From Chloroflexota bacterium (lineage in GTDB: Bacteria; Chloroflexota; Anaerolineae; JAAEKA01): a DNA stretch of 64,000 nt. A program made the translations under genes and the position numbers. Positions 1 to 64,000 of the stretch are shown here, in pieces; the first letter of the stretch is position 1; every line of letters begins with the position of its first letter. The stretch is taken from assembly GCA_034717495.1 (NCBI GenBank), contig JAYELL010000038.1, forward strand, positions 79,760 through 143,759, written 5' to 3'. Under the pieces are notes generated by a model. It was not told the DNA's origin. It did not search any database and saw only the letters and a program-made list of their open reading frames with translations.

Positions 1-198
1 GCGACACGGGGATGGGGCGACACGGCGATGGTTTGGAGCACGAAGGCGCGAAGGCTCACGAAGGGCGCGAAGGACACGGCGACCCTGCGACACGGCGACC
101 TTGCGACGCTGCAACACGGCGACCTTGCGACGCTGCGACACGGCGACCTTGCGACGCTGCGACACGGCGTCCCTGCGACCTTGCGACATGGCGACGCT
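1..198. repeat. Octamer-phased tandem repeat, word GCGACNNN
   Basis: Sixteen in-phase 8-base units run from 71 to 198 (words such as GCGACACG, GCGACCTT, GCGACGCT), and further units lie at 1-32. The triplet of words GCGACACG, GCGACCTT, GCGACGCT recurs as a 24-base higher-order unit about three times from 87 to 158, which looks like recent duplication on top of an older octamer repeat. The short open frames across it are by-products of the repeat. It belongs to the family of 8-base-period intergenic tracts seen in many gaps of the window. Confidence 0.9.
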
Positions 199-226
199 TG
201 AATTCGCATCCTTTTGGCCGTATAAT
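198..226 (+). promoter_or_regulatory. Sigma70-type promoter for the AmmeMemoRadiSam genes
   Basis: TTGAAT (198-203) and a perfect TATAAT (221-226) are separated by 17 bp. The start codon of the radical SAM gene lies about 40 bases downstream of the expected transcription start. The -35 box overlaps the last unit of the octamer repeat. Confidence 0.7.
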
Positions 227-272
227 GGGAGTGGAAGGTGGCCGGCGAGTCATTGGCCTGTGAAACCCGATT

Positions 273-1295
273 ATGCGTAAAGAAGCGACTCTTTACAAGA
301 AACTCAAGAAGAGCTACGTGCAGTGCACAGCCTGCGAGCATTTCTGCGCGATCGAGCCCGGTGGCATGGGCAAGTGTGGAATCCGGCGGAACTACGATGG
401 TGCCCTCTACCTTATGGTCTATGGTCAGGCCGCGGCACTGCACGTCGATCCCATCGAAAAGAAGCCGCTCTATCACTTTTTGCCCACCCGGTCGATTCTG
501 TCCCTTGGAACGGTTGGCTGCAACTTCCAGTGCCAGTTTTGCCAAAACTGGTCGATCAGCCAGGCCGGCGACAAGGTAGAGCCCGGTTACGCTGGAGGAG
601 AACAGGCCATGCCGGAGGACCTGGTGTCCTTCTGCCAGCGGCGCAACATTCCCATGCTGGCCTACACCTACAACGAACCTGCCGTTTTCTTCGAGTACGC
701 CTGCGACACTGCCAGACTCGCGCATCAAAATGGCATTCGCAACGTCTTCGTGAGTAGTGGTTTCGAGTCGATGGACGCTCTGATGGAGATTGAGCCCTAT
801 CTTGACGCGATAAACATTGACCTGAAGGCTTTCAACGACCGCTTCTATCGGGAAGTCTGTGGAACCCGTCTGGCGCCGGTGAAACGAAACATCGAACACA
901 TTGTCCATCACACGGATATTTGGATCGAGATCACCACGCTCTTGATCCCGGGTCTAAACGACTCCGAGCCTGAGTTGCGAGAGATGGCCGCCTGGCTGGT
1001 ATCGGTCTCGCCTGATCTGCCCTGGCACATTTCGGCCTTTCATCCTGCCTATAAGATGCTCGACCGGCCTCGAACGCCTCATGGAAGCCTGGTCCGGGCC
1101 TGGGAAATCGGCAAGGATGCCGGATTGAACTACGTTTATGTGGGCAATGTGCACGACCGGGACCGTGAAAGCACGCTCTGTCCCCAATGTGGCGAACGGC
1201 TGATCAGTCGAAGCTGGTACAGGGTGACGGCTCACTGGCGAAGGCCGGGTGAGTGCCATGGCTGTGGCGCCAGGATTCCCGGCATTTGGGTTTGA
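273..1295 (+). CDS. amrS: AmmeMemoRadiSam system radical SAM enzyme
   Basis: A 340-residue radical SAM protein of the pyruvate-formate-lyase-activating-enzyme-like AmrS family. The SAM/4Fe-4S motif CNFQCQFC gives Cys83, Cys87 and Cys90. An N-terminal Cys cluster (Cys18, 21, 25, 35) and a C-terminal zinc-ribbon-like segment with two CxxC pairs (CPQC, CHGC) are typical of the family. The next gene encodes the Memo-like partner; the third usual member (AMMECR1 domain) is not in the window. The substrate of the system is not established. ATG 273 fits the family N terminus, although no strong ribosome binding site precedes it. A good promoter lies upstream. Confidence 0.9.
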   Translation: MRKEATLYKKLKKSYVQCTACEHFCAIEPGGMGKCGIRRNYDGALYLMVYGQAAALHVDPIEKKPLYHFLPTRSILSLGTVGCNFQCQFCQNWSISQAGDKVEPGYAGGEQAMPEDLVSFCQRRNIPMLAYTYNEPAVFFEYACDTARLAHQNGIRNVFVSSGFESMDALMEIEPYLDAINIDLKAFNDRFYREVCGTRLAPVKRNIEHIVHHTDIWIEITTLLIPGLNDSEPELREMAAWLVSVSPDLPWHISAFHPAYKMLDRPRTPHGSLVRAWEIGKDAGLNYVYVGNVHDRDRESTLCPQCGERLISRSWYRVTAHWRRPGECHGCGARIPGIWV

Positions 1296-1325
1296 CCATC
1301 GAGGCGAAGCGACGGAGGTGACGTG

Positions 1326-2132
1326 ATGATACCTATAGCGCCCCGCGTCAGGCGTCCGGCAGTAGCAGGCAGCTTCTATCCAGGTGTTGCAGATAATCTA
1401 AGGGCCGAGGTGGAGGCCCAACTGAACGCCGCTATCGAGGCTGACTTGCCGCCGGTGCGTGCCCTGATTGTACCCCATGCCGGGTATCGTTTTTCGGGCC
1501 CTGTTGCTGCCAGTGGCTTTCGCCAGTTGACTTCCCGGGAGTCGGGAGGGTTACCCACCATCTTTCTTCTGGGGCCGGCCCATCACTATCCCGTTCGGGA
1601 TGTGGCTTTGGCTCCATACGATCGATTCGACACGCCCCTGGGCTCCGTGCCGCAGAAGAAACAGGTGGTCGAGGATATGCTGCGAGATCCAAGAATGTAT
1701 CAGCCGATCGCCAGCGCCCACGATCCGGAGCATTGCCTGGAAGTGGAGTTGCCCTTCCTGCAGATGGTGTTGGGCGATTTCGACCTGGTTGCTATGCTGT
1801 GTGGTCGAACAGATATCGATCGGGTCGCCTCCGATCTTGCTGTCCGTGTGGGACCCGACGACCTGGTTATTGTGAGTTCCGATCTGAGCCACTTTTATGC
1901 CTACGACCAGGCGCGCCGGCTGGATAGATTTTTTCTTGAGGCTGTGCTGGCAGGCGATTTCGAGCAAGCGGCTCAGGGCGAAGCGTGTGGTCTGCAGTCG
2001 ATATTGATCCTGATGCGACTGGCGCAGATGAAGAACTGGCGGCCGACCCTGCTTGACTACCGCAATTCAGGCGACACCGGCGGGGATCGCTTTCGGGTTG
2101 TCGGCTATGCCGCGCTGGCTTACACAGACTAA
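1326..2132 (+). CDS. amrB: AmmeMemoRadiSam system protein B (Memo-like)
   Basis: About 268 residues of the MEMO1/AmrB family, related to class III extradiol dioxygenases. The N terminus (RRPAVAGSFYPG), the PHAGYRFSGP motif, GPAHHYP, the central EHCLEVELPFLQ and SSDLSHF are family hallmarks; the His and Asp residues in them form the putative metal site. A GGAGGTG ribosome binding site at 1314-1320 favours ATG 1326 over GTG 1323. It starts about 30 bases after the radical SAM gene and is surely co-transcribed. Its biochemical role is unknown; human MEMO1 is linked to copper/iron and redox handling. Confidence 0.88.
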   Translation: MIPIAPRVRRPAVAGSFYPGVADNLRAEVEAQLNAAIEADLPPVRALIVPHAGYRFSGPVAASGFRQLTSRESGGLPTIFLLGPAHHYPVRDVALAPYDRFDTPLGSVPQKKQVVEDMLRDPRMYQPIASAHDPEHCLEVELPFLQMVLGDFDLVAMLCGRTDIDRVASDLAVRVGPDDLVIVSSDLSHFYAYDQARRLDRFFLEAVLAGDFEQAAQGEACGLQSILILMRLAQMKNWRPTLLDYRNSGDTGGDRFRVVGYAALAYTD

Positions 2133-2197
2133 GATGTCAGCATGTCGATATCCACGCCGCTTCGCTCCGGGACCTTGTGTCATCATGTCACAATACT

Positions 2198-2485
2198 ATG
2201 ATAATAGGAATCGTTACCATCGAACTCTATCTGCCTATGAATGGCAGCTTGAAGGGTAAACGCAGCGTCATCAAACCGTTGACCAATCGCTTGCGGAAAG
2301 ACTTCAACGTGTCCGTCGCCGAGGTTGATGAGCAGGACAGTCTTCGCTCGGCTGTCATCGGCGTCGCGTGTGTTTCATCGGACAAAGCCTATGCCCATGG
2401 CCTGCTCATGCGGGTGGTGAGCAGCGTCGAGCGCTGGCGACTGGACGCCGAATTGGTCGACTACGAAATCGAATTGATAGCCTGA
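2198..2485 (+). CDS. DUF503 / YlxP-like small protein
   Basis: A 95-residue protein of the DUF503 (YlxP-like) family. It has the characteristic start MIIGIVTIELYLP, then SLKGKRSVIKPLTNRLR and FNVSVAEVDEQD. The family is a small alpha/beta fold often encoded near ribosome-maturation genes such as rbfA; its role is poorly defined. ATG 2198 was chosen because the family begins with this hydrophobic strand; the open frame extends seven codons upstream without support. It follows amrB by about 65 bases on the same strand. Confidence 0.85.
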   Translation: MIIGIVTIELYLPMNGSLKGKRSVIKPLTNRLRKDFNVSVAEVDEQDSLRSAVIGVACVSSDKAYAHGLLMRVVSSVERWRLDAELVDYEIELIA

Positions 2486-2540
2486 AGATTTGCAGCAACA
2501 CGCCACAGGGGGACTACTCAGTCGGGCATACCCACGAAAA

Positions 2541-3491
2541 ATGATGAGCAATTCAGGCCAGATTCAGCCGGGCGAATACTCTTTGCCGCCGGGATTTTGC
2601 CGGCGCATCGATAAAACCTTTGGCGAGGAGGGAAGAGAGTGGCTGGAAGGTCTTCCAGCCCTGCTGGATCGGTGTGCGCAGCATTGGTCACTGCAGCTGC
2701 TGGCGCCGTTTGAACCCCTTTCCTACAACTATGTAGCCCCGGCGATTCTTCTCGACGGCAGCCAGGCGGTTCTCAAGGCAGGTGTCCCGAACCCCGAGCT
2801 GTACAGCGAGATGGCGGCGCTGCAACTCTATGATGGCCGCGGCATCGTTGGGCTGCTGGCATACGATGCCGATCTGGGGGCCATGCTTTTGGAACGACTT
2901 CAACCCGGTTCGCCGCTGCGCCTGGTGCAGGATGACGAACAGGCAACGGCGATCGCAGCGCAGGTCATGCAGCGGTTGTGGCGGCCCGTGCCTGCCAATT
3001 ATTCGTTCAAATCGGTTGGGGATTGGGCACAGGGGTTGGGCCGCTTGCGAGAGCAGTTCGGTGGTGGCACTGGCCCGTTACCGGAAGAGCTGGTGGTGTT
3101 GGCCGAAAATCTCTTTGAGGAACTCCTGAGATCGATGGGGAAAAGCGTGTTGCTTCACGGCGATCTTCATCATGACAACATCGTGGCGGCAGAGCGCTCA
3201 CCCTGGCTGGCGCTGGACCCAAAGGGGATCGTGGGTGAAGCAGCCTATGAGACGGGGGCATTGCTGCGCAATCCACTGCCCTGGCTGCTGGAGCAACCCG
3301 ATCCTCAGCGTGTTCTGGCGCGCAGGGTCGATCAGTTGGGCGAGTTGTTGGGTTTCGACCGCCAGCGCCTGGTGCGATGGGGGATCGCTCAGGCGGTGTT
3401 ATCGGCAGTCTGGACCGTCGAGGATCACGGCACCGGTTGGCAGAGTCAGATCGCAATTGCCCGTCATCTGGCTGGCGTGATGGCGATCTAA
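2541..3491 (+). CDS. Aminoglycoside/hydroxyurea-type phosphotransferase
   Basis: About 316 residues with the protein-kinase-like fold of the APH(6)/hydroxyurea kinase family (streptomycin 6-kinase StrB relatives). The catalytic loop HGDLHHDN is at residues 206-213 and the metal-binding DPKG at 226-229; the fold's ATP-site strand LKAGVPNPE is near residue 78. Such proteins phosphorylate aminoglycosides or hydroxyurea, but chromosomal homologues often have unknown small-molecule substrates, so resistance cannot be assumed. ATG 2541 was chosen over the longer TTG frame at 2490; the ribosome binding site is weak. It converges with the following minus-strand gene. Confidence 0.8.
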   Translation: MMSNSGQIQPGEYSLPPGFCRRIDKTFGEEGREWLEGLPALLDRCAQHWSLQLLAPFEPLSYNYVAPAILLDGSQAVLKAGVPNPELYSEMAALQLYDGRGIVGLLAYDADLGAMLLERLQPGSPLRLVQDDEQATAIAAQVMQRLWRPVPANYSFKSVGDWAQGLGRLREQFGGGTGPLPEELVVLAENLFEELLRSMGKSVLLHGDLHHDNIVAAERSPWLALDPKGIVGEAAYETGALLRNPLPWLLEQPDPQRVLARRVDQLGELLGFDRQRLVRWGIAQAVLSAVWTVEDHGTGWQSQIAIARHLAGVMAI

Positions 3492-3540
3492 AAACGCTGG
3501 GAAGGTCGCGTCCGTCGCGCAATGGTGCGTTCGATATTTC

Positions 3541-4803
3541 CTAGATATGTCGCTTTAGCCTGGCTATTCGCTGGAAGGAGCGATCGATGCGCTCGGGGCT
3601 GATGCGGCCCGCATCCACGGCGGCGCGCACGGCCTCGATGGCCTGCGTGGCGGCGTCAGGTTCGAACAGCGAGTTGTTAGCGATGGCGATAATATCCACC
3701 CCTGCCTCGATGCTCTGAAGTATGGCTTCTTCGAAGCCGAAATGCTTTCGGATGGCGCCCATCTGCATGTCGTCGGAAATGACCACACCGTCGTAGAAGA
3801 GACGGTCCCTGAGCAGGCCGGTGATGGTCGGTCGGGAGAGAGTGGCCGGGAATTCAGGATCGATGTGGCTGTTGAAGACATGGGCGGTCATCACCGAATC
3901 GGTCAGTCCTTCGGCAATCAGGTTGGCATAGGGGACCAACTCGTCCATGGACCAGGTGTCGGTGATGTCAACCATGCCCGCGTGGGAATCCCTGGTGGAG
4001 CTGCCGTGGCCCGGGAAATGTTTCAAGCAGCAGCGGACCCGTTGTTTGTGATGGGCCTGTACGAAGGCGCGGGCATGCCGGGTGACTGTCTCCGGGTCGG
4101 CGGAAAAACTGCGCCCGTACCTGGCGATGACCGGGTTGTCCGGATTGATGTTCAGATCGACCACCGGCGCCAGGTTGAGATTGATGCCGACCTGGGCCAG
4201 GGTTTTGGCCATCCGGGCCGCCTCCATCCAGGTCGCGTTGGAATCGTTGCTTTCTCCCAGGCTTTGGTGGGATTCTGTGGCCGGGAAGCCGTAACGGGGT
4301 TTTAACCGGGCTACCACGCCACCTTCCTGGTCCGCGGCTACCAGCAGGGGGATTTCGGCAGCCTGCTGAAGGGAGTCGACCAGCGTTTTCAGCTGTTCGG
4401 GTGACTGCACGTTGCGGCGATAGGACCGGCTGGGTCCGTCGTAATCGAAAAGTACCACACCGCCCAGATGATTCCCGCGGATATCGCCTATGATCGGGCT
4501 GGTGTCGTCGACGGTCAGTCCCTGGAAACCGAGCAACAACATCTGACCGATTTTGACCCGCAGACTGACCTCCGGGGTTGCCAGGGGCACTGTCAGCGCT
4601 TCGGCCTGATTTTTTGACAATGGGGTATTGGTCGCTTGAGTTACGGGCGCGACGGCTGTTTCAGCCGGACGAAGTGACTGGTCGATGTGGGAAAGCGTAT
4701 CGACTGCGCAGCCGGCCAGCAGGGCCGCGCCCAATCCATGCGCTGCCACATACAAAAACGCCCGGCGGGATAGTTCTGGAGGCATTTCTCGGTTTGATTT
4801 CAC
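3541..4803 (-). CDS. GH3 beta-N-acetylhexosaminidase lipoprotein (NagZ-like)
   Basis: A 420-residue glycoside hydrolase family 3 protein. The N terminus has a twin-arginine-like pair (Arg13-Arg14) followed by a hydrophobic stretch and lipobox LLAGC (Cys32), so it is probably exported and lipid-anchored. The family signature KHFPGHG starts at Lys261, with RDSHAG just after (His274 as the usual general acid/base) and the nucleophile Asp in SDDMQMG around 343-349. The substrate is likely GlcNAc-containing glycan such as peptidoglycan fragments; unlike cytoplasmic NagZ this copy is secreted. A promoter ends only a few bases before the ATG, so the mRNA may be nearly leaderless. Confidence 0.9.
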   Translation of the reverse strand: MKSNREMPPELSRRAFLYVAAHGLGAALLAGCAVDTLSHIDQSLRPAETAVAPVTQATNTPLSKNQAEALTVPLATPEVSLRVKIGQMLLLGFQGLTVDDTSPIIGDIRGNHLGGVVLFDYDGPSRSYRRNVQSPEQLKTLVDSLQQAAEIPLLVAADQEGGVVARLKPRYGFPATESHQSLGESNDSNATWMEAARMAKTLAQVGINLNLAPVVDLNINPDNPVIARYGRSFSADPETVTRHARAFVQAHHKQRVRCCLKHFPGHGSSTRDSHAGMVDITDTWSMDELVPYANLIAEGLTDSVMTAHVFNSHIDPEFPATLSRPTITGLLRDRLFYDGVVISDDMQMGAIRKHFGFEEAILQSIEAGVDIIAIANNSLFEPDAATQAIEAVRAAVDAGRISPERIDRSFQRIARLKRHI

Positions 4804-4811
4804 ACTGCCAC

Positions 4812-4840
4812 AGGATAGCGCATTTTGTCACTGTTGGCAA
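4812..4840 (-). promoter_or_regulatory. Promoter for the GH3 gene
   Basis: On the minus strand TTGCCA (4835-4840) and TATCCT (4812-4817) are separated by 17 bp. The expected transcription start falls within a few bases of the ATG at 4803, implying a very short or absent leader. Confidence 0.5.
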
Positions 4841-4919
4841 AACCGCAAGCTCGGGACGCGCCTTCAGCATGACATAACCGAAATTTCTTGGGAGAATTGC
4901 TGCACCAACCTGGGAAGGA

Positions 4920-4948
4920 TTGACCCCCTGTGCATCCGGTGGTATAGT
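4920..4948 (+). promoter_or_regulatory. Promoter for the DDAH-family gene
   Basis: TTGACC (4920-4925) and TATAGT (4943-4948) are separated by 17 bp, about 30-40 bases ahead of the start codon. Confidence 0.65.
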
Positions 4949-4986
4949 AGCACACGTCGCGTGCGAAACCAATGCCAGGAAGCCAA

Positions 4987-5802
4987 ATGCCAGCAGAGCA
5001 ATCGATCGTTATGAACGGACCGACCCATGCCTTTGTTCGCCCACCGGGCGACTCCTACGAAAAGGCTCTGGGACAAGCGCCGGACGCAGAACCTATCGAT
5101 ATCAACCGGGCTCGTGCCCAACACAGTCTCTATCTCGATGCGCTGCGCGCCAGCGCCATTGAGGTTACGGTGCTGGCGGAGGCCGAGCAGTGGCCCGATT
5201 CCTGTTTCGTGCAGGATGTGGCGCTGCTGCTGCCGGCGTTGAGTATCTTGAGTCGACCTGCAGAACCCTCCCGCCAGGGTGAGGTCGATCTGATCCGTCC
5301 CTATCTTCCCGTGAGAAACCCGGTAGTTGAGATTTCTGCTCCCGGCACGCTTGAATGGGGCGACGTTTTGATCCTCGACCAGAACCTGGTCGTCGGCCTG
5401 TCGGCACGCACCAACCAGGCGGGCAGCGAGCAACTACGCCAATTCGTGGTGCCCCTGGGGCTGACGGTAGAAACATTGACAGTACCCGAGGGTCTGCACC
5501 TGCTCAGTGGTATCAACTCTCTCGGGCGGGCACCCGGTCAGGACGATGGTCCGTTTGTTGTGGTGGCCTGGCCTCTCTACGCCGATCTTGCGCAGATTCG
5601 GGGAGCTGATATTATCGTGACGCCGGATGATGAATCCGGGGCAGCCAACTGCCTGGCTCTGGGCGATACAGTCATCGTGCCGGCAGGCTTTCCCAGGACA
5701 GCGACAGCGATCTGGCGTCGGGGCTTTCGTGTACTGACCGTGCCGATAGGGGAGTTCGCTAAGTCGGATGGTGGAGTGACCTGCTTGAGTTTGCTGTCAT
5801 AA
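4987..5802 (+). CDS. Dimethylarginine dimethylaminohydrolase (DDAH) family protein
   Basis: About 271 residues of the amidinotransferase/DDAH fold. It shows the early FVRPPG loop, the DSCFVQDVALLLP segment with the substrate-binding Asp, the EWGDVLIL strand and the near-C-terminal catalytic Cys in GGVTCLSL. The catalytic His would lie in EGLHLLSG. Family members hydrolyse N-omega-methylated arginines to citrulline and methylamines, or act on related guanidines. AGGA before ATG 4987 favours this start over ATG 4972. A good promoter precedes it and it appears monocistronic. Confidence 0.85.
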   Translation: MPAEQSIVMNGPTHAFVRPPGDSYEKALGQAPDAEPIDINRARAQHSLYLDALRASAIEVTVLAEAEQWPDSCFVQDVALLLPALSILSRPAEPSRQGEVDLIRPYLPVRNPVVEISAPGTLEWGDVLILDQNLVVGLSARTNQAGSEQLRQFVVPLGLTVETLTVPEGLHLLSGINSLGRAPGQDDGPFVVVAWPLYADLAQIRGADIIVTPDDESGAANCLALGDTVIVPAGFPRTATAIWRRGFRVLTVPIGEFAKSDGGVTCLSLLS

Positions 5803-5835
5803 TTATCGATTCGCTCCCGTACGGGTGGTGAAAAT

Positions 5836-5864
5836 TTGCACGGCACTCTGATGTAATGTAGAAT
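5836..5864 (+). promoter_or_regulatory. Promoter for the nuoB-CD-I operon
   Basis: TTGCAC (5836-5841) and TAGAAT (5859-5864) are separated by 17 bp. The expected start leaves a leader of about 35-40 bases with an AAGGA ribosome binding site (5896-5900). Confidence 0.65.
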
Positions 5865-5907
5865 TTAACGACCTTTTTCGGTCTCGCCTCAGTGAAAGGA
5901 CGTCGCG

Positions 5908-6852
5908 ATGGCAGATACGCCTCAGGGCATGGCTGAAGTGCCGGACGAACTCGATAAGAATATTCTGCTGACTACGGTTGATTTCGTTTACAACTTAAGC
6001 CGTAGCTATTCCCTTTGGCCTATGACCTTTGGTCTGGCCTGCTGCGCCATTGAGTTTATCGTCGCGGGCACAGCACGCTACGATATGTCTCGCTTCGGCA
6101 TGGAAGTGGCTCGCCCATCACCTCGCCAGGCCGACCTGCTCATTATCTCCGGAACGGTCACCAAAAAAATGGTTGTGCCCATTGTGCGCCTCTACAACCA
6201 GATGGCTGAACCTCGCTACGTGCTCGCTATGGGCGCATGTGCCACTGGCGGCGGCCCCTTCAAGGAGGGCTACAACGTCGTGTCCGGTATCGACAAGTAT
6301 TTGCCGGTCAGCGTGTATGTGCCCGGCTGTCCGCCCACGCCAGAGGCCCTCATCCACGGTTTCATCTCTCTGCATAACAGATTCAAGACAGAGTCGGTGC
6401 GCACGGTTCCCTGGTATCAAAAGGAATACACCGGTGAAACGCCGATCCCGGTTCTGGGCCCCGATATTATCAATACCCAGCCGCAGGCAGTCCGGCGTGT
6501 CCGCGATGTCAATATGAGACGGTTGATGGAAGCGCGGGCATCTGTTCAGCCGACGATTAGCGGCATCGCCGCCAGCGGAGATGGCGAACAGGTGCTGATC
6601 ACTAACCAGGGCCTGGCACAAGACCTCACCGGCTGGAAGCTGGTCAGCGATCAAAAGGAACGGACATACGAGTTCCCGACGGGTTTCGTGCTGATGTCCG
6701 ATTCAGAAGTCAACGTTTACAGTGGCCCGGAAGCGAAGACGATGACGCCCAACGACTTGGTGTGGACCAAAAAGAACGTCTGGACCGGCGATAGCGGCAG
6801 TGCATCGCTTCTCGACGCCGAGGGCAACACCGTATCCACCTTCAGTTTTTAA
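5908..6852 (+). CDS. nuoB: NADH-quinone oxidoreductase subunit B with C-terminal lamin-tail domain
   Basis: Residues 1 to about 170 form a normal NuoB, the subunit carrying the terminal N2 4Fe-4S cluster of complex I: the adjacent Cys45-Cys46 pair in GLACCAIEF, Cys111 in GACATGGG and Cys141 in [11 protein letters not shown]. NuoB is usually 160-220 residues; this one has 314. Residues ~216-314 look like a lamin-tail domain (LTD), an Ig-like beta sandwich: [25 protein letters not shown], then [15 protein letters not shown]. The LTD is normally found in secreted nucleases and surface proteins. The start is supported by AAGGA with 7-base spacing. nuoCD follows 11 bases downstream; no nuoA precedes it. 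Confidence 0.93.
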
Positions 6853-6863
6853 ACGAGGGAACC

Positions 6864-8639
6864 ATGACAGAAGGAACAGAAGGAACAGTGGAAGCAACTC
6901 TTCCTTACGACGACGTGGTACCCGGCGCGGTATTGGCCGAGGAAGAAGGACTGGATGGCATGTCCCTGGTCGTCGACCCCGACAAGATCATCGAACTCGT
7001 GACCCATTTGCGGGACGAGGAAGGTTATGATCTTCTCTCAAACCTGACGGGGGTCGACTATCTTGGCTACAAGGATCGCACCAGCGCCGACCGGTTCGAG
7101 GTAGTGTATCATCTCTACTCGACGAAAAAGGGTGGCGGTCCAAAGGTCCTCAAGGTCCGACTTCCGGAGGATGATCCGACGACCCACTCGCTGATCCAGG
7201 AGTACCCGGGCGCCAATCTTCAGGAGCTGGAGGCTTACGACCTCTACGGCATCAAGTTTGCCGGACACCCGAATTTGCGTCGCATATTGCTCTGGGAAGG
7301 CTTCGATGGCCACCCCATGCGCAAGGACTGGCAGGAGCCCTATTTCGAGGCGGAGACCAAACCTTTCAAGAGCCGCCATCCTGCAGGCAATCATAGCTGG
7401 GCCGAGGATCGTAACCCCTGGGGCGCCAACGTGCAATATTGGGAGGGTTTCGACCCCGAGACCTTTGAGGAGCCGGTGGCGATAATGCCATTGGAACGCC
7501 ATGCTGGAAACGGTGTGTCGGGCGCTCTCAAGACCGACCGCCTGGTCGTCAACATGGGCCCGCAGCATCCCAGCACCCATGGCGTGTTTCGTATGATCGT
7601 GGAACTGGAAGGGGAAACCATTACGGCTTTGGAGCCAGAGATGGGCTACCTTCATCGCAACCACGAAAAGATCGGTGAGCGCAACACCTATTTGATGAAC
7701 ATGCCCTATACCGATCGGCTTGATTATATCACTTCTATGTCCAACAATCTGGCCTACGCGGTCGCTGTCGAAAAGTTGCTGGATGAGAGATTTACCCCGC
7801 CGGAACGGGCCGAGTACCTGCGGGTGATCATGGCTGAATTGACCCGCCTCGTCAATCACCTTTTTGCCATCGGTACCTTGCTCAATGACCTGGGCGCGTT
7901 CTTCACCCCTTTGCTCTACACGGTGCGAGAACGGGAACATTTGCTGGATATGTTTGAGTGGGTGTCTGGCAGCCGCATGATGTGCAATTACATGCGTTTT
8001 GGCGGCGTTGCCAGCGATGTGCCGGATGGATGGCTCGAGCAGTGCCGGGAACTCGTTACCAACCGCCTGCCGGCCAAGATCGATGAGTTCGATCGGCTGC
8101 TGACCGACAATGAGATCCTCCAGGTTCGTTGTGTCGGCACCGGCTATCTGTCACCGGAGGATGCGGTGGCACTGAGCTGCACGGGCCCCCAACTGCGTGG
8201 CTGTGGTGTACCCTACGACGTTCGAAAGGCCGAACCCTATTCTATCTACGACCGTTTCGACTTCGATGTGGTTTCCTACAGCGGTGGCGATGTCTACTCC
8301 CGCTATCTGGTGCGCCTTGGGGAGATGCGCCAGAGTCTGCGCATTCTCGAGCAGGCGCTGGATCAGATACCGGAAGGGCCAGTCTTGCCCCCCAAGGGTG
8401 GTGGATACATTATTCGTCCTCCGGCAGGCGATGTCTACGGGCGAATCGAGTCGCCCAAAGGGGAATTGGGCTTTTATCTCGTGTCCAACGGCAAGGGCAA
8501 CCCGTGGCGTTATCGGGTCCGGCCGCCATCCTACATCAATTTGAATGCACTGGCACCTATGTGCATTGGTAGCAAGATTGCCGACTCGGTTATTATCCTG
8601 GGTGGCATCGACATCGTGCTGGGCGAGGTAGACCGCTAG
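6864..8639 (+). CDS. nuoCD: NADH-quinone oxidoreductase fused subunits C and D
   Basis: A 591-residue fusion. Residues ~1-180 are NuoC (30-kDa subunit; signature [18 protein letters not shown]). Residues ~225-591 are NuoD (49-kDa subunit), beginning with the quinone-site motif [12 protein letters not shown] and including [13 protein letters not shown]. The two subunits form part of the quinone-reducing module of complex I next to NuoB and NuoI. The NuoC part is preceded by a short acidic leader. GAGGGA provides the ribosome binding site. C-D fusions are common in several phyla. Confidence 0.94.
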
Positions 8640-8683
8640 ATCATTCTGCGAGGTCAATCCGGTCGGGGATTCACGGAGGACTC

Positions 8684-9775
8684 ATGTTTGGAACTGGATT
8701 ACTGAAGGGCTTGAGCGTTACCATCAAGCGTGCGGTGGAAACATACGTCGACGACGTAAAAGCGATTCCCAGCCGCTATGCCTACGGTCGCGATATGATC
8801 AGGCAGGGTTCTGATGAAGAAGGCATTTATACGATCCAGTACCCGGAAGAGAAGCGCCAGTTGCCGGAGCGTTTTCGTTATCTTCCGATGCTCATCCATG
8901 AGACGTCCGCTGATGAGGATCGTTGCACGGCCTGTGGAATCTGCAGCAAGGTCTGTCCTCCGCAATGTATCTGGATTATCCGTAGCAGCGATGAAAAGGG
9001 CAAACCTGTGCCCAAGCCGGCTGAATTTTTTATCGATACCTCCATCTGCATGAGCTGTGGCTTTTGCGCCGAGTTTTGCCCATTCGATGCTATCAAGATG
9101 AACCATGATTACGAGTTAGCGGTCTTCGAGCGCTATCCGGATATGGTGTACAATCTTGAGGAACTGACGGTTCCCGTCGAATACTATGCAGCCATCTATC
9201 CGACGCAATATGCCGCCGAGGAAGAGCGGCGCGCCGAGGAAGAAGCCAAAAAAGCTGCCAAGGCCGCCAAGAGGAAAAAGCCTGCAGCTCCAGCTGCCAG
9301 GGCCGCGTCCGGAGCAGCAGCAGCCAGCAAGGTGGCCGCAAAACCGGCCCCACACACCTCCGGGCTCAGCCCCGAGGAATTGGAAAAGCGCCGGGAAGAG
9401 GCCAAGGCGCGGGCAGCTGCCCGCAAGGCAGCCGCAGCGGGTGAGGCGGAAGAAGCCAAGGCTGAGTCTGAACCCCTTGCTGCCCAGTCGCAGACTTCCG
9501 GGCTCAGTCCCGAGGAGCTGGAAAAGCGCCGGGAAGAAGCCAGGGCACGAGTGGCCGCCCGCAAGGCCGCTGCCGCGGGAGAAGTCCTCGATGTGGACAA
9601 AAAAGCGGTCGCGCCGGAACCGGTTACCGTTGCCGTCACCTATGGCAAGGTTCTGGGACCAAAGGCGCGGACCTCGGGCACATTGAGCTACGAAGAACTG
9701 GAAAAACGCCGGGCGGCGTCCTACGCGCGCTACAAGGCTCGAAAAGGCGACGATGCCAAGGTTTTGCCACATTGA
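8684..9775 (+). CDS. nuoI: NuoI-like 2x[4Fe-4S] ferredoxin subunit with repeated charged tail
   Basis: Residues 1-175 match NuoI: two ferredoxin motifs, Cys81-x2-Cys-x2-Cys-x3-Cys (CTACGICSKVC) and Cys122-x2-Cys-x2-Cys-x3-Cys (CMSCGFCAEFC), which carry clusters N6a/N6b between the input side and NuoB. NuoI is normally 130-190 residues. Here residues ~178-363 add an Ala/Lys/Glu/Arg-rich tail with three copies of a motif SGLSPEELEKRREEAxAR (about residues 226, 272 and a diverged copy at 331), each followed by ARKAAAAGE-like sequence in the first two. The tail is probably helical and may bind a partner. It ends the nuo group; a terminator follows. Confidence 0.9.
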   Translation: MFGTGLLKGLSVTIKRAVETYVDDVKAIPSRYAYGRDMIRQGSDEEGIYTIQYPEEKRQLPERFRYLPMLIHETSADEDRCTACGICSKVCPPQCIWIIRSSDEKGKPVPKPAEFFIDTSICMSCGFCAEFCPFDAIKMNHDYELAVFERYPDMVYNLEELTVPVEYYAAIYPTQYAAEEERRAEEEAKKAAKAAKRKKPAAPAARAASGAAAASKVAAKPAPHTSGLSPEELEKRREEAKARAAARKAAAAGEAEEAKAESEPLAAQSQTSGLSPEELEKRREEARARVAARKAAAAGEVLDVDKKAVAPEPVTVAVTYGKVLGPKARTSGTLSYEELEKRRAASYARYKARKGDDAKVLPH

Positions 9776-9841
9776 TGGCGCCTCTGCAAGAGAGATCATA
9801 AACGATTGCGCGAACCGATTTTCCAACAGATGGATGGGTGC

Positions 9842-9889
9842 CGAGGAGTCTGGCGTTAAGCAATAGAACCGGCTCCTCGCTGCTTTTTT
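9842..9889 (+). terminator. Rho-independent terminator after nuoI
   Basis: CGAGGAG (9842-9848) pairs with CTCCTCG (9873-9879), with a long loop, followed by a run of six T. Confidence 0.65.
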
Positions 9890-9935
9890 GCAAGTAGTTC
9901 GGACGATCTGGACAGAGCGTTTGAGGAGGACACCG

Positions 9936-10619
9936 ATGTCACTTATATTTACACTTCACGGCCACGCATGTTTCACCCTGGCGAACGACGGGGCCACACT
10001 GCTGGTGGACCCCTTTATCACAGACAATCCGGCGGCAATGGTAGCGTCCGAAGACCTGGCGGCAGATTTCATTTTTGTCTCCCATGGTCATTTCGATCAC
10101 CTGCCAGACGCTGCTGATATCGCCAAACGAACCGGCGCTACCGTTTTCGGCACCGTTGAGGTGACCAGTTGGATCGCAGGTCACGGTGTGGAGAAGGTTC
10201 ACGGCATGCAGCCTGGTGGTTCATTCCAGTTTCCCTTCGGACGCGCGAAGTTGACCATCGCCCATCATGGTTCCATCTTGCCCGATGGCAGCTATGGCGG
10301 CGTCGCGGCCGGGGTCATCATCGATATCGGTGGCAAGCGGGTTTACTATACCGGCGACACTGCCTTGAGCTACGACATGAAGCTCTACGGGGAAGAGGGA
10401 ATCGATGTGCTGATCCTGCCCATTGGCGATAATTTCACCATGGGTCCTGAGGATGGCCTGCGCTGTGTCAAGTTTGTCGATCCCAAGGTGGTCATCCCGC
10501 TCCATTACGACACCTGGCCACTGATCGAGCAAAACGTGACAGCCTTTGCGGAAGCGGTGGAAGAGCAGACCGGCGCCCGTTGCATAGCGGCGGCTGTCGG
10601 GGAAGAAGTTGCCTTGTAA
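9936..10619 (+). CDS. UPF0173 metal-dependent hydrolase
   Basis: A 227-residue metallo-beta-lactamase-fold protein of the UPF0173 family. It has the early GHACFTL strand, the zinc-ligand motif SHGHFDHLPDA, the AHHG segment, YTGDTAL with the bridging Asp, and a late PLHYDTWP His. Family members are usually annotated as hydrolases without a known substrate. The start is fixed by a GAGGAGGA ribosome binding site at 9923-9930; the open frame upstream runs into the terminator. It is followed by its own terminator. Confidence 0.9.
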   Translation: MSLIFTLHGHACFTLANDGATLLVDPFITDNPAAMVASEDLAADFIFVSHGHFDHLPDAADIAKRTGATVFGTVEVTSWIAGHGVEKVHGMQPGGSFQFPFGRAKLTIAHHGSILPDGSYGGVAAGVIIDIGGKRVYYTGDTALSYDMKLYGEEGIDVLILPIGDNFTMGPEDGLRCVKFVDPKVVIPLHYDTWPLIEQNVTAFAEAVEEQTGARCIAAAVGEEVAL

Positions 10620-10633
10620 CCGGCTTGCGACTG

Positions 10634-10657
10634 GCAGCCAGATGGCTGCGTTTTTTT
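10634..10657 (+). terminator. Rho-independent terminator after the UPF0173 gene
   Basis: GCAGCC and GGCTGC form a 6-bp stem with a 4-base loop, followed by GTTTTTTT. Confidence 0.8.
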
Positions 10658-10705
10658 GACGATTCCTGTGCAATGTGGCACGCGCATTATCCGACGAGGT
10701 GCCAA

Positions 10706-11074
10706 ATGGCAAGCATGTTTCCAAAAGCTGAAATTCTTTTCCCGTTCACGTTGATTCCCGCGCTGAAAGACCTGCGAGGGCCCAAGTGGGCGGAATTGGT
10801 GGGCCAGGTCTCCAGGTTGCCGCAGACCCATCCGGACAGCCTGGCCTTCTGCCTGATGATGGTTGAACTCGATGGTTGCCTGAATTGTTATGCGGGCAGC
10901 TACAAGTTCATGCGAGGCTGCGCCGCGTGCGCTCGCCAGACTATCACACAGTTCAAGGGCAGCGATGCTGCTTTGTTGCGTCTGTTCCAGCAGGCCCAGC
11001 AGGCCGTCCAGGAATACCAGGTTTCAGGCCAGTACACCCCTTTGGATGATCGGGAGACTGAAGAGGTCGCGTAA
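10706..11074 (+). CDS. Unrecognised Cys-rich small protein
   Basis: About 122 residues; I do not recognise the family. A central segment holds clustered cysteines: LDGCLNCYAGSYKFM then GCAACARQTI, that is two CxxC pairs within about 17 residues. This could bind a metal or Fe-S cluster or form a redox site. The rest is predicted helical with no signal peptide or membrane segment. GAGG at 10696-10699 supports ATG 10706. It precedes an FAD-dependent oxidoreductase on the same strand. Confidence 0.6.
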   Translation: MASMFPKAEILFPFTLIPALKDLRGPKWAELVGQVSRLPQTHPDSLAFCLMMVELDGCLNCYAGSYKFMRGCAACARQTITQFKGSDAALLRLFQQAQQAVQEYQVSGQYTPLDDRETEEVA

Positions 11075-11152
11075 TGGTGGTCACTTCTGCGGCATCATTT
11101 CAATCGGCTGCCCTTCTGTATGGCAGGAAATTCTGGCAATCGGGCAACAGGT

Positions 11153-12475
11153 ATGACTGAGCAAGCGCACGTCGGCATCGTAGGTGCCGGCATTGCCGGC
11201 CTTACGGCCGCATTTGACCTGTCGAAAAAAGGTTATCGGGTAACGGTTCTGGAAAGCAGCCATCGAGTTGGTGGGCTGGCAGCTGGCTTCAAGGCCTCCA
11301 ATTGGGATTGGCCTCTGGAGGAGTTCTACCATCACATCTTCACCGGTGATGAAGCGATCCTCAACCTGGCCGGGGAGATCGGTAGTTCCGTCTTTTTCCG
11401 TCGTCCCGTGACGTCCATGTGGTTCGAGGGCAAGGCCTATCCTTTCGATAGCCCGATGCGCGTGTTGAGCTTTCCTCACCTGGGATTTGTGGACAAGATG
11501 CGCATGGGCCTTACGATCGCGTATCTGCGCTACCTGACCCGCGACTGGAAGCAGCTCGAAACGACGACCTCGGATCGTTGGCTGCGAAAGCAGATGGGGA
11601 ATCAAGCCTACGAAACCTTGTGGCAGCCTATGTTACAGGGAAAATTTGGCGATCACTACGATGAGGTCAACCTGGCCTGGTTCTGGGCGAGAATGGTAAA
11701 ACGCAGCCCCAGCCTTGGCTATTTCGAGGGAGGATTCCAGACGTTTGCCGATCGTTTGGCTGATGCCTTGCTGGATCGGGGCGGGCAGATTCGAACCGAT
11801 ACCAGGGTGAGTCACATTGTTCGATCCAATGGCGGTTGGCAACTGCAATCCGCTGATGGCGATGACGACTCAGAACCCTTTGACGCCGTGGTTGCGACGG
11901 TGCCCCCTTATCTGCTGGCGCGCATCGTACCCGGCCTTCCGGCGGACTACCTGGCGGGATTGCAGCAGTTGCAGTCGATGGGGGCCGTTGTCATGACAAT
12001 GGCCGTGGACCGGCCAATTACCGACGGTCACTATTGGATTAACCTGCCCAAGGCTGCTGGTTTCCCCTTTCTGGCCTTCGTGGAGCACACCAATTACATC
12101 GATTCCGAGCATTATGGCGGCGACCATGTAATCTATTGCGGTGATTACCTGGATGTCGATCATGCCCATTTTTCCATGAGCGACGAGGAACTGCTGGATG
12201 CATTTTTGCCCGGAATTAAACGGCTGCGACCCGACTTTGAGCGCAGCTGGATTCGTCAATTTTGGGTACACAAGGCGGCCTACGCCCAGCCTGTGCCCCC
12301 TGTCAACTATTCCCATCAGATTCCGGACCTGAGAACGCCGCTAACCGGGCTATACTTCGCCAGCATGAGCCAGGTGTACCCCTGGGACCGGGGCACCAAC
12401 TACGCGGTTGACATCGGTCACAGAGTAGCCGGACTGGTGCAGGATGATCTGCGAAATCAAAACCAAGAGAGGTAG
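11153..12475 (+). CDS. NAD(P)/FAD-dependent oxidoreductase (protoporphyrinogen oxidase/amine oxidase-like)
   Basis: About 440 residues of the flavin amine oxidase/phytoene desaturase superfamily. The N-terminal dinucleotide-binding motif is [21 protein letters not shown], slightly beyond which are [12 protein letters not shown] and a C-terminal segment [19 protein letters not shown] that closes the FAD site. Similar proteins occur in glycan or isoprenoid clusters; no substrate can be assigned. The start at ATG 11153 places the Rossmann motif near the N terminus; ATG 11120 is an alternative. mrp follows 8 bases after its stop. Confidence 0.82.
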
Positions 12476-12483
12476 CATATTTT

Positions 12484-13554
12484 ATGACGACAAGTGATAG
12501 CAAAGAAAACGGACATGTAACCGAAACTGAGGTGTTGGCTGCCCTGAGCAACGTCATCGAACCTGAACTGCACAAGGATCTGGTTACCCTGAACATGATC
12601 AGGGACATTCAGATCGATGGCGGACAGGTGGCGTTTACCATCATGTTGACGACTCCCGCGTGCCCCTTGCGCGGGAAGATGGAGGAGGAAAGCATGGCGG
12701 CTGTATTGGCCATGCCAGGCGTCGAGTCGGTAAAGGTCAACTTCGATGCCAACGTGCGGCAAGACAGTCGAATTGCGGGTCAACTGCAAATACCTGTCAA
12801 AAACATCATAGCCGTTGCCAGCGGTAAGGGTGGCGTCGGAAAGAGCACCGTCGCGGTCAACCTGGCGGTTGCCCTGGCCCAACAGGGCGCCAAGGTCGGT
12901 ATCCTGGATGCCGATATCACTGGCCCCAATATTCCCATGATGATGGGTCTAACCCGGGATAGTTTGCCTTCGCCTGAGGATGGCAAACTGGTTCCCCCCG
13001 TTGCCTACGGTGTTGAAGTCATCAGTATGGGTTTCCTGATTCCGCCCGGGAAGGCTGTGATCTGGCGCGGACCCATGCTGCATGGCGCCATTCGCCAGTT
13101 GTTCACCGATGTGGCTTGGGGCGAGCTCGATTATCTGATCGTCGATATGCCGCCCGGCACTGGTGATGCTACGCTCACACTGGCCCAATCGGTGCCGGTA
13201 ACCGGTGGCATTATTGTATCCACGCCGCAAAATGTGGCGCTGGATGATGCGCAGAAAGGGCTTGCTGCCTTCGAGCAACTGCAGGTGCCGATACTGGGCA
13301 TCATCGAAAATATGGCCGGGGAGGTGTTCGGCGAGGGTGGTGCAGAGCGGGCGGCCGAGCAATTGCATGTGCCATTCCTGGGCCGGGTCTATCTTGACCG
13401 GACCATCCGGGAAGGCAGCGATGCCGGATGGCCGATCGTGGCTGTCCATCCTGACAACGAGCAGGCCCAGGCCTTCAAAAACCTGGCGCAAGCTGTTGCT
13501 GCCCGGATTAGCGTAATGAGCTTCCAATCGGCTCCCGAGTTGAAGATAATTTAG
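12484..13554 (+). CDS. mrp: Mrp/NBP35-type Fe-S carrier ATPase
   Basis: A 356-residue ApbC/Mrp-family protein: an N-terminal MIP18/DUF59 domain (~14-95; TPACPLRG near 57-64), then a deviant Walker A P-loop [10 protein letters not shown] (113-122), DADITGPN and DMPPGTGD. The family carries or inserts 4Fe-4S clusters. Unusually, the CxxC that most homologues have after GIIENM is missing: the sequence goes directly from ENMAGE to VFGEGG. An AGAGAGG-type ribosome binding site precedes the ATG. Context beside Fe-S-rich complex I genes fits cluster delivery. Confidence 0.92.
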
Positions 13555-14272
13555 TACCTTTTGAGTCAGATTCTTGCACACTGGGCAAGGAGATTATCCG
13601 CGAACCTAACAAGGAAGTACCGCAAACCTGAAAAGAAAAAAACATGACCGTAGCGCTGTCCTGAGTGTAGCCTAAGGGCAAACGTAGATCAATCAATAAA
13701 GAAGATCAGCGAAAACCTGCGCCGAAGGTCTGCGTAATCAGCGTTCTCCTGGCTTGTCCAGGTTAGGTTATTCCCAGCGATTCTCGATATGACGAAATTG
13801 GGCGCTGGAGTCGAGCCAGTGCGTAGCCCCCGTTTCGTCAGAGCGTCGGAGCGTCGGAATGTCAGGATGTCGCCAGGGCAGGCCATTCTGTCTGTCATTG
13901 CGACGCTACGCCAGCACGCTAGCAAGCGGTGCGTGAGCTAGCTAGGTAGGCCCGATCCCTCATCTACCTCGGCGGCGGTTGTGCGTGGGGCAAGGGCCGT
14001 GGCAATCCCAGAGTCCCTGCCCAATCCAACCTTACTTGACTGAAGAATGTTTGAGATCGCCGTCCACGAATAGGGCCACGAATACACGAACAGGGCAGAT
14101 GCAGGGTCACTGCATTCGTGGATGGCCAGCTTCGGCCAGGGACGCGGAGTCGGAATGTCGGAAGGGCAGAATGTCAGAGTGTCGGAGTATCGCTGTGTCG
14201 CCGTGTCGCCCTTCTCCCCATCTCCGCGTCCCCGCGTCGCTCTATCCCCGTGTCCGACCCCGGAACTGACCA
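13555..14272. repeat. Repeat-filled intergenic region between mrp and the Fe-S oxidoreductase
   Basis: No gene is supported. It contains a degraded copy of the GCGCTGTCCTGAG... / CTGCGCCGAAGGTCTGCG repeat (about 13650-13745, also near 26660 and 47810-48045), two octamer-phased tracts (13837-13876 and 14149-14262, words GTCGGANN changing to TCYCCGCG), a CACGAATA-type repeat near 14065-14128, and at 13903-13941 a 39-base sequence whose exact reverse complement lies at 29912-29950. Confidence 0.8.
14149..14262. repeat. Octamer-phased tract, words GTCGGANN to TCCCCGNG
   Basis: Fourteen consecutive in-phase octamers beginning GTCGGAAT, GTCGGAAG, GGCAGAAT, GTCAGAGT, then GTCGCCGT and pyrimidine-rich words TCTCCGCG, TCCCCGCG. 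The tract ends just past the stop codon side of the minus-strand Fe-S oxidoreductase gene. Confidence 0.85.
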
Positions 14273-16291
14273 CTATCCACGATCCACCAATCCCTCAGCC
14301 ACCAGCTCCACCACATCCTTGACCTCGATGCCTTGATCAGCCTGTTTAGAGGCGTCGGTAAGCATGGTGAGGCAGAAGGGGCAACCGACGGCGATCGTCT
14401 TGGCGCCCGTGGCCGCGGCTTCCTCGTAACGACTTTCGTTGACTGCCTTCTGACCCGGTTCCTCTTCCTTCCACATCTGCGCACCACCCGCACCACAGCA
14501 GAAGGATTGGCGTCCCTGGCGTTTCATCTCCACCAGATCGCCGCTGACCCCCTGCAGCACCTGGCGGGGTGGGTCCAGGATATCGTTCTGCCTTCCCAGG
14601 TAGCAGGGGTCGTGGAATGTGACCGGGCCGCTGCTTGCCGGTCCAGACTGGATCTTGCCTTCGAGCATCAGATCGGCAATCAACTGGGTGCTGTGGATCA
14701 CATCGTACTGACCGCCATATTGGTGGTATTCCTTGCCCAGGACATGCATGCAGTGGGGGCATGTAGTGACGATACGCGAAACATCGAACTCATCGAGGAC
14801 TTCGATGTTGCTGAGTGCCAACTCCCAGAAGAGAGCTTCGTTGCCAGACCGGCGGGCCGAGTCGCCGGTGCAGTTTTCCATCTCGCCCAGCACGGCAAAA
14901 TTCACCCCGGCAGCCTTCAGGATGGCAACAAACGCCCTGGCTGTCTTCTGGGCGCGCATGTCGTAGGCGGGCGCGCAACCGACCCACCATAAGATGTCGA
15001 ACTCGGGATTGTCTTCCACGGTCGGAATGTCCAGATCGCTGGCCCAGGCCATCCGGTCTCCCCGGGCCAGGTTCCAGGGATTGCCAGAGCGTTCCATGCC
15101 CCGGAAGGCCTGCTGTAATTCATGGGGAAACTGGCTTTCCATGAGCACCTGGTTGCGGCGAATATGCATGATATCGAACATGGGCTCATTGCCCACGGGA
15201 CAGATCTCAATGCAGGCGCCGCACGCTGTGCAGGCCCACAGCGCGGAGTCACTTATGGCGTAGGTCAGTAGCTGCTCCGAGTCGTCGCCAGCCGCCAGTT
15301 CATTGACATGAGCATTGATGTAGTAGCGTTTGTTGATCTCCAGCGCCGAGGGCGATAGCTCCTTGCCAGTCAGATAGGCGGGGCATTCATCCTGACAGCG
15401 GTTGCACATGATGCAGGCATAGGCATCCAGGATGTGGGTCGAGGGCAGCTGTTCCAGCCTGGCCGCGCCAAACTGCTCGATTTCCTCATCTTCAAAATCC
15501 ATCGGTTCCAGTTCGCCCAGCGAGCTTCGTCGGGGATGAGTCAGGAAATTGAACCCCGACATGATCAGGTGGACGTGCTTGCTGCGGGGAAAGTAGGGGA
15601 TGAAAGCCAGGATCAGGCCCAGAGCAATCCACCAGGAGAGGTGTTGCAGCAGCGTCAGGGTTGAGTCGTTGAATCCGGACCAGAGAGAAGATGCTGCGCT
15701 GGCAAAAGGCTGCCAGGAATCTCCCATGCCCTCCATGGCAAGGCCGAAGCTGACCCCCAGAAATCGAAAGCCCACGTGCAGGATGATGAACACCCCGACG
15801 ATCAGAGAATCGCGGCGCACGGCCCCCTGCCTGACCTTCTCCATGAGCTTGACATTGTCGCGGATTTCCAAGTCTTTGCTGTGGAAGACAAACCGGCGCA
15901 ACAGGAAGTAGATCATGCCGACGATCACGGCAACGCTCAAGAGATCGGCCAGAAGACGAAACAGGTTGCCAACGAGCCCCTGGCCCAGGAAGTGCACGCC
16001 AAAGAAGCCCTCGACGATATCTCCCAGGTTGACCAGAAAATAGAAGATAAAGCCCCAGGCGACCATAGCGTGAAAGAAGCTGGAGACAAACCGGGTATCC
16101 CAAGTTGGCTTCAAGAGGGCCCAGTCTGACAGGGCTTCGCCGACGCGGGATCCCATATCATGAGGAGGGAAGTCTCCCTGGCCACGATTGATGATTTGCC
16201 AGATCCTGCGGAAACCCTGATAGCCGTAATAAAGGGAAACAACGGCCGCCAGAACGAACAGGATCATCTCAATGATGGACAGTTGGAACAT
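14273..16291 (-). CDS. Membrane-bound Fe-S oxidoreductase (HdrDE / EMO-like)
   Basis: A 672-residue fusion. Residues ~1-250 have about six membrane helices resembling the nitrate-reductase gamma/HdrE cytochrome-like subunit. Two 4Fe-4S motifs follow (Cys293-Cys296-Cys299-Cys303 and Cys354-Cys357-Cys360-Cys364), then two HdrD-type CCG domains (VGCAPAYD, ENCTGD, TTCPHCMH; HDPCYLGR, FCCGAGG). This architecture is known as the ETF:quinone oxidoreductase-like DUF224/EMO protein that links beta-oxidation or heterodisulfide-type redox to membrane quinones. A GAGGAG site fixes ATG 16291. Its promoter carries the palindrome shared with the phasin-like gene at 48 kb. Confidence 0.88.
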   Translation of the reverse strand: MFQLSIIEMILFVLAAVVSLYYGYQGFRRIWQIINRGQGDFPPHDMGSRVGEALSDWALLKPTWDTRFVSSFFHAMVAWGFIFYFLVNLGDIVEGFFGVHFLGQGLVGNLFRLLADLLSVAVIVGMIYFLLRRFVFHSKDLEIRDNVKLMEKVRQGAVRRDSLIVGVFIILHVGFRFLGVSFGLAMEGMGDSWQPFASAASSLWSGFNDSTLTLLQHLSWWIALGLILAFIPYFPRSKHVHLIMSGFNFLTHPRRSSLGELEPMDFEDEEIEQFGAARLEQLPSTHILDAYACIMCNRCQDECPAYLTGKELSPSALEINKRYYINAHVNELAAGDDSEQLLTYAISDSALWACTACGACIEICPVGNEPMFDIMHIRRNQVLMESQFPHELQQAFRGMERSGNPWNLARGDRMAWASDLDIPTVEDNPEFDILWWVGCAPAYDMRAQKTARAFVAILKAAGVNFAVLGEMENCTGDSARRSGNEALFWELALSNIEVLDEFDVSRIVTTCPHCMHVLGKEYHQYGGQYDVIHSTQLIADLMLEGKIQSGPASSGPVTFHDPCYLGRQNDILDPPRQVLQGVSGDLVEMKRQGRQSFCCGAGGAQMWKEEEPGQKAVNESRYEEAAATGAKTIAVGCPFCLTMLTDASKQADQGIEVKDVVELVAEGLVDRG

Positions 16292-16310
16292 GGGGTTGGC
16301 TCCTCTAATT

Positions 16311-16342
16311 GTCAATTGGTGAATGGCCAATAGTCAATTGTT
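16311..16342. repeat. Short octamer tract with CAATTG words in the 5' leader
   Basis: GTCAATTG, GTGAATGG, CCAATAGT and CAATTGTT are in 8-base phase. The tract lies in the untranslated leader of the Fe-S oxidoreductase mRNA; similar CAATTG words recur near 29990. Confidence 0.6.
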
Positions 16343-16377
16343 AACGGCAGAGAGCAGGTGAAAGACTGTTGACACCG

Positions 16378-16406
16378 ATTATACAGGCGAATGGCAGAGG
16401 CGACAA
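16378..16406 (-). promoter_or_regulatory. Promoter for the Fe-S oxidoreductase
   Basis: On the minus strand TTGTCG (16401-16406) and a perfect TATAAT (16378-16383) are 17 bp apart, giving a leader of about 80 bases. Confidence 0.7.
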
Positions 16407-16412
16407 GCGATG

Positions 16413-16427
16413 TGACGCGGTGCGTCA
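16413..16427. promoter_or_regulatory. Palindromic operator TGACGC-GGT-GCGTCA
   Basis: A perfect 6-bp inverted repeat with a 3-base centre immediately upstream of the -35 box of the Fe-S oxidoreductase promoter and about 20 bp from the divergent GIY-YIG promoter. The same arms and spacing occur at 48719-48733 over the phasin-like gene start region. Confidence 0.7.
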
Positions 16428-16447
16428 ATTTGTGTACAAAAAAGGGC

Positions 16448-16476
16448 TTGCCTACAGGCATCATTTCGGGTAAACT
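16448..16476 (+). promoter_or_regulatory. Promoter for the GIY-YIG gene, probably leaderless
   Basis: TTGCCT (16448-16453) and TAAACT (16471-16476) are 17 bp apart. The predicted transcription start coincides with ATG 16483, and no ribosome binding site is visible. Confidence 0.55.
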
Positions 16477-16482
16477 GTGTCC

Positions 16483-16785
16483 ATGGACGATCGAAGCCAA
16501 GCCTACATTTACATTGTACGCTGTGCCAACGGCAACTACTACACCGGGTGGACTACCGATGTTCAGCGCCGGGTGAAGCAGCACAACGCCGGGCGCGGGG
16601 CGCGTTATACGCGACAGCATGGCCCGGTCGAACTCATTTACTGGGAGGTCCTTCCTGACCGCAGCGCGGCCATGAAACGTGAGGACGAGATCAAACGCAA
16701 GGGACGCCAGTACAAGGAACAGATTATCATGGAGAGCGGTCCTGATTGGGCGGCCGGCGCTGGCCGGCAGCAGGATGGCGACTAG
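16483..16785 (+). CDS. GIY-YIG endonuclease-fold protein (UPF0213-like)
   Basis: A 100-residue single-domain GIY-YIG protein. The motif pair YIYIVRC and YYTGWTTD corresponds to GIY and YIG, followed by RRVKQHNAGRGARYT with the conserved Arg and the catalytic-type Glu in the following helix. UPF0213 proteins are small putative nucleases of unknown cellular role, not mobile-element genes. A promoter ends seven bases before the ATG, so translation is probably leaderless. A short hairpin (CATGCC/GGCATG near 16798-16812) follows the gene. Confidence 0.88.
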   Translation: MDDRSQAYIYIVRCANGNYYTGWTTDVQRRVKQHNAGRGARYTRQHGPVELIYWEVLPDRSAAMKREDEIKRKGRQYKEQIIMESGPDWAAGAGRQQDGD

Positions 16786-16913
16786 CGGCTTCGGCGGCAT
16801 GCCTTCGGCATGACACCGACAAGGCCGAAGGCTCGTTGTGAACCAAGATCATTCAGGAAGAGGCTGATATGTACCTGTACATGTTCCGCGTGTTGCACAA
16901 GGAGGGATAGACG

Positions 16914-17852
16914 ATGTCGTTGGTTCTTCGCCGCCCGTTGATCGCCCTGTCTCACAACAGGCAACTACAGGATCTTATTGTCGGCTTTCCTATTAGCCGG
17001 CGTATGGCGCGTCGGTTTGTGGCGGGAGAGAGCTTGCCTGAGGCCATCGACGTGATAAAACAGGTCAATGCCAGAGGGCTGCTTGCCACGATCGACTATC
17101 TTGGCGAAAATGTTTTCATGGAGGGGGAATCCCGGGTCAACGCCGACGAATACGTCCGGATCCTGCAGGCCATCGATGACAGCAACGTCAATGCCAATGT
17201 CTCGATCAAGCTGACTGCCATGGGGCTGGCCATCGACGACGGGCTCTGTTACGAAAACGTGCGTTTGATCGTGCAGTGGGCCGCAGAACTGGGCAATTCG
17301 GTGCGGATCGATATGGAGGACTCCCCTGTCACAGATCGCACCCTGGCCATCTATCGCCAGTTGCGAGAGGATTTCGACAACGTGGGCACGGTCATTCAGA
17401 GCTATCTTTTCCGCAGCCAGGCAGATGTGGCACAGCTAACGCGGGAGGGCCTGGCCAACTTGCGGCTGTGCAAGGGCGCCTATGACGAACCGCCCGAGGT
17501 GGCCTTTCCCCGGAAGGGGGAGGTGGATCGCAATCTGGAGGTGCTCATCAAGGCCATGTTGGAAGGGCAGTCGGATTACGATGGCACCTACGTTGCCGTG
17601 GCGAGCCACGATCACGCGATCATCAACTGGACCAAGGCCTTTGCCTTTCACAGGGGAATTACCCCGGATCGCTTCGAGTTCCAGATGTTGTACGGCATCC
17701 GGCGCGATCTTCAGCAAGCGCTGGTCGATCAGGGCTATCGGATGCGGGTATACATCCCCTATGGCACTGCCTGGTATCCCTATTTCATGCGCCGATTGGC
17801 GGAGCGGCCGGCCAATCTGCTTTTCTTCCTGCGCGCCCTGATGGGTGATTGA
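16914..17852 (+). CDS. Proline dehydrogenase (monofunctional)
   Basis: A 312-residue FAD-dependent proline dehydrogenase, oxidising proline to 1-pyrroline-5-carboxylate and passing electrons to the quinone pool. Family motifs are NVSIKLTAMG, RIDMEDS, RLCKGAY, YGIRRDLQ and the substrate-binding helix YFMRRLAERPAN with its two Arg. This is the short bacterial form without the aldehyde dehydrogenase domain. AAGGAGGG provides a strong ribosome binding site. No P5C dehydrogenase gene is adjacent. Confidence 0.93.
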   Translation: MSLVLRRPLIALSHNRQLQDLIVGFPISRRMARRFVAGESLPEAIDVIKQVNARGLLATIDYLGENVFMEGESRVNADEYVRILQAIDDSNVNANVSIKLTAMGLAIDDGLCYENVRLIVQWAAELGNSVRIDMEDSPVTDRTLAIYRQLREDFDNVGTVIQSYLFRSQADVAQLTREGLANLRLCKGAYDEPPEVAFPRKGEVDRNLEVLIKAMLEGQSDYDGTYVAVASHDHAIINWTKAFAFHRGITPDRFEFQMLYGIRRDLQQALVDQGYRMRVYIPYGTAWYPYFMRRLAERPANLLFFLRALMGD

Positions 17853-18007
17853 CGATTTGCCCCACCAAACTGCGATTGCCCTTATCAGCTGTTTGAAAAG
17901 GGGTCGAAGATCTCCCCAGGCCGCTCGAAAGCTGCAATTTAGGCATGGAAGTCGGTGGCCTGATGCTGCGAAGCACACTTTGAAGACCCAACAAGCCCAT
18001 GGACAAG

Positions 18008-18021
18008 ACTGTTTAAACAGT
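18008..18021. promoter_or_regulatory. Perfect 14-bp palindrome ACTGTTTAAACAGT
   Basis: A perfect inverted repeat ending 21 bp upstream of the -35 box of the ABC operon promoter. The position fits an activator or repressor binding site; no cognate regulator is next to it. Confidence 0.55.
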
Positions 18022-18042
18022 TTCTGAGAACGAGAATAGTGC

Positions 18043-18071
18043 TTGACAAGCGGTGTGAAGCTGATTACAAT
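18043..18071 (+). promoter_or_regulatory. Strong promoter of the first sugar ABC operon
   Basis: A consensus TTGACA (18043-18048) and TACAAT (18066-18071) with 17-bp spacing. Transcription would start near 18078, about 270 bases before the coding region. Confidence 0.8.
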
Positions 18072-18158
18072 GGGAAATGAAATTCGGCTTCGTTTGTCCC
18101 TCAGATGTCCGCGTGGGACATGTGTTTTACTTACTCTTCCCCGCGACCTCTGGCAACC

Positions 18159-18168
18159 AAAGGAGGTG
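18159..18168 (+). promoter_or_regulatory. Anti-16S element AAAGGAGGTG in the leader
   Basis: Ten bases fully complementary to the 16S rRNA 3' tail, far from any start codon (about 180 bases before the ATG). ACCTC at 18146-18150 can pair with GAGGT at 18163-18167. A longer match sits in the leader of the second ABC operon. Confidence 0.4.
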
Positions 18169-18346
18169 TCCCAAAAGAGACTTTCAGCAAAAAAACGTTC
18201 GTGATTAGTTGGCTGCTGGGTTCGGGTTCCCTTCCTCGCCCACCCCTCACCGGATCCGACGACCAGCCTGCGACAGCGAAGAGAGGGGTTCTTCCATTTC
18301 TGTTTTTCCATCACACCATGTTTCGATTCTCAAGGAGGAGAACGTC

Positions 18347-19888
18347 ATGAAAACTAAACTTGGGCTCAGTCTTTCCTTGCTTGTGTTGCTCTCTTTGATC
18401 ATGAGTGCCTGCGTGGCTGCACCGCCGCCCCAGGTTCAGGTGGTCAAGGAGACCGTGGAGGTTATCAAGGAGGTTCAGGTTCCCGCCGAACCCGATGCCA
18501 AACCCTATGAGGGTGTAGAGATCAACATCCTGACCTTCACCGGCCCCCAGATTGCCGAGCCTTTGCAGCGCCGTGGTCCCGATTTCGCCGAGTTGACAGG
18601 CGCTCAGGTCAACGTGGTCGTCGTTCCCTTCAGCGATCTGTATCAGAAGATTCTCACCGACGTCGCTACAGGCACGGACTCCTTCGACGCCTGGGTGTTT
18701 GCTCCCCAGTGGATGGTGGACTTTATCGTGCCCGGCTATGTTGAGGACCTGACCGAAAAAATCGCCAATGACCCTGATCTGGAGTGGGATGATGTGGCTC
18801 CCTTCTTCCGCAACTTCAGTGCCAGCTACCAGGGTAGCATCTATACCATTCCGTTGGATGGCGATTTCCACATGGGCTATTACCGCACCGATCTGATCGA
18901 TGAACCGCCCACAACCTGGGACGAATACCTGGCAATCGCCGCGGAGTTCCATGGCCAGGACCTGAACGGAGACGGCGATCCCGACTATGGCTCCTGCATC
19001 TCCAAGAAACGGGGCGCCCAGGCCTATTGGTTCATTTACGATATTGCTGCCTCGATGATCCAGAGTCAGGGCACCAGCCAGGGTACCTTCTTCGACACCG
19101 AGACCATGGAGCCGTTGGTGAAAAACGAAGCCTTCGCCAAGGCTCTGGAAATCAACATGGCCACCACCGAATTCGGTCCTCCCGATGAGCTGAACCTGGA
19201 CGTGGGCGACACCCGCAGCCTCTTCACCTCTGGCCGCTGTGCTCTCTCCCTGGATTGGGGAGACATCGGCACACTGGCCATCGATCCTGACACCTCCGTC
19301 GTACAGGACAAGACCGGCGCGATGATCTTGCCCGGTTCCACCGAGGTGTTGGATCGAGAGACCGGCAAGTTGGTGCCCTGCGACGACGAGACATGCCCCT
19401 ACGCGATCGATGGTGTGAATCACGCGCCTTTCGCTGCCTTTGGTGGCTGGTCGGGCGGCATCAACGCGGCGGCCGACGATCTCGTCAAGGCCGCAGCCTA
19501 CGACTTCTTCTCCTACATGGCCCAGCCTGCACAGGCCAATGTGGACGTGACCATCGGGTTGACCGGTTTCAACCCCTACCGGACTTCCCAGTTCCTGAAT
19601 CGCAAGGGTTGGGTGGAAGCGGGCATGAGTCCTCAGGCCGCTGCCGACTATCTGGGCGCCATCGAGGGTAGCCTGGCCAGCCCCAATATGGTGCTCGATC
19701 TTCGCATCCCGCAAAACCAGCGCTACCAGCAGGTGGTGTTGGACCAGGCGGTGAGTCAGTTCATGGCTGGCGAGATCACGGCCGAAGAGGCCATGGAACA
19801 GATCTACGTTGGCTGGGAGGAGATCACCGAGGAATTGGACCGCGAGGACCAACTCAAGGCTTACACTGGCACGTTGGGCGCCGAATAA
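18347..19888 (+). CDS. Sugar ABC transporter substrate-binding lipoprotein
   Basis: A 513-residue family 1 extracellular solute-binding lipoprotein (CUT1 type). The signal peptide ends at lipobox LIMSAC (Cys22), followed by a VKETVEVIKEVQV linker. The two-lobed binding domain shows FAELTGAQVNVVVVPF early and WGDIG with GGWSGGI later. A calcium-like loop D-L-N-G-D-G-D-P-D lies near residue 205. AAGGAGGAG (18332-18340) fixes ATG 18347. Two permeases, an FGGY kinase and epimerase-like genes follow, so the ligand is likely a sugar or polyol; it cannot be named. Confidence 0.92.
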   Translation: MKTKLGLSLSLLVLLSLIMSACVAAPPPQVQVVKETVEVIKEVQVPAEPDAKPYEGVEINILTFTGPQIAEPLQRRGPDFAELTGAQVNVVVVPFSDLYQKILTDVATGTDSFDAWVFAPQWMVDFIVPGYVEDLTEKIANDPDLEWDDVAPFFRNFSASYQGSIYTIPLDGDFHMGYYRTDLIDEPPTTWDEYLAIAAEFHGQDLNGDGDPDYGSCISKKRGAQAYWFIYDIAASMIQSQGTSQGTFFDTETMEPLVKNEAFAKALEINMATTEFGPPDELNLDVGDTRSLFTSGRCALSLDWGDIGTLAIDPDTSVVQDKTGAMILPGSTEVLDRETGKLVPCDDETCPYAIDGVNHAPFAAFGGWSGGINAAADDLVKAAAYDFFSYMAQPAQANVDVTIGLTGFNPYRTSQFLNRKGWVEAGMSPQAAADYLGAIEGSLASPNMVLDLRIPQNQRYQQVVLDQAVSQFMAGEITAEEAMEQIYVGWEEITEELDREDQLKAYTGTLGAE

Positions 19889-19950
19889 CAACCCTCCACC
19901 GGGCGAGTCTCAGCCTAGCATTGAGCGCAGGGTGAAGGCTTTCCCTCTTC

Positions 19951-19991
19951 CCGGTGTCGCATGGCTCGAAATTCGGGCCATGCGACACCGG
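19951..19991. repeat. REP-like 15-bp hairpin between binding-protein and permease genes
   Basis: A perfect 15-bp inverted repeat (19951-19965 with 19977-19991; arms CCGGTGTCGCATGGC) and an 11-base loop that can itself pair. There is no T-run, so it is more likely an mRNA stabiliser or partial attenuator than a full terminator. This placement is typical of binding-protein operons, where it allows more binding protein than permease. Confidence 0.85.
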
Positions 19992-20038
19992 TGCCACTGC
20001 GGATCAAACCGGCAATAAAATGAGAAGCGGGCCTGCTT

Positions 20039-21202
20039 ATGACAGTCGATGACAGATCATCGGAGCTGACGACAGCAAGGAGTGATCCAGGGATGGAACA
20101 ACCTGGATTATGGGGGCGGGTTCAGAGGCGATTCGAGGGGTCTGCCAACAGTGTTTTCATCTGGCCAGCCATTCTGATGGTTCTGTTCTTGTCCATCTTT
20201 CCTCTGATCATCTCTCTTTACCTGGCCTTCTCACGCCTGAAGTTTGTGCCCGGTGGCTTCGAAATCAAATTCGTTGGTCTGGCCAATTTCCGAAAGCTCC
20301 TGGTTGGCACCGAAAAAAACCATTTCCTGGGCAAGACCAGCCATCCATCCCTGCTGGGTTGGCTGTTGTTCGTACTCTTCGTGGGCTTGCTTTTATTATT
20401 CCTCCTCCGGTATATCAGGGGAAGTGAGTTTTCTATCGGGGGGCTGATCTTCCGTGGGGTGATTGTCGCCGTCCTGACCCTCTTTGCCTGGCTGGTGATT
20501 CAGACACTTTCGCCTGGGGGCCGTCCAGGAACCATGGTGATTACCTGGGTGTATGTCTTCGTCGGGATTGCGATCCAGTATACGCTGGGCTTGGGGTTGG
20601 CCCTGCTGGTCACCCAGCCGTTGCCGGGCAGGCGTTTCTTTCGGGTTGTGTTCCTATTGCCGATGATGATCACACCGGTCGGTGTGGCCTATATGTTTCG
20701 CATGATGACCGATACCGACAAAGGTCCCTTGCAACCGATTTGGCAGGCAATGGGGCTTGGGCTTTATTCCTGGGTGACTGATCCCTGGGGCGCGCGCAGT
20801 GCCGTCATGATCGGTGATATCTGGCAATGGACGCCCTTCATGTTCATCGTGTTGCTGGCTGCGCTCGAAGCCCAATCGATCGAGCAGCGGGAGGCCGCTC
20901 TGGTCGACGGCGCCAATCGCTGGCAAATCCTGCGCAACATCACCATGCCCCAGATCTTTCCCGTGAGCCTTACATTAGTGTTGATCCGCATGATCGAAGC
21001 CTTCAAGATCGTCGATCTTCCCAATGTTTTGACCAATGGAGGACCGGGCACTGCTACCGAGTCGTTGACCTTGCATTCGTGGATTTCGTGGCGAACCCTG
21101 GATATCGGCGGTTCGGCGGCCATTGCTTATTCCTTGCTTCTGGTGGTCACCTTCTTTGGCATCGCCTATGTCAATATCCTGCGCACCCGGGTCGCGGAGT
21201 GA
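20039..21202 (+). CDS. Sugar ABC transporter permease (MalF type) with extra membrane insert
   Basis: A 387-residue CUT1-family permease. TM1 is around residues 40-62. The EAA loop that contacts the ATPase is AALVDGANRWQILRNITMP near residue 285. About 60 residues with two extra hydrophobic stretches (GWLLFVLFVGLLLLFLL and GVIVAVLTLFAWLVI) sit between TM1 and TM2; the equivalent permease of the second operon lacks them. It follows the binding protein after a REP-like hairpin. The start is uncertain: ATG 20039 or 20093. Confidence 0.88.
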   Translation: MTVDDRSSELTTARSDPGMEQPGLWGRVQRRFEGSANSVFIWPAILMVLFLSIFPLIISLYLAFSRLKFVPGGFEIKFVGLANFRKLLVGTEKNHFLGKTSHPSLLGWLLFVLFVGLLLLFLLRYIRGSEFSIGGLIFRGVIVAVLTLFAWLVIQTLSPGGRPGTMVITWVYVFVGIAIQYTLGLGLALLVTQPLPGRRFFRVVFLLPMMITPVGVAYMFRMMTDTDKGPLQPIWQAMGLGLYSWVTDPWGARSAVMIGDIWQWTPFMFIVLLAALEAQSIEQREAALVDGANRWQILRNITMPQIFPVSLTLVLIRMIEAFKIVDLPNVLTNGGPGTATESLTLHSWISWRTLDIGGSAAIAYSLLLVVTFFGIAYVNILRTRVAE

Positions 21203-21209
21203 CTCAGTC

Positions 21210-22259
21210 ATGTTTGAGAGAATCTTTAAGTCCAAGTCGGTGTTGAGTATGTCTCCCATTGAGATGACTCTCTCCTACATCCTGTTGATCGGTTGGGCCA
21301 TCGTATGCCTGTTCCCCATCTATTGGCTGGCGGTCACGTCGCTGAAACTTCCGATCGATGTCAACATGGGACCCTATTATGTTCCCTTTGTTGATTTTGA
21401 GCCCTCGGGCCACGCATGGGAGTACATCCTGGCTGGCGACCTGGCCCGTGATACCCGGCGCAACTATGCCAATACGGTTGTGGTCGCGTCGGTCAGTGCT
21501 GTCATCGCCCTGATCCTGGGTACGGCTGCTGCCTACGCGTTGACTCGCTTCGATTACAATCCAAAACTTGGTGCAATCGGTCTTTTCATTCTCTGCCTGG
21601 CACTGGGCATTATCCTGGTCGTTATTGGCGTGCCCTGGCTTCTGGCCCTGGTATTGATCATTGCTCTGTTTATCATCTTGCTGCAAACGATCGGCAAACG
21701 TTTCAAACGCTCATTGGGAAACAGCGATATCGCTTTCTGGCTGATCTCACAGCGCATGTTGCCACCGGTGGCTGTCGTCATACCCATTTATATCATGTTC
21801 CAGTTCCTGGGCAACGCGATTGGTGTGAGGCTGCTGGATACCCGCTTTGCCCTGATAATCACTTATATTGCCGTCAATCTGCCAATAGTAATCTGGCTGA
21901 TGCGCGACTATTTTTTGACCATTCCAATCGAGTTGGAGGAGTGTGCTGCCATCGATGGTGCCTCTCGTTATAGAACGTTCGTGTCAATTGTCCTGCCTCT
22001 TTCATTGCCTGGATTGGTCGCCACGTTTCTGTTTATTCTCGTCTTCGCCTGGAACGAGTACCTGTTGGCGCTTTTTCTGTCGGGCGCGAAATCTCAAACC
22101 CTGCCCTTGACCGTGGCAGCTCAGAACGCTACCCGGGGTCCCCAGTGGTGGTACATGTCGGTGCTGATCCTGATCATGATCATTCCGGTTATCCTGATCG
22201 CTATAGCCCTGGAACGGTTTATCGCTCGCGGCCTGTTGGTGGGCGCTGTTAAGGGCTAG
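21210..22259 (+). CDS. Sugar ABC transporter permease (MalG type) with extra membrane insert
   Basis: A 349-residue CUT1-family permease; the equivalent in the second operon has 281. The EAA loop is ELEECAAIDGASRYRTFVSIVLP near residue 250 (motif EECAAIDGASRYRTF). Between YALTRFDYNPK and FWLISQRMLPP lies an extra, very hydrophobic insert of about 60 residues. It starts 7 bases after the previous gene, so the two are surely co-translated and form the membrane heterodimer. No ATPase gene is in the operon. Confidence 0.88.
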   Translation: MFERIFKSKSVLSMSPIEMTLSYILLIGWAIVCLFPIYWLAVTSLKLPIDVNMGPYYVPFVDFEPSGHAWEYILAGDLARDTRRNYANTVVVASVSAVIALILGTAAAYALTRFDYNPKLGAIGLFILCLALGIILVVIGVPWLLALVLIIALFIILLQTIGKRFKRSLGNSDIAFWLISQRMLPPVAVVIPIYIMFQFLGNAIGVRLLDTRFALIITYIAVNLPIVIWLMRDYFLTIPIELEECAAIDGASRYRTFVSIVLPLSLPGLVATFLFILVFAWNEYLLALFLSGAKSQTLPLTVAAQNATRGPQWWYMSVLILIMIIPVILIAIALERFIARGLLVGAVKG

Positions 22260-22265
22260 GAATGG

Positions 22266-22487
22266 GTGACACGGCGACACGGCGATACGGAGACGCTGCG
22301 ATGGGGCGACGCGGCGACGCGGCGACGCGGTGACACGGCGATCCTGCGACACGGAGACAGAGGGTCAGAAAAAACCTGATACGGCGTCTCCGGGACTCTG
22401 AGACTCTGATACTCCGGAACTCTGAAACTCTGAAACTCCGACCCTGCGACACTTTGACATGATGACATAATGACATTCTGCCTCTGC
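22266..22487. repeat. Long two-part octamer-phased tract between permease and kinase
   Basis: Twelve in-phase units of GCGACNCG type (22266-22361) are followed, after about 30 bases, by twelve in-phase units of GANACTCY type shading into GACATNAT (22392-22487). The second block ends five bases before the start of the FGGY kinase. This is the longest uninterrupted example of the family in the window. Confidence 0.93.
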
Positions 22488-22492
22488 AACCC

Positions 22493-24022
22493 ATGAACTG
22501 CCAATACATCCTCGCCCACGACCTGGGTACGACAGGCAACAAGGCCACTCTTTTTGCTTCCGATGGCACTGTCGTCGCCTCAACTTTCGTCGGCTACGAG
22601 ACCGATTACCCCCAGCCGAACTGGGTGGAGCAGGATCCTGCCGACTGGCGGGAGGCACTGTTTGGTGCCACTCGCAGGTTGCTCTCCGAGTCAGGGGTGA
22701 ACCCGGGCGAGGTTGCCGTGGTGAGTTTCAGCGGACACATGAATGGCGCCCTGGTGGTGGACGCCGCTGGCGTGCCGCTGCGCCCGGCCATCATCTGGGC
22801 GGATCAGCGAGCCACAGACCAGGAGTGCTTTATCAGAGACCGCTGCGGCAACGACGAAACCTACCGGGTAACTGGCAACCGCGTCAGTCCGGCCTACACC
22901 GCGGCCAAGCTGCTCTGGATAAAGGACAACCAGCCGGAAGTTTTTGGCAGGATTCACAAAGTTCTGCAAGCCAAGGATTACGCGGCCTTTCTTTTCTGCG
23001 GAGTTCTGGCGACCGATTACTCCGACGCTTCGATGACCCAGCTGCTGGATCTGGAAGAGCTAACATGGTCAGGGGACCTGCTGGATCGCCTGGAGTTGGA
23101 CGAGTTGTTGCTGCCAGAGCTGCATACCAGTGCCACCGTAATTGGTGAAGTAACGGTTGAAGCAGCCAGCGCTACCGGGTTGCGAGCCGGGACACCGGTG
23201 GTGATCGGCGGCGGGGATGGCGCCTGTGCCTCTGTCGGTGCAGGATCGGTGCGGGATGGCGAGGTCTACAACTATATTGGCTCTTCCTCGTGGGTGGCGC
23301 TAACGACGGATAAGCCGGTTCTTGATCCCCTCCAACGCACCTTTAACTTCGTTCACCTGGATCCATCGTTGTATGGTGCACTGGGAACTACGCAGACGGC
23401 AGGCGGCGCCTACGATTGGTTTGAGCGCCTGGTCAGGGTCAATGCAGAGCAATATCCCCAATATGCCACTCTCGACGGGCTGGCAGCCGGCGTGCCGCCC
23501 GGGAGCCAGGGTCTGCTCTTCCTGCCCTATCTTCTGGGCGAACGCAGTCCTCACTGGAATCCCCTGGCCCGCGGCGCTTTTGTCGGCCTGGCCATGTCCC
23601 ATGGGCGCCCTGAGTTAGCCCGCTCTGTTCTGGAGGGCGTTGCCTTTAATCTGCGCCATATCCTGGACGTTCTGCGCGTTCAGGGAGTCGCGATCCCCGA
23701 AATGCGTTTGATTGGCGGCGGCGCCAAGAGCAAGCTGTGGCGACAGATTCTTGCGGATGTGTATGCACTTCCTGTGGTGCAATTGCAGTTGCCGGCCCAG
23801 GCGACCTCGCTTGGTGCTGCCGTCGCCGGCGGTATTGGCGTTGGGCTGTTTCCAGATTATACTGTGGTCCAGGACCTGGCGCCCGCGATCTCGCGGGTTT
23901 ATCCCGACCCCGATGCTGTTGCCATTTACGAAGGACTATTCCCGCTGTTCAAAAAGACCTATTGTCTGTTGGAACCGGTATTCCAAGAATTGGCCACGTT
24001 CGCGCGTCAGGCCATCGAGTAG
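22493..24022 (+). CDS. FGGY-family carbohydrate kinase (xylulokinase-like)
   Basis: A 509-residue ASKHA-fold sugar kinase. The N-terminal phosphate-1 motif is DLGTTGNKATLF; WADQRATDQ and GGGDGACASVGAG follow; the late GGGAKSKLWRQILADVY and ATSLGAAVAGG are FGGY C-terminal signatures. It would phosphorylate the imported sugar or its ketose form; xylulokinase is the closest guess. The ribosome binding site is masked by the octamer repeat. The next gene starts 8 bases after its stop behind an AGGAGGAG site. Confidence 0.88.
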   Translation: MNCQYILAHDLGTTGNKATLFASDGTVVASTFVGYETDYPQPNWVEQDPADWREALFGATRRLLSESGVNPGEVAVVSFSGHMNGALVVDAAGVPLRPAIIWADQRATDQECFIRDRCGNDETYRVTGNRVSPAYTAAKLLWIKDNQPEVFGRIHKVLQAKDYAAFLFCGVLATDYSDASMTQLLDLEELTWSGDLLDRLELDELLLPELHTSATVIGEVTVEAASATGLRAGTPVVIGGGDGACASVGAGSVRDGEVYNYIGSSSWVALTTDKPVLDPLQRTFNFVHLDPSLYGALGTTQTAGGAYDWFERLVRVNAEQYPQYATLDGLAAGVPPGSQGLLFLPYLLGERSPHWNPLARGAFVGLAMSHGRPELARSVLEGVAFNLRHILDVLRVQGVAIPEMRLIGGGAKSKLWRQILADVYALPVVQLQLPAQATSLGAAVAGGIGVGLFPDYTVVQDLAPAISRVYPDPDAVAIYEGLFPLFKKTYCLLEPVFQELATFARQAIE

Positions 24023-24030
24023 GAGGAGTT

Positions 24031-25122
24031 ATGCCCTGGGAAACCATCCTTCATCTGCACGACTGCCATTTTGGTGACAGGGATCGGCTACTTGCCGAAC
24101 ACGAGGATCTCTCCGCAGGGACCTTCCGCTATCGCACTGGCGTGGCAGCATTGATCTTATCCAACCGGGTCGGGACCATTACCGTGCTACCCTTTCAGGG
24201 CCAGCAGATCTGGGACGCCGAGTACTATGGACGGGCGTTGACGATGAAATCCATGTTCGACGTCCCCTTCCCGACCACGGATTATCTGCGCACCTACGGC
24301 GGTTTTTTGTTACACTGCGGCGCGACTGCCATGGGGGTGCCATCGGCCAAGGATACCCATCCCTTGCACGGAGAACTTCCAAATGCCCCTTACCAGTCGG
24401 CTCGCCTGCTCATCGGCGAAGACGAGCGGGGGTCATATCTTGGCGTGACGGGTGATTTTCAATACACGGTGGCCTTCAGCCACAACTATGTTGCTGAACC
24501 CACAGTCAAGATATACCAGGATTCCAGCCGTATTTCGGTGTCAATGATAATCAGGAACCTGAAGCACTCCGATATGGAATTGATGTATCTGGCCCACGCC
24601 AACTTTCGTCCGCTGGACAACAGCCAGCTCGTCTACAGCGCCCCATGTACGCCGGAGCATGTGCGGGTTCGCAGCAGCATTCCCTCCCACATTCGTCCAC
24701 CTGCCGGCTATCGAGATTTCCTGGCGGAACTGGAAGCTGATCCCTCGAGGCATAACCTGCTGGCGCCCGATCTCGCCTTCGACCCCGAGGTAGTCTTCTA
24801 TGTCGATTACCTGGCTGATGAGCAGGGTTGGGCCCATAGCATGCAGGTGCACCCCAGCGGTTCAGCTGATTTCATCAGCCACCGACCCGATCAATTGGAC
24901 CATGGTGTGCGCTGGATCAGCCGCACAGCGGACCAGGATGGATTGGGCATCATTCTGCCTGCCACGGCCGAGCCGGAAGGGTATTCTGCCGAAATGGCCA
25001 AGGGCAATATCAAGACTATTGCAGCGGGTGAAGAGTTCCGGGTGGACATGGAGATGGGCGCTCTGCAGCCAGACGAAGCCGCCGCGTTGCAGGCCAGGAT
25101 TGGGCAGATTCTCGGCGGTTGA
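24031..25122 (+). CDS. DUF4432 / aldose-1-epimerase-like protein
   Basis: About 363 residues of the DUF4432 branch of the galactose-mutarotase-like fold. It shows the mutarotase-type signature LHCGATAMGVP with HPLHGELPNAPY, and a late HPSGSADFISHRP. Such proteins occur in sugar operons and are thought to interconvert anomers or epimers; activity is unproven. AGGAGGAG immediately before ATG 24031 fixes the start; the longer reading frame upstream overlaps the kinase and is spurious. Confidence 0.85.
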   Translation: MPWETILHLHDCHFGDRDRLLAEHEDLSAGTFRYRTGVAALILSNRVGTITVLPFQGQQIWDAEYYGRALTMKSMFDVPFPTTDYLRTYGGFLLHCGATAMGVPSAKDTHPLHGELPNAPYQSARLLIGEDERGSYLGVTGDFQYTVAFSHNYVAEPTVKIYQDSSRISVSMIIRNLKHSDMELMYLAHANFRPLDNSQLVYSAPCTPEHVRVRSSIPSHIRPPAGYRDFLAELEADPSRHNLLAPDLAFDPEVVFYVDYLADEQGWAHSMQVHPSGSADFISHRPDQLDHGVRWISRTADQDGLGIILPATAEPEGYSAEMAKGNIKTIAAGEEFRVDMEMGALQPDEAAALQARIGQILGG

Positions 25123-25206
25123 CCCACAGATTGCCGGTGAAAAGCGCACTGGCTTTCGGGTCAGCAAAACATCGATAATCCCGGATAACCCAAACGGAGG
25201 AAGAAG

Positions 25207-26454
25207 TTGAAAACAATAGCACCGATCGTCGTCGAGCCGGATGTTGTGCCGGCTCTTGTAAACTATCTCAGGGAACAAGATCTGAGCCGGCTCACCCTGG
25301 TTGCGGACGACAATACCTATGCTGCTCTGGGCGAAAGAGTAGCGCAGGCGCTGACCGAAAAAGGCATCGACTTGCTGGAGATTCGCCTGGAGGGCGAGGA
25401 GATCGTTCCAGACGAGCGGTTTGTCATGCAGGTGCTGGAGCAGGTAGGTGGCGATCGACGCACCTACCTGGCTGTCGGTTCCGGAGTCGTCACCGATATC
25501 GTGCGTTTCGTAAGCCACCGCACGGGCAAAGATTTCATTTCGATACCCACCGCGCCGTCGGTGGATGGCTATACCTCGGTGAGCTCAGCCCTGGTGTTGC
25601 AACGGATAAAAAAGACTGTGCCGGGCCAGCCACCCGTGGCCATCTTTGCCGATCTGGAGACTCTTTCTACCTCGCCACGTCCCATGATTGCGGCCGGATT
25701 CGGCGATGTCATAGCGAAATACACCTCCGTCGCCGATTGGACCTTGGGCGGTATGCTTTGGAATGCGCCCTATGACGCGTCGGTGGCCGATCGAGCACGC
25801 CGCGCCCGCAACGCCTGCGCTGACAGGGTTGAACTGGTGGGCGAGGGGACATGGGAGGGTGTGCAGAGTGTCTTCGACGCCCTGTCTGAGACCGGTCTCT
25901 GCATGTTGGCTATTGGCGCTTCCTATCCCGCCGGTGGCTCCGAACACTATGTCTCGCACTATTGGGAGATGAAATTGCTTCAGGAGGATCGGCCGGCACT
26001 GCTGCATGGCGCCAAGGTGGGTGTAGGCACCGTGTATACTGCAGGGTTGTATGAGGCGCTGCGCAAGGTGTCCCGGGAGCAAGCCATCGAGCGCCTGCAG
26101 ACAACGCCCATGCCCGATCCTGAACGAGATCGGGCGCGGATACGAGAAAGCTACTGGTCGATCGCCGATTCGATTATCGAGGAGCAAGCGGGCTATCTGG
26201 AGATGTCGCCAGCGGACTACGAGGGGCTCCAGAACAAGGTCATCGAGAACTGGGATGGCATCCAGGAAGCCGCCGCGGATGTGCCTTCATCGAGCCAATT
26301 GGCAAGCTGGCTGCGTACCGTCGGTGGTCCTGTAACGGCCGCCGACCTGGGATTTACTGATGCCGAGCGCGATCTGGCCCTGTCGGTGAGCCACTTCATG
26401 CGCGAACGTTTCACCGTCTATAAGTTGAGTCGCATGCTCGGCCTGATCGGCTGA
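25207..26454 (+). CDS. Glycerol-1-phosphate dehydrogenase-like enzyme (AraM/EgsA family)
   Basis: A 415-residue iron/zinc-type dehydrogenase. It has the NAD-binding AVGSGVVTDIVRF, the phosphate/metal site TAPSVDGYTSVSS, AAGFGDVIAKYTS with the metal Asp, and two His in GSEHYVSHYWEM and LLHGAKVG. Family members reduce DHAP to sn-glycerol-1-phosphate; here, last in a sugar operon, a catabolic sugar- or polyol-phosphate substrate is also possible. The start is TTG at 25207, supported by GGAGG at 25196-25200 with 6-base spacing. Confidence 0.87.
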   Translation: MKTIAPIVVEPDVVPALVNYLREQDLSRLTLVADDNTYAALGERVAQALTEKGIDLLEIRLEGEEIVPDERFVMQVLEQVGGDRRTYLAVGSGVVTDIVRFVSHRTGKDFISIPTAPSVDGYTSVSSALVLQRIKKTVPGQPPVAIFADLETLSTSPRPMIAAGFGDVIAKYTSVADWTLGGMLWNAPYDASVADRARRARNACADRVELVGEGTWEGVQSVFDALSETGLCMLAIGASYPAGGSEHYVSHYWEMKLLQEDRPALLHGAKVGVGTVYTAGLYEALRKVSREQAIERLQTTPMPDPERDRARIRESYWSIADSIIEEQAGYLEMSPADYEGLQNKVIENWDGIQEAAADVPSSSQLASWLRTVGGPVTAADLGFTDAERDLALSVSHFMRERFTVYKLSRMLGLIG

Positions 26455-26732
26455 TGGTCAAGAAGGAAGACCATCTCGCCGCCACGATTCTGGCGCCAAG
26501 GAACCATCACTCCCGCTGTCATCCTCGCGAAACCGGGGAAGGCGGGAGTCCATTTCACAGGTTGTAGGGGGAGCGGTGGTGGTGTCGACGAAACGTTCTG
26601 TCGACGCGGGTCCAGGAGGGATAATGGATCCCCGCCGACCTAAACACCGGTGAAATCAAAAACCATAACCACAGCACTGTGCTGAGCGAAGCCGAAGTGT
26701 GACGCTGATAAACAAGGTGAGGCCGATGCCGG
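26455..26732. repeat. Convergent intergenic region with degraded repeats
   Basis: It begins with a hairpin GATGGTC/GACCATC (26453-26475). A palindromic repeat of the CGCGGGTCC...GGATCCCCGC type covers about 26510-26635. A fragment of the CACTGTGCTGAGCGAAGCC repeat with CGCTGATAAAC follows at about 26660-26715. No gene is supported. Confidence 0.6.
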
Positions 26733-27809
26733 TTACAACCAACGGTCGGTGCCAACAGTCTCCAGGTGCTTCACCAGATCGCGGACCTCTTGCTCTCGCC
26801 CGCGCGGACAGATCAGAAGAGCATCTTTCGTATCGATGATGATCATGCCATCCAATCCAATGGTGGCGATGAGTCTTCCGGTGCCTTCAGCCATGATGAG
26901 GGTATCGCGCGTGTCGATTCCCAGATGTTTACCCAACACAATATTGCCCTGTTCATCGGCATTCAATAGTGGAAGAAGGCTGCCCCAACTGCCCACGTCG
27001 GACCAGCCGATGTCTACGGGGATGACCGCCACGTCGCCGGCGTCTTCCATGATGCCGTAGTCGATCGTCTGCTTCGCTACCTCGGGCCACACCCGATCCA
27101 GCACCTGTTCATAATCAGCGGTTCCTATGGTTGGCTCTATCTCTTTCAGTTGAGCGTAGAACTCGGGCATCTGGCGTTCGAATTCCCCGAGAATGCGGTC
27201 CACCTGCCAGATGAACATGCCACTGTTCCAGGAAAAGTTGCCGCTATCCACCATCCAGTTAGCCGTTTCCAGATCGGGCTTTTCGGTGAAGCGAACAGCG
27301 CGAAATGCCTCGAAACCATCGACAACCGCCAGGAGTTCCCCCTGTTCGATGTAGCCAAAGCCGGTCGAAGGGGAGGTTGGCGAGATGCCCAATGTCACCA
27401 GATGCTCCTGGCTGGCAACCTGCACGGCCGCCGCCAGGGCCTGCCGGAACTGCTCAGTGTCGGCGATGAAGTGGTCGGCGGTCAGCACCGCCATTACCGC
27501 GGTGGGATCTTGCCGGCGCAGATGAATGGCTGCCAGGCCGATGGCGGGTGCGGTGCCCCGTCCCTCCGGCTCGACGATAAAATTCGTTCTGGGCAGATCT
27601 GGCACCTGGCCCGATAGGATATCAACGTGTTCGGCGCGGGTGACCACATAGACCTGTTCGGGCGGCGTAAGATCGATGATTCTGTCCACGGCATGCTGCA
27701 TCATCGTACGCTCGCCCACCAACTTGAGCGATTGTTTGGGCTGTAATAAACGGCTTAGTGGCCAGAGTCGTGAGCCGATACCACCGGCCATAATCAGGGC
27801 ATAAGTCAT
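26733..27809 (-). CDS. manC: Mannose-1-phosphate guanylyltransferase (GDP-mannose pyrophosphorylase)
   Basis: A 358-residue nucleotidyltransferase making GDP-mannose from mannose-1-phosphate and GTP. The activation motif is AGGIGSRLWPLSR near the N terminus, with VEPEGRGTAPAIGLAA and the sugar-binding FTEKPDLETA downstream. It is the short form, without the C-terminal isomerase cupin. GAGGAG before ATG 27809 fixes the start. It lies 30 bases downstream of the DUF1638 gene and may be co-transcribed. The product can feed the perosamine-synthase-like and GT2 genes at 51-53.7 kb. Confidence 0.92.
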   Translation of the reverse strand: MTYALIMAGGIGSRLWPLSRLLQPKQSLKLVGERTMMQHAVDRIIDLTPPEQVYVVTRAEHVDILSGQVPDLPRTNFIVEPEGRGTAPAIGLAAIHLRRQDPTAVMAVLTADHFIADTEQFRQALAAAVQVASQEHLVTLGISPTSPSTGFGYIEQGELLAVVDGFEAFRAVRFTEKPDLETANWMVDSGNFSWNSGMFIWQVDRILGEFERQMPEFYAQLKEIEPTIGTADYEQVLDRVWPEVAKQTIDYGIMEDAGDVAVIPVDIGWSDVGSWGSLLPLLNADEQGNIVLGKHLGIDTRDTLIMAEGTGRLIATIGLDGMIIIDTKDALLICPRGREQEVRDLVKHLETVGTDRWL

Positions 27810-27839
27810 TGTTTGCTCCTCGCCTGGCATTCGGATAGA

Positions 27840-28577
27840 TCAGTGTTCAACCAGGCTGCAGCCAACGATGTCCTCGTCGTAGGTCATGATGAGGTCCTGG
27901 CCAGGTTGCAGGGTCAAAAAGTCCTCGTTCCAGTCGCCATTCAGCAGCCGGCGGATGAGTACCAGATTTCCTGTAAGTTTCTCGAAGGCCCACCCTCGCC
28001 TCTTGGCAGCCGCGCGCGCCTCAGACTCCACCTGGCTGGAATCACCAATCTCCATGTCGACGAAGGCAGCACGTTGGTAGTGTGCCTGCCATTCTCCCAT
28101 AACTTCCATGAGATAATCGGCGTTATCCTTGCCATACTTTTCCACATACTCGGCATAGATATTGCCCGCATCATCGCCCGTATTTGCGCCCAATGCCATC
28201 GAACCACCCGCACCGTTGCCGCGCTCCACGTAGTCCAGGGCATACCAATAGGTACCCGGTTGGGTCTCAAACTGGGCATCATAGCGCTGGCGGCTGCCCA
28301 GGAAGAGGGTAATGCAGTCATGGGCCCGCGGGATGACGATTGGCCTGTCACCAGCCTTCAATCCGGCTGTGGCCTGTCCACATAATCCATAGCCAAGGAG
28401 GACGGCATCGTATTGTTGGGACTGGTCGACCCGGCTCTGCAATTCCGCTCGCAACACTTTGGGGTGGTCGTGCAGGCCACGCTCAAGCAGATCGACATCG
28501 ACGATGTGAGGGGACTGGGCTGCACAGAGGTAAATGGGGCGTGCCAGGACATCACAGGCAATACACTTCAGGCGCAT
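27840..28577 (-). CDS. DUF1638 protein
   Basis: About 245 residues of DUF1638. It begins MRLKCIACDVL with a CxxC at residues 5-8; GYGLCG and AHDCITLFLGSR with further conserved Cys follow. The family is widespread in anaerobes near corrinoid methyltransferase genes and may have a metal- or cofactor-related role; no activity is established. AAAGGAG before ATG 28577 fixes the start. It sits between a GNAT gene and manC on the minus strand. Confidence 0.82.
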   Translation of the reverse strand: MRLKCIACDVLARPIYLCAAQSPHIVDVDLLERGLHDHPKVLRAELQSRVDQSQQYDAVLLGYGLCGQATAGLKAGDRPIVIPRAHDCITLFLGSRQRYDAQFETQPGTYWYALDYVERGNGAGGSMALGANTGDDAGNIYAEYVEKYGKDNADYLMEVMGEWQAHYQRAAFVDMEIGDSSQVESEARAAAKRRGWAFEKLTGNLVLIRRLLNGDWNEDFLTLQPGQDLIMTYDEDIVGCSLVEH

Positions 28578-28621
28578 AGACGTTTCGCTCCTTTGATTCT
28601 TCACCGTGTCGTGTGGCGGCA

Positions 28622-28639
28622 AGTATAACACCAATGGGG
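28622..28639 (-). promoter_or_regulatory. Possible extended -10 promoter for DUF1638-manC
   Basis: On the minus strand TGTTATACT gives an extended -10 (TATACT at 28622-28627); no good -35 box is seen. Confidence 0.35.
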
Positions 28640-28660
28640 CATTCCAGGCCATTCTTGATC

Positions 28661-28758
28661 GCAGACGGAAGACCGCAGACCACCGACGGAAGACCGCCTA
28701 CCGAAAACAGCGGTCAGCGGTCCGCCGTCCTCTGGAAGCGGTCTGTCGTCTTCTGGAA
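28661..28758. repeat. Octamer-phased inverted repeat, AGACCGC/GCGGTC words
   Basis: A left arm with GACGGAAGACCGC-type words faces a right arm with GCGGTCAGCGGTCCG and GGTCTGTCGTCTTC. The arms are imperfectly complementary with roughly 8-base spacing. It lies between the GNAT stop and the DUF1638 promoter region. Confidence 0.65.
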
Positions 28759-28763
28759 CTGCA

Positions 28764-29594
28764 TCAACGCTCTTTGTGGGATGACTTCTTGAGCATACAG
28801 GGCGTGGCCACTGTGAGCAGCTGAAAACCCTGTTTTGCCAGGATCGGCCGGCTCATATCCCCAGCATCTACCACCAGGAAACGATAGCCTCTTTCGATGG
28901 CATCCTGAGCTCGTTTGGCAAGCAATGCGCTATACAACCCCCGGCCGCGGTAGGAGGCAACGGTTGATCCTCCCCAAAGGCTGGCGAAATGGCTGTCAGG
29001 ATGAAAGTTGATCCAACCGGCACAGGCCGGTTCCTCTTCCACGTAGGCAGCATAGATATGCAAGTAGCCTGGTATGTCCAGTTCGCTACCCAGGCGTTCG
29101 TTGATCCAGCCGAAGTCCCGTTGCCATACCTGCTCTTGAATCTGAATCACATCTCCCAGTTGCTGGCGGCACTCGATCCGGCGAATATCGGCGGCGACTG
29201 GATCGAAAAGAGCTGGCGGTACCTGGTGTAAATCGAGCACCATGACCGCTTCCGATTCATCGGCCTCGAATCCCTGGGCGATGAGGCGATCCCTCAAGTC
29301 TGTGGGGGTATCGTGGGAATGGACCTTCCACTCGACGGGAAGATCGGCATGGACGAAATCGACGCGCTGTTGCTGGATCACTGCATCGGCGTTGGTTTCG
29401 TCAAGCCGGCTGTACAGAATGAAATGGCTGCCTGGTGGATCCGCGATGAAACGCACGACATGAGGCAGGATCTCTTTTTTTGATCCAGGATAGTTCACCT
29501 CGATTCGCAGTTCCTTGTCGTAGAGTGCCAGGATCTCCTGGATATCCGTTCGGCGCGCAGGATCACCTTTTTGGTTTGGCTTAGCGGTTGTCAT
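28764..29594 (-). CDS. GNAT-family N-acetyltransferase
   Basis: A 276-residue protein with a C-terminal GNAT domain. The acetyl-CoA pyrophosphate loop is the VASYRGRGLYSALLAKR segment near residue 215, preceded by an AAYVEEEPACAGWINF strand. The N-terminal half (~1-130) is a second, diverged GNAT-like region with no clear acetyl-CoA loop. The substrate is unknown. An AAAGGAG site lies about 12 bases upstream of the ATG, and a promoter is visible at 29648-29675. Confidence 0.8.
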   Translation of the reverse strand: MTTAKPNQKGDPARRTDIQEILALYDKELRIEVNYPGSKKEILPHVVRFIADPPGSHFILYSRLDETNADAVIQQQRVDFVHADLPVEWKVHSHDTPTDLRDRLIAQGFEADESEAVMVLDLHQVPPALFDPVAADIRRIECRQQLGDVIQIQEQVWQRDFGWINERLGSELDIPGYLHIYAAYVEEEPACAGWINFHPDSHFASLWGGSTVASYRGRGLYSALLAKRAQDAIERGYRFLVVDAGDMSRPILAKQGFQLLTVATPCMLKKSSHKER

Positions 29595-29647
29595 GGGGGC
29601 GGCTTACTCTCCTTTGATCGCACTGGCAGTCATGCCAGCCTGATACA

Positions 29648-29675
29648 ATTTTAGCATAGACGAACAATGCGTCAA
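29648..29675 (-). promoter_or_regulatory. Promoter for the GNAT gene
   Basis: On the minus strand TTGACG (29670-29675) and TAAAAT (29648-29653) are 16 bp apart. Confidence 0.55.
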
Positions 29676-29680
29676 AGGAG

Positions 29681-30118
29681 GAAGTAGGCGAGGAGGAAGT
29701 AGACAAGGAAACAAGGAAACAAATAGACAAGTCAACATGATCGTTGGCACACCAGCAACGATGAAAATGCAGGATGGCACTGTCAACCCTTCACGGGATA
29801 CCTACCGAGCTCTCGCATCGCCTGCTACCTAGCTAGCTCTCGCACCGCCTGCTGGCGTCACGCACCGCTTGCTACCTCACGGATCGGCTGCTGCCGTGCC
29901 TCCCGACACGCCTAGCTCACGCACCGCTTGCTAGCGTGCTGGCGTAGCGTGCTGGCGTGGCGTGGGTTCCGGCGCAGGTGTTAACCAATTGTCAATTGAT
30001 CATTAGCCCGGCTCCTGGTGTGTCGGCTAACTTGTCTACTTATTTACTTGTCTACCTGTTTACTTATCTACTTGTCTACTTGCTTCTTTGGTCCCTGTTC
30101 CCCTGTTTCCTTTCCCAC
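29681..30118. repeat. Octamer-phased left and right arms, AAGTAGAC / CTTGTCTA words
   Basis: The left arm (29681-29736) has seven in-phase units such as AAGTAGAC, AAGGAAAC, AAATAGAC. The right arm (30031-30118) has eleven in-phase units such as CTTGTCTA, CTTATTTA, CCTGTTTA. The arm vocabularies are reverse complements of each other and are about 295 bases apart. The same vocabulary flanks the cooS start region. Confidence 0.88.
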
Positions 30119-30132
30119 TTTTTCCGCAAGCC

Positions 30133-30161
30133 TTGACTCCCCAAAACTTGTATGCTAAGAT
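30133..30161 (+). promoter_or_regulatory. Promoter of the UroD-like gene
   Basis: TTGACT (30133-30138) and TAAGAT (30156-30161) with 17-bp spacing, directly followed by a LacI-type operator. Confidence 0.7.
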
Positions 30162-30167
30162 ACATCG

Positions 30168-30189
30168 TGAGCGTTATCGGGAACGATCA
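30168..30189. promoter_or_regulatory. Putative LacI-family operator
   Basis: Arms TGAGCGTTATC and GGGAACGATCA match in 8 of 11 positions as an inverted repeat around a central C-G, the layout of LacI/GalR operators. It covers the expected transcription start, so binding would repress. The LacI gene at 31528 is the obvious candidate regulator. Confidence 0.6.
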
Positions 30190-30252
30190 CATGCCCGAAT
30201 CGACCTCTTAACCAACGTCTAAGGAAGACGCCATGCTATTTCGGAGCGGGGC

Positions 30253-31344
30253 ATGAAGCCCCGTCATCGCGTGGAGATGGCTCTCCACCACCAGCAGTCC
30301 GACCGCTGCCCTATGCAGGTCAGCTTCACCCCGGAGTTCGCCGATCGTTTGCGGGCCGACCTGGCCATTTGGGGCAGGAAGGTCCATAACCCGCACGGCG
30401 GTGGCAACACCTATGAGTTGGAACGTAGTCTGGGCGAGGACCTACTGCTTAGCTCTGTCGGCTGGGCCAATTCCTACTACATGGAGGACAAGCCCTACAC
30501 CGATGAATGGGGCGTGAGCTGGGATGTGCAAGCCTACCGGACCCCTTTCGGCGTTGGCCATTACACCGAGATCGTCAGTCACCCTCTCGCTGACGACGAG
30601 GCCATCCCGGGCTACCAGTCCCCGGACCCCGATCGCCCCGAACTCTATAGCGACGCCGGGACGATGGTCCAGAGATTCGGGGATGACTACTGGATTGTCG
30701 GCGTCACCGTAACGACGATCTTTGAAACGGCCTGGGCCCTTCGGGGATTGCAGCAGACCCTGATGGACATGGTGCTTGAGCCAGACCTGACCCAACAGCT
30801 TTTTGATATTCCCTTTCACTACCATCTGAAAGCAGCAAAACGCCTGGTGGAACTTGGTGTGGATATGATCTGGACCGGGGACGATGTCGGTTCCCAGGAC
30901 CGGATGCTTATCTCGCCCGCCATGTGGCGCAAATTTCTGAAACCCCGGATGGCAACCTTCATCGCCGAACTCAAATCCATCAATCCCCACCTGAAGGTCG
31001 CCTATCATTCTGACGGCGATATCTTGCCCGTGATTCCCGAACTGATCGAAATCGGCGTCGATGTACTCAATCCGATTCAACCTGCCAGCATGGATCCCGC
31101 TGAGATAAAAAGACGTTTTGGCGACCACCTCTGTTTTTGGGGAACCATCGACGAGCAGCATACGCTGCCCTTCGGTTCGCCGGACCAGGTCGTCGCCGAG
31201 GTGCTGGAGCGCCTGCGGACCATCGGCAAGGGTGGCGGATTGATCCTCGCGCCGACTCACAATGTTCAACTGGATACGCCCCTGGCCAATTTCTGGGCGA
31301 TGGTGAATACCATTCGGGATACTCCCTATACTTCCGTTTCATAA
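30253..31344 (+). CDS. Uroporphyrinogen decarboxylase-like (UroD/MtaA superfamily) protein
   Basis: A 363-residue TIM-barrel protein of the UroD/corrinoid methyltransferase superfamily, of the group often found in sugar-utilisation loci of Chloroflexota and relatives. It begins MKPRHRVEMALHHQQSDRCP. The segment equivalent to the methyltransferase zinc motif H-x-C-G reads YHSDGD around residue 252, so the zinc-binding Cys is absent. It is therefore neither clearly a heme enzyme nor a canonical MtaA/MtbA. A strong promoter with LacI-type operator precedes it and the LacI gene follows. Confidence 0.78.
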   Translation: MKPRHRVEMALHHQQSDRCPMQVSFTPEFADRLRADLAIWGRKVHNPHGGGNTYELERSLGEDLLLSSVGWANSYYMEDKPYTDEWGVSWDVQAYRTPFGVGHYTEIVSHPLADDEAIPGYQSPDPDRPELYSDAGTMVQRFGDDYWIVGVTVTTIFETAWALRGLQQTLMDMVLEPDLTQQLFDIPFHYHLKAAKRLVELGVDMIWTGDDVGSQDRMLISPAMWRKFLKPRMATFIAELKSINPHLKVAYHSDGDILPVIPELIEIGVDVLNPIQPASMDPAEIKRRFGDHLCFWGTIDEQHTLPFGSPDQVVAEVLERLRTIGKGGGLILAPTHNVQLDTPLANFWAMVNTIRDTPYTSVS

Positions 31345-31527
31345 GCCGTCGCCGGTGACGTCGTAAATCTGTTATGCGATACACATCACGCATTTCGTGA
31401 GCAACTATCCGACTCATCTAAGGTCTGATCATCATCGTTTCCGTCTCGATGCATGCTATTTTACAGCGCCGGGCGCGCAAATAACGAGCTAATTCAGAAT
31501 TGGTAACGGCAAACGACAAGGGTCGTC

Positions 31528-32565
31528 ATGAAAAAACAACGCGTTACGATCCGAGAGGTGGCCAACGAGGTTGGGGTTTCCATTCAAACGGTATCGCGCG
31601 TTCTCAACGAGCGGCCTGACGTCGCGCCGGAGACCCGGGAACGCATCCTGGAGGTGATTGACCGCCTTCAGTACCGGCCCAGTGCTCTGGCGCGCAGCCT
31701 CATCAAACAACGCAGCGCCATGCTCGGTGTCGTCACGGCTGGCCTGAGCTATATTGGCCCATCTCGAACTTTGAATGGCATCCTGGTTCAGGCTGAAACA
31801 ATGGGCTATTCCCTTCTGCTGGACGAGTTGCCTTCCTTTGAGACAGGCAACGCGGAACCCATTCTCAACCGGATGCTCGCCCGCCAGGTTGATGGATTGA
31901 TCTGGGCCGTTCCTGAGGTTGGAAACAACAGGCAACATTTGCTGGACCGTCTTCCCAATCTGCCCGTACCGATCGTCTTTCTGACAATGCGTCCCCATGA
32001 CGATTTGACCGTCGTGTCTGTCGACAACCGTATGGGCGGACATCAGGCTACAACCCATCTCCTGGAACAGGGGTTTCGCCAGATTGCGCATATGGCCGGA
32101 CCGCTGAGCTGGTGGGAGGCCCAACAACGCAAGGCCGGATGGGCATCAGTTTTGGCCGACGCCGGGCTGCCGATGGACGATCGTTTCCTGGTGCAAGGTA
32201 ATTGGTCCAGCAGTAGCGGCGAGCGGGCGGCAAGGCAATTGCTCCGGCAGTATCCGGAAATGGACGCGGTCTTTGTAGCCAACGACCAGATGGCCCTGGG
32301 GATAATGCATGTGGCCAGGCAGCAGGGCCTCACCCTGCCGGAGGATCTGGCCATTGTCGGTTTCGACGGCATTCCCGAGTCTGCTTACTTCAGCCCACCA
32401 TTGACCACCGTGCATCACGATCTTTTTGAAGTGGGTGCAACGGCAGTCAAACAAGTCGTGCGCATGATCGAGGTGGCGCAAAACTCACAGGAAACTGAAA
32501 CCAAAAGTATTCTGATCAAACCGAAGTTGATTGCTAGAGAGAGCACGCAATTTCGGTCGAAATAG
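31528..32565 (+). CDS. LacI/GalR-family transcriptional regulator
   Basis: A 345-residue LacI-family repressor. The N-terminal helix-turn-helix and hinge read VTIREVANEVGVSIQTVSRV and YRPSALARSL. The periplasmic-binding-protein-like sensor domain includes RQVDGLIWAVPE and DAVFVANDQMALGIM, ending with IVGFDGIPESAYFSPPLTTV. It likely senses the sugar handled by the surrounding island and controls the operator at 30168-30189, and possibly palindromes nearer the isomerase. Confidence 0.92.
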   Translation: MKKQRVTIREVANEVGVSIQTVSRVLNERPDVAPETRERILEVIDRLQYRPSALARSLIKQRSAMLGVVTAGLSYIGPSRTLNGILVQAETMGYSLLLDELPSFETGNAEPILNRMLARQVDGLIWAVPEVGNNRQHLLDRLPNLPVPIVFLTMRPHDDLTVVSVDNRMGGHQATTHLLEQGFRQIAHMAGPLSWWEAQQRKAGWASVLADAGLPMDDRFLVQGNWSSSSGERAARQLLRQYPEMDAVFVANDQMALGIMHVARQQGLTLPEDLAIVGFDGIPESAYFSPPLTTVHHDLFEVGATAVKQVVRMIEVAQNSQETETKSILIKPKLIARESTQFRSK

Positions 32566-32666
32566 ATATTGTTCGTTGGTGAACTTTTTTCGATTTTGTA
32601 AGCCTGACTGGCTCTCTCTGTTCCAACGGGATGGGATAGTCAATCAACCAAAAAGGAGATTTTTCG

Positions 32667-34097
32667 ATGAGTACAATTACGTTGGGCTTGATTGTGGGAA
32701 ACCGTGGATTCTTCCCCAGCCACCTCTGCGAGAGCGGCCGTGAGATCGTGCTGAAGGTATTGGCAGAAGAGGGAATCAATGTGATCGCGCTGTCGCCGGA
32801 GGATACGGAATATGGCAGCGTCGAAAGCCTTAGCGATGCGCAGAAGTGTGCCGATCTGTTCAAGAATCATAAAGAGGAGATCGACGGTGTGTTGGTGACC
32901 CTGCCCAACTTTGGCGACGAGCGGGCTATCGCCAACACCTTGCGCTGGGCAGATCTGAATGTGCCTGTGCTGGTGCAAGCCTTCCCGGACGATGTCACCC
33001 GCATGGGTCTCGCCGACCGCCGAGATTCCTTCTGTGGGAAAATGTCGGCCTGCAACAACCTGCACCAATATGGCATCAAGTATTCCCTGACCAGGTTGCA
33101 CACTGTAGACCCCGAAAGCGCCGCCTTTCGGGAAGACCTGCGAAATTTCACTGCGACATGCCGGGTGGTGAACGGCTTGAATGGGGCGCGAATCGGCCTT
33201 CTGGGTGCCCGCCCGACTGCTTTCAACACCGTACGTTTCAGCGAAAAGCTTCTTGAACGCTCAGGTATTTCCACCGAGACTCTCGACCTGTCAGAGGCCT
33301 TCGGACGGGCTGAGGCGCTGCGAAAAGACTCGGCCAAGGTCAACGCCAAGAGAGAGTTCATTGCCGGGTATATCGCGGCAGACAAGGCACCGGCCGATGC
33401 CATGGACAGGATGGCCCGATTTGGGGTTGTCATCGACGACTGGATGGCCGACAACAACCTGCAGGCCAGCGCTGTTCAGTGCTGGACCTCCATGCAGGAG
33501 TATTTTGGGGTCATGCCATGTACCTTGATGAGCATCATGAGCAATGGCCTGATGCCATCGGCCTGTGAGACGGACGTGGCTGGAACGGTCGCGATGTACG
33601 CGCTGGCTCTGGCGTCCGGGCAGCCCAGTGCCCTGGTGGACTGGAACAACAACTACGGTGAGGATCCAAACAAGGGTGTCTTCTTCCATTGCTCCAACCT
33701 GCCAAAGGATGTTTTCGTCGACGACCTGATTTCACCGAACGATATTCCGGTCATGAGAGACCACGACATCCTCTCCAACGCCGTGCCACGGGAGCAGACC
33801 TGGGGCACCATTCAGGGACGGGTCAAGTCGGAACCCTTTACCTATGCCCGTGTTTCCACCGATGATTTCAACGGTGAGATCGTCGCCTATCTCGGTGAGG
33901 GTGTGCTTACCGATGATCCCTTGACGACCTTTGGCGGTTATGGTGTTTTCCAGGTACCGGAGCTTCAGAAGCTTCTCGCTTACATCTGCGAGAATGGCTA
34001 CGAGCATCATGTTTCTATCAACCTTTCGCAGACCGCCGGCGCCATCGAGCAGGCGTTCAGGAAATACCTGGGCTGGAAGGTTTATCATCACGGATAG
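32667..34097 (+). CDS. L-fucose/L-arabinose isomerase-family protein
   Basis: A 476-residue protein of the FucI/AraA-like superfamily. It has the N-terminal GLIVGNRGFFPSHL Rossmann segment, a central EYFGVMPCTLMSIMSNGLMP with acidic metal-ligand candidates, and a late YEHHVSINLSQT with His ligands. It likely converts an aldose to a ketose for the adjacent ribulokinase and aldolase; the exact sugar is unknown. AAAAAGGAG precedes ATG 32667. Confidence 0.82.
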   Translation: MSTITLGLIVGNRGFFPSHLCESGREIVLKVLAEEGINVIALSPEDTEYGSVESLSDAQKCADLFKNHKEEIDGVLVTLPNFGDERAIANTLRWADLNVPVLVQAFPDDVTRMGLADRRDSFCGKMSACNNLHQYGIKYSLTRLHTVDPESAAFREDLRNFTATCRVVNGLNGARIGLLGARPTAFNTVRFSEKLLERSGISTETLDLSEAFGRAEALRKDSAKVNAKREFIAGYIAADKAPADAMDRMARFGVVIDDWMADNNLQASAVQCWTSMQEYFGVMPCTLMSIMSNGLMPSACETDVAGTVAMYALALASGQPSALVDWNNNYGEDPNKGVFFHCSNLPKDVFVDDLISPNDIPVMRDHDILSNAVPREQTWGTIQGRVKSEPFTYARVSTDDFNGEIVAYLGEGVLTDDPLTTFGGYGVFQVPELQKLLAYICENGYEHHVSINLSQTAGAIEQAFRKYLGWKVYHHG

Positions 34098-34170
34098 CAG
34101 CTTCCATGAACTCCCATGAGCCCCGACGAACTCCAACGAGTACCTACCGCTAATACAACGAGAGTCAACT

Positions 34171-35262
34171 ATGACCGAAATCAACCCAAAACTTACCCGC
34201 ATTCAAGATCTGCTGAATCAACGTGGGCTCGACGCATTGCTTTTGCGGCGGGTCAGCAGCTTTGCCTGGGCGACCTGTGGCGCTGCTTCCTATGTCAATA
34301 CGGCAACCGCCGATGGTGATTCCGCGCTGCTCATCAAGCCCACCGAGCGCTACCTGATCACCAACAACATCGAGGCGCCGCGGCTGATGGACGAGGAAGG
34401 TGTTGTCGCGCAGGGCTGGCAGGTGCTGGTGACCCCGTGGAATGAGCCCAGTCAGGTGGTCGAAAAACTAACTGAGGGATTGCGCCTTGGTGCCGATGGT
34501 CCCTATCCGGGTGCAGAGAACCTGGCGGCTGACCTGGCTCGCATGCGCTCCCTGCTCACTCCGGAAGAGGGTGAGCGGATGCGCAGGCTTGGCCGGTTAT
34601 GCGCCGATGCGATGGAAAGCGCGATTCGGGCCGTCAAACCAGGGCAGACCGAGTACGAGATCGCTGGCATCCTTGCCGGCGAAGCAGAGAGCCGGGGTGT
34701 TCAGGCAATCGTCAATCTGATAGCGACCGACGAGCGCATCTTCGCTTTCCGGCATCCCTTGCCTTCGGACAAACGGCTTGATCGCTACGCCATGCTCGTC
34801 CTTTGTGGAAGGCGTCAGGGCCTGGTCTGCTCTGTGACACGGCTGGTGCATTTTGGCCGGCTGCCGGACGAGCTGCGATTCAAATCTGAGGCGGTGGCCC
34901 ACGTCGATGGTGTATTTATCACCGCCTCACAACCTGGAAAAACCCTGGCCCAGGTCTTCGACGAGGGCATTTCTGCCTACGCACACAATGGTTTCCCCGA
35001 TGAGTGGCGGCTCCATCATCAAGGAGGCCTGGCCGGCTATGAGCCCAGGGAACTGGTGGCCACAGCCAGTTCGTTGGATAGGATTGCCGCCGGGCAGGCA
35101 TTCGCCTGGAATCCCTCGATAACCGGTACCAAATCGGAGGATACCATTCTGGTCGGTGAGCAAAGCAACGAGGTCGTTACGCCGATTGCCGATTGGCCGA
35201 TGATCACCGTTGACGTCGCTGGGCAGACCATTGAGCGTCCCGCAATCCTTGAAGTAACTTAG
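34171..35262 (+). CDS. M24 (Xaa-Pro aminopeptidase-like) protein with degenerate metal site
   Basis: A 363-residue protein with a creatinase-like N-terminal domain (~1-120) and a pita-bread M24 domain. In active M24 peptidases two Asp ligands lie in a D-x-G...D-x-TR strand pair; here the region reads LVLCGRRQGLVCSVTRLVHFG without either Asp. The His region is HHQGGLAGYEPRE and the late acidic ligand region is KSEDTI. It is probably not a two-metal peptidase and may act on a non-peptide substrate, as creatinase does. It is embedded in the sugar island. Confidence 0.78.
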   Translation: MTEINPKLTRIQDLLNQRGLDALLLRRVSSFAWATCGAASYVNTATADGDSALLIKPTERYLITNNIEAPRLMDEEGVVAQGWQVLVTPWNEPSQVVEKLTEGLRLGADGPYPGAENLAADLARMRSLLTPEEGERMRRLGRLCADAMESAIRAVKPGQTEYEIAGILAGEAESRGVQAIVNLIATDERIFAFRHPLPSDKRLDRYAMLVLCGRRQGLVCSVTRLVHFGRLPDELRFKSEAVAHVDGVFITASQPGKTLAQVFDEGISAYAHNGFPDEWRLHHQGGLAGYEPRELVATASSLDRIAAGQAFAWNPSITGTKSEDTILVGEQSNEVVTPIADWPMITVDVAGQTIERPAILEVT

Positions 35263-35301
35263 GACGCTGATGGTCGCTCTGGGCGATCTGATATCAAGCA
35301 T

Positions 35302-35398
35302 AAGGTGCAACGCACTTTCTCATATAGATCCAAAGGTGTCATTGGATCGGATCTTGATTCATATCGGCTTGATTTTGTGAACCAAGTGCGTCGCACCT
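35302..35398. repeat. 97-bp nested inverted-repeat element (MITE-like)
   Basis: The ends AGGTGCAACGCACTT (35303-35317) and AAGTGCGTCGCACCT (35384-35398) match as a 15-bp inverted repeat with one mismatch. Inside is a second perfect pair, GATCCAA (35327-35333) and TTGGATC (35342-35348). It fills the gap before ribulokinase. No open reading frame. Confidence 0.75.
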
Positions 35399-35467
35399 GA
35401 GTAGTTACCGAAAAGTGAACGATTCTGGCCGTTTTTTGTGCCAGCGAAACCCTTGTTGGAGGTCAAC

Positions 35468-37147
35468 ATGAGCAAGTACGCAATTGGCGTAGATTTCGGA
35501 ACAGAGTCGGGCCGCGCCGTACTGGTGGACGTATCAAATGGGCATGAGATCGCCCAGGCAGTCCATCCATACGCTAACGGGGTCATCGACGAACGTCTTC
35601 CCAACAGCGGAATCCCGCTGGAGCCGGACTGGGCGCTGCAGGATCCCAATGACTATCTTGAGGTGTTCAAGCGAGCGATCCCGGCCCTGTTCGAACAGAC
35701 CGACGTGGATCCGGCTGACGTGATTGGCATCGGCATCGACTTTACCGCCTGCACTATGCTGCCCACCAGGGCGGACGGCACGCCGTTGCGTTTTCTGCCC
35801 GAGTGGCGGGACAATCCCCATGCCTGGGTCAAACTATGGAAGCATCATGCGGCTCAACCTGAAGCCAATGCCCTGAACGCGATCGCCGAAGAGATGGGTT
35901 TTTCCTTTCTCGATCGTTACGGTCGCAGAATCAGTTCGGAGTGGTTTTTTCCGAAGGCGTGGCAGATACTGGACGAGGCCCCCGATGTCTACGCGGCGGC
36001 CGAGCGTCTGATCGAAGGTGCGGACTGGGTCGTATGGCAGCTCACTGGCGAGGAGAAGCGCAACTCCTGCACCGCCGGCTACAAGGCTATCTGGTCCAAG
36101 CGTGAAGGATTCCCGGCCAGCGGGTTTTTTGAGGCGCTCGATCCGCGCATGGAGAACATCGTCGAAGAGAAGATGTCGACGGAGCTCTACCCATTGGGAG
36201 ACAGGGCTGGCGGACTGACCGAAGCGGCGGCGGACTGGACAGGCCTCAAGCCAGGTACTGCGGTCGCCATCGGCAACGTCGATGCCCACGTAGCCGTACC
36301 AGCAGCGGGCGTCGTCGAGCCTGGACGCATGGTGATCATCATGGGAACTTCCAACTGTCACATGGTGATGGGAACCGAAGAGCATATGGTTCCAGGAATC
36401 TGCGGCTACGTAGAGGATGGCATCATTGCCGGCTATTTCGGCTATGAAGCGGGCCAGTCCTGCGTGGGCGATCACTTCGCCTGGTTCGTGGACAACTGTG
36501 TGCCTGCAGCCTACGAAGAGCAGGCCCGGGACCGCGGATTGACGGTCCATGATTTGCTGGAGAAGAAGGCTGCCGAGCTAAAGGTGGGCCAAAGCGGCCT
36601 GGTTGCCCTCGACTGGTGGAACGGAAACCGCAGCGTTCTGGTGGATGTGGATCTGACAGGGCTTTTGCTTGGCGCGACTCTGGCGACCAAATCTGAGGAG
36701 ATCTACCGGGCATTGATCGAGGCTACGGCCTACGGTACTCGCATGATCATCGAAACTTTCGAAGAGCACGCGGTACCTGTCGACGAGATTGTCGCGACTG
36801 GCGGATTGCCCGACCGCAACGCACTGCTCATGCAGATCTATGCCGATGTCACCGGGCGATCGATTCGAGTCGCTGAAACGAGTCAGGGCGGTGCACTGGG
36901 ATCAGCCATGCACGGCGCGGTCGCCGCCGGCAGTGCGGCGGGTGGATATGACACTGTTGCCGATGCCGCGGAGAAGATGGCTCGTCTTCGGGATGTTGTC
37001 TACGAACCGATCCCGGAAAACAAGGCGGTCTACGACAGGCTGTATGCCGAGTATGTTATTCTTCATGACTATTTCGGCCGGGGTGCCAACGACGTGATGA
37101 AACGGCTGAAGGAACTGCGGGCAGAGGTGTTGGCGCTCGGTGACTGA
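35468..37147 (+). CDS. araB: Ribulokinase-like FGGY kinase
   Basis: A 559-residue FGGY kinase with the long AraB-type architecture. It starts [57 protein letters not shown] and [11 protein letters not shown] are typical of ribulokinases. It would phosphorylate L-ribulose or a related ketopentose. GGAGGT at 35457-35462 fixes ATG 35468. It follows the isomerase and M24 genes. Confidence 0.88.
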
Positions 37148-37204
37148 TGTCATCATGTCATATTGACATTCTGATATTCTGGCATTCTGATATATTGACA
37201 TGAT
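37146..37204. repeat. Octamer-phased tract, words GANATTCT
   Basis: GACATTCT, GATATTCT, GGCATTCT, GATATATT and GACATGAT run in phase at 37165-37204, preceded by GATGTCAT and CATGTCAT. It fills the short gap between two kinases, just before the second start. Confidence 0.85.
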
Positions 37205-37215
37205 TGGTGGGAACC

Positions 37216-38721
37216 ATGAGCTTGATTGGACTTGACGTAGGAATTACCGGTTGCAAGGCGGTGGCCTTCAATCTCAATGGCGTTGCGCTGGGAGAGGCTT
37301 ACTCTGAATACCGGCTGTATCAGCCCCGGCCAGGCTGGATGGAACTTGATCCCGCCGAGGTGTGGGATGCGGTCACTGGTGTCATTCAGAGGGTGACGGC
37401 ATCCGTCCAGGGAGACCCTGTGCGGGCCATCAGCATCTCAACCCACGGGGAGTCGGTAGTGCCGGTGGATGCCCGGGGCAAGCCTCTCTACGGCTTCATT
37501 ACTGCTATCGATACCCGGGCTGAGGCCCAGGCCCGCTGGTGGGCTGAGGAGGTGGGCAAGGAGCGGCTGTTTCGCATCACCGGCGTGCCTTTGCATCCCA
37601 TGTACACGGTCAACAAACTGATGTGGCTGCGGGAGCGGGAGCCAGACATCTTTGCGCAGGCCGACCGCTTCCTCTGCATGCAGGATTTTCTCTTCTACCG
37701 GATAGGCTTGCCGCCGACCATGGACTATTCTCTGGCGACCCGCACCATGGCCTTCGACGTGACTCGTCTGGACTGGTCGCAGGAGCTGCTGGCGCTGGCG
37801 CAGATCGACGTGAGGCGTCTCTCCGGGACGGTGGAGTCCGGGACGGTGATAGGAACCATCCCCGAGCCAATGGCGGATACCCTGGGGCTGGCGCCCGGCG
37901 TGGTAGGGGTTACTGGCGGGCACGATCAGCCTTCCGGTGCCCTGGGCTGCGGTGCCATCACCGAGGGCGTCGCCATGGACTCCACGGGCACCGTAGAGTG
38001 CGTCGGGCTTGCCACACCTCGTTTGGTGCTGGATGAGGCGTTGATGCGGAACAATCTGCCCATCGCGCCGCACACAGCACCGGGCATGTACATGGTGCTG
38101 GGGTACAGCGCTACAGCGGGCGCGCTGATGCGCTGGTATCGCGATAACTTCGCCCGTGCCGAGCAGATGGAGGCGGATCGCACCGGCCAGGATGTCTATG
38201 ATCTGATCCTTCGGCAGGCCGACTCGGATCCTTCTCCTGTGCTGATCCTGCCCCACTTCATCGGTAGTGGCACCCCCTGGCTGGATCCCGCGTCCAAGGG
38301 CGCGATCCTGGGCCTGGATCTCAGCACTACTGCGGGGCAGGTCATCAAGGGCATGATCGACTCCGTAAGCTACGAGATCAAGTTGAGTCTGGATGCCATG
38401 GAGAAGGCCGGCATCGAGGTGCGGGAGCTACGGGCCTTTGGAGGTGGCGCCAAATCGCCACTGTGGTTGCAGACGAAGGCCGATATCTACGGCAAACCGG
38501 TGGTGGCGATGGATGTTGCCCAGGCTCCCTGTTTGGGTGTGGCCATTCTGGCCGGAATAGCAACCGGGGCGTTCGCGACGGCACAGGACGGGGTCGATCA
38601 GATGGTTCGCTGTGGTCGAACCTTCGAGCCCGACCGGCACCTGCATGAGGCGTACATGGAAAAGGCTGAAGTGTATGCCCAGGTCTATCCCACGCTGCGG
38701 GAGTTAAACCACCAGCTGTGA
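37216..38721 (+). CDS. FGGY-family carbohydrate kinase
   Basis: A 501-residue FGGY kinase starting MSLIGLDVGITGCKAVAFN. It has ISTHGESVVPVD, AIDTRAEAQARWW, VTGGHDQPSGALGCG and the C-terminal FGGGAKSPLWLQTKADI. It resembles xylulo-/gluconokinase relatives more than AraB; the substrate is unknown. ATG 37216 lies behind GGTGGGA. It is the third FGGY kinase of the window and directly follows the ribulokinase. Confidence 0.88.
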   Translation: MSLIGLDVGITGCKAVAFNLNGVALGEAYSEYRLYQPRPGWMELDPAEVWDAVTGVIQRVTASVQGDPVRAISISTHGESVVPVDARGKPLYGFITAIDTRAEAQARWWAEEVGKERLFRITGVPLHPMYTVNKLMWLREREPDIFAQADRFLCMQDFLFYRIGLPPTMDYSLATRTMAFDVTRLDWSQELLALAQIDVRRLSGTVESGTVIGTIPEPMADTLGLAPGVVGVTGGHDQPSGALGCGAITEGVAMDSTGTVECVGLATPRLVLDEALMRNNLPIAPHTAPGMYMVLGYSATAGALMRWYRDNFARAEQMEADRTGQDVYDLILRQADSDPSPVLILPHFIGSGTPWLDPASKGAILGLDLSTTAGQVIKGMIDSVSYEIKLSLDAMEKAGIEVRELRAFGGGAKSPLWLQTKADIYGKPVVAMDVAQAPCLGVAILAGIATGAFATAQDGVDQMVRCGRTFEPDRHLHEAYMEKAEVYAQVYPTLRELNHQL

Positions 38722-38764
38722 GCGCTGGTAATGTGGAAGGGAGCGATTGCGAAGGGACAAAAAC

Positions 38765-38780
38765 GCCAAAAACGTTTGGC
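38765..38780. promoter_or_regulatory. Palindromic operator GCCAAA-AACG-TTTGGC
   Basis: A perfect 6-bp inverted repeat with 4-base centre overlapping the -35 box of the aldolase promoter. The same TTTGGC/GCCAAA arms reappear in the hairpin at 39720-39746. Confidence 0.6.
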
Positions 38781-38804
38781 AAATCACCTTCGTTGGACTA
38801 TAAT
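38776..38804 (+). promoter_or_regulatory. Promoter of the aldolase gene
   Basis: TTGGCA (38776-38781) and a perfect TATAAT (38799-38804) with 17-bp spacing. Confidence 0.75.
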
Positions 38805-38887
38805 GTTGTTACCTGCACCCGCTCGCCTGCAAGATTCGTGGTACCGGATTCTTAAACGACGCCGCGTCGTTTCGTGAAGGAGAAAAA

Positions 38888-39661
38888 ATGTCGATATTAA
38901 CATCAGAGGGAAGGGCGGTGGTCATCGCAATGGACCATGCCCGCACCCATGGGTATATCGAGGGGCTGGAGGATCCAGGATCCTTGATCGACGAAGTGAT
39001 TGAGGCTGGCGCCGATGCGATCATGACCACCTTCGGGGTTGTCAAACACTACCGCGATCACCTCGTTGGACGCATTCCTACTATTGTTCGCCTTGATGGC
39101 GGGCCGAGCCTTTACTGGGAAGATTGGAAAGCCTACAGCGAGTGGAGTCTGCTCCATTCGGTCGAGGATGCTCTCTTCCTCGGTGCTGACGCCGTTATCG
39201 TCAACCTGTTTCTCGCAAGCCCTGTCGAGTTGGCGTCTTATGAAGTGCTGGCGAAAGTCGCCGGTGATTGTCTTCGCGTGAAGTTGCCGGTCATTGTGGA
39301 GGCGGTGCCATGCCCCAGCGAACGCATTCCCGATCCCTTTGATACTGAGGCGGCTACCTCGGCCGCTCGCCTGGCCTTCGAACATGGCGCAGACCTGGTC
39401 AAGACCTATTACACCGGCGACGGCTTTAGCCAAGTGACGGGTTTTTGCCCGGTGCCTCTCTTGATCGCGGGAGGCGCCAAGATGGATACGGCAGAAGCGG
39501 CACTTCAGACGGTCTACGATGCCATGCAGGGCGGCGCTGCCGGCGTCGTCTTCGGGCGCAATATCTGGCAGAGCGACAATATCCCAGGAATGGTTCAGGC
39601 TATGCGATGCCTGGTCCACGACGACGGCTCGGTGAGCGACGCTCTTCAAATCCTTTCGTGA
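38888..39661 (+). CDS. Class I aldolase (FbaB/LsrF-type)
   Basis: A 257-residue TIM-barrel class I aldolase of the archaeal-type FbaB/LsrF/DeoC-like family. The Schiff-base Lys is expected in ADLVKTYYTGD; a preceding acidic/catalytic segment is VVIAMDHARTHG and the phosphate site is IAGGAKMDT with GGAAGVVFGRNIWQ. It would cleave a phosphorylated ketose (pentulose or deoxyketose phosphate) from the upstream kinases. It has its own promoter and operator. Confidence 0.87.
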   Translation: MSILTSEGRAVVIAMDHARTHGYIEGLEDPGSLIDEVIEAGADAIMTTFGVVKHYRDHLVGRIPTIVRLDGGPSLYWEDWKAYSEWSLLHSVEDALFLGADAVIVNLFLASPVELASYEVLAKVAGDCLRVKLPVIVEAVPCPSERIPDPFDTEAATSAARLAFEHGADLVKTYYTGDGFSQVTGFCPVPLLIAGGAKMDTAEAALQTVYDAMQGGAAGVVFGRNIWQSDNIPGMVQAMRCLVHDDGSVSDALQILS

Positions 39662-39719
39662 CACTGCACTGAGTTTGGCTCATCGGTCCTCGGAAACTGT
39701 CCAGTAATAACTTCACTGC

Positions 39720-39746
39720 TTTGGCCGGTCTCCCGACCGTGCCAAA
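39720..39746. promoter_or_regulatory. Stable hairpin downstream of the aldolase gene
   Basis: TTTGGC plus CGGTC pair with GACCG and GCCAAA: an 11-bp stem with one bulged T and a TCCC loop. No T-run follows, so it may be an attenuator, an mRNA 3' stabiliser or, through its TTTGGC/GCCAAA arms, an operator. Confidence 0.5.
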
Positions 39747-39786
39747 CTGCTAAGTTGTTTACGGACAATCACTCAGGTTACTCCTC

Positions 39787-39807
39787 AAAGGAGGTGATTA
39801 CCCAGCC
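39787..39807 (+). promoter_or_regulatory. Extended anti-16S element in the second ABC leader
   Basis: AAAGGAGGTGAT (39787-39798) is fully complementary to the 3' end of 16S rRNA. After a 3-base insertion CCAGCC (39802-39807) continues the complement. No start codon is suitably placed; the gene begins 90 bases later with its own AAGGAGG. CTCCT (39781-39785) can pair with AGGAG to mask it. Confidence 0.45.
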
Positions 39808-39887
39808 ACCAATCCTATCTGGTCCTTCGGTTGTGTGTTTACTTGTTCAATCCACCCATCACAGCGTTTCAAGGAGGAAAAGCTGAC

Positions 39888-41522
<1,635 letters not shown>

Positions 41523-41545
41523 ACCTGCTTCCAGCTCCGCCACAA

Positions 41546-41599
41546 GGACTGGCAGTCCAAAGCACCGCATTCGATGAGGGCGGCCAGGACTGCCAGTCC
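41546..41599. repeat. Paired 13-bp palindromes GGACTGGCAGTCC / GGACTGCCAGTCC
   Basis: Each copy (41546-41558 and 41587-41599) is a palindrome around one base, and the two are reverse complements of each other, so a larger hairpin is also possible. They sit exactly in the gap between binding protein and first permease, like the REP-like hairpin at 19951-19991. Confidence 0.8.
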
Positions 41600-41627
41600 A
41601 GCGAGAGGTCTTGGAAGGAAAACGACA

Positions 41628-42575
41628 TTGAGCCAAACAAGTGAGGGTCTTCCACCTGTTCCAGAGTCACCCACCGAAGCAGCGGTCGCTCCAGTATCTG
41701 CCACGCGCACGGATCGCACAAAATCCCTTTTCATCTTACCTGCGGTCGTCTGGATCCTGCTCTTCACCATATTTCCCCTGCTGTACGCTCTGCGCACCAG
41801 CTTCTATAGTTTCCGCTACGGCAAGATCAACCAGTTTGTCGGCCTGGACAATTTTGCTCGCCTGTTCACCGACCAGAATCTGCATTCGGGCCTGAAAGTC
41901 ACGCTGATCTTTGTCACCGTCACGGTTACCGTCGAGATGCTTCTCGGATTCGGCTTGGCGATCCTGTTGAACCGCGAGATTCGAGGCAGAAACGTTTTGC
42001 GGGCGATCATGATCCTGCCCCTATTTGCAACGCCGGTTGCGGTAGGTTATCTGGGAATTACCCTCTACTATGAGCGCAACGGTCCGATCAACTCCCTGGT
42101 TCGGCTCCTACTCGGAACGGGAAGCGAGATACCGTGGCTTTCCGATCCCACGTGGGCACTGATTTCGGTGATGATACTGGACATCTGGCAGTGGACCCCG
42201 TTTGTCTTTCTGATCTGCCTGGCTGCGTTGCAGGGTTTGCCCCAAGACCTTTTCGAAGCCGCTCGCGTGGATGGAGGCACTGGTCCCCAGCTATTTCGTT
42301 ACATCACTTTACCGTTGATGACGCCGATCCTCTTTTTGATTCTTCTTCTTCGGTTGGTTGAGGCGTTCAAAGTGTTCGATATTCCAACCAGCCTCACCCT
42401 TGGCGGTCCCGGCCGCGCCACTGAGGTTTACAGTCTCTTCACCTACCGCACTGCGCTGCGCTTCTTCGATCACGGCTATGCGGCGGCCCAAGGATTCTTG
42501 CTGCTGTTCATCGTGATGTTGATCGTCTCACTGCTTTTCGGGCGTATTCGCGGGCTCTACGAGTATGAGGGATAA
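41628..42575 (+). CDS. Sugar ABC transporter permease (MalF type)
   Basis: About 315 residues, six membrane helices, CUT1 family. The EAA loop [19 protein letters not shown] contacts the shared ATPase; [13 protein letters not shown] near the end is typical. The start is taken as TTG 41628 behind AAGGAA (41615-41620, 7-base spacing); the upstream frame runs through the palindromic repeat. It has normal CUT1 length, unlike the longer permeases of the first operon. Confidence 0.88.
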
Positions 42576-42580
42576 ACACG

Positions 42581-43426
42581 ATGCAACAAAAAGCAATCAC
42601 CCTGACCGGTCGAATTGCAGTGGGTGGCGTAATCATCGTGGCGCTGCTTTGGGTGCTTTTCCCATTCTATTGGGCATTCTTGAACTCTATCAAAAACCCG
42701 GCTGATACCTTTCAGCCCACCTGGATCCCCTTCCTGCAGTTCCAACCCACGCTTGACCACTGGTTAAGCGAATTGGCTATTCCCGAAATCCGCAGAGCAC
42801 TTCTCAATAGCACCATTATCTCCGTGGGTGCGGCTACCCTGGCTTCAATCCTGGGTACGCTGGCCGCGTACGCTTTGGCTCGCTTCCGCTTTATCAAGCC
42901 AACAAACGGGTCACTTACCACCTGGTTCCTCTCGCAGCGAGTATTGCCGCCAGTGGTGGTGGTCGTGCCATTTTTCCTGCTGATGCGCGAGCTTCACCTG
43001 CTGGATTCGGTTTGGTCACTGGTCTTATTGAACGCCACCTTTCTTCTCCCGTTTCCGATTATCATACTCAGCCAAATGTTCCGGGAACTGCCTATTGAAC
43101 TGGAGGAAGCAGCTCTTGTGGATGGTGCCACTCGCCTTCAGATCTTTACCAGAATTGCCCTGCCGCTGGTGGTACCTGGTTTGGTAGCGACCTGGATCAT
43201 CTGTATGGCCTTCAGTTGGAACGAGTTTCTTTTCGCTTTAACCCTTACCAGTAAATCGGCGATTCCCATGCCGGTTATTATCGCCGGTGCCGAACATACC
43301 CGCGGCGTGCAGTTCTGGTTTGTCGGCGTGCGGGTGCTGCTGACCATGCTGCCGCCAACGATTCTGGCTCTTATGGCCCAACGCTACATTATCCAGGGGC
43401 TTACGCTCGGCGCAGTCAAGGGATAG
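42581..43426 (+). CDS. Sugar ABC transporter permease (MalG type)
   Basis: A 281-residue CUT1 permease with six helices. The EAA loop is ELEEAALVDGATRLQIFTRI. It starts 5 bases after the previous gene and ends 1 base before the next start, so the three are translationally coupled. With the binding protein it forms an importer that needs an ATPase encoded elsewhere. Confidence 0.92.
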   Translation: MQQKAITLTGRIAVGGVIIVALLWVLFPFYWAFLNSIKNPADTFQPTWIPFLQFQPTLDHWLSELAIPEIRRALLNSTIISVGAATLASILGTLAAYALARFRFIKPTNGSLTTWFLSQRVLPPVVVVVPFFLLMRELHLLDSVWSLVLLNATFLLPFPIIILSQMFRELPIELEEAALVDGATRLQIFTRIALPLVVPGLVATWIICMAFSWNEFLFALTLTSKSAIPMPVIIAGAEHTRGVQFWFVGVRVLLTMLPPTILALMAQRYIIQGLTLGAVKG

Positions 43427-43427
43427 G

Positions 43428-44951
43428 ATGGTTGCCGAGCCGCTCCTTGTCGGTGTGGATGTGGGTACGACCAACATCAAGGCGATTGTCTTCAATCCGC
43501 GCGGGCAGGTCGTGGCCCGCGCCAGTACGTCCACACCAACCCGCCACCCCCGGCCTGCCTGGGCCGACTATGACCCCGAAGCATTGTGGCAGCAAACTGT
43601 ATCGGCCCTGCGGACGGCTGTCGGCGAGCTGGACGATGTCAACCGCATTGTCAGCATCGCAGTGGCCAGCATGGCCGAAACCGCTGTGCCGCTGGATGGC
43701 AGGGGGCAGCCCACCTTCGACGCGGTTGCCTGGTTCGACCTGCGCGCTGCAGAGCAGGCCGGGTGGCTTGACGAAACCATCGGTCAGGACCGTCTTTTTG
43801 CCATCAGCGGGCTCTCTCTCCAGCCTATCTTCGGGTTGTGTAAACTGCTATGGCTCAAGCAGAATGAGCCAGAGGCTTTCGAGCGCACCGCGCTCTGGTT
43901 GAATGTAGCCGACTACATCGCCTATCGCCTATGCGGCGTTGCCGCTACCGACTATTCCCTGGCCTCCCGCATCTTGACCCTCGATCTGCGCAACCTGCGT
44001 TGGGATGAGGACCTGCTGGCGGAGCTGGAGATACCGGCCAGCCTCTTCGCGCCACTGCGGCCCAGTGGAACGGTGCTGGGTAGAATCAGAGCGCAGGCTG
44101 CAGCGCTAACTGGTCTTCCCGGATATACCCAGGTGGTCGTGGGAGGACATGATCATGTATGCGGCGCACTGGCAACCGGGGTCATCGAACCAGGCAGCCT
44201 TCTTAACTCCGTCGGTACCTCGGAGGCGATTTTCCTGCCCGTGAAGCGTCCGCTATCGGATCCGGCCATGGGCCGCCAGGGCTATGCACAGGGCGCGCAC
44301 GTGGTTCCGGATCGGTACTTTGCCGTTGGCGGGCTATACACATCGGGCATCTGCGTCGATTGGTTTCGTGACCTGATGGGTGGGGACGTGAGCCACGCTT
44401 CGCTGATCGCGGAAGCGGAAATGGTGCCACCGGGAAGCCTGGGCGTCAGCTTTCTACCTTACCTGCGCCTGGCGAATTCGCCCATCATCGATCCCAAAGC
44501 GCGAGGCGCGTTTGTCGGGTTGACAATCGACGCCGGAAGGGGCGCGATTTTTCGTGCATTGCTGGAGGGATTGGCGTTTGGACTGCGCCATTCCCTGGAC
44601 GCGCTGCTGGTCCACGCCAACGTTGATCTGGAGCGCGTCTTTGCCATCGGTGGCGGTACTCGAAACCGGTTGCACATGCGTATCAAGGCAACGATGCTGA
44701 AACAGGCGATCACTGTATTGGAGATGGAGGAGGCCACAGCGTTAGGGGCGGCTCTTTTAGGCGGCCTGGGTGTTGGCATCTACCGGGATGCCAATGAAGC
44801 GTTGGGCACGTTGCAGGTGGACCGCACGGTTGTCGAGCCGATTGGCGAACAGATTGACCTGTATGAGAGGCATTATCAGGAGATATACCTCCAGATGTAC
44901 CCGGCGCTGAAGTCCTTAAACCACGCGATTGATCGGGTTAGTGGTCGGTGA
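43428..44951 (+). CDS. FGGY-family carbohydrate kinase
   Basis: A 507-residue FGGY kinase, the fourth in the window. It starts MVAEPLLVGVDVGTTNIKAIVF; SMAETAVPLD, WFDLRAAEQAGW, VVGGHDHVCGALATG and the C-terminal FAIGGGTRNRLHMRIKA with EATALGAALLGG define it. It follows the permease by one base, so its substrate is probably the imported sugar. Relatives include xylulo-, glucono- and erythritol-type kinases. Confidence 0.88.
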   Translation: MVAEPLLVGVDVGTTNIKAIVFNPRGQVVARASTSTPTRHPRPAWADYDPEALWQQTVSALRTAVGELDDVNRIVSIAVASMAETAVPLDGRGQPTFDAVAWFDLRAAEQAGWLDETIGQDRLFAISGLSLQPIFGLCKLLWLKQNEPEAFERTALWLNVADYIAYRLCGVAATDYSLASRILTLDLRNLRWDEDLLAELEIPASLFAPLRPSGTVLGRIRAQAAALTGLPGYTQVVVGGHDHVCGALATGVIEPGSLLNSVGTSEAIFLPVKRPLSDPAMGRQGYAQGAHVVPDRYFAVGGLYTSGICVDWFRDLMGGDVSHASLIAEAEMVPPGSLGVSFLPYLRLANSPIIDPKARGAFVGLTIDAGRGAIFRALLEGLAFGLRHSLDALLVHANVDLERVFAIGGGTRNRLHMRIKATMLKQAITVLEMEEATALGAALLGGLGVGIYRDANEALGTLQVDRTVVEPIGEQIDLYERHYQEIYLQMYPALKSLNHAIDRVSGR

Positions 44952-44985
44952 TCCAGCTGCCTGACAGTTAAAAAAGGAGCTTTTC

Positions 44986-46251
44986 ATGGCAATCCAACCC
45001 AAACTGGGCCGCAGCGTCGCTCTCGTCGGGGCCGGCATGAGCAAGTTCGGGGCGTTTCCCGAGAAAGCGTCGCGGGACCTCTTCGTCGAGGCTTTTCAGG
45101 AGATGCGGGCGTCCGTGAGTAGGGGTTTGGATCCCCGGGACATCGAAGCGCTCTATATCGGCAACTACAGCAGCGATCTGTTCGAGGGCCAGGGTCACAT
45201 GGCACCGTTGATGGCCGATTGGGTGGGGCTGACACCCCGCCCGGCGATCCGGGTGGAGGACGCATGCGCCAGTAGTGGTGTGGCGCTGCGGCAGGGCATC
45301 ATCGCCATCGCTTCGGGGCTATATGATGTCGTGTTGGTGGGTGGTATCGAAAAGATGAGCAACCTGTCGACGGAAAAGGTAACCGACGCTCTTTCCACGG
45401 CCAGCGACATCCTCTACGAGATACCGGCCGGGTTTACCTTTCCCGGTTTTTATGCCGCCATGGCCACGGCCTACATGGATCGTTTCAGTGCCACACCGGA
45501 AGCGTTCATGCAAGTGGGCATGAAGAATCACGACAACGGCGCGTTAAACCCCAAGGCCCAGTTTTCGGCCAGCATTGCCGATGTCATGGAGGGTAAACAA
45601 CGACGAGCCCAAGCCAGGGGCCTGCCGATTCCGCAGTGGACCGACGAGATGGACTTCCTGCACGACAACAGGGCCAATCCGATGATCGCCTGGCCCCTGC
45701 GTCTCTTCGACTGCTCGCCTATCTCAGATGGCGCCGCCGCGCTGTTGTTGGTCGGCGGTGAGTTGGCCGACAACTTCTGCACCGATCCCGTGTACATCAT
45801 CGGCTCGGGACAGGCCAGCGATCGTTCCATGCACGACCGGGAGGAGTTGACCAGCATTGGTGCAGCGGTCTTAGCCAGCCAGCAGGCCTATCAGATGGCC
45901 GGGGTCTCTCCGGCCGATGTCAAAGTTGCCGAGGTACATGACTGCTTCACCATCGCCGAGATCATCGCCACCGAGGATCTGGGCTTTTTTGAACCGGGCG
46001 AGGGCTTCGTGGCTGCCGAGGAGGGTTTGACCACCCGCAATGGTCTCAGGCCTGTCAACACATCGGGTGGGCTCAAGGCCAAAGGTCACCCCGTAGGCGC
46101 CTCGGGCGCCGCCCAGGTTGTGGAGATATGGAAACAGATGCAAGGTCTGGCCGGCGAGCGGCAGTTGGCGGCTGACGTCGAAATTGCTCTGACCCACAAC
46201 GTCGGCGGCACGGGACAGACATGTGTGGTGCACATCTTCGAGCGGAGGTAG
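44986..46251 (+). CDS. Thiolase superfamily protein (acetyl-CoA acetyltransferase/SCP2 type)
   Basis: A 421-residue thiolase of the SCP2-like, non-FadA type. The nucleophile is Cys94 in EDACASSGVAL. The EVHDCFTIAE and KGHPVGASGAAQ motifs provide the catalytic His residues, and a late NVGGTGQTC loop replaces the usual CGGG-type Cys. It is followed by a DUF35 partner, the arrangement seen in archaeal acetoacetyl-CoA thiolases. There is no HMG-CoA synthase next door. AAAAAGGAG precedes the ATG. Confidence 0.9.
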   Translation: MAIQPKLGRSVALVGAGMSKFGAFPEKASRDLFVEAFQEMRASVSRGLDPRDIEALYIGNYSSDLFEGQGHMAPLMADWVGLTPRPAIRVEDACASSGVALRQGIIAIASGLYDVVLVGGIEKMSNLSTEKVTDALSTASDILYEIPAGFTFPGFYAAMATAYMDRFSATPEAFMQVGMKNHDNGALNPKAQFSASIADVMEGKQRRAQARGLPIPQWTDEMDFLHDNRANPMIAWPLRLFDCSPISDGAAALLLVGGELADNFCTDPVYIIGSGQASDRSMHDREELTSIGAAVLASQQAYQMAGVSPADVKVAEVHDCFTIAEIIATEDLGFFEPGEGFVAAEEGLTTRNGLRPVNTSGGLKAKGHPVGASGAAQVVEIWKQMQGLAGERQLAADVEIALTHNVGGTGQTCVVHIFERR

Positions 46252-46256
46252 ACTGC

Positions 46257-46676
46257 ATGAACCAGCAGCCATTTACCGAATCCACCTTTCAATCCTACCT
46301 GGCCCGGCACAAACTCATGGCGTCCCGGTGTAGTGCCTGTGGTGCGCTGCATCTTCCGCCGCGGCCGCTGTGCCCCGACTGTTTCGGCGACGATCTGCAC
46401 TGGACAGAGGTGTCGGGCAGTGGCAAGCTTCTGGCGTTCACGGTGATCCATATTGCGCCCACGGCTATGATCGAGGCTGGCTACGGCAGGGACAAACCCT
46501 ATGTAGTCGCTGTAGTGGTACTTGATGAAGGGCCGGGGATCAGTGCCCAGTTGCTGGGAGTCGACGCTGCAAATCCTCAAACTATTGCCGTGGGTATGCC
46601 GCTGCGCGCCACCTTCGTGGAGCGGGGTGAAGGCGAAGGACAACGCACCTTTCTGGCCTTCCAGCCGGCCGATTAG
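46257..46676 (+). CDS. DUF35 OB-fold/zinc-ribbon acyl-CoA-associated protein
   Basis: About 139 residues: a rubredoxin-like zinc ribbon (CSACGALHLPPRPLCPDC) followed by an OB fold (GSGKLLAFTVIHIAP...). In archaea this protein bridges thiolase and HMG-CoA synthase and holds the CoA pantetheine between them. GGAGGT inside the end of the thiolase gene supports ATG 46257, five bases after that gene's stop. Confidence 0.9.
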   Translation: MNQQPFTESTFQSYLARHKLMASRCSACGALHLPPRPLCPDCFGDDLHWTEVSGSGKLLAFTVIHIAPTAMIEAGYGRDKPYVVAVVVLDEGPGISAQLLGVDAANPQTIAVGMPLRATFVERGEGEGQRTFLAFQPAD

Positions 46677-46823
46677 TACAAAAACGCTCCTGTTTTTTTC
46701 CTGGCGAACAAAAAGATTTGCCACCGATTGTACGTATGGCAGCGACTGTTGTCCTGTTTGCCCGAACGGGATAGGCCTGCCGATCACCAGAAAGGGAAGC
46801 ACAGGGCCGCGTAGTTTTAGGGG

Positions 46824-47789
46824 ATGGCAACAATGCAATCAATCAGAGCAGCATCAGTACAGTTCAACCACGCACCGGGGGACAAAGCCTACAATCTCAA
46901 TCGAATCCGTTCGTTTGTAGAACAGGCGCATGCTCAGGAGGTGGATCTACTCGCGTTTCCCGAGATGTGTATCACCGGGTATTGGCACGTCAGGAAACTG
47001 TCGCGGGAGGCGATCGAGGCGTTGGCCGAACCAGTGCCAGCGGGTCCCAGCATCCAGGCGTTGTTGAGTCTGGCGAGAGAAAACGATCTTACAATCGGCG
47101 CCGGGTTGATCGAGATGGATGACCAGGGCCAGCTTTTCAACACCTACGTGGTTGCCATGCCTGATGGGCGAGTTGCCCGCCACCGGAAACTGCATTGTTT
47201 CATCAGCGAGCACATGACCTCAGGTGACGAATTCACCGTCTTCGATGTACCCCAGGGTGTTCGGGTCGGTGTGTTGATTTGCTACGACAATAATCTGGGT
47301 GAGAATGTCCGGATCACGGCGCTGAAAGGCGCGGAGCTTTTGCTTGCGCCTCACCAAACAGGTGGCTGCCATACGCCCAGTCCTCGCTGCATGGGGCGGA
47401 TATCGCCCGAGCTTTGGAAGAATCGCAAGAAAGATCCGGAGACGATCGAACAGGAATTCCGGGGTCCCAAGGGTCGCGAGTGGTTGATTCGTTGGCTGCC
47501 GGCCCGTGCCCACGACAATGGCCTTTTTTTGATCTACAGCAATGGCGTGGGTCTGGACGACGACGAGGTACGCACCGGCAACGCGATGATCCTTGATCCC
47601 TATGGGGAGATCCTGGTCGAAACCTGGAAGGCCGGGGATGACATGGTGATGGCCGACCTCGATCCTGGGTTGCTTCACATGTGTACCGGGCAACGTTGGA
47701 TCAAGACCCGCCGGCCTGAGTTGTACGGTGTGCTGGCGGAGTCCACGGGGCGAGAAGAGGAGACTCGCATCGTGCGTTTCGCGTCCTGA
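46824..47789 (+). CDS. Nitrilase/carbon-nitrogen hydrolase family protein
   Basis: A 321-residue nitrilase-superfamily amidase with the complete triad Glu47 (FPEMCITGY), Lys122 (RHRKLHCF) and Cys153 (VLICYDNN). An insert of about 40 residues after HQTGGC (with SPELWKNRKKDPETIEQEF) is typical of one subgroup. The substrate is unknown. ATG 46833 is an alternative start with better spacing from AGGGG. It ends the second carbohydrate island; its link to sugar metabolism is unclear. Confidence 0.85.
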   Translation: MATMQSIRAASVQFNHAPGDKAYNLNRIRSFVEQAHAQEVDLLAFPEMCITGYWHVRKLSREAIEALAEPVPAGPSIQALLSLARENDLTIGAGLIEMDDQGQLFNTYVVAMPDGRVARHRKLHCFISEHMTSGDEFTVFDVPQGVRVGVLICYDNNLGENVRITALKGAELLLAPHQTGGCHTPSPRCMGRISPELWKNRKKDPETIEQEFRGPKGREWLIRWLPARAHDNGLFLIYSNGVGLDDDEVRTGNAMILDPYGEILVETWKAGDDMVMADLDPGLLHMCTGQRWIKTRRPELYGVLAESTGREEETRIVRFAS

Positions 47790-47806
47790 GCGGTGAAACA
47801 GAGAAG

Positions 47807-48050
47807 CTATAACCGCAGATAAATGCCGATGAACGCAGATAAATCAAAAAAGAGATCAGAGAAAATCTGCGCCGGAGGTCTGCGTAAATCAGCGGTGAAA
47901 TCAGAGAAAAATCATAACCGCAGCGCTGTCCTGAGCGTAGCCGAAGGGATAACCGCAGATAAACGCTGATCAGATATCAGAAAAGATCAGCGCTGATCTG
48001 CGCCGGAGGTCTGCGTAAATCTGCGGTGAAATCAGAAAGAATCAGCGAGG
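47807..48050. repeat. Two copies of a long palindromic intergenic repeat
   Basis: ATCTGCGCCGGAGG... is repeated exactly over 26 bases at 47865-47890 and 47996-48021. Each copy is flanked by AACCGCAGATAAA-type left arms and AAATCTGCGGT-type right arms, and between them lies CAGCGCTGTCCTGAGCGTAG. Degraded copies are at about 13650-13745 and 26660-26715. Confidence 0.85.
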
Positions 48051-48060
48051 AAATTTTGAC

Positions 48061-48648
48061 CTAAGCGGCATCATCCAGATGAGCGAGCTTCCGGTCGATC
48101 TCCTCAAGCAAGGTCTTGCGGTTGGCAGAACCTTGTTCGAATTCTCTAATGGTTAACAGCTCGTCCCGATCAAGTCCATCGAGCTCGGGAACGACCTCTT
48201 TGACCGTCATCTCCGGGTACCCTTCGATGGGCAGTTGGATCTTGCCGGCAGCTACCAGGTAGGAATCCAACTTGCGGCTGAGACGATCAATTTCATGGTT
48301 AAGGCGCTCGACGTCATCAGCAGTCGGTAGCTTCAACGTCTGCAGCATTTCCTGAAGTCGCTGTTCAAGCAGTTCCTCTGCACCGTCGAAGTGCTGGTGG
48401 CCAAACGTTCTCCATCCCTGGACAGGTGGCTTTAGCCGGTCGATCTCGAACCACTCGAGCGATTCTCCTCGTTCTACCAGGGATTCAAACACGTCCCCGC
48501 GCCGATTCAGAAGATTTCCGGTCTCTTCAATCGTTACACTGACAGCGCCCTGGCCGGCGTAGAACACACGGCGGGAGGAGTTGGTCAGTCCTTGGGTGGT
48601 GTCGACCACAATTACACGCACGCGATTGGGAATTCCGAACACTGACAT
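48061..48648 (-). CDS. Phasin-like / lipid-granule-associated protein
   Basis: A 195-residue helical protein. The N-terminal RRVFYAGQGAVSVTIEETG and FESLVERGE resemble PhaI-type phasins; LPTADDVERLNHEIDRLSRKL is the typical phasin coiled coil. The C-terminal YPEMTVKEVVPELDGLDRD...EFEQGSANRKTLLEEID segment occurs in bacterial lipid-droplet or granule proteins. It probably coats polyhydroxyalkanoate or neutral-lipid granules. AAAGGAG supports ATG 48648; the longer frame upstream crosses the promoter and operator and is rejected. Confidence 0.75.
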   Translation of the reverse strand: MSVFGIPNRVRVIVVDTTQGLTNSSRRVFYAGQGAVSVTIEETGNLLNRRGDVFESLVERGESLEWFEIDRLKPPVQGWRTFGHQHFDGAEELLEQRLQEMLQTLKLPTADDVERLNHEIDRLSRKLDSYLVAAGKIQLPIEGYPEMTVKEVVPELDGLDRDELLTIREFEQGSANRKTLLEEIDRKLAHLDDAA

Positions 48649-48718
48649 TGTTTTCAACTCCTTTGTTTTCGGCAGGCGTTGCCTGGTGACTCGGCCTGCG
48701 TTCATCTCAGTCAAAGTA

Positions 48719-48733
48719 TGACGCATTGCGTCA
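48719..48733. promoter_or_regulatory. Palindromic operator TGACGC-ATT-GCGTCA
   Basis: A perfect inverted repeat covering the expected +1 to +15 of the phasin transcript. It has the same arms and spacing as 16413-16427 at the Fe-S oxidoreductase promoter. Confidence 0.75.
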
Positions 48734-48739
48734 TTGTTG

Positions 48740-48768
48740 ATTGTAACACACTCCCGGCAGGCAGTCAA
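48740..48768 (-). promoter_or_regulatory. Promoter of the phasin-like gene
   Basis: On the minus strand TTGACT (48763-48768) and TACAAT (48740-48745) with 17-bp spacing; the leader is about 85 bases. Confidence 0.7.
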
Positions 48769-48815
48769 ATAGATGTATCGGCTCACGTGATTCGAAAACC
48801 CTGGCTGACATGGTC

Positions 48816-48844
48816 TTGCAGGAGTGTGTCGAGAGAAGTACAAT
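48816..48844 (+). promoter_or_regulatory. Plus-strand promoter upstream of a tiny open frame
   Basis: TTGCAG (48816-48821) and TACAAT (48839-48844) with 17-bp spacing, with no annotated gene downstream except the 30-residue frame. Confidence 0.5.
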
Positions 48845-48906
48845 GGTGTAGCAAGACAAGAGACCACGGGCCCGAAAGCAAGCCAGCAATTGGATGGCAG
48901 GATAAG

Positions 48907-48999
48907 ATGACTATTGCAGAGGAAAGCTACATCCCCGAGAACCCGCCAGACGCACTGCGCTACTTCCTGCAATTCGTCGAGAGGAAGCTGATTGCCTGA
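48907..48999 (+). CDS. Possible 30-residue small protein
   Basis: The frame starts MTIAEESYIPENPPDALRYF and ends VERKLIA. The composition is protein-like (acidic N terminus, amphipathic end), and a promoter lies about 55 bases upstream. AGGATAAG before the ATG is a modest ribosome binding site. It could instead be the remnant of a larger gene or part of a non-coding RNA; I recognise no family. Confidence 0.3.
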   Translation: MTIAEESYIPENPPDALRYFLQFVERKLIA

Positions 49000-49017
49000 C
49001 AATCGGACCGGGCCGTT

Positions 49018-51174
49018 TTACTCGATAATCACCTTCCCGCAGGTGGCCTCCCCTTCCCAGCCAGGCGCCTGAACCACCAGTTGATACTCTCCGGCCGGCG
49101 TGATGGGATTCAGGTTGACGTCGTAGTCGACCCGTACGATCTCGCCGGGAACCCAGCGGGAGACAGGCCAGATGTGAATCGTATCACCGGCTCGCTCCAG
49201 CCGGTCTCCCCAGACCTGGCCTGTCGAGTCGACGAGCTGCACGCGATGAAACAGATCCTCCTGGGCGGGTTCGTTGATCGTCCAGTAGGTGGTGACATGA
49301 ATCCAGTTGCTGGGCGGGTGTACCAGGTCATCTGAGGCAGACAGAGGTCCCTCATCGTACAGGCAGCTGAGTAATTCCAGGTTGCCGGCAGGCGAGCTAA
49401 CCCGTGCTGCGTCGGCCTGGGGCGGAAGGTCTTCCATCCGGTAGCCGGTGGCATAGCCATGGATAGCGATTCCCGGGGGGAATTGTTCGGTGATCAGCGG
49501 GTAGCGGGCACTGAACCAATTCAGAAGCAGGTTCTGTGGGTCCAGGTCTTGATGGTGCGATTGAACCACCCAGACTGCATCGAATCCACTGCCGACAAGG
49601 CCTTGCATGGACTCGTCCACGGTGGCCGGGTCATCCAGCGCTTCGGTGAGGGGAAAGAACAGTCCCTGTGGTCCGTCAAAGTAGCGTTCAAAGGGGGTGC
49701 GCATATAGTCGATGTAGAGCAGGACAGCTTCGTTTTCGCTGCCGTGGCTGCTGATGTAGTTGGCTGCGCCTCGCCAATCCTCCCGCCGATTCTCGGGCGC
49801 CCAGTTGCCAGGCAGGGCAGCGACGCTGGCGATCAGGCAAAATGCCAGGGCCACAGCAGCGACAACTCTCCATCGCAACCAGAGCCAGGCCAGCGTTCGC
49901 CCGATGGCCAGGCAGAGGGCCGGCACCAGGAAGATGAAATAGCGGATTTCACCAAAAACGTCGCCATCCTTCAGCATCAGGATGCCGCCAGCCAGAATAG
50001 GCAGAACGAGCCAGATTGCCAGCAGCAGGCCGCCAGGCACGTTGGCACTGGCGCAAGTGAAGGCCTGACCTCGTTGATGGAGTCGAGGCTCACCTGCACC
50101 GCACCTTAGGTCCGCCGCACGCCAGCAGGTGTACCGGGAGGTAGACGTAGGCGTCAGCCGGTTTCCTGTCTGACTGGCCGACTCCAAAGGGGGGCTGCGC
50201 ACCGTCTCGACTTCAGCGATCGGTCTGCTCCTTGCGCTGGGTTGCCCATCGGACGATTCGCCGTCGTTGCTGCCTGCGCTTTTGCGAAAGGCACGCTGTG
50301 GGATAATGAGGCCGCCCAGGGCCAGCGCAAGCATGAGGGCGCTGACGACTTGTTTTCCCGGTGATGGCCAACTGGCCCAACCGAGTAGATAGGTGGGAAG
50401 GAACCTGGAAAGGGTCGTACCCAGATTGGTGAATGGCCGTCCTGGCACGCTCTCCTCGCTACTTACGGACCAGGTGGCACGCAACAAAGGCAGGAATAAC
50501 AATCCTGTCAAACCAAGGGCGCCGAGTCCATAGCCCAGCCGTTTTCCCGCGCCCTTTTGCTGCCGATTGACCCACCACAGCACAAGGAGCCAGGCCGCCG
50601 CGACCGGCAGCATGAAGGCGCTAAAGAGATAGGAGTAGAGGCTTGCCAGGAACCCGATGGCGATGAGGGAAAAGGAAACAAGCGGCCGGTCCGCGGTCCA
50701 AAGGTGTACCACACCGACCATGCCGACCAGGAGAAAGGTGGTCGCGGGCATAAACATGCGTACTTCCTGGCTGTACCAGACCAGAAAGGGGTTGAGGGCA
50801 ACAAGAAAGCCGGCAAAAAGACCTGCCCGCCGATCGCCCAGCCAGGTGCCCAGCACGTAGGTCGGTAAGACGGCCAAAGCCCCGATCACAACCCCCAACA
50901 ATCGCACGACCGGGTCACTGTCGCCGAGGATACCGGTCCAGCCCCGGAGAATCGTGTAGTAGAGAGGGGGGTGTTTGTCCTCGGTGAGGCTCAGGCCGAC
51001 GCGCCAGATATCGGCGAGGGGCTGCGATGCCCAGTAGGTGCTGACGGCTTCGTCAAACCAGAGGCTGTGGATGGTCAGCCCCGCCAGGCGGACCAATAAC
51101 GCCAACAAAAACAGTCCGAGCAGGGAGAGCAGATGCCACCGCGGCAAGCGGTCGCCAATGGTGCTCACGGCCAA
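49018..51174 (-). CDS. Membrane glycosyltransferase (ArnT/PMT-like, GT39/GT83 type)
   Basis: A 718-residue protein with a large N-terminal multi-helix domain. SLWFDEAVSTYWA with its conserved acidic pair and EDKHPPLYYTIL are hallmarks of GT-C glycosyltransferases that use lipid-linked sugars. About 80 polar, low-complexity residues (~SAGSNDGESSDG to FTCASANVPGG; bases ~50045-50284) interrupt the membrane domain and look like an in-frame DNA insertion. The C-terminal ~220 residues form an extracytoplasmic beta-rich domain. It is last gene of a minus-strand glycan cluster. Confidence 0.85.
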   Translation of the reverse strand: MAVSTIGDRLPRWHLLSLLGLFLLALLVRLAGLTIHSLWFDEAVSTYWASQPLADIWRVGLSLTEDKHPPLYYTILRGWTGILGDSDPVVRLLGVVIGALAVLPTYVLGTWLGDRRAGLFAGFLVALNPFLVWYSQEVRMFMPATTFLLVGMVGVVHLWTADRPLVSFSLIAIGFLASLYSYLFSAFMLPVAAAWLLVLWWVNRQQKGAGKRLGYGLGALGLTGLLFLPLLRATWSVSSEESVPGRPFTNLGTTLSRFLPTYLLGWASWPSPGKQVVSALMLALALGGLIIPQRAFRKSAGSNDGESSDGQPSARSRPIAEVETVRSPPLESASQTGNRLTPTSTSRYTCWRAADLRCGAGEPRLHQRGQAFTCASANVPGGLLLAIWLVLPILAGGILMLKDGDVFGEIRYFIFLVPALCLAIGRTLAWLWLRWRVVAAVALAFCLIASVAALPGNWAPENRREDWRGAANYISSHGSENEAVLLYIDYMRTPFERYFDGPQGLFFPLTEALDDPATVDESMQGLVGSGFDAVWVVQSHHQDLDPQNLLLNWFSARYPLITEQFPPGIAIHGYATGYRMEDLPPQADAARVSSPAGNLELLSCLYDEGPLSASDDLVHPPSNWIHVTTYWTINEPAQEDLFHRVQLVDSTGQVWGDRLERAGDTIHIWPVSRWVPGEIVRVDYDVNLNPITPAGEYQLVVQAPGWEGEATCGKVIIE

Positions 51175-51191
51175 CTCCGCGACGAACTTTC

Positions 51192-51247
51192 CATCATGCC
51201 ATCACGCCATAACGGCATCTTGACATAATGACACAACGACATCACAG
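51192..51247. repeat. Octamer-phased tract, words CATNANNN
   Basis: Seven in-phase units: CATCATGC, CATCACGC, CATAACGG, CATCTTGA, CATAATGA, CACAACGA, CATCACAG. It fills the gap between the aminotransferase and glycosyltransferase genes and runs into the aminotransferase stop codon at 51242. Confidence 0.85.
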
Positions 51248-52480
51248 GTTCGGGCATACATTCCCGATTTCTTCCACGACCCGCCCAATCTCATATGATG
51301 TCAGGGAGGACGCGGACGGAAGGTAGAAACCGTCGCGACAGAGGCGTTCGGCCACTGGATAACGCTGCCCTTTGAACTCGTGCCAATAGCTGGGTTGGCA
51401 GTGCATGGGTATGAAGAAGGTGCGGGTCTCGATTCCATTCTCCGCCAATGCCCGGCGCAGTTGATCCCGGTTCATGCCGAATTCTTGCTCATTTACCAGG
51501 ACTCCATACATCCAGAAGACGTTTTTGGCCCATTCGGCCTGGGGCGGGGTGGTGATACCAGGGATGCCGGTCAATAGCGATGTGTAAAGGGCGGCGTTGC
51601 GCCGTCGTGCTTCGACATAATGGCCCAGCCGTTCTACCTGGGCCAGCCCAACGGCAGCCTGCAGGTTGGTCATTCGGTAGTTGAAGCCGATGTGTTTGTG
51701 CCAGAAGTGGCGCTCATCGCTGAAGGCGTGATCCCGCAGGTTCCATGCCAGGCGGGCGATGTCGATATCGTCGGTGGTGATCATGCCACCTTCGCCCGTA
51801 GTAATGATCTTGTTGCCATAGAAACTGAAGGTGGCCGCGTCGCCGAGGCCACCGGCTCTGCGACCCTTGTACTCGGCGCCATGGGCCTCGGCCGCATCCT
51901 CGATCACCGCGATGCCATGTTTTTCAGCCAGCGCCATCAAGGGGTCCATATCGACGGGGTGTCCGTAGATGTGCACCGGGAGAATGGCCCTGGTGCGCGG
52001 CGTGATCTTTTCGGCGACCTGATCCACATCCATCTGCCAGTAGTCCAGCTCGTTGTCCACCAAGACTGGCGTGGCGCCGCAGTAGGTCACGGCGTTGATA
52101 GTGGCGATCATGGTGAAGGTGGGCAGGATGACCTCGTCACCCGGCTCCAATCCCAGGGTTGCCAGCGTCAGGTGCAGGGCCACGGTGCCATTGGCACAGG
52201 CAATGCCAAAATTGGTGCCACAGGCGGCTGCAAATTCGGCCTCAAAATCGTGAATGAAGCTGCCTGCCGACGATATCCAATTGGTCTCGATAGCCTGCTG
52301 GACGTACTTAAGCTCATTGCCGCTCAGTTCAGGCTCGCAGACCGGGATGATCCGTCGCCGGCTGGGCTGGTCGAAAGCGGGAATCGGACGGTAGCTCACC
52401 TTGACTTCGGGATCCTGAGCTGGGATGATCTCAGCCAAATCGCCCATCTCATCCAGGGAAAGTTCAAACGGTTTCAACAT
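51242..52480 (-). CDS. DegT/DnrJ/EryC1-family sugar aminotransferase
   Basis: A 412-residue PLP-dependent aminotransferase acting on nucleotide-linked keto sugars, closest in style to GDP-perosamine synthase. Motifs are ETNWISSAGSF, ACANGTVALHL, HIYGHPVDMDPL, IEDAAEAHGAEY, the PLP Lys in FYGNKIITTGEGG and FNYRMTNLQAAVG. About 40 extra N-terminal residues precede the usual start of the domain. GDP-mannose from manC at 26.7 kb could be its distant precursor. Confidence 0.9.
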   Translation of the reverse strand: MLKPFELSLDEMGDLAEIIPAQDPEVKVSYRPIPAFDQPSRRRIIPVCEPELSGNELKYVQQAIETNWISSAGSFIHDFEAEFAAACGTNFGIACANGTVALHLTLATLGLEPGDEVILPTFTMIATINAVTYCGATPVLVDNELDYWQMDVDQVAEKITPRTRAILPVHIYGHPVDMDPLMALAEKHGIAVIEDAAEAHGAEYKGRRAGGLGDAATFSFYGNKIITTGEGGMITTDDIDIARLAWNLRDHAFSDERHFWHKHIGFNYRMTNLQAAVGLAQVERLGHYVEARRRNAALYTSLLTGIPGITTPPQAEWAKNVFWMYGVLVNEQEFGMNRDQLRRALAENGIETRTFFIPMHCQPSYWHEFKGQRYPVAERLCRDGFYLPSASSLTSYEIGRVVEEIGNVCPNL

Positions 52481-52500
52481 ATCAGGTTACCTCATGGTTT

Positions 52501-52935
52501 TCATCTGGAGTCTGTCTCTTGCAGGCTTCGCCGCAGCGATTCAATCTCCAGCCTGAGTTGCTCGATTTCGAAGGCATCTTTTCTCGCCTCGCGCCGTTCA
52601 CGCCGCCAGGCAAGCCAGGTCGTTGACAATAAGGCCAGCACCGACACGACCGTCGTGATCAAGGGGAGAATAATGGCGATCAGGTCGGAACGGTCCAGCG
52701 TACTCGGCGCCACGATTGCTTCCACGCCATTGATGGCAATGGTCAGGGTATCCTGCCAGCGGGTTTCCTGCTGCGGGTCGACCATTTCGAGTACGGTCTT
52801 GGTTGGCAGCGAGAAGCTCCACTGTTGAACGTAGTTGGCCACGGCCCACAAGGTCACAAGTAACGATACCAGGGCGAGGACAGCCAATGCCAATTGAAGA
52901 AGAAGGGTTCTCCGGCGCTTCAGTCTCTCGTTCAT
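52501..52935 (-). CDS. Small two-helix membrane protein with coiled-coil tail
   Basis: A 144-residue protein with a membrane helix at ~13-36 and another at ~85-105, separated by about 45 extracytoplasmic residues, ending in a charged coiled coil (RRERREARKDAFEIEQLRLE...). No family recognised. It lies between the aminotransferase and a GT2 gene in the same operon, so it may organise the glycan machinery at the membrane. Confidence 0.65.
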   Translation of the reverse strand: MNERLKRRRTLLLQLALAVLALVSLLVTLWAVANYVQQWSFSLPTKTVLEMVDPQQETRWQDTLTIAINGVEAIVAPSTLDRSDLIAIILPLITTVVSVLALLSTTWLAWRRERREARKDAFEIEQLRLEIESLRRSLQETDSR

Positions 52936-52963
52936 AAGCTATCTCGTGGAAGGTCTCATCTAG

Positions 52964-53740
52964 CTAGCTGCCTTCTCTCCACAAATGCCATCCTGTCGCG
53001 ATATATTTGCGGCCCTTGCTGAGATAGTCCCAGATATTGGCGCCGGTCTTGCTGTCACCCGTCGTGCGCGGCACGCAGACGTAGGGTACTTCGATCAGTC
53101 GATAGCCCAGGCGATGGGCCCGGGTCAACAGATCGATGCAGTATTCGCCGTAGTCACCCTGCAGCCTGATTTGTTCCAGGACTTCGGCTCGAGCTGCAAT
53201 GAACCCACTGGTGTAGTCATGGATCTGATTGCCGAGCAACAGCATGGCATAGTTGTTGATGATCCAGCTCAGCGAGCGCGCCATCGTGCCGTGGGCGACG
53301 TCGGCGCCACCGGGAATCCAGCGGGAGCCAACCGCCATGTCGGCACCAGGTTCGGTGATCGCGTGTACGAGATGTGGCACATCCTCGGGCGGCATGGAAA
53401 GATCACAGTCCATCCAGGTTACAACCGCGGCGCCATGGGTATCGATGGCCTCGTCGATACCGCGCTGAATAGCTGAGGTCAGGCCCTTTTCATCGATCCG
53501 CCGCACGAGAACGACCTCTTGCCCGCTGGCTTGTTTCCGGGGATTCACCGCAAGGGCAATTTCCTCCACTACCTGCCAGGTGCCGTCGGGAGAATCGTCG
53601 TCAACCACCAGCACCATATAGGGTGCTGCATTGCTGGCCAGTAGCCGGCGGATGAGCGGGCCTATGTTGTCCCGTTCGTTGTACGTGGGCAGCACGGTGC
53701 AAACCAGGGCACCGCCTGCCTGAATCGTGTTATCGCTCAT
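52964..53740 (-). CDS. GT2 glycosyltransferase (polyprenyl-phosphate mannosyltransferase-like)
   Basis: A 258-residue GT-A enzyme resembling dolichol/polyprenyl-phosphate mannose synthase. It shows VLPTYNERDNIGPLI, VVDDDSPDGTW, the metal-binding TWMDCDLSMPP, GSRWIPGG and DYTSGFIAARAEV. It would move a sugar, likely mannose from GDP-mannose, to a lipid carrier used by the GT-C enzyme of this cluster. It is first gene of the minus-strand operon with a visible promoter. Confidence 0.9.
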   Translation of the reverse strand: MSDNTIQAGGALVCTVLPTYNERDNIGPLIRRLLASNAAPYMVLVVDDDSPDGTWQVVEEIALAVNPRKQASGQEVVLVRRIDEKGLTSAIQRGIDEAIDTHGAAVVTWMDCDLSMPPEDVPHLVHAITEPGADMAVGSRWIPGGADVAHGTMARSLSWIINNYAMLLLGNQIHDYTSGFIAARAEVLEQIRLQGDYGEYCIDLLTRAHRLGYRLIEVPYVCVPRTTGDSKTGANIWDYLSKGRKYIATGWHLWREGS

Positions 53741-53781
53741 GCAGTCTCACACAACCAAAACTTCGTTATTCAGGACAAGGC

Positions 53782-53811
53782 ATTATACGGCATTGCCTAT
53801 TGAAGGGGCAA
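53782..53811 (-). promoter_or_regulatory. Promoter of the glycan operon
   Basis: On the minus strand TTGCCC (53806-53811) and a perfect TATAAT (53782-53787) with 18-bp spacing. Confidence 0.6.
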
Positions 53812-53841
53812 GAAACGGTGGGGAGTCGAGCATGCTGGCTA

Positions 53842-53870
53842 TTGGAGCGCTGGTCAATCCATGGTAGAAT
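53842..53870 (+). promoter_or_regulatory. Promoter of the PAS-LuxR regulator
   Basis: TTGGAG (53842-53847) and TAGAAT (53865-53870) with 17-bp spacing. Confidence 0.6.
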
Positions 53871-53921
53871 AGTGCATCTGATCTAGTGAATTTGTACTGT
53901 GTGTGAACGAAGGTTTTGGCG

Positions 53922-54593
53922 ATGCAAGCGATATTGCGGGCATTCGACAGCGCGGCCGACGGCGTTTTTGTGATCGATGAGGACCAGCGGATTGTCTATT
54001 GGAACCGTGCCGCTCAGGACATTTTGGGCTATCGGCCAGAGGATGTGTTGGGCCGTTCCTGTCACGAAATCATCAGGGGACGCGATGACGATGATCGGGC
54101 CTGGTGTCGTGCCAACTGCCACGTAACGCTGACGGCGCAGGCCGGGGATCAAATCGATACTTTCAACACGTGTGCCCGTGCAAAGTCGGGGGAGCTGGCC
54201 TGGATAAACGTGACCATCCTTTCTCTTCGATTGTCGGAGGAGGTTGGCTTGCCGTTGGTGGTTCATCTTTTCCGTGATGCCAGCCAGATAAAACAACAGG
54301 AGCAATTTACCAGGGAAATCACGTCGGTAGTCCAGGCGTTGGATCAACCGCCCTCCGTTTCACCGGTTGCGCCTCAAACCACTGACACTGCGCCGAGCAA
54401 TTTGACTGCGCGGGAGCAGGAAGTGCTGGTCTTGATGGCCCACGGCTTGAGCACCGGCGAGATATCCAGCACCCTGTCCATTTCTTCCTCAACGACCCGT
54501 AATCACATCCAGAATATCCTCCAGAAACTGCGGGTGCACAGCCGTGCCGCCGCGGTTGCCTATGCCTATGAGCATGGGCTTCTCTCCTCATAA
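53922..54593 (+). CDS. PAS-domain LuxR-family transcriptional regulator
   Basis: A 223-residue protein: a PAS sensor (~1-120; ADGVFVIDEDQRIVYWNRAA) and a C-terminal LuxR/GerE helix-turn-helix (~155-220; LTAREQEVLVLMAHGLSTGE). The PAS loop has four Cys (CHEIIRG..., WCRANC, FNTCARAK), a pattern seen in PAS domains that sense redox state or bind a cofactor. It lies two genes upstream of cooS and is a plausible redox or energy-state regulator of the acs operon (inference). AAGG at 53910-53913 supports ATG 53922. Confidence 0.85.
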   Translation: MQAILRAFDSAADGVFVIDEDQRIVYWNRAAQDILGYRPEDVLGRSCHEIIRGRDDDDRAWCRANCHVTLTAQAGDQIDTFNTCARAKSGELAWINVTILSLRLSEEVGLPLVVHLFRDASQIKQQEQFTREITSVVQALDQPPSVSPVAPQTTDTAPSNLTAREQEVLVLMAHGLSTGEISSTLSISSSTTRNHIQNILQKLRVHSRAAAVAYAYEHGLLSS

Positions 54594-54648
54594 GATTAAT
54601 CCTCCTGTTAGCGATAGGAACCGTCGTCTCTTGTAGGATTCCATGAAA

Positions 54649-54685
54649 ATGATGCATTTGCACTAGGGGAAATGATGTAATTGCA
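54649..54685. promoter_or_regulatory. Two 14-base direct repeats ATGATGNANTTGCA
   Basis: ATGATGCATTTGCA (54649-54662) and ATGATGTAATTGCA (54672-54685) are spaced 23 bases start to start, about two helical turns. A TATAGT (54711-54716) lies just downstream. The arrangement suits a dimeric activator upstream of the MerR/HMA gene. Confidence 0.5.
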
Positions 54686-54721
54686 TCTTCCCCCCGATTC
54701 GATTCTCCTGTATAGTTAGCT

Positions 54722-54756
54722 AGAGCGTCTAAAACGCTCAAAACGCTCAAAACGCT
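54722..54756. repeat. AAAACGCTC tandem triplet with hairpin
   Basis: Three perfect 9-base repeats (54730-54738, 54739-54747, 54748-54756). GAGCGT (54722-54727) can pair with ACGCTC (54733-54738). It lies in the probable leader of the MerR/HMA mRNA. Confidence 0.7.
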
Positions 54757-54877
54757 CACATCTGGCAATGAGGCGAGATGGACCCGATTTGTCACGCAAA
54801 TCACCATCGAGACCTGGTGAGCGTGAGCTTTTTTTTGGGACGTAGCCCACGAAGTGGACCACGTGAGGAGAGAGTTT

Positions 54878-55405
54878 ATGACAACACGCACCGAGTCGGG
54901 CTCGCGCATGCTTGGCCGAGCCCAAGTCGCCGATATCTTTGGTGTGTCTCCCAGCACGGTCACCCGTTGGGCCGACGCAGGAATGCTTCCGACCATCAAG
55001 ACCCTGGGAGGACACCGCCGATATGACGCAAAGGTCGTCATGGAGTTAGCCAATCAATTTGGCAAGGAGTTCATTGTTATGGAGGAATTGATCATCGGTG
55101 TGCCGAGTATGTATGCCGATCATCACGTGCTCACCGTGCGTGAGGCGCTGCTTAGCATTGACGGCGTAGAAGAGGTAGAGGCCAGCGCCGCTTTCAAGAC
55201 GGTGAGGGTTTTCTTCGACGCCAACGTGGTGAATGCGCAGATCATCGCCGTTGCGCTGCAGGATGCTGGTTATGCACCTGCGGGACTGGCGATGGCGGAG
55301 ATTGCTGTCGTTCCGGTGTCGGATGGTAAAAGGGATCCGGCCTGGGCTCAACTCAACATGCGCACAGTCGAAACACACCCCGCGGAACTAGGGGCCGTCG
55401 CGTAG
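54878..55405 (+). CDS. MerR/BldC-type DNA-binding protein with HMA-like domain
   Basis: A 175-residue regulator. Residues ~10-60 form a MerR/excisionase-type winged helix (LGRAQVADIFGVSPSTVTRW and TLGGHRRYD). Residues ~70-140 look like a ferredoxin-fold heavy-metal-associated domain (LTVREALLSIDGVEEVEAS... VRVFFD), but the metal-binding CxxC is replaced by a Cys-free segment around GVPSMYADHH. It may sense something other than a soft metal. It is directly upstream of cooS. GTGAGGAGAG before ATG 54878 fixes the start. Confidence 0.78.
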   Translation: MTTRTESGSRMLGRAQVADIFGVSPSTVTRWADAGMLPTIKTLGGHRRYDAKVVMELANQFGKEFIVMEELIIGVPSMYADHHVLTVREALLSIDGVEEVEASAAFKTVRVFFDANVVNAQIIAVALQDAGYAPAGLAMAEIAVVPVSDGKRDPAWAQLNMRTVETHPAELGAVA

Positions 55406-55425
55406 GTTCGATAAATAAATATATG

Positions 55426-55534
55426 GAAGTAGACAAGTAGCCAGGGCGCAAAGTAAGCTTGTGCTTGTTTCTAAAACACGAGTTTCCTTGCTTCCTTATC
55501 TACTTGTGTACTTGTTTACTTTATTTACTCCCCA
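55426..55534. repeat. Octamer arms upstream of cooS, GAAGTAGA / CTTGTNTA words
   Basis: The left arm (55426-55457) has GAAGTAGA, CAAGTAGC and AAAGTAAG; the right arm (55487-55534) has CTTGCTTC, CTTATCTA, CTTGTGTA, CTTGTTTA, CTTTATTT, ACTCCCCA, all in phase. The right arm runs directly into the cooS ribosome binding site. It has the same vocabulary as 29681-30118. Confidence 0.85.
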
Positions 55535-55546
55535 AGGAGATCACTC

Positions 55547-57553
55547 ATGGCACGAAAGAAAGCGCGAGATGTAACCGAACGCTCGATGGATCCGGCAGCC
55601 CAGGAAATGCTGATCAAAGCGGACCTGTTGGGCATCGAGACTGCGTTCACCCGAACCGAAAACATGCCCGCCTGTACCATAGGAAGCGGACAGAAAGGTG
55701 TGTGCTGCAAGAACTGCTTTATGGGCCCCTGCCGCATCACCAAGGATGGCCAGGTGGGCGTTTGCGGTGCAACACTGGAAACCATCGCCGCTCGCAACAT
55801 GGCCAGGGCCATTGCTGCCGGCGCGGCGGCCCACTCCGACCACGGTCGTGATCTTGTCTTCACTCTGGAGGCCGTAGCCAAAGGTGAGGCACCCGGTTAC
55901 GTCATCCGTGACGTGGCCAAACTGTGGGACGTGGCCCATCGCGTGGGAATCCCCACCGAGGGACGCCCGGTCAATGACGTGGCACTGGACGTGGCAAACA
56001 AGGCCATGTCCGAGTTCGGCCAGCAGCGGGGTGAACTGGTTTATCTGAAACGGGCGCCCAAGAAGCGCTACGAAATGTGGGGCAAGCAGGACCTCAAACC
56101 GCGCGGTATTGACCGTGAGGTGGTGGACATCCTGCACCGCACGCACATTGGCGATGACCAGGACCCGGTCCACATTCTCAAGGGCGCCATTCGCACGGCA
56201 CTCTCCGATGGCTGGGGTGGCAGCATGTGGGCTACCGAGGTCAGTGACATCCTTTTTGGCACTCCCAGCCCTAGCGTGAGCCAGGTTAACCTTGGCGTTC
56301 TTAAAGATGATGAGGTCAACATCCTGGTACACGGCCACGAACCGACCCTTAGCGAGATGATCCTGACCGCAGTCTATGACCCCGAGCTGATCGAATATGC
56401 CAAGTCCAAGGGAGCCAATGGAATCGCCCTGGCTGGCATCTGCTGCACCGCCAACGAGATCATGATGCGCCAGGGCGTACCCAGCGCCGGCAATTTCCTG
56501 CACCAGGAACTGGCCATTCTCACCGGCGCGGTCGAGGCCATGGTGGTGGACGTGCAGTGTATCATGCAGGCCCTGCCCAACCTGGCCGAGAACTTCCATA
56601 CCAAAGTGATCACGACCTCGCCCAAGGTGATGATGACCGGCGCCATCCACATGGAGTTTGACGAGCATCATGCCCAGGAGGTGGCCCGGGACATCGTGCG
56701 GCTGGCTATCGACAATTATCCTAACCGCGAGGTCGACAAAGTCACCATCCCCGACGTAACGGAAGATCTGGTGCCTGGCTTCAGCCACGAGTACCTCAAC
56801 TACATGCTGGGCGGCAGCTTCCGCGGTTCCTTCCGGCCACTCAACGATGCCATCATGTCGGGCCGCATTCGCGGCGCCGCCGCCATCGTGGGTTGCAACA
56901 ATCCCAAGATGACCCAGGACAAGGGTCACATGGACATCACTACCGAGTTGCTCAAGAACGACGTGCTGGTGGTACAGACCGGCTGTGGCGCCATCGCCGC
57001 TGCCAAGTACGGCTACCTGCTGGGCGAGGCAGCCATGGAAGTGGCCGGCCCCGGCCTGCGCGAGGTCTGCGAAACGGTGGGCATCCCGCCAGTTCTGCAC
57101 ATGGGCTCCTGTGTCGACAACTCCCGTATCCTCACCGTGTTGACCCAGATGGCCACCGAGGGAGGACTGGGCGAGGATGTGGACGACCTTCCCGCCGTCG
57201 GCATCGCCCCCGAATGGATGAGCGAAAAGGCGCTGTCCATCGGTACCTATGCGGCGGCCAGCGGCGCCTACGTGCTCTTCGGAATAGACTCGCCTGTCGA
57301 GTTCAGCGAAGAGGTGACCGAGATCATGTCCCAGGGATGGGAAGAGATGATCGGTGGCAAAGTGGAATTCGTCCGCGACCCACAGGAAATCGTGCGCCGC
57401 AGCCTGGAGCACATGGACAAAAAGCGGGCCGCGCTGAAGCTGCCCGAATACGACCCCACTCGCTTCGGCGACAGTGGCGATTACCCGATCGACGACTTCC
57501 TGAGCATGCCTGAAGAAGAGCAACAGGCGGCGCTCTACGGCGTGCCCGCGTAG
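55547..57553 (+). CDS. acsA/cooS: Anaerobic carbon monoxide dehydrogenase catalytic subunit
   Basis: A 668-residue Ni-Fe CODH interconverting CO2 and CO. Clusters B and D use Cys43, Cys53, Cys54, Cys57, Cys62 and Cys73. The Ni-Fe-S C-cluster region shows VHGHEPT with its His, GICCTANE, VDVQCIMQ, IVGCNNPK, QTGCGAIAAAKYG and MGSCVDNSR. In this operon it supplies CO to AcsB through the internal tunnel of the CODH/ACS complex. AAGGAG precedes the ATG. The spacing of the first Cys differs by a few residues from the best-studied enzymes. Confidence 0.96.
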   Translation: MARKKARDVTERSMDPAAQEMLIKADLLGIETAFTRTENMPACTIGSGQKGVCCKNCFMGPCRITKDGQVGVCGATLETIAARNMARAIAAGAAAHSDHGRDLVFTLEAVAKGEAPGYVIRDVAKLWDVAHRVGIPTEGRPVNDVALDVANKAMSEFGQQRGELVYLKRAPKKRYEMWGKQDLKPRGIDREVVDILHRTHIGDDQDPVHILKGAIRTALSDGWGGSMWATEVSDILFGTPSPSVSQVNLGVLKDDEVNILVHGHEPTLSEMILTAVYDPELIEYAKSKGANGIALAGICCTANEIMMRQGVPSAGNFLHQELAILTGAVEAMVVDVQCIMQALPNLAENFHTKVITTSPKVMMTGAIHMEFDEHHAQEVARDIVRLAIDNYPNREVDKVTIPDVTEDLVPGFSHEYLNYMLGGSFRGSFRPLNDAIMSGRIRGAAAIVGCNNPKMTQDKGHMDITTELLKNDVLVVQTGCGAIAAAKYGYLLGEAAMEVAGPGLREVCETVGIPPVLHMGSCVDNSRILTVLTQMATEGGLGEDVDDLPAVGIAPEWMSEKALSIGTYAAASGAYVLFGIDSPVEFSEEVTEIMSQGWEEMIGGKVEFVRDPQEIVRRSLEHMDKKRAALKLPEYDPTRFGDSGDYPIDDFLSMPEEEQQAALYGVPA

Positions 57554-57569
57554 CGGAGCAGGACCAGAC

Positions 57570-58060
57570 GATCGGAGGTCAGAGGTTCAGAAATCAGAGG
57601 TTAGCAGCAGATCAGAATCGTGGAGGGGGAGGACCATGTAAATCCGGTCAGTGAAGGATCTGTCTGTGTACAGGAAGGCGTACCAATTGGCAATGGAGAT
57701 ATTCGACATCAGCAAGCAGTGGCCACTCGATGAGTGCTATGCTTTGACCGGGCAGGTCCGACGATCATTCCGGTCAGTGTGCAGCAATATGCGAGAAGCC
57801 TGGGCAAAACGCTTTTACCCAGCGCATTTCGTTAGCAAGCTGACCGATGCTGATGGCGAAAATGCCGAGACAGAGACCTGGCTCGATTTCGCACAAGACA
57901 GTGGGTATCTGTCAGCAACTGATCATGATCGTCTGATCAGTGAAACCAGGCAGATCGGCGCAATGCTCGGATCGATGATTCACAAACCCGAGCCGTTTCT
58001 CCTGCGCAAACGTTTCTAGCCATTGCGCCACTCTGACACTCTGACACTCTGGTACTCCGG
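57570..58060. repeat. Octamer arms split around the four-helix-bundle gene
   Basis: The left arm 57570-57617 has GATCGGAG, GTCAGAGG, TTCAGAAA, TCAGAGGT, TAGCAGCA, GATCAGAA. The right arm is at about 58030-58060 with GACACTCT, GACACTCT, GGTACTCC. They use the same words as the complete elements at 60324, 61984 and 62344, but here the left arm follows cooS and the right arm precedes acsB, with the four-helix-bundle gene between. Confidence 0.85.
57651..58019 (+). CDS. Four-helix-bundle protein (23S rRNA IVP family) with damaged start
   Basis: About 122 residues of the four-helix-bundle family known from 23S rRNA intervening sequences: KDLSVYRKAYQLAMEIFDIS, ALTGQVRRSFRSVCSNMREAW, then a degenerate third helix and LGSMIHKPEPF. 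A strong site GGAGGGGGAGGA precedes ATG 57636, but the second codon is TAA; in the same frame IRSVKDL continues. The original start is therefore interrupted by a nonsense codon, and translation must begin at GTG 57651 if at all. It is inserted between cooS and acsB. Its function is unknown. Confidence 0.75.
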   Translation: MKDLSVYRKAYQLAMEIFDISKQWPLDECYALTGQVRRSFRSVCSNMREAWAKRFYPAHFVSKLTDADGENAETETWLDFAQDSGYLSATDHDRLISETRQIGAMLGSMIHKPEPFLLRKRF

Positions 58061-58079
58061 CAACAAGGAGAACAAACAA

Positions 58080-60323
58080 ATGTCCCGATATATCGCAACC
58101 CGAGCGATCCGAGGCGCGAACCTGCTGGTTAACGAGGCCGATGAGTTGCTGGCGAAGACCATCGCCGAGTACGGCCCCGACGCGCCGGTTGCTTTTCCCA
58201 ATACAGCCTACCACCTGCCCACCATCAACGGCATGCTGGACGTACAGGTAGAGACGCTGGGGCAGCTCGAGCCGGTGCTGAAACAAGCCCGCGGCCTGCT
58301 CCATCCCATGCCCGCCGACTGTCGCTGGATGCCTTACCTGGGCGAAACGCTGGACAGCGGCATGGCAACGCTGTTTGCTGCTGAGGCTATCGAAGCGATG
58401 CGCTTTGTCAAGGGTGAGGAACCCCAGCGCATCCCTGACTTCTCTGCCAATGGGGACAACGGCTATCTCAACGGCCCGATCGACGACGTGCAGCTACGCA
58501 CATGGGGCATCGCTTTGGTGGATGGTCGTATGCCCGGCTTTGCAGCCATAGTTGGCTGCGCGAAAAGCAACGAGGTAGCGGTCAAGATCGTGCGCGAGCT
58601 GCAGCAGCGCAGCATCCTGATCTTCCTCAGCGGCAACGTCAACGGTCGTAGTATCATCCATCAGCTCCAGGAGGAAGGGGTGGAGATGGGCTACGACACC
58701 TACATCGTTCCCTTTGGCCTGGATACCCTGAGCGCTATCTACGCGCTGGGCTTTGCTACTCGCTCGGCGCTGACCTTTGGCGGCCTCAAACCAGGCCAGG
58801 CCCGCGAAATCCTTCTCTACAATCGGGCTCGCGTCTTTGCCTTCGTGCTTGCACTGGGCGAGGTGGACGATCTGAAGTACGCGGCCGCGGCCGGTGCCCT
58901 CAACTACGGCTTCCCGGTGATCGCCGACACGGTGATTCCCCAGATCTTGCCAACCGGTGTGACCCAGTACGAACATGTCATCTCAATGCCCTTCAACACT
59001 GTTCCGGGCAAGGATGACCTGGAGCGCGCCGAAAAAATCGTCCAGAAGGCCATCGAGACTCGTGGTGTTAAGATCCAGATCACCGAGGTACCGGTACCCG
59101 TGCCCTACGGCTCTGCGTTCGAGGGGGAGGTTGTGCGCAAAAAGGATATGCGCGTTGAGTTTGGCGGCAAGTACAGCCGGGCCTTCGAGTATCTGCGCAT
59201 GGTCGACATGGATGAGGTTGAAGATGGAAAGATCGAGGTCATCGGCCCCGGCTTCGATGAGCTGGATGCAGGCAGCGCCACCGACCTGGCTATCATCGTC
59301 GAGGTGGCCGGCCGCAAGATGCAAACCGACTTCGAACCGGTGCTGGAACGCCAGGTGCACTATTTCGTCAATGGTGCCAGCGGAATCCAGCACATTGGCC
59401 AGCGGGATATCGCCTGGATTCGCATCAGCAAGACGGCTGCAGAAAAGGGCTTTGACCTGAAACACTTTGGCGACATCTTGTACGCGCGTCTCCACGGCGA
59501 GTTCGGTGCCATTGTAGACAAGGTACAGGTCAAGATCATCACCGATCCCGCACTGCACGCCGAGTGGCTCGATCGGGCCCGCACTGCCTATGTCGAGCGC
59601 AACGAGCGCATGGGCTCCCTCAAGGACGACAGTGTGGGTGAATTCTACACCTGCACCTTATGCCAGAGCTTCGCTCCCACCCATGTATGCATCGTTAGCC
59701 CGGAACGACTGGGCCTGTGTGGTGCCTACAACTGGCTGGACTGCAAAGCCAGCCACGAGATCAACCCCACCGGCCCCAACCAGCCTATCCCACTGGGCGA
59801 TACCATCGACCCGGTCAAGGGCTACTGGACCGGCACCAATGATACAGCGGTATCGATGAGCCAGGGCACCGTCGATACCGTGGCCATGTACTCGATCATG
59901 GAGAATCCCATGACCGCCTGCGGTTGCTTCGAGTGCATCGTCATGCTCATTCCCGAGGCCAACGGCGTCATGGTCGTCAGCCGCGAGGATACCAGCATGA
60001 CCCCGGCGGGTATGACCTTTAGCACCATGGCCGGCATGGCCGGCGGTGGCCTGCAGACGCCGGGTGTGATGGGCGTGGGCAAGTTCTACCTGACCAGCCC
60101 CAAGTTCATCTCTTCCGACGGCGGCTTCAAGCGGGTGGTGTGGATGAGCAGCGTGCTCAAAAAGACCATGGCCGATGAGTTCAAGGCCGTGGCCGAGCGC
60201 GAGGGTGAGCCCGATCTGATGGACAAGATCGCCGACGAAACCAAATGTTCCGAGGTGGACGGTCTGCTCGAGTGGATGGAAGAGGTCGAACACCCGGCCC
60301 TGTTCATGGATCCGATTTTCTAG
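58080..60323 (+). CDS. acsB: CO dehydrogenase/acetyl-CoA synthase catalytic subunit
   Basis: A 747-residue bacterial-type ACS joining CO, a corrinoid methyl group and CoA into acetyl-CoA. The A-cluster ligands are all present: Cys525, Cys528, Cys537 and Cys547 for the 4Fe-4S part and the Cys614-Gly-Cys616 motif for the distal nickel. All are offset by 19 from the Moorella numbering (506, 509, 518, 528, 595, 597), so spacing is exactly conserved. The N-terminal CODH-binding domain (~1-310) is present, unlike in archaeal CdhC. AAGGAG fixes ATG 58080; the upstream frame lies in the repeat. Confidence 0.96.
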   Translation: MSRYIATRAIRGANLLVNEADELLAKTIAEYGPDAPVAFPNTAYHLPTINGMLDVQVETLGQLEPVLKQARGLLHPMPADCRWMPYLGETLDSGMATLFAAEAIEAMRFVKGEEPQRIPDFSANGDNGYLNGPIDDVQLRTWGIALVDGRMPGFAAIVGCAKSNEVAVKIVRELQQRSILIFLSGNVNGRSIIHQLQEEGVEMGYDTYIVPFGLDTLSAIYALGFATRSALTFGGLKPGQAREILLYNRARVFAFVLALGEVDDLKYAAAAGALNYGFPVIADTVIPQILPTGVTQYEHVISMPFNTVPGKDDLERAEKIVQKAIETRGVKIQITEVPVPVPYGSAFEGEVVRKKDMRVEFGGKYSRAFEYLRMVDMDEVEDGKIEVIGPGFDELDAGSATDLAIIVEVAGRKMQTDFEPVLERQVHYFVNGASGIQHIGQRDIAWIRISKTAAEKGFDLKHFGDILYARLHGEFGAIVDKVQVKIITDPALHAEWLDRARTAYVERNERMGSLKDDSVGEFYTCTLCQSFAPTHVCIVSPERLGLCGAYNWLDCKASHEINPTGPNQPIPLGDTIDPVKGYWTGTNDTAVSMSQGTVDTVAMYSIMENPMTACGCFECIVMLIPEANGVMVVSREDTSMTPAGMTFSTMAGMAGGGLQTPGVMGVGKFYLTSPKFISSDGGFKRVVWMSSVLKKTMADEFKAVAEREGEPDLMDKIADETKCSEVDGLLEWMEEVEHPALFMDPIF

Positions 60324-60426
60324 GTCAGAGGATCGGAATATCAGAGTCTCAGAGCGTCAGATTACCAGGGAAACGCCGATAGCAAGGATATTCGACACTC
60401 TGAGACTCCGAAACTCTGACACTCCG
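60324..60426. repeat. Octamer-phased hairpin between acsB and the CBS gene
   Basis: The left arm has GTCAGAGG, ATCGGAAT, ATCAGAGT, CTCAGAGC, GTCAGATT (60324-60363); the right arm has GACACTCT, GAGACTCC, GAAACTCT, GACACTCC (60394-60425). GAGTCTCAGAG (60344-60354) and CTCTGAGACTC (60398-60408) are perfectly complementary over 11 bp. Confidence 0.92.
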
Positions 60427-60450
60427 GTCCCCGGTCAACCATGATCTAAC

Positions 60451-60921
60451 ATGCCTACACCCATCCTCGTTCGCGACATCATGCGAGTCGGCGTACCCAC
60501 CTGTAGCGAGAAGTCGCCTCTGAGCGAGGCGGCCCGGCTGCTGGTGGCGCGCAACGTCAGCGCATTGATCGTGTTGGATGAGGATGGCAATATGGTCGGA
60601 TGGGTTGGCGAGCAGCATGTGGCAGGGGCGATCGACCGTGACTACAGCACCCTGACAGCTGCCGATGTCATGGATGAAGCGATTCCTGAGGTGCCGCCCG
60701 ACGTGCCGGCTGCTGCCGCGGCCCACTTCATGATGGACCGGGGCCTGCGCCAGGTCTTTCTGAGCCACAACGCCGCGGGCGTCCGCTATCCGGCAGCGGT
60801 GTTGACTCTGCAGGATGTGGTACGCATCGTGGGAGGCCTGGATCGGGCACCGGGCGTTGGTGTTGGCGCCGAGAGGCCCTCTCCCATCGATCTATTCAAA
60901 CACCGCTATGGGTTGGCGTAA
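60451..60921 (+). CDS. CBS-domain-pair protein
   Basis: A 156-residue protein consisting of two CBS motifs (LVRDIMRVGVPTCSE... and AADVMDEAIPEVPP...). CBS pairs usually bind adenine nucleotides and regulate a partner. Being inside the acs operon, it might report energy charge to the CODH/ACS system; this is inference. No DNA-binding domain. It starts about 130 bases after acsB, behind an octamer hairpin. Confidence 0.85.
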   Translation: MPTPILVRDIMRVGVPTCSEKSPLSEAARLLVARNVSALIVLDEDGNMVGWVGEQHVAGAIDRDYSTLTAADVMDEAIPEVPPDVPAAAAAHFMMDRGLRQVFLSHNAAGVRYPAAVLTLQDVVRIVGGLDRAPGVGVGAERPSPIDLFKHRYGLA

Positions 60922-61000
60922 CAATCCATTCAAGAATGATTGCGACACCACGCAACCATGAAAAATCCGCTGGTTCTCCCGAAAGGAGCTGTGCAGCAAG

Positions 61001-61984
61001 ATGGCTGTGACTATTCCTAAACAGAAGTATACTGGTGCGGTGAGAGAAGTTGTCATCGGCGCTACAGAGGAGGAAGGTGGCACGCGCTCCCATACCGTCA
61101 CCGTGGGTGGCGAGACGACGCTGCCCTTCCTGTTTCACGAGGGCGACATGCCCAATCCACCGCGCATCGCGGTTGAAATCGCCGATCGCCGGCCCAAGGA
61201 TTGGTCCCCTCTTCTATTCGATGCCTGGGGCGACGTGGTCGATGATCTGGCTGCCTGGGCCAAGGCTGCCGAGGCCACCGGAGCCGACCTGATTCTGCTC
61301 AAATTGACCGGACCTGTGCAGCGCGCTGACGGCAGTACCCCCACAATCGACGAGGCCCGCGAGGCCGTTCGCACCGTCCTGGAGGCCACCGGACTGCCAT
61401 TGATGGTATTTGGACCGGGCCAGGTGGACCTGGATAACGAATTGCTGGTGGCTGTGGCCGAGGAGGGGGATGGCGAACGGCTGGTTCTGGGTGTCTGCGA
61501 GGATAAAAACTATCGTACCATCGTGGCAGCGGCTATCGCCCACGGGCATCTGGTGGACAGCCGGACACCTATGGATGTCAACCTGTCCAAGCAGCTGGTG
61601 ATCCTGGTCCGGGATGTGGGCCTTTCTCAGGAACGCATTTTGATGGATCCCAGTACCGGCGCTCTGGGCTATGGTATCGAGTATGGCTACAGCGTTATGG
61701 AACGCCTGCGCCTGGCTGCATTGAGCGGTGATGCCATGACCCAGCAGCCTATGCTGGTTACCCCGGGCGAAGAAGCCTGGAAGCTCAAGGAGTCCAAGGT
61801 TGGCGAGGGAGTTCCTGAAGCCTGGGGCGACTGGGCCGAACGGTCCGTCACCTGGGAGGTGCTCACCGCGACAACCTTACTGCAATCGGGTGCCGACATT
61901 GTGGTGCTACGGCATCCCGAAAGCGTGAAACAGGTTCATGCGACGATCGAGCGCCTGATGACACCGGCAGCCAATGGCACATGA
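61001..61984 (+). CDS. acsD: CO dehydrogenase/acetyl-CoA synthase delta subunit (corrinoid protein small subunit)
   Basis: A 327-residue TIM-barrel subunit of the corrinoid iron-sulfur protein. It pairs with AcsC to carry the methyl group from methyltetrahydrofolate to AcsB. Family features are the early PKQKYTGAVREVVIGA, a central TGPVQRADG, LVDSRTPMDVNLSKQL, LMDPSTGALGYGIEYGYSVMER and TNL-like late segments. AAAGGAG precedes the ATG. Confidence 0.94.
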   Translation: MAVTIPKQKYTGAVREVVIGATEEEGGTRSHTVTVGGETTLPFLFHEGDMPNPPRIAVEIADRRPKDWSPLLFDAWGDVVDDLAAWAKAAEATGADLILLKLTGPVQRADGSTPTIDEAREAVRTVLEATGLPLMVFGPGQVDLDNELLVAVAEEGDGERLVLGVCEDKNYRTIVAAAIAHGHLVDSRTPMDVNLSKQLVILVRDVGLSQERILMDPSTGALGYGIEYGYSVMERLRLAALSGDAMTQQPMLVTPGEEAWKLKESKVGEGVPEAWGDWAERSVTWEVLTATTLLQSGADIVVLRHPESVKQVHATIERLMTPAANGT

Positions 61985-62080
61985 TCAGAGGATCAGAATG
62001 CCAGAGGGCAATCGTTCTTGTGAATTTCTGACATTCTGAGACTCCGACACCCTGAGACTCCGACACTCTGAAACCCTGCC
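61984..62080. repeat. Octamer-phased hairpin between acsD and the NifU-like gene
   Basis: TCAGAATG (61995-62002) pairs with CATTCTGA (62032-62039) within a longer imperfect stem. The right arm continues in phase with GAGACTCC, GACACCCT, GAGACTCC, GACACTCT, GAAACCCT up to the next ribosome binding site. Confidence 0.88.
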
Positions 62081-62095
62081 CCAAGGAGAACCCAC

Positions 62096-62344
62096 GTGAC
62101 CGAAGAAACCACCCCCCAACCGGAATACACTGTCGAACAGATCGTTGCTGCCATTAGCCAGCAGATCGAAGTGAGTCATGGTGGGTGGGTTGAGTTCGTC
62201 GATTATGACGGCAAGGTATTAAGCGTACGCCTGCAAGGCAACTGCGTTGGATGTCCCATGTCCCAGTACACGCTGGCCATGGGCATCGGCGAGACCGTAA
62301 AACAGTTCTTTCCGGAACTGGAGTCGGTGCAGGCGGTCCCGTAG
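62096..62344 (+). CDS. NifU C-terminal-domain Fe-S scaffold protein
   Basis: An 82-residue stand-alone NifU-like domain with the CxxC at Cys50 and Cys53 (GNCVGCPMS) that binds a 4Fe-4S cluster for transfer. It lies between acsD and acsC and is plausibly dedicated to the clusters of AcsC or CODH/ACS (inference). The start is GTG 62096 behind CCAAGGAGAA. Confidence 0.88.
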   Translation: MTEETTPQPEYTVEQIVAAISQQIEVSHGGWVEFVDYDGKVLSVRLQGNCVGCPMSQYTLAMGIGETVKQFFPELESVQAVP

Positions 62345-62446
62345 ACAGAGGATCAGAAGCCAGAAAGTCAGAGGGCCAGAAATGGGCTCGATTTGAGACT
62401 CTGGGACTCTGGAACTCCGATACTCCGATACTCCGATACTCTGCAC
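62344..62446. repeat. Octamer-phased hairpin between the NifU-like gene and acsC
   Basis: The left arm has CAGAGGAT, CAGAAGCC, AGAAAGTC and AGAGGGCC-type words (62346-62380). The right arm has GAGACTCT, GGGACTCT, GGAACTCC, GATACTCC, GATACTCC, GATACTCT (62395-62442), six perfect in-phase units. Confidence 0.92.
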
Positions 62447-62466
62447 AGATTGAGAGGAGACCACCC

Positions 62467-63813
62467 ATGGCCCTATCCGGCCTTCAGATTTACAAACTAC
62501 TGCCCAGGACCAACTGCAAGGATTGTGGTTTTCCTACCTGTCTGGCCTTTTCTATGAAACTGGCCCAGAAGCAGGTGGAACTGGCTGCTTGCCCTCATGT
62601 GAGCGATGACGCCAAGGCTGCCCTTTCCGAGGCGGCAGCACCGCCTATTCGCCTGATCACGGTAAGCAGTAATGGCCACAAGTTGGAAGTGGGCAACGAG
62701 ACGGCGCTTTTCCGCCATGAGAAAAGATTCTTCCACCAACCAGGTCTCTTTGTCCGGGTGAAGGATGGCGATCCGCTGGATGAGGTGAAATCGACGGTTG
62801 CCGAGGTGGATGATTACATGGTCGACTACGTTGGCATTGAGTTGAGATTCGACGGCATTGCTGTGGAATGCACTTCAGGGGATCCTGAAACCTACGGCAG
62901 TGTGGTGGGTGCCATTTGCGATGCAACCGACAAACTGCTGATCCTGATGGCGGACGATCCAAAGGTCATCAAAGCCGGACTGGCGGCTGCTGGTGAGGAG
63001 CGGAAACCGCTGATCTACAGTGCTGATGGCGACAACTGGCGGCGGATTGCCCTTCAGGCCAAAAAGGTTGGCGCGCCCCTGGTCGTGCGGGTTGACGACG
63101 GCGATCTCGATGCGCTGGCAGAGCTCACCGAGCAGGTCGTCAATTTTGGAGTCGACGACATCGTATTGGATCCCGGTGTACGCGATTTCAATGAGTCGCT
63201 GGCGACCCTGACGGCTGTGCGTCGTCTGGCCCTGAAGGAAAACTTCCGGCCGCTGGGATACCCGGTTATCACCTTCCCTGGCGAGGGAGCCAACGATGCC
63301 TCGAGCGAAGTGGTTCTGGCAAGCCAGCAGATTGCCAAGTACAGCGGCTTCGTGGTTGTGGATCACTTCACACCCGCGTCTGCTTATGCGCTTCTGGTGC
63401 TGCGGGCCAACATCTTCACCGATCCCCAGAAGCCGATCCAGGTTGAACCGGGCATCTACGAGATCAATAATCCCGGCCCCGATGATCCGGTGATGGTTAC
63501 CACCAATTTCAGTATTACCTACTTCAGTGTGGCCAACGAGTTGGAGAGCAGCGGAAAGCCTGGCTGGCTGATGGTCGCCGACGCCGAGGGCATGAGCGTA
63601 CTCACCGCCTGGGCCGCCGGTAAATTTGATGCAGAACGCATCGCCAAGGGTGTCAAGGAATTCGGCATCGAGGACAAGATCAATCACAACAGTTTGATCT
63701 TGCCCGGGCATGTGGCCGTACTTATGGGTGAACTGGAAGAAGAACTGCCCGGCTGGAAGATCATGGTCGGCCCGCGCGAGGCGGTTGATCTGCCGGGCTT
63801 CCTGAAGATGTAG
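62467..63813 (+). CDS. acsC: CO dehydrogenase/acetyl-CoA synthase gamma subunit (corrinoid protein large subunit)
   Basis: A 448-residue large subunit of the corrinoid iron-sulfur protein. The N-terminal 4Fe-4S domain uses Cys17, Cys20, Cys25 and Cys42 (NCKDCGFPTC... ELAAC). It is followed by a TIM barrel and a C-terminal B12-binding domain (LPGHVAVLMGELEEELPGWKIMVGPREA). It holds the cobamide that carries the methyl group. GAGGAGA supports ATG 62467; the frame extending upstream is in the octamer repeat. Confidence 0.95.
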   Translation: MALSGLQIYKLLPRTNCKDCGFPTCLAFSMKLAQKQVELAACPHVSDDAKAALSEAAAPPIRLITVSSNGHKLEVGNETALFRHEKRFFHQPGLFVRVKDGDPLDEVKSTVAEVDDYMVDYVGIELRFDGIAVECTSGDPETYGSVVGAICDATDKLLILMADDPKVIKAGLAAAGEERKPLIYSADGDNWRRIALQAKKVGAPLVVRVDDGDLDALAELTEQVVNFGVDDIVLDPGVRDFNESLATLTAVRRLALKENFRPLGYPVITFPGEGANDASSEVVLASQQIAKYSGFVVVDHFTPASAYALLVLRANIFTDPQKPIQVEPGIYEINNPGPDDPVMVTTNFSITYFSVANELESSGKPGWLMVADAEGMSVLTAWAAGKFDAERIAKGVKEFGIEDKINHNSLILPGHVAVLMGELEEELPGWKIMVGPREAVDLPGFLKM

Positions 63814-63823
63814 CGACAGTAAT

Positions 63824-63861
63824 CGGTGATCGGCTATCAGTAATCCGATTGCCGATCACCG
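63824..63861. repeat. Short inverted repeat between acsC and acsV
   Basis: CGGTGATCGGC (63824-63834) and GCCGATCACCG (63851-63861) are a perfect 11-bp inverted repeat with a 16-base loop, about 10 bases before the next start. The words ATCGG/CCGAT repeat with roughly 8-base spacing. Confidence 0.85.
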
Positions 63862-63871
63862 GACCAACCAT

Positions 63872-64000
63872 ATGACACATACAATTCACACGGTTCAGTT
63901 CGAGCCGGCTGGAGCGACGATTGCTGTTCCGGCCGGTACGACGATCGTCGACGCGGCTCAAGCCGCCGGTATTGACCTGAACATCCCCTGCGGTGGGCAA
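63872..64000 (+). CDS. acsV: Corrinoid activation/regeneration protein AcsV-like (partial, cut by window end)
   Basis: The first 43 residues of a protein that starts with a 2Fe-2S ferredoxin domain (VPAGTTIVDAAQAAGIDLNI then PCGGQ, the first cluster Cys at position 40). In acs operons this is the N terminus of the RACo/AcsV ASKHA ATPase that reductively reactivates the corrinoid protein. Only the beginning is visible, so a plain ferredoxin cannot be excluded. It follows acsC by about 58 bases. Confidence 0.75.
   Translation, partial: MTHTIHTVQFEPAGATIAVPAGTTIVDAAQAAGIDLNIPCGGQ

Follow-up and report, generated by a model that had tools for sequence, protein, structure and literature searches.

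The window, by which we mean the whole 64,000-nucleotide stretch analysed here, comes from a member of the Anaerolineae (Chloroflexota) and contains 13 tracts with a period of 8 nucleotides, as detected with a finder of segments that match themselves at lag 8. On the plus strand these are GAC(A/C/G)(C/T)(G/T)GC at 73–195, upstream of the gene at 273; GTCNGAGC at 13836–13871; GACACGGC at 22265–22369, which begins 6 bases past the TAG stop of an ABC permease gene; GANACTCY followed by GACATNAT at 22382–22482, which finishes 10 bases before the ATG of an FGGY kinase gene at 22493; a left array of AAGTAGAC/AAGGAAAC ending in AAGTCAACATG at 29697–29739, joined to a conserved stem-loop; TGTCATNA and then GACATTCT at 37145–37201, which takes up the space separating two FGGY kinase genes; CATNANNN/GACATNAT at 51183–51245, filling the gap between two minus-strand genes; and CACTCTGA at 58019–58062, upstream of acsB, where the gene called at 58023 probably begins too early. 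On the minus strand, the tract at 14149–14240, before the stop edge of a minus-strand gene at 14273, is made of GCGACACG- and GACATTCC-like words that drift along its length and run inward on that strand, and the right array at 30030–30112, which reads CTTGTCTA on the plus strand, is inward AAGTAGAC on the minus strand. The other tracts called by the finder (55482–55525, 61978–62078 and 62392–62443) lie in two-armed spacers: two short arrays facing inward at 55427–55525, one of 2 AAGTAGAC units and one of 5 TTGTNTAC units, between a stop at 55405 and a CO dehydrogenase gene; a TCAGAGNN left arm with a CTCTGA right arm at 61978–62078; and a TCAGAGNN left arm with a ACTCCGAT/ACTCTGGG right arm at 62347–62443, ending before the ATG at 62467. 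The spacer after acsB (60338–60426) passes from TCAGAGNN units to GACACTCT units.

The tracts named in an earlier note on this DNA thus lie close to where it had placed them, that at 55426–55534 being present but weak, and the strict 8-base phase it described is borne out by the lag-8 scan and by TRF (22268–22359, period 8, 11.5 copies; 22395–22438, period 8, 5.5 copies). Its claim of complementary arms holds for the AAGTAGAC and TCAGAG/CTCTGA spacers but does not extend to 22266–22487, where the two runs are direct and form no hairpin. The window also carries three FGGY-type carbohydrate kinase genes (22493–24022, 35453–37147 and 37207–38721), two of them adjacent to each other and two directly preceded by octamer spacers. 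Two of its spacers (13890–13960 and 29800–29970) contain another repeat module, CGCCAGCACGCTAGCAAGCGGTGCGTGAGCTAGCTAGGTAGGC along with the reverse.

The period is a property of the genome at large. In 822 kb sampled from the 5.0 Mb of the window's own genome (16%; contigs C1, C38 and others), lag 8 gave 49 intergenic tracts (517/Mb) against 8 coding ones (11/Mb), with gene calls from a hexamer model fitted to the genome's own long ORFs and gene starts predicted. Intergenic tracts at other lags in the same sample numbered nine at lag 7, four at lag 9 and none at lags 4–6, 11 and 12; those at lags 16 and 24 are harmonics of 8. Plain autocorrelation at lag 8 was 0.288 in intergenic and 0.248 in coding DNA. 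No tract appeared at lags 7–9 in first-order Markov shuffles of 456 kb, or at lags 5–12 in 200 kb of E. coli K-12 searched with the same finder. The genome-wide excess on which the earlier note had staked the family beforehand is therefore there, and coding regions are avoided as it had claimed, some tracts extending a few bases into gene ends. The genomes analysed are mostly draft MAGs, and with species that are related and loci partly chosen for carrying arrays, the significance values given below are optimistic.

Many of the own-genome words, brought into one phase and strand, read GACANNNN. The core GACA occurs in the consensus of 27 of 57 own-genome tracts, where 4.2 would be expected from letter-shuffled words, and in 15 of 41 (2.4 expected) once the AAGTAGAC family is set apart. 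A few word families, GACANNNN, ANGTANAC and TCAGAGNN/NNCTCTGA, serve many loci, and the ANGTANAC form that the AAGTAGAC family takes across genomes is common to 43 of 298 Anaerolineae genomes, with 0–1 control matches each, and, among about 320 Chloroflexota genomes from other classes, occurs in 1; the different word set per locus that had been proposed therefore does not stand as worded. What survives of it are locus dialects within a family: in G147, G222 and G178 the distance between units of one locus was smaller than in every permutation, whereas in the window genome's AAGTAGAC family the difference was not significant (1.12 versus 1.16). Column dissent in ANGTANAC units ranges from 0.08 at the G to 0.36 at the sixth position, the highest, and since phase is kept despite this 8–36% dissent per column, homogenisation or selection must act.

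The arrays abut gene borders, beginning at or a few bases from a stop codon and ending before a ribosome-binding site, and among own-genome spacers of 120–600 bp they occupy 19 of 157 codirectional gaps and 1 of 51 divergent ones. Read 5' to 3' inward from the gene on either side, the array strand is G-rich in 208 cases and C-rich in 50, and purine-rich in 203 against 63, whatever the orientation of the genes. This inward G excess is present at stop and start edges alike, and G exceeds C outside the AAGTAGAC family as well; edges without a tract show no such excess, and in the relatives start edges without a tract lean the opposite way. Likewise, all 26 pairs of ANGTANAC arms lying no more than 250 bp apart are inward (a word, then its complement), and none is outward. 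The polarity is symmetric about the gap and hence independent of transcription. In these 26 hairpins the order of the variable letters in one arm is uncorrelated with that in the other (mean z −0.07), so that neither arm is simply a copy of its partner, and fold-back copying between arms was rejected on this ground.

The arrays also keep phase with the stop codon. Where an array was detected from gap sequence alone and its start lies no further than 12 nt from a stop, the last 8 coding bases match it in phase at 0.43 for period 8 and 0.37 for period 7, against 0.26 in other phases for both, and the match fades further upstream. The stop codon itself is the in-phase trinucleotide of 24 of 86 lag-8 arrays (4.1 ± 1.9 expected; maximum 11 in 2000 trials), of 15 of 72 when arrays entering the ORF are excluded (2.7 expected, maximum 9), and of 13 of 107 arrays at lag 7 (2.8 expected). 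At L071, L079 and L089 the TAG stop of acsB, fixed by homology, supplies the three letters with which an array of TAGTC or TAGTT type begins. In-phase stops can be due in part to arrays overrunning the original gene end. We rejected a pure function as arrays of stop codons, based on 7 and 8 being coprime to 3, because periods 10 and 11 would serve equally well and yet are nearly absent.

Relatives show how labile the arrays are. The window acsB was used to fetch 80 acsB loci, by title from Anaerolineae or other Chloroflexota MAGs except for one 'uncultured bacterium', and their spacers carry period 7 at 768/Mb, period 8 at 339/Mb and period 9 at 89/Mb, whereas periods 10 and 11 are all but absent. 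Period goes with the locus rather than with the genome, several genomes having both 7 and 8, and the octamer is not the distinctive trait that the first reading made of it: in relatives 7-mers are no less common, and orthologous gaps sometimes have the one in place of the other. Between congeners, compared at roughly 80–90% nucleotide identity, family matches are patchy, with 332 against 0 (G147, G191), 149 against 0 and 0 (G105, G209, G239) and, in the window's own family, 144 in G004 against 0 in G002 and 0 in G003; G002 lacks period 8 throughout 210 kb and has period 7 at 653/Mb. Congeners lack the AAGTAGAC word, even though it recurs at numerous loci and in unrelated families.

Single gaps tell the same story. 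At L215:13362–13517, G105 has 7- and 8-mer arrays, its congener G209 has 27 bp without an array, too diverged to show any target-site duplication, and G239 has unrelated sequence. At L197:9785, after a shared GGGTGA gene end, G067 reads GGGTGACC followed by four units of AGTAGACA, and the counterpart in its congener G148 reads GGGTGACA CGGTGACC AGGTGACA CGGTGACG, with equal phase and the letters AG..GACA in common but different words. One divergent gap of the window's own family retains, at its middle, a core resembling a promoter (GCGCAGCTTGCCGTCGCGCC.GTTCCGGTGTACCATA in G002 and G003, with a diverged match in G004) and differs at both edges: G004 has repeated GTGACAGG and repeated CCTGTCAC, G003 has an array of CGTAAC-type heptamers with CCTGTCAC-type units, and G002 has an array of CGTAACC heptamers with GCAGATG units. 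Across 72 homologous acsB 3' ends, too, spacers differ in word, period or presence. The comparison of syntenic gaps that the earlier note had proposed thus shows, over a handful of gaps, words changing together, sometimes along with the period. Two further features of L197 may be recorded: about 32 GATTCGCT units form an array at 9892–10150 in G067 that is absent from the orthologous gap in G148, and a long dispersed palindrome, GTAACTACTCAGCCGCCGTGTCATTGCGAGCG...GCGAAGCAATC, occupies the same kind of spacer as the arrays (4935–5112 and 8860–9010 in G067, with many copies in G148). Among 2.9 million viral contigs in IMG/VR, examined for spread by phage, four (L300–L303) carry a triple GTAGACA octamer, and these may be prophage, phage or host contamination.

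The stem-loop beside the left AAGTAGAC array, ATCGTTGGCACACCAGCAACGAT (29740–29762, plus strand), is part of a composite dispersed repeat. It occurs in nine copies in the 822 kb of the own genome, eight of which have an octamer AAGTAGAC array directly upstream, with the array, mostly ending in AAGTCAACATG, meeting the stem-loop at nearly the same base. Behind the stem-loop come GAAAATGCAGGCTGGCACGG, mosaic modules rich in GCTAGC/CGCACCGCTTGCT and the end CTTGTCTACTGTCCTGAAAA; copies lie at 29740–30020 in the window and at L032, L033, L036, L037, L042, L046, L142 and L148. No constant outer ends were found in the nine aligned composites. The near-constant junction in eight of the nine points to copying of the array together with the stem-loop, and at least this composite is copied between loci of the own genome.

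We suggest, at about even chances, that these are STRR-like phased arrays of fast turnover, grown by slippage of 7–8 nt at gene borders and spread by copying. Arrays would arise inside the spacer through repeated re-copying of 7–8 nt, by slippage or short template switching, as the 3' end of DNA synthesis leaves the gene border, with the stop codon and adjoining bases often acting as unit zero. Existing arrays, with any modules attached to them, would then be copied into other spacers, by which a genome would acquire its dialect. Natural selection would mostly purge arrays from coding DNA and promoters, leaving them between stop codon and ribosome-binding site, where a hairpin would be tolerated and may passively protect or uncouple mRNAs. 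We infer both the generator, slippage or template switching, and copying as the means of spread. Uncorrelated arm orders are what would be expected if each arm grows by itself, and the restriction to 7 and 8 agrees with the view that bacterial repeats favour 7 nt because of how much DNA the polymerase holds (Mrazek et al., 2007, as cited in PMC4679880). The presence of the same AAGTAGAC word in several families is impossible by independent slippage, so that copying or horizontal transfer must be added. Ordinary slippage predicts neither the inward G-rich polarity nor the 26:0 orientation of the hairpins.

That polarity is where the strongest competitor has its advantage. A mobile palindromic element of the REP or MITE kind, inserted into spacers by a transposase and with arms later expanded by slippage, would keep its arms inward in any insertion orientation, and dispersed copies, bursts within a genus and the own-genome composite with its stem-loop and near-constant junction all fit such an element. 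We nevertheless hold it to be possible rather than probable: it leaves the exchange of periods 7 and 8 at the same border unexplained, the composite interiors are mosaics and no constant outer ends were seen in the nine aligned copies, and the enzyme is missing where it should be found, the Y1 transposase being absent from the array-rich G067 and below the cut-off in G035 but present in the array-poor G212 and G191. A link to REP/RAYT systems was rejected on the same ground, as counts of the Y1 transposase (PF01797) do not follow array counts. REP (PMC3733652) and REPIN (PMC3116915) sequences resemble the arrays in being dispersed extragenic palindromes, often downstream of genes; they are, however, single stem-loops of 20–40 bp with GTAG/CGTC tags and RAYT linkage, whereas the arrays are phased in 7 or 8 nt, multi-unit and up to hundreds of bases long, and the ATCGTTGGCACACCAGCAACGAT stem-loop belongs to one composite only.

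An explanation at the level of RNA appears unlikely. It would make the arrays functional hairpins in operon spacers, for mRNA 3'-end protection or translational uncoupling, whose structure is selected as the words drift, and it draws on the position between stop and ribosome-binding site and on the folding of spacers at the 80 acsB loci, where codirectional spacers lie far below shuffles (mean z −3.0; 132 of 412 below −4) and none of 40 divergent ones does. In the window's own genome, however, folding of codirectional spacers is weak (mean z −0.95), with no value as low as −4 among the 28 periodic ones. Sense and antisense energies are equal (p 0.53), single mismatches in stems are about as often G-U (50) as A-C (43), both in accord with a polarity symmetric about the gap, and the two arms of the 26 hairpins do not match in the order of their variable positions; selection on the RNA thus leaves no signal in G-U tolerance or in sense versus antisense energies. 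Rfam covariance models gave no gathering-level match in the window. For intrinsic terminators, with their strand-specific G+C-rich stem and the U-run behind it, the comparison covered geometry and strand: the dyad is centred on the gap and bears no strand signature. Across the class, codirectional spacers fold far more strongly than divergent ones, and in L051–L130 the spacer after acsB often holds a long stem-loop even without periodicity, its sequence unrelated from species to species.

Telomere-like addition, with arrays written onto 3' DNA ends at gaps and the two ends then joined, is distinctly improbable. A gene-side 3' end, primed by a few matching bases that would often be the stop codon, would receive degenerate G- or purine-rich units of 7–8 nt from a small pool of templates. 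If true, it would account in one step for the G-rich polarity towards the gap, for stops that lie in phase, for the independence of the arms and for gain and loss at particular gaps. Less likely still are arrays of sites for a DNA-binding protein with a core like ANGTANAC or GACANNNN as its target: the uneven variability of the columns and the orientation of the arrays would suit one, but words and even the period differ between congeners at the same gap, and entire families are lost inside a single genus, behaviour hard to reconcile with a conserved factor. Assembly artefact or chance low complexity has next to no standing, for although one own-genome AAGTAGAC array (L142, about 7496–7603) holds a run of N, from which long arrays are probably under-assembled, the shuffles and E. 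coli K-12 gave zero tracts and the same array families recur across many independent assemblies, which we count as already refuting an artefact.

We return to STRR-like arrays grown by slippage and spread by copying. Cyanobacterial STRRs, which the earlier note had aptly offered as precedent, are 7-bp repeats that can form hairpins between genes, for example hupS and hupL, and roles in transcript stability or translational coupling have been proposed for them (PMC2670836); the spacer in the Nostoc hyp operon has ATTGCGAATTGCGAATTG, and repeats of that operon read ATTGCGAATTGCG (PMC2408588). The likeness extends to short, phased, hairpin-forming intergenic units at many loci, operon spacers among them, and the STRR word ATTGCGAATTG is also present in the own genome (L138). 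Tandem short intergenic units are found here too, with period 8 in the own genome and 7 and 8 in relatives, but the unit length departs from the heptamer norm, the octamer being the main period in the window genome, and the units are degenerate, keeping a core as other columns vary, and fall into families with dialects. In the same phylum, Chloroflexus aurantiacus carries (GATAGRA)n heptamer satellites (PMC6749651), short units at many places but of one heptamer word, whereas the Anaerolineae have many word families and period 8. The TAACTGA direct repeats of Beggiatoaceae (PMC4679880) are likewise scattered intergenic heptamers, mostly just upstream of start codons, of one fixed word, whereas in the present arrays words differ both inside a locus and from one locus to another, and inverted arms are frequent. 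In the open-access literature we found no description of octamer arrays in Chloroflexota, nor, for STRRs, of inward polarity, stop-codon phasing or uncorrelated arms.

Phased repeats in bacterial spacers have been familiar since the cyanobacterial STRRs were described, and their origin is still without an accepted account. Any explanation is now constrained by an inward polarity that is independent of transcription, by the phase of the stop codon, by the independence of the two arms and by the exchange of word and period at the same gap in sister species. As several genera contain both array-rich and array-free congeners (G105/G209, G147/G191 and G004/G002), the question of how such arrays originate has become answerable.
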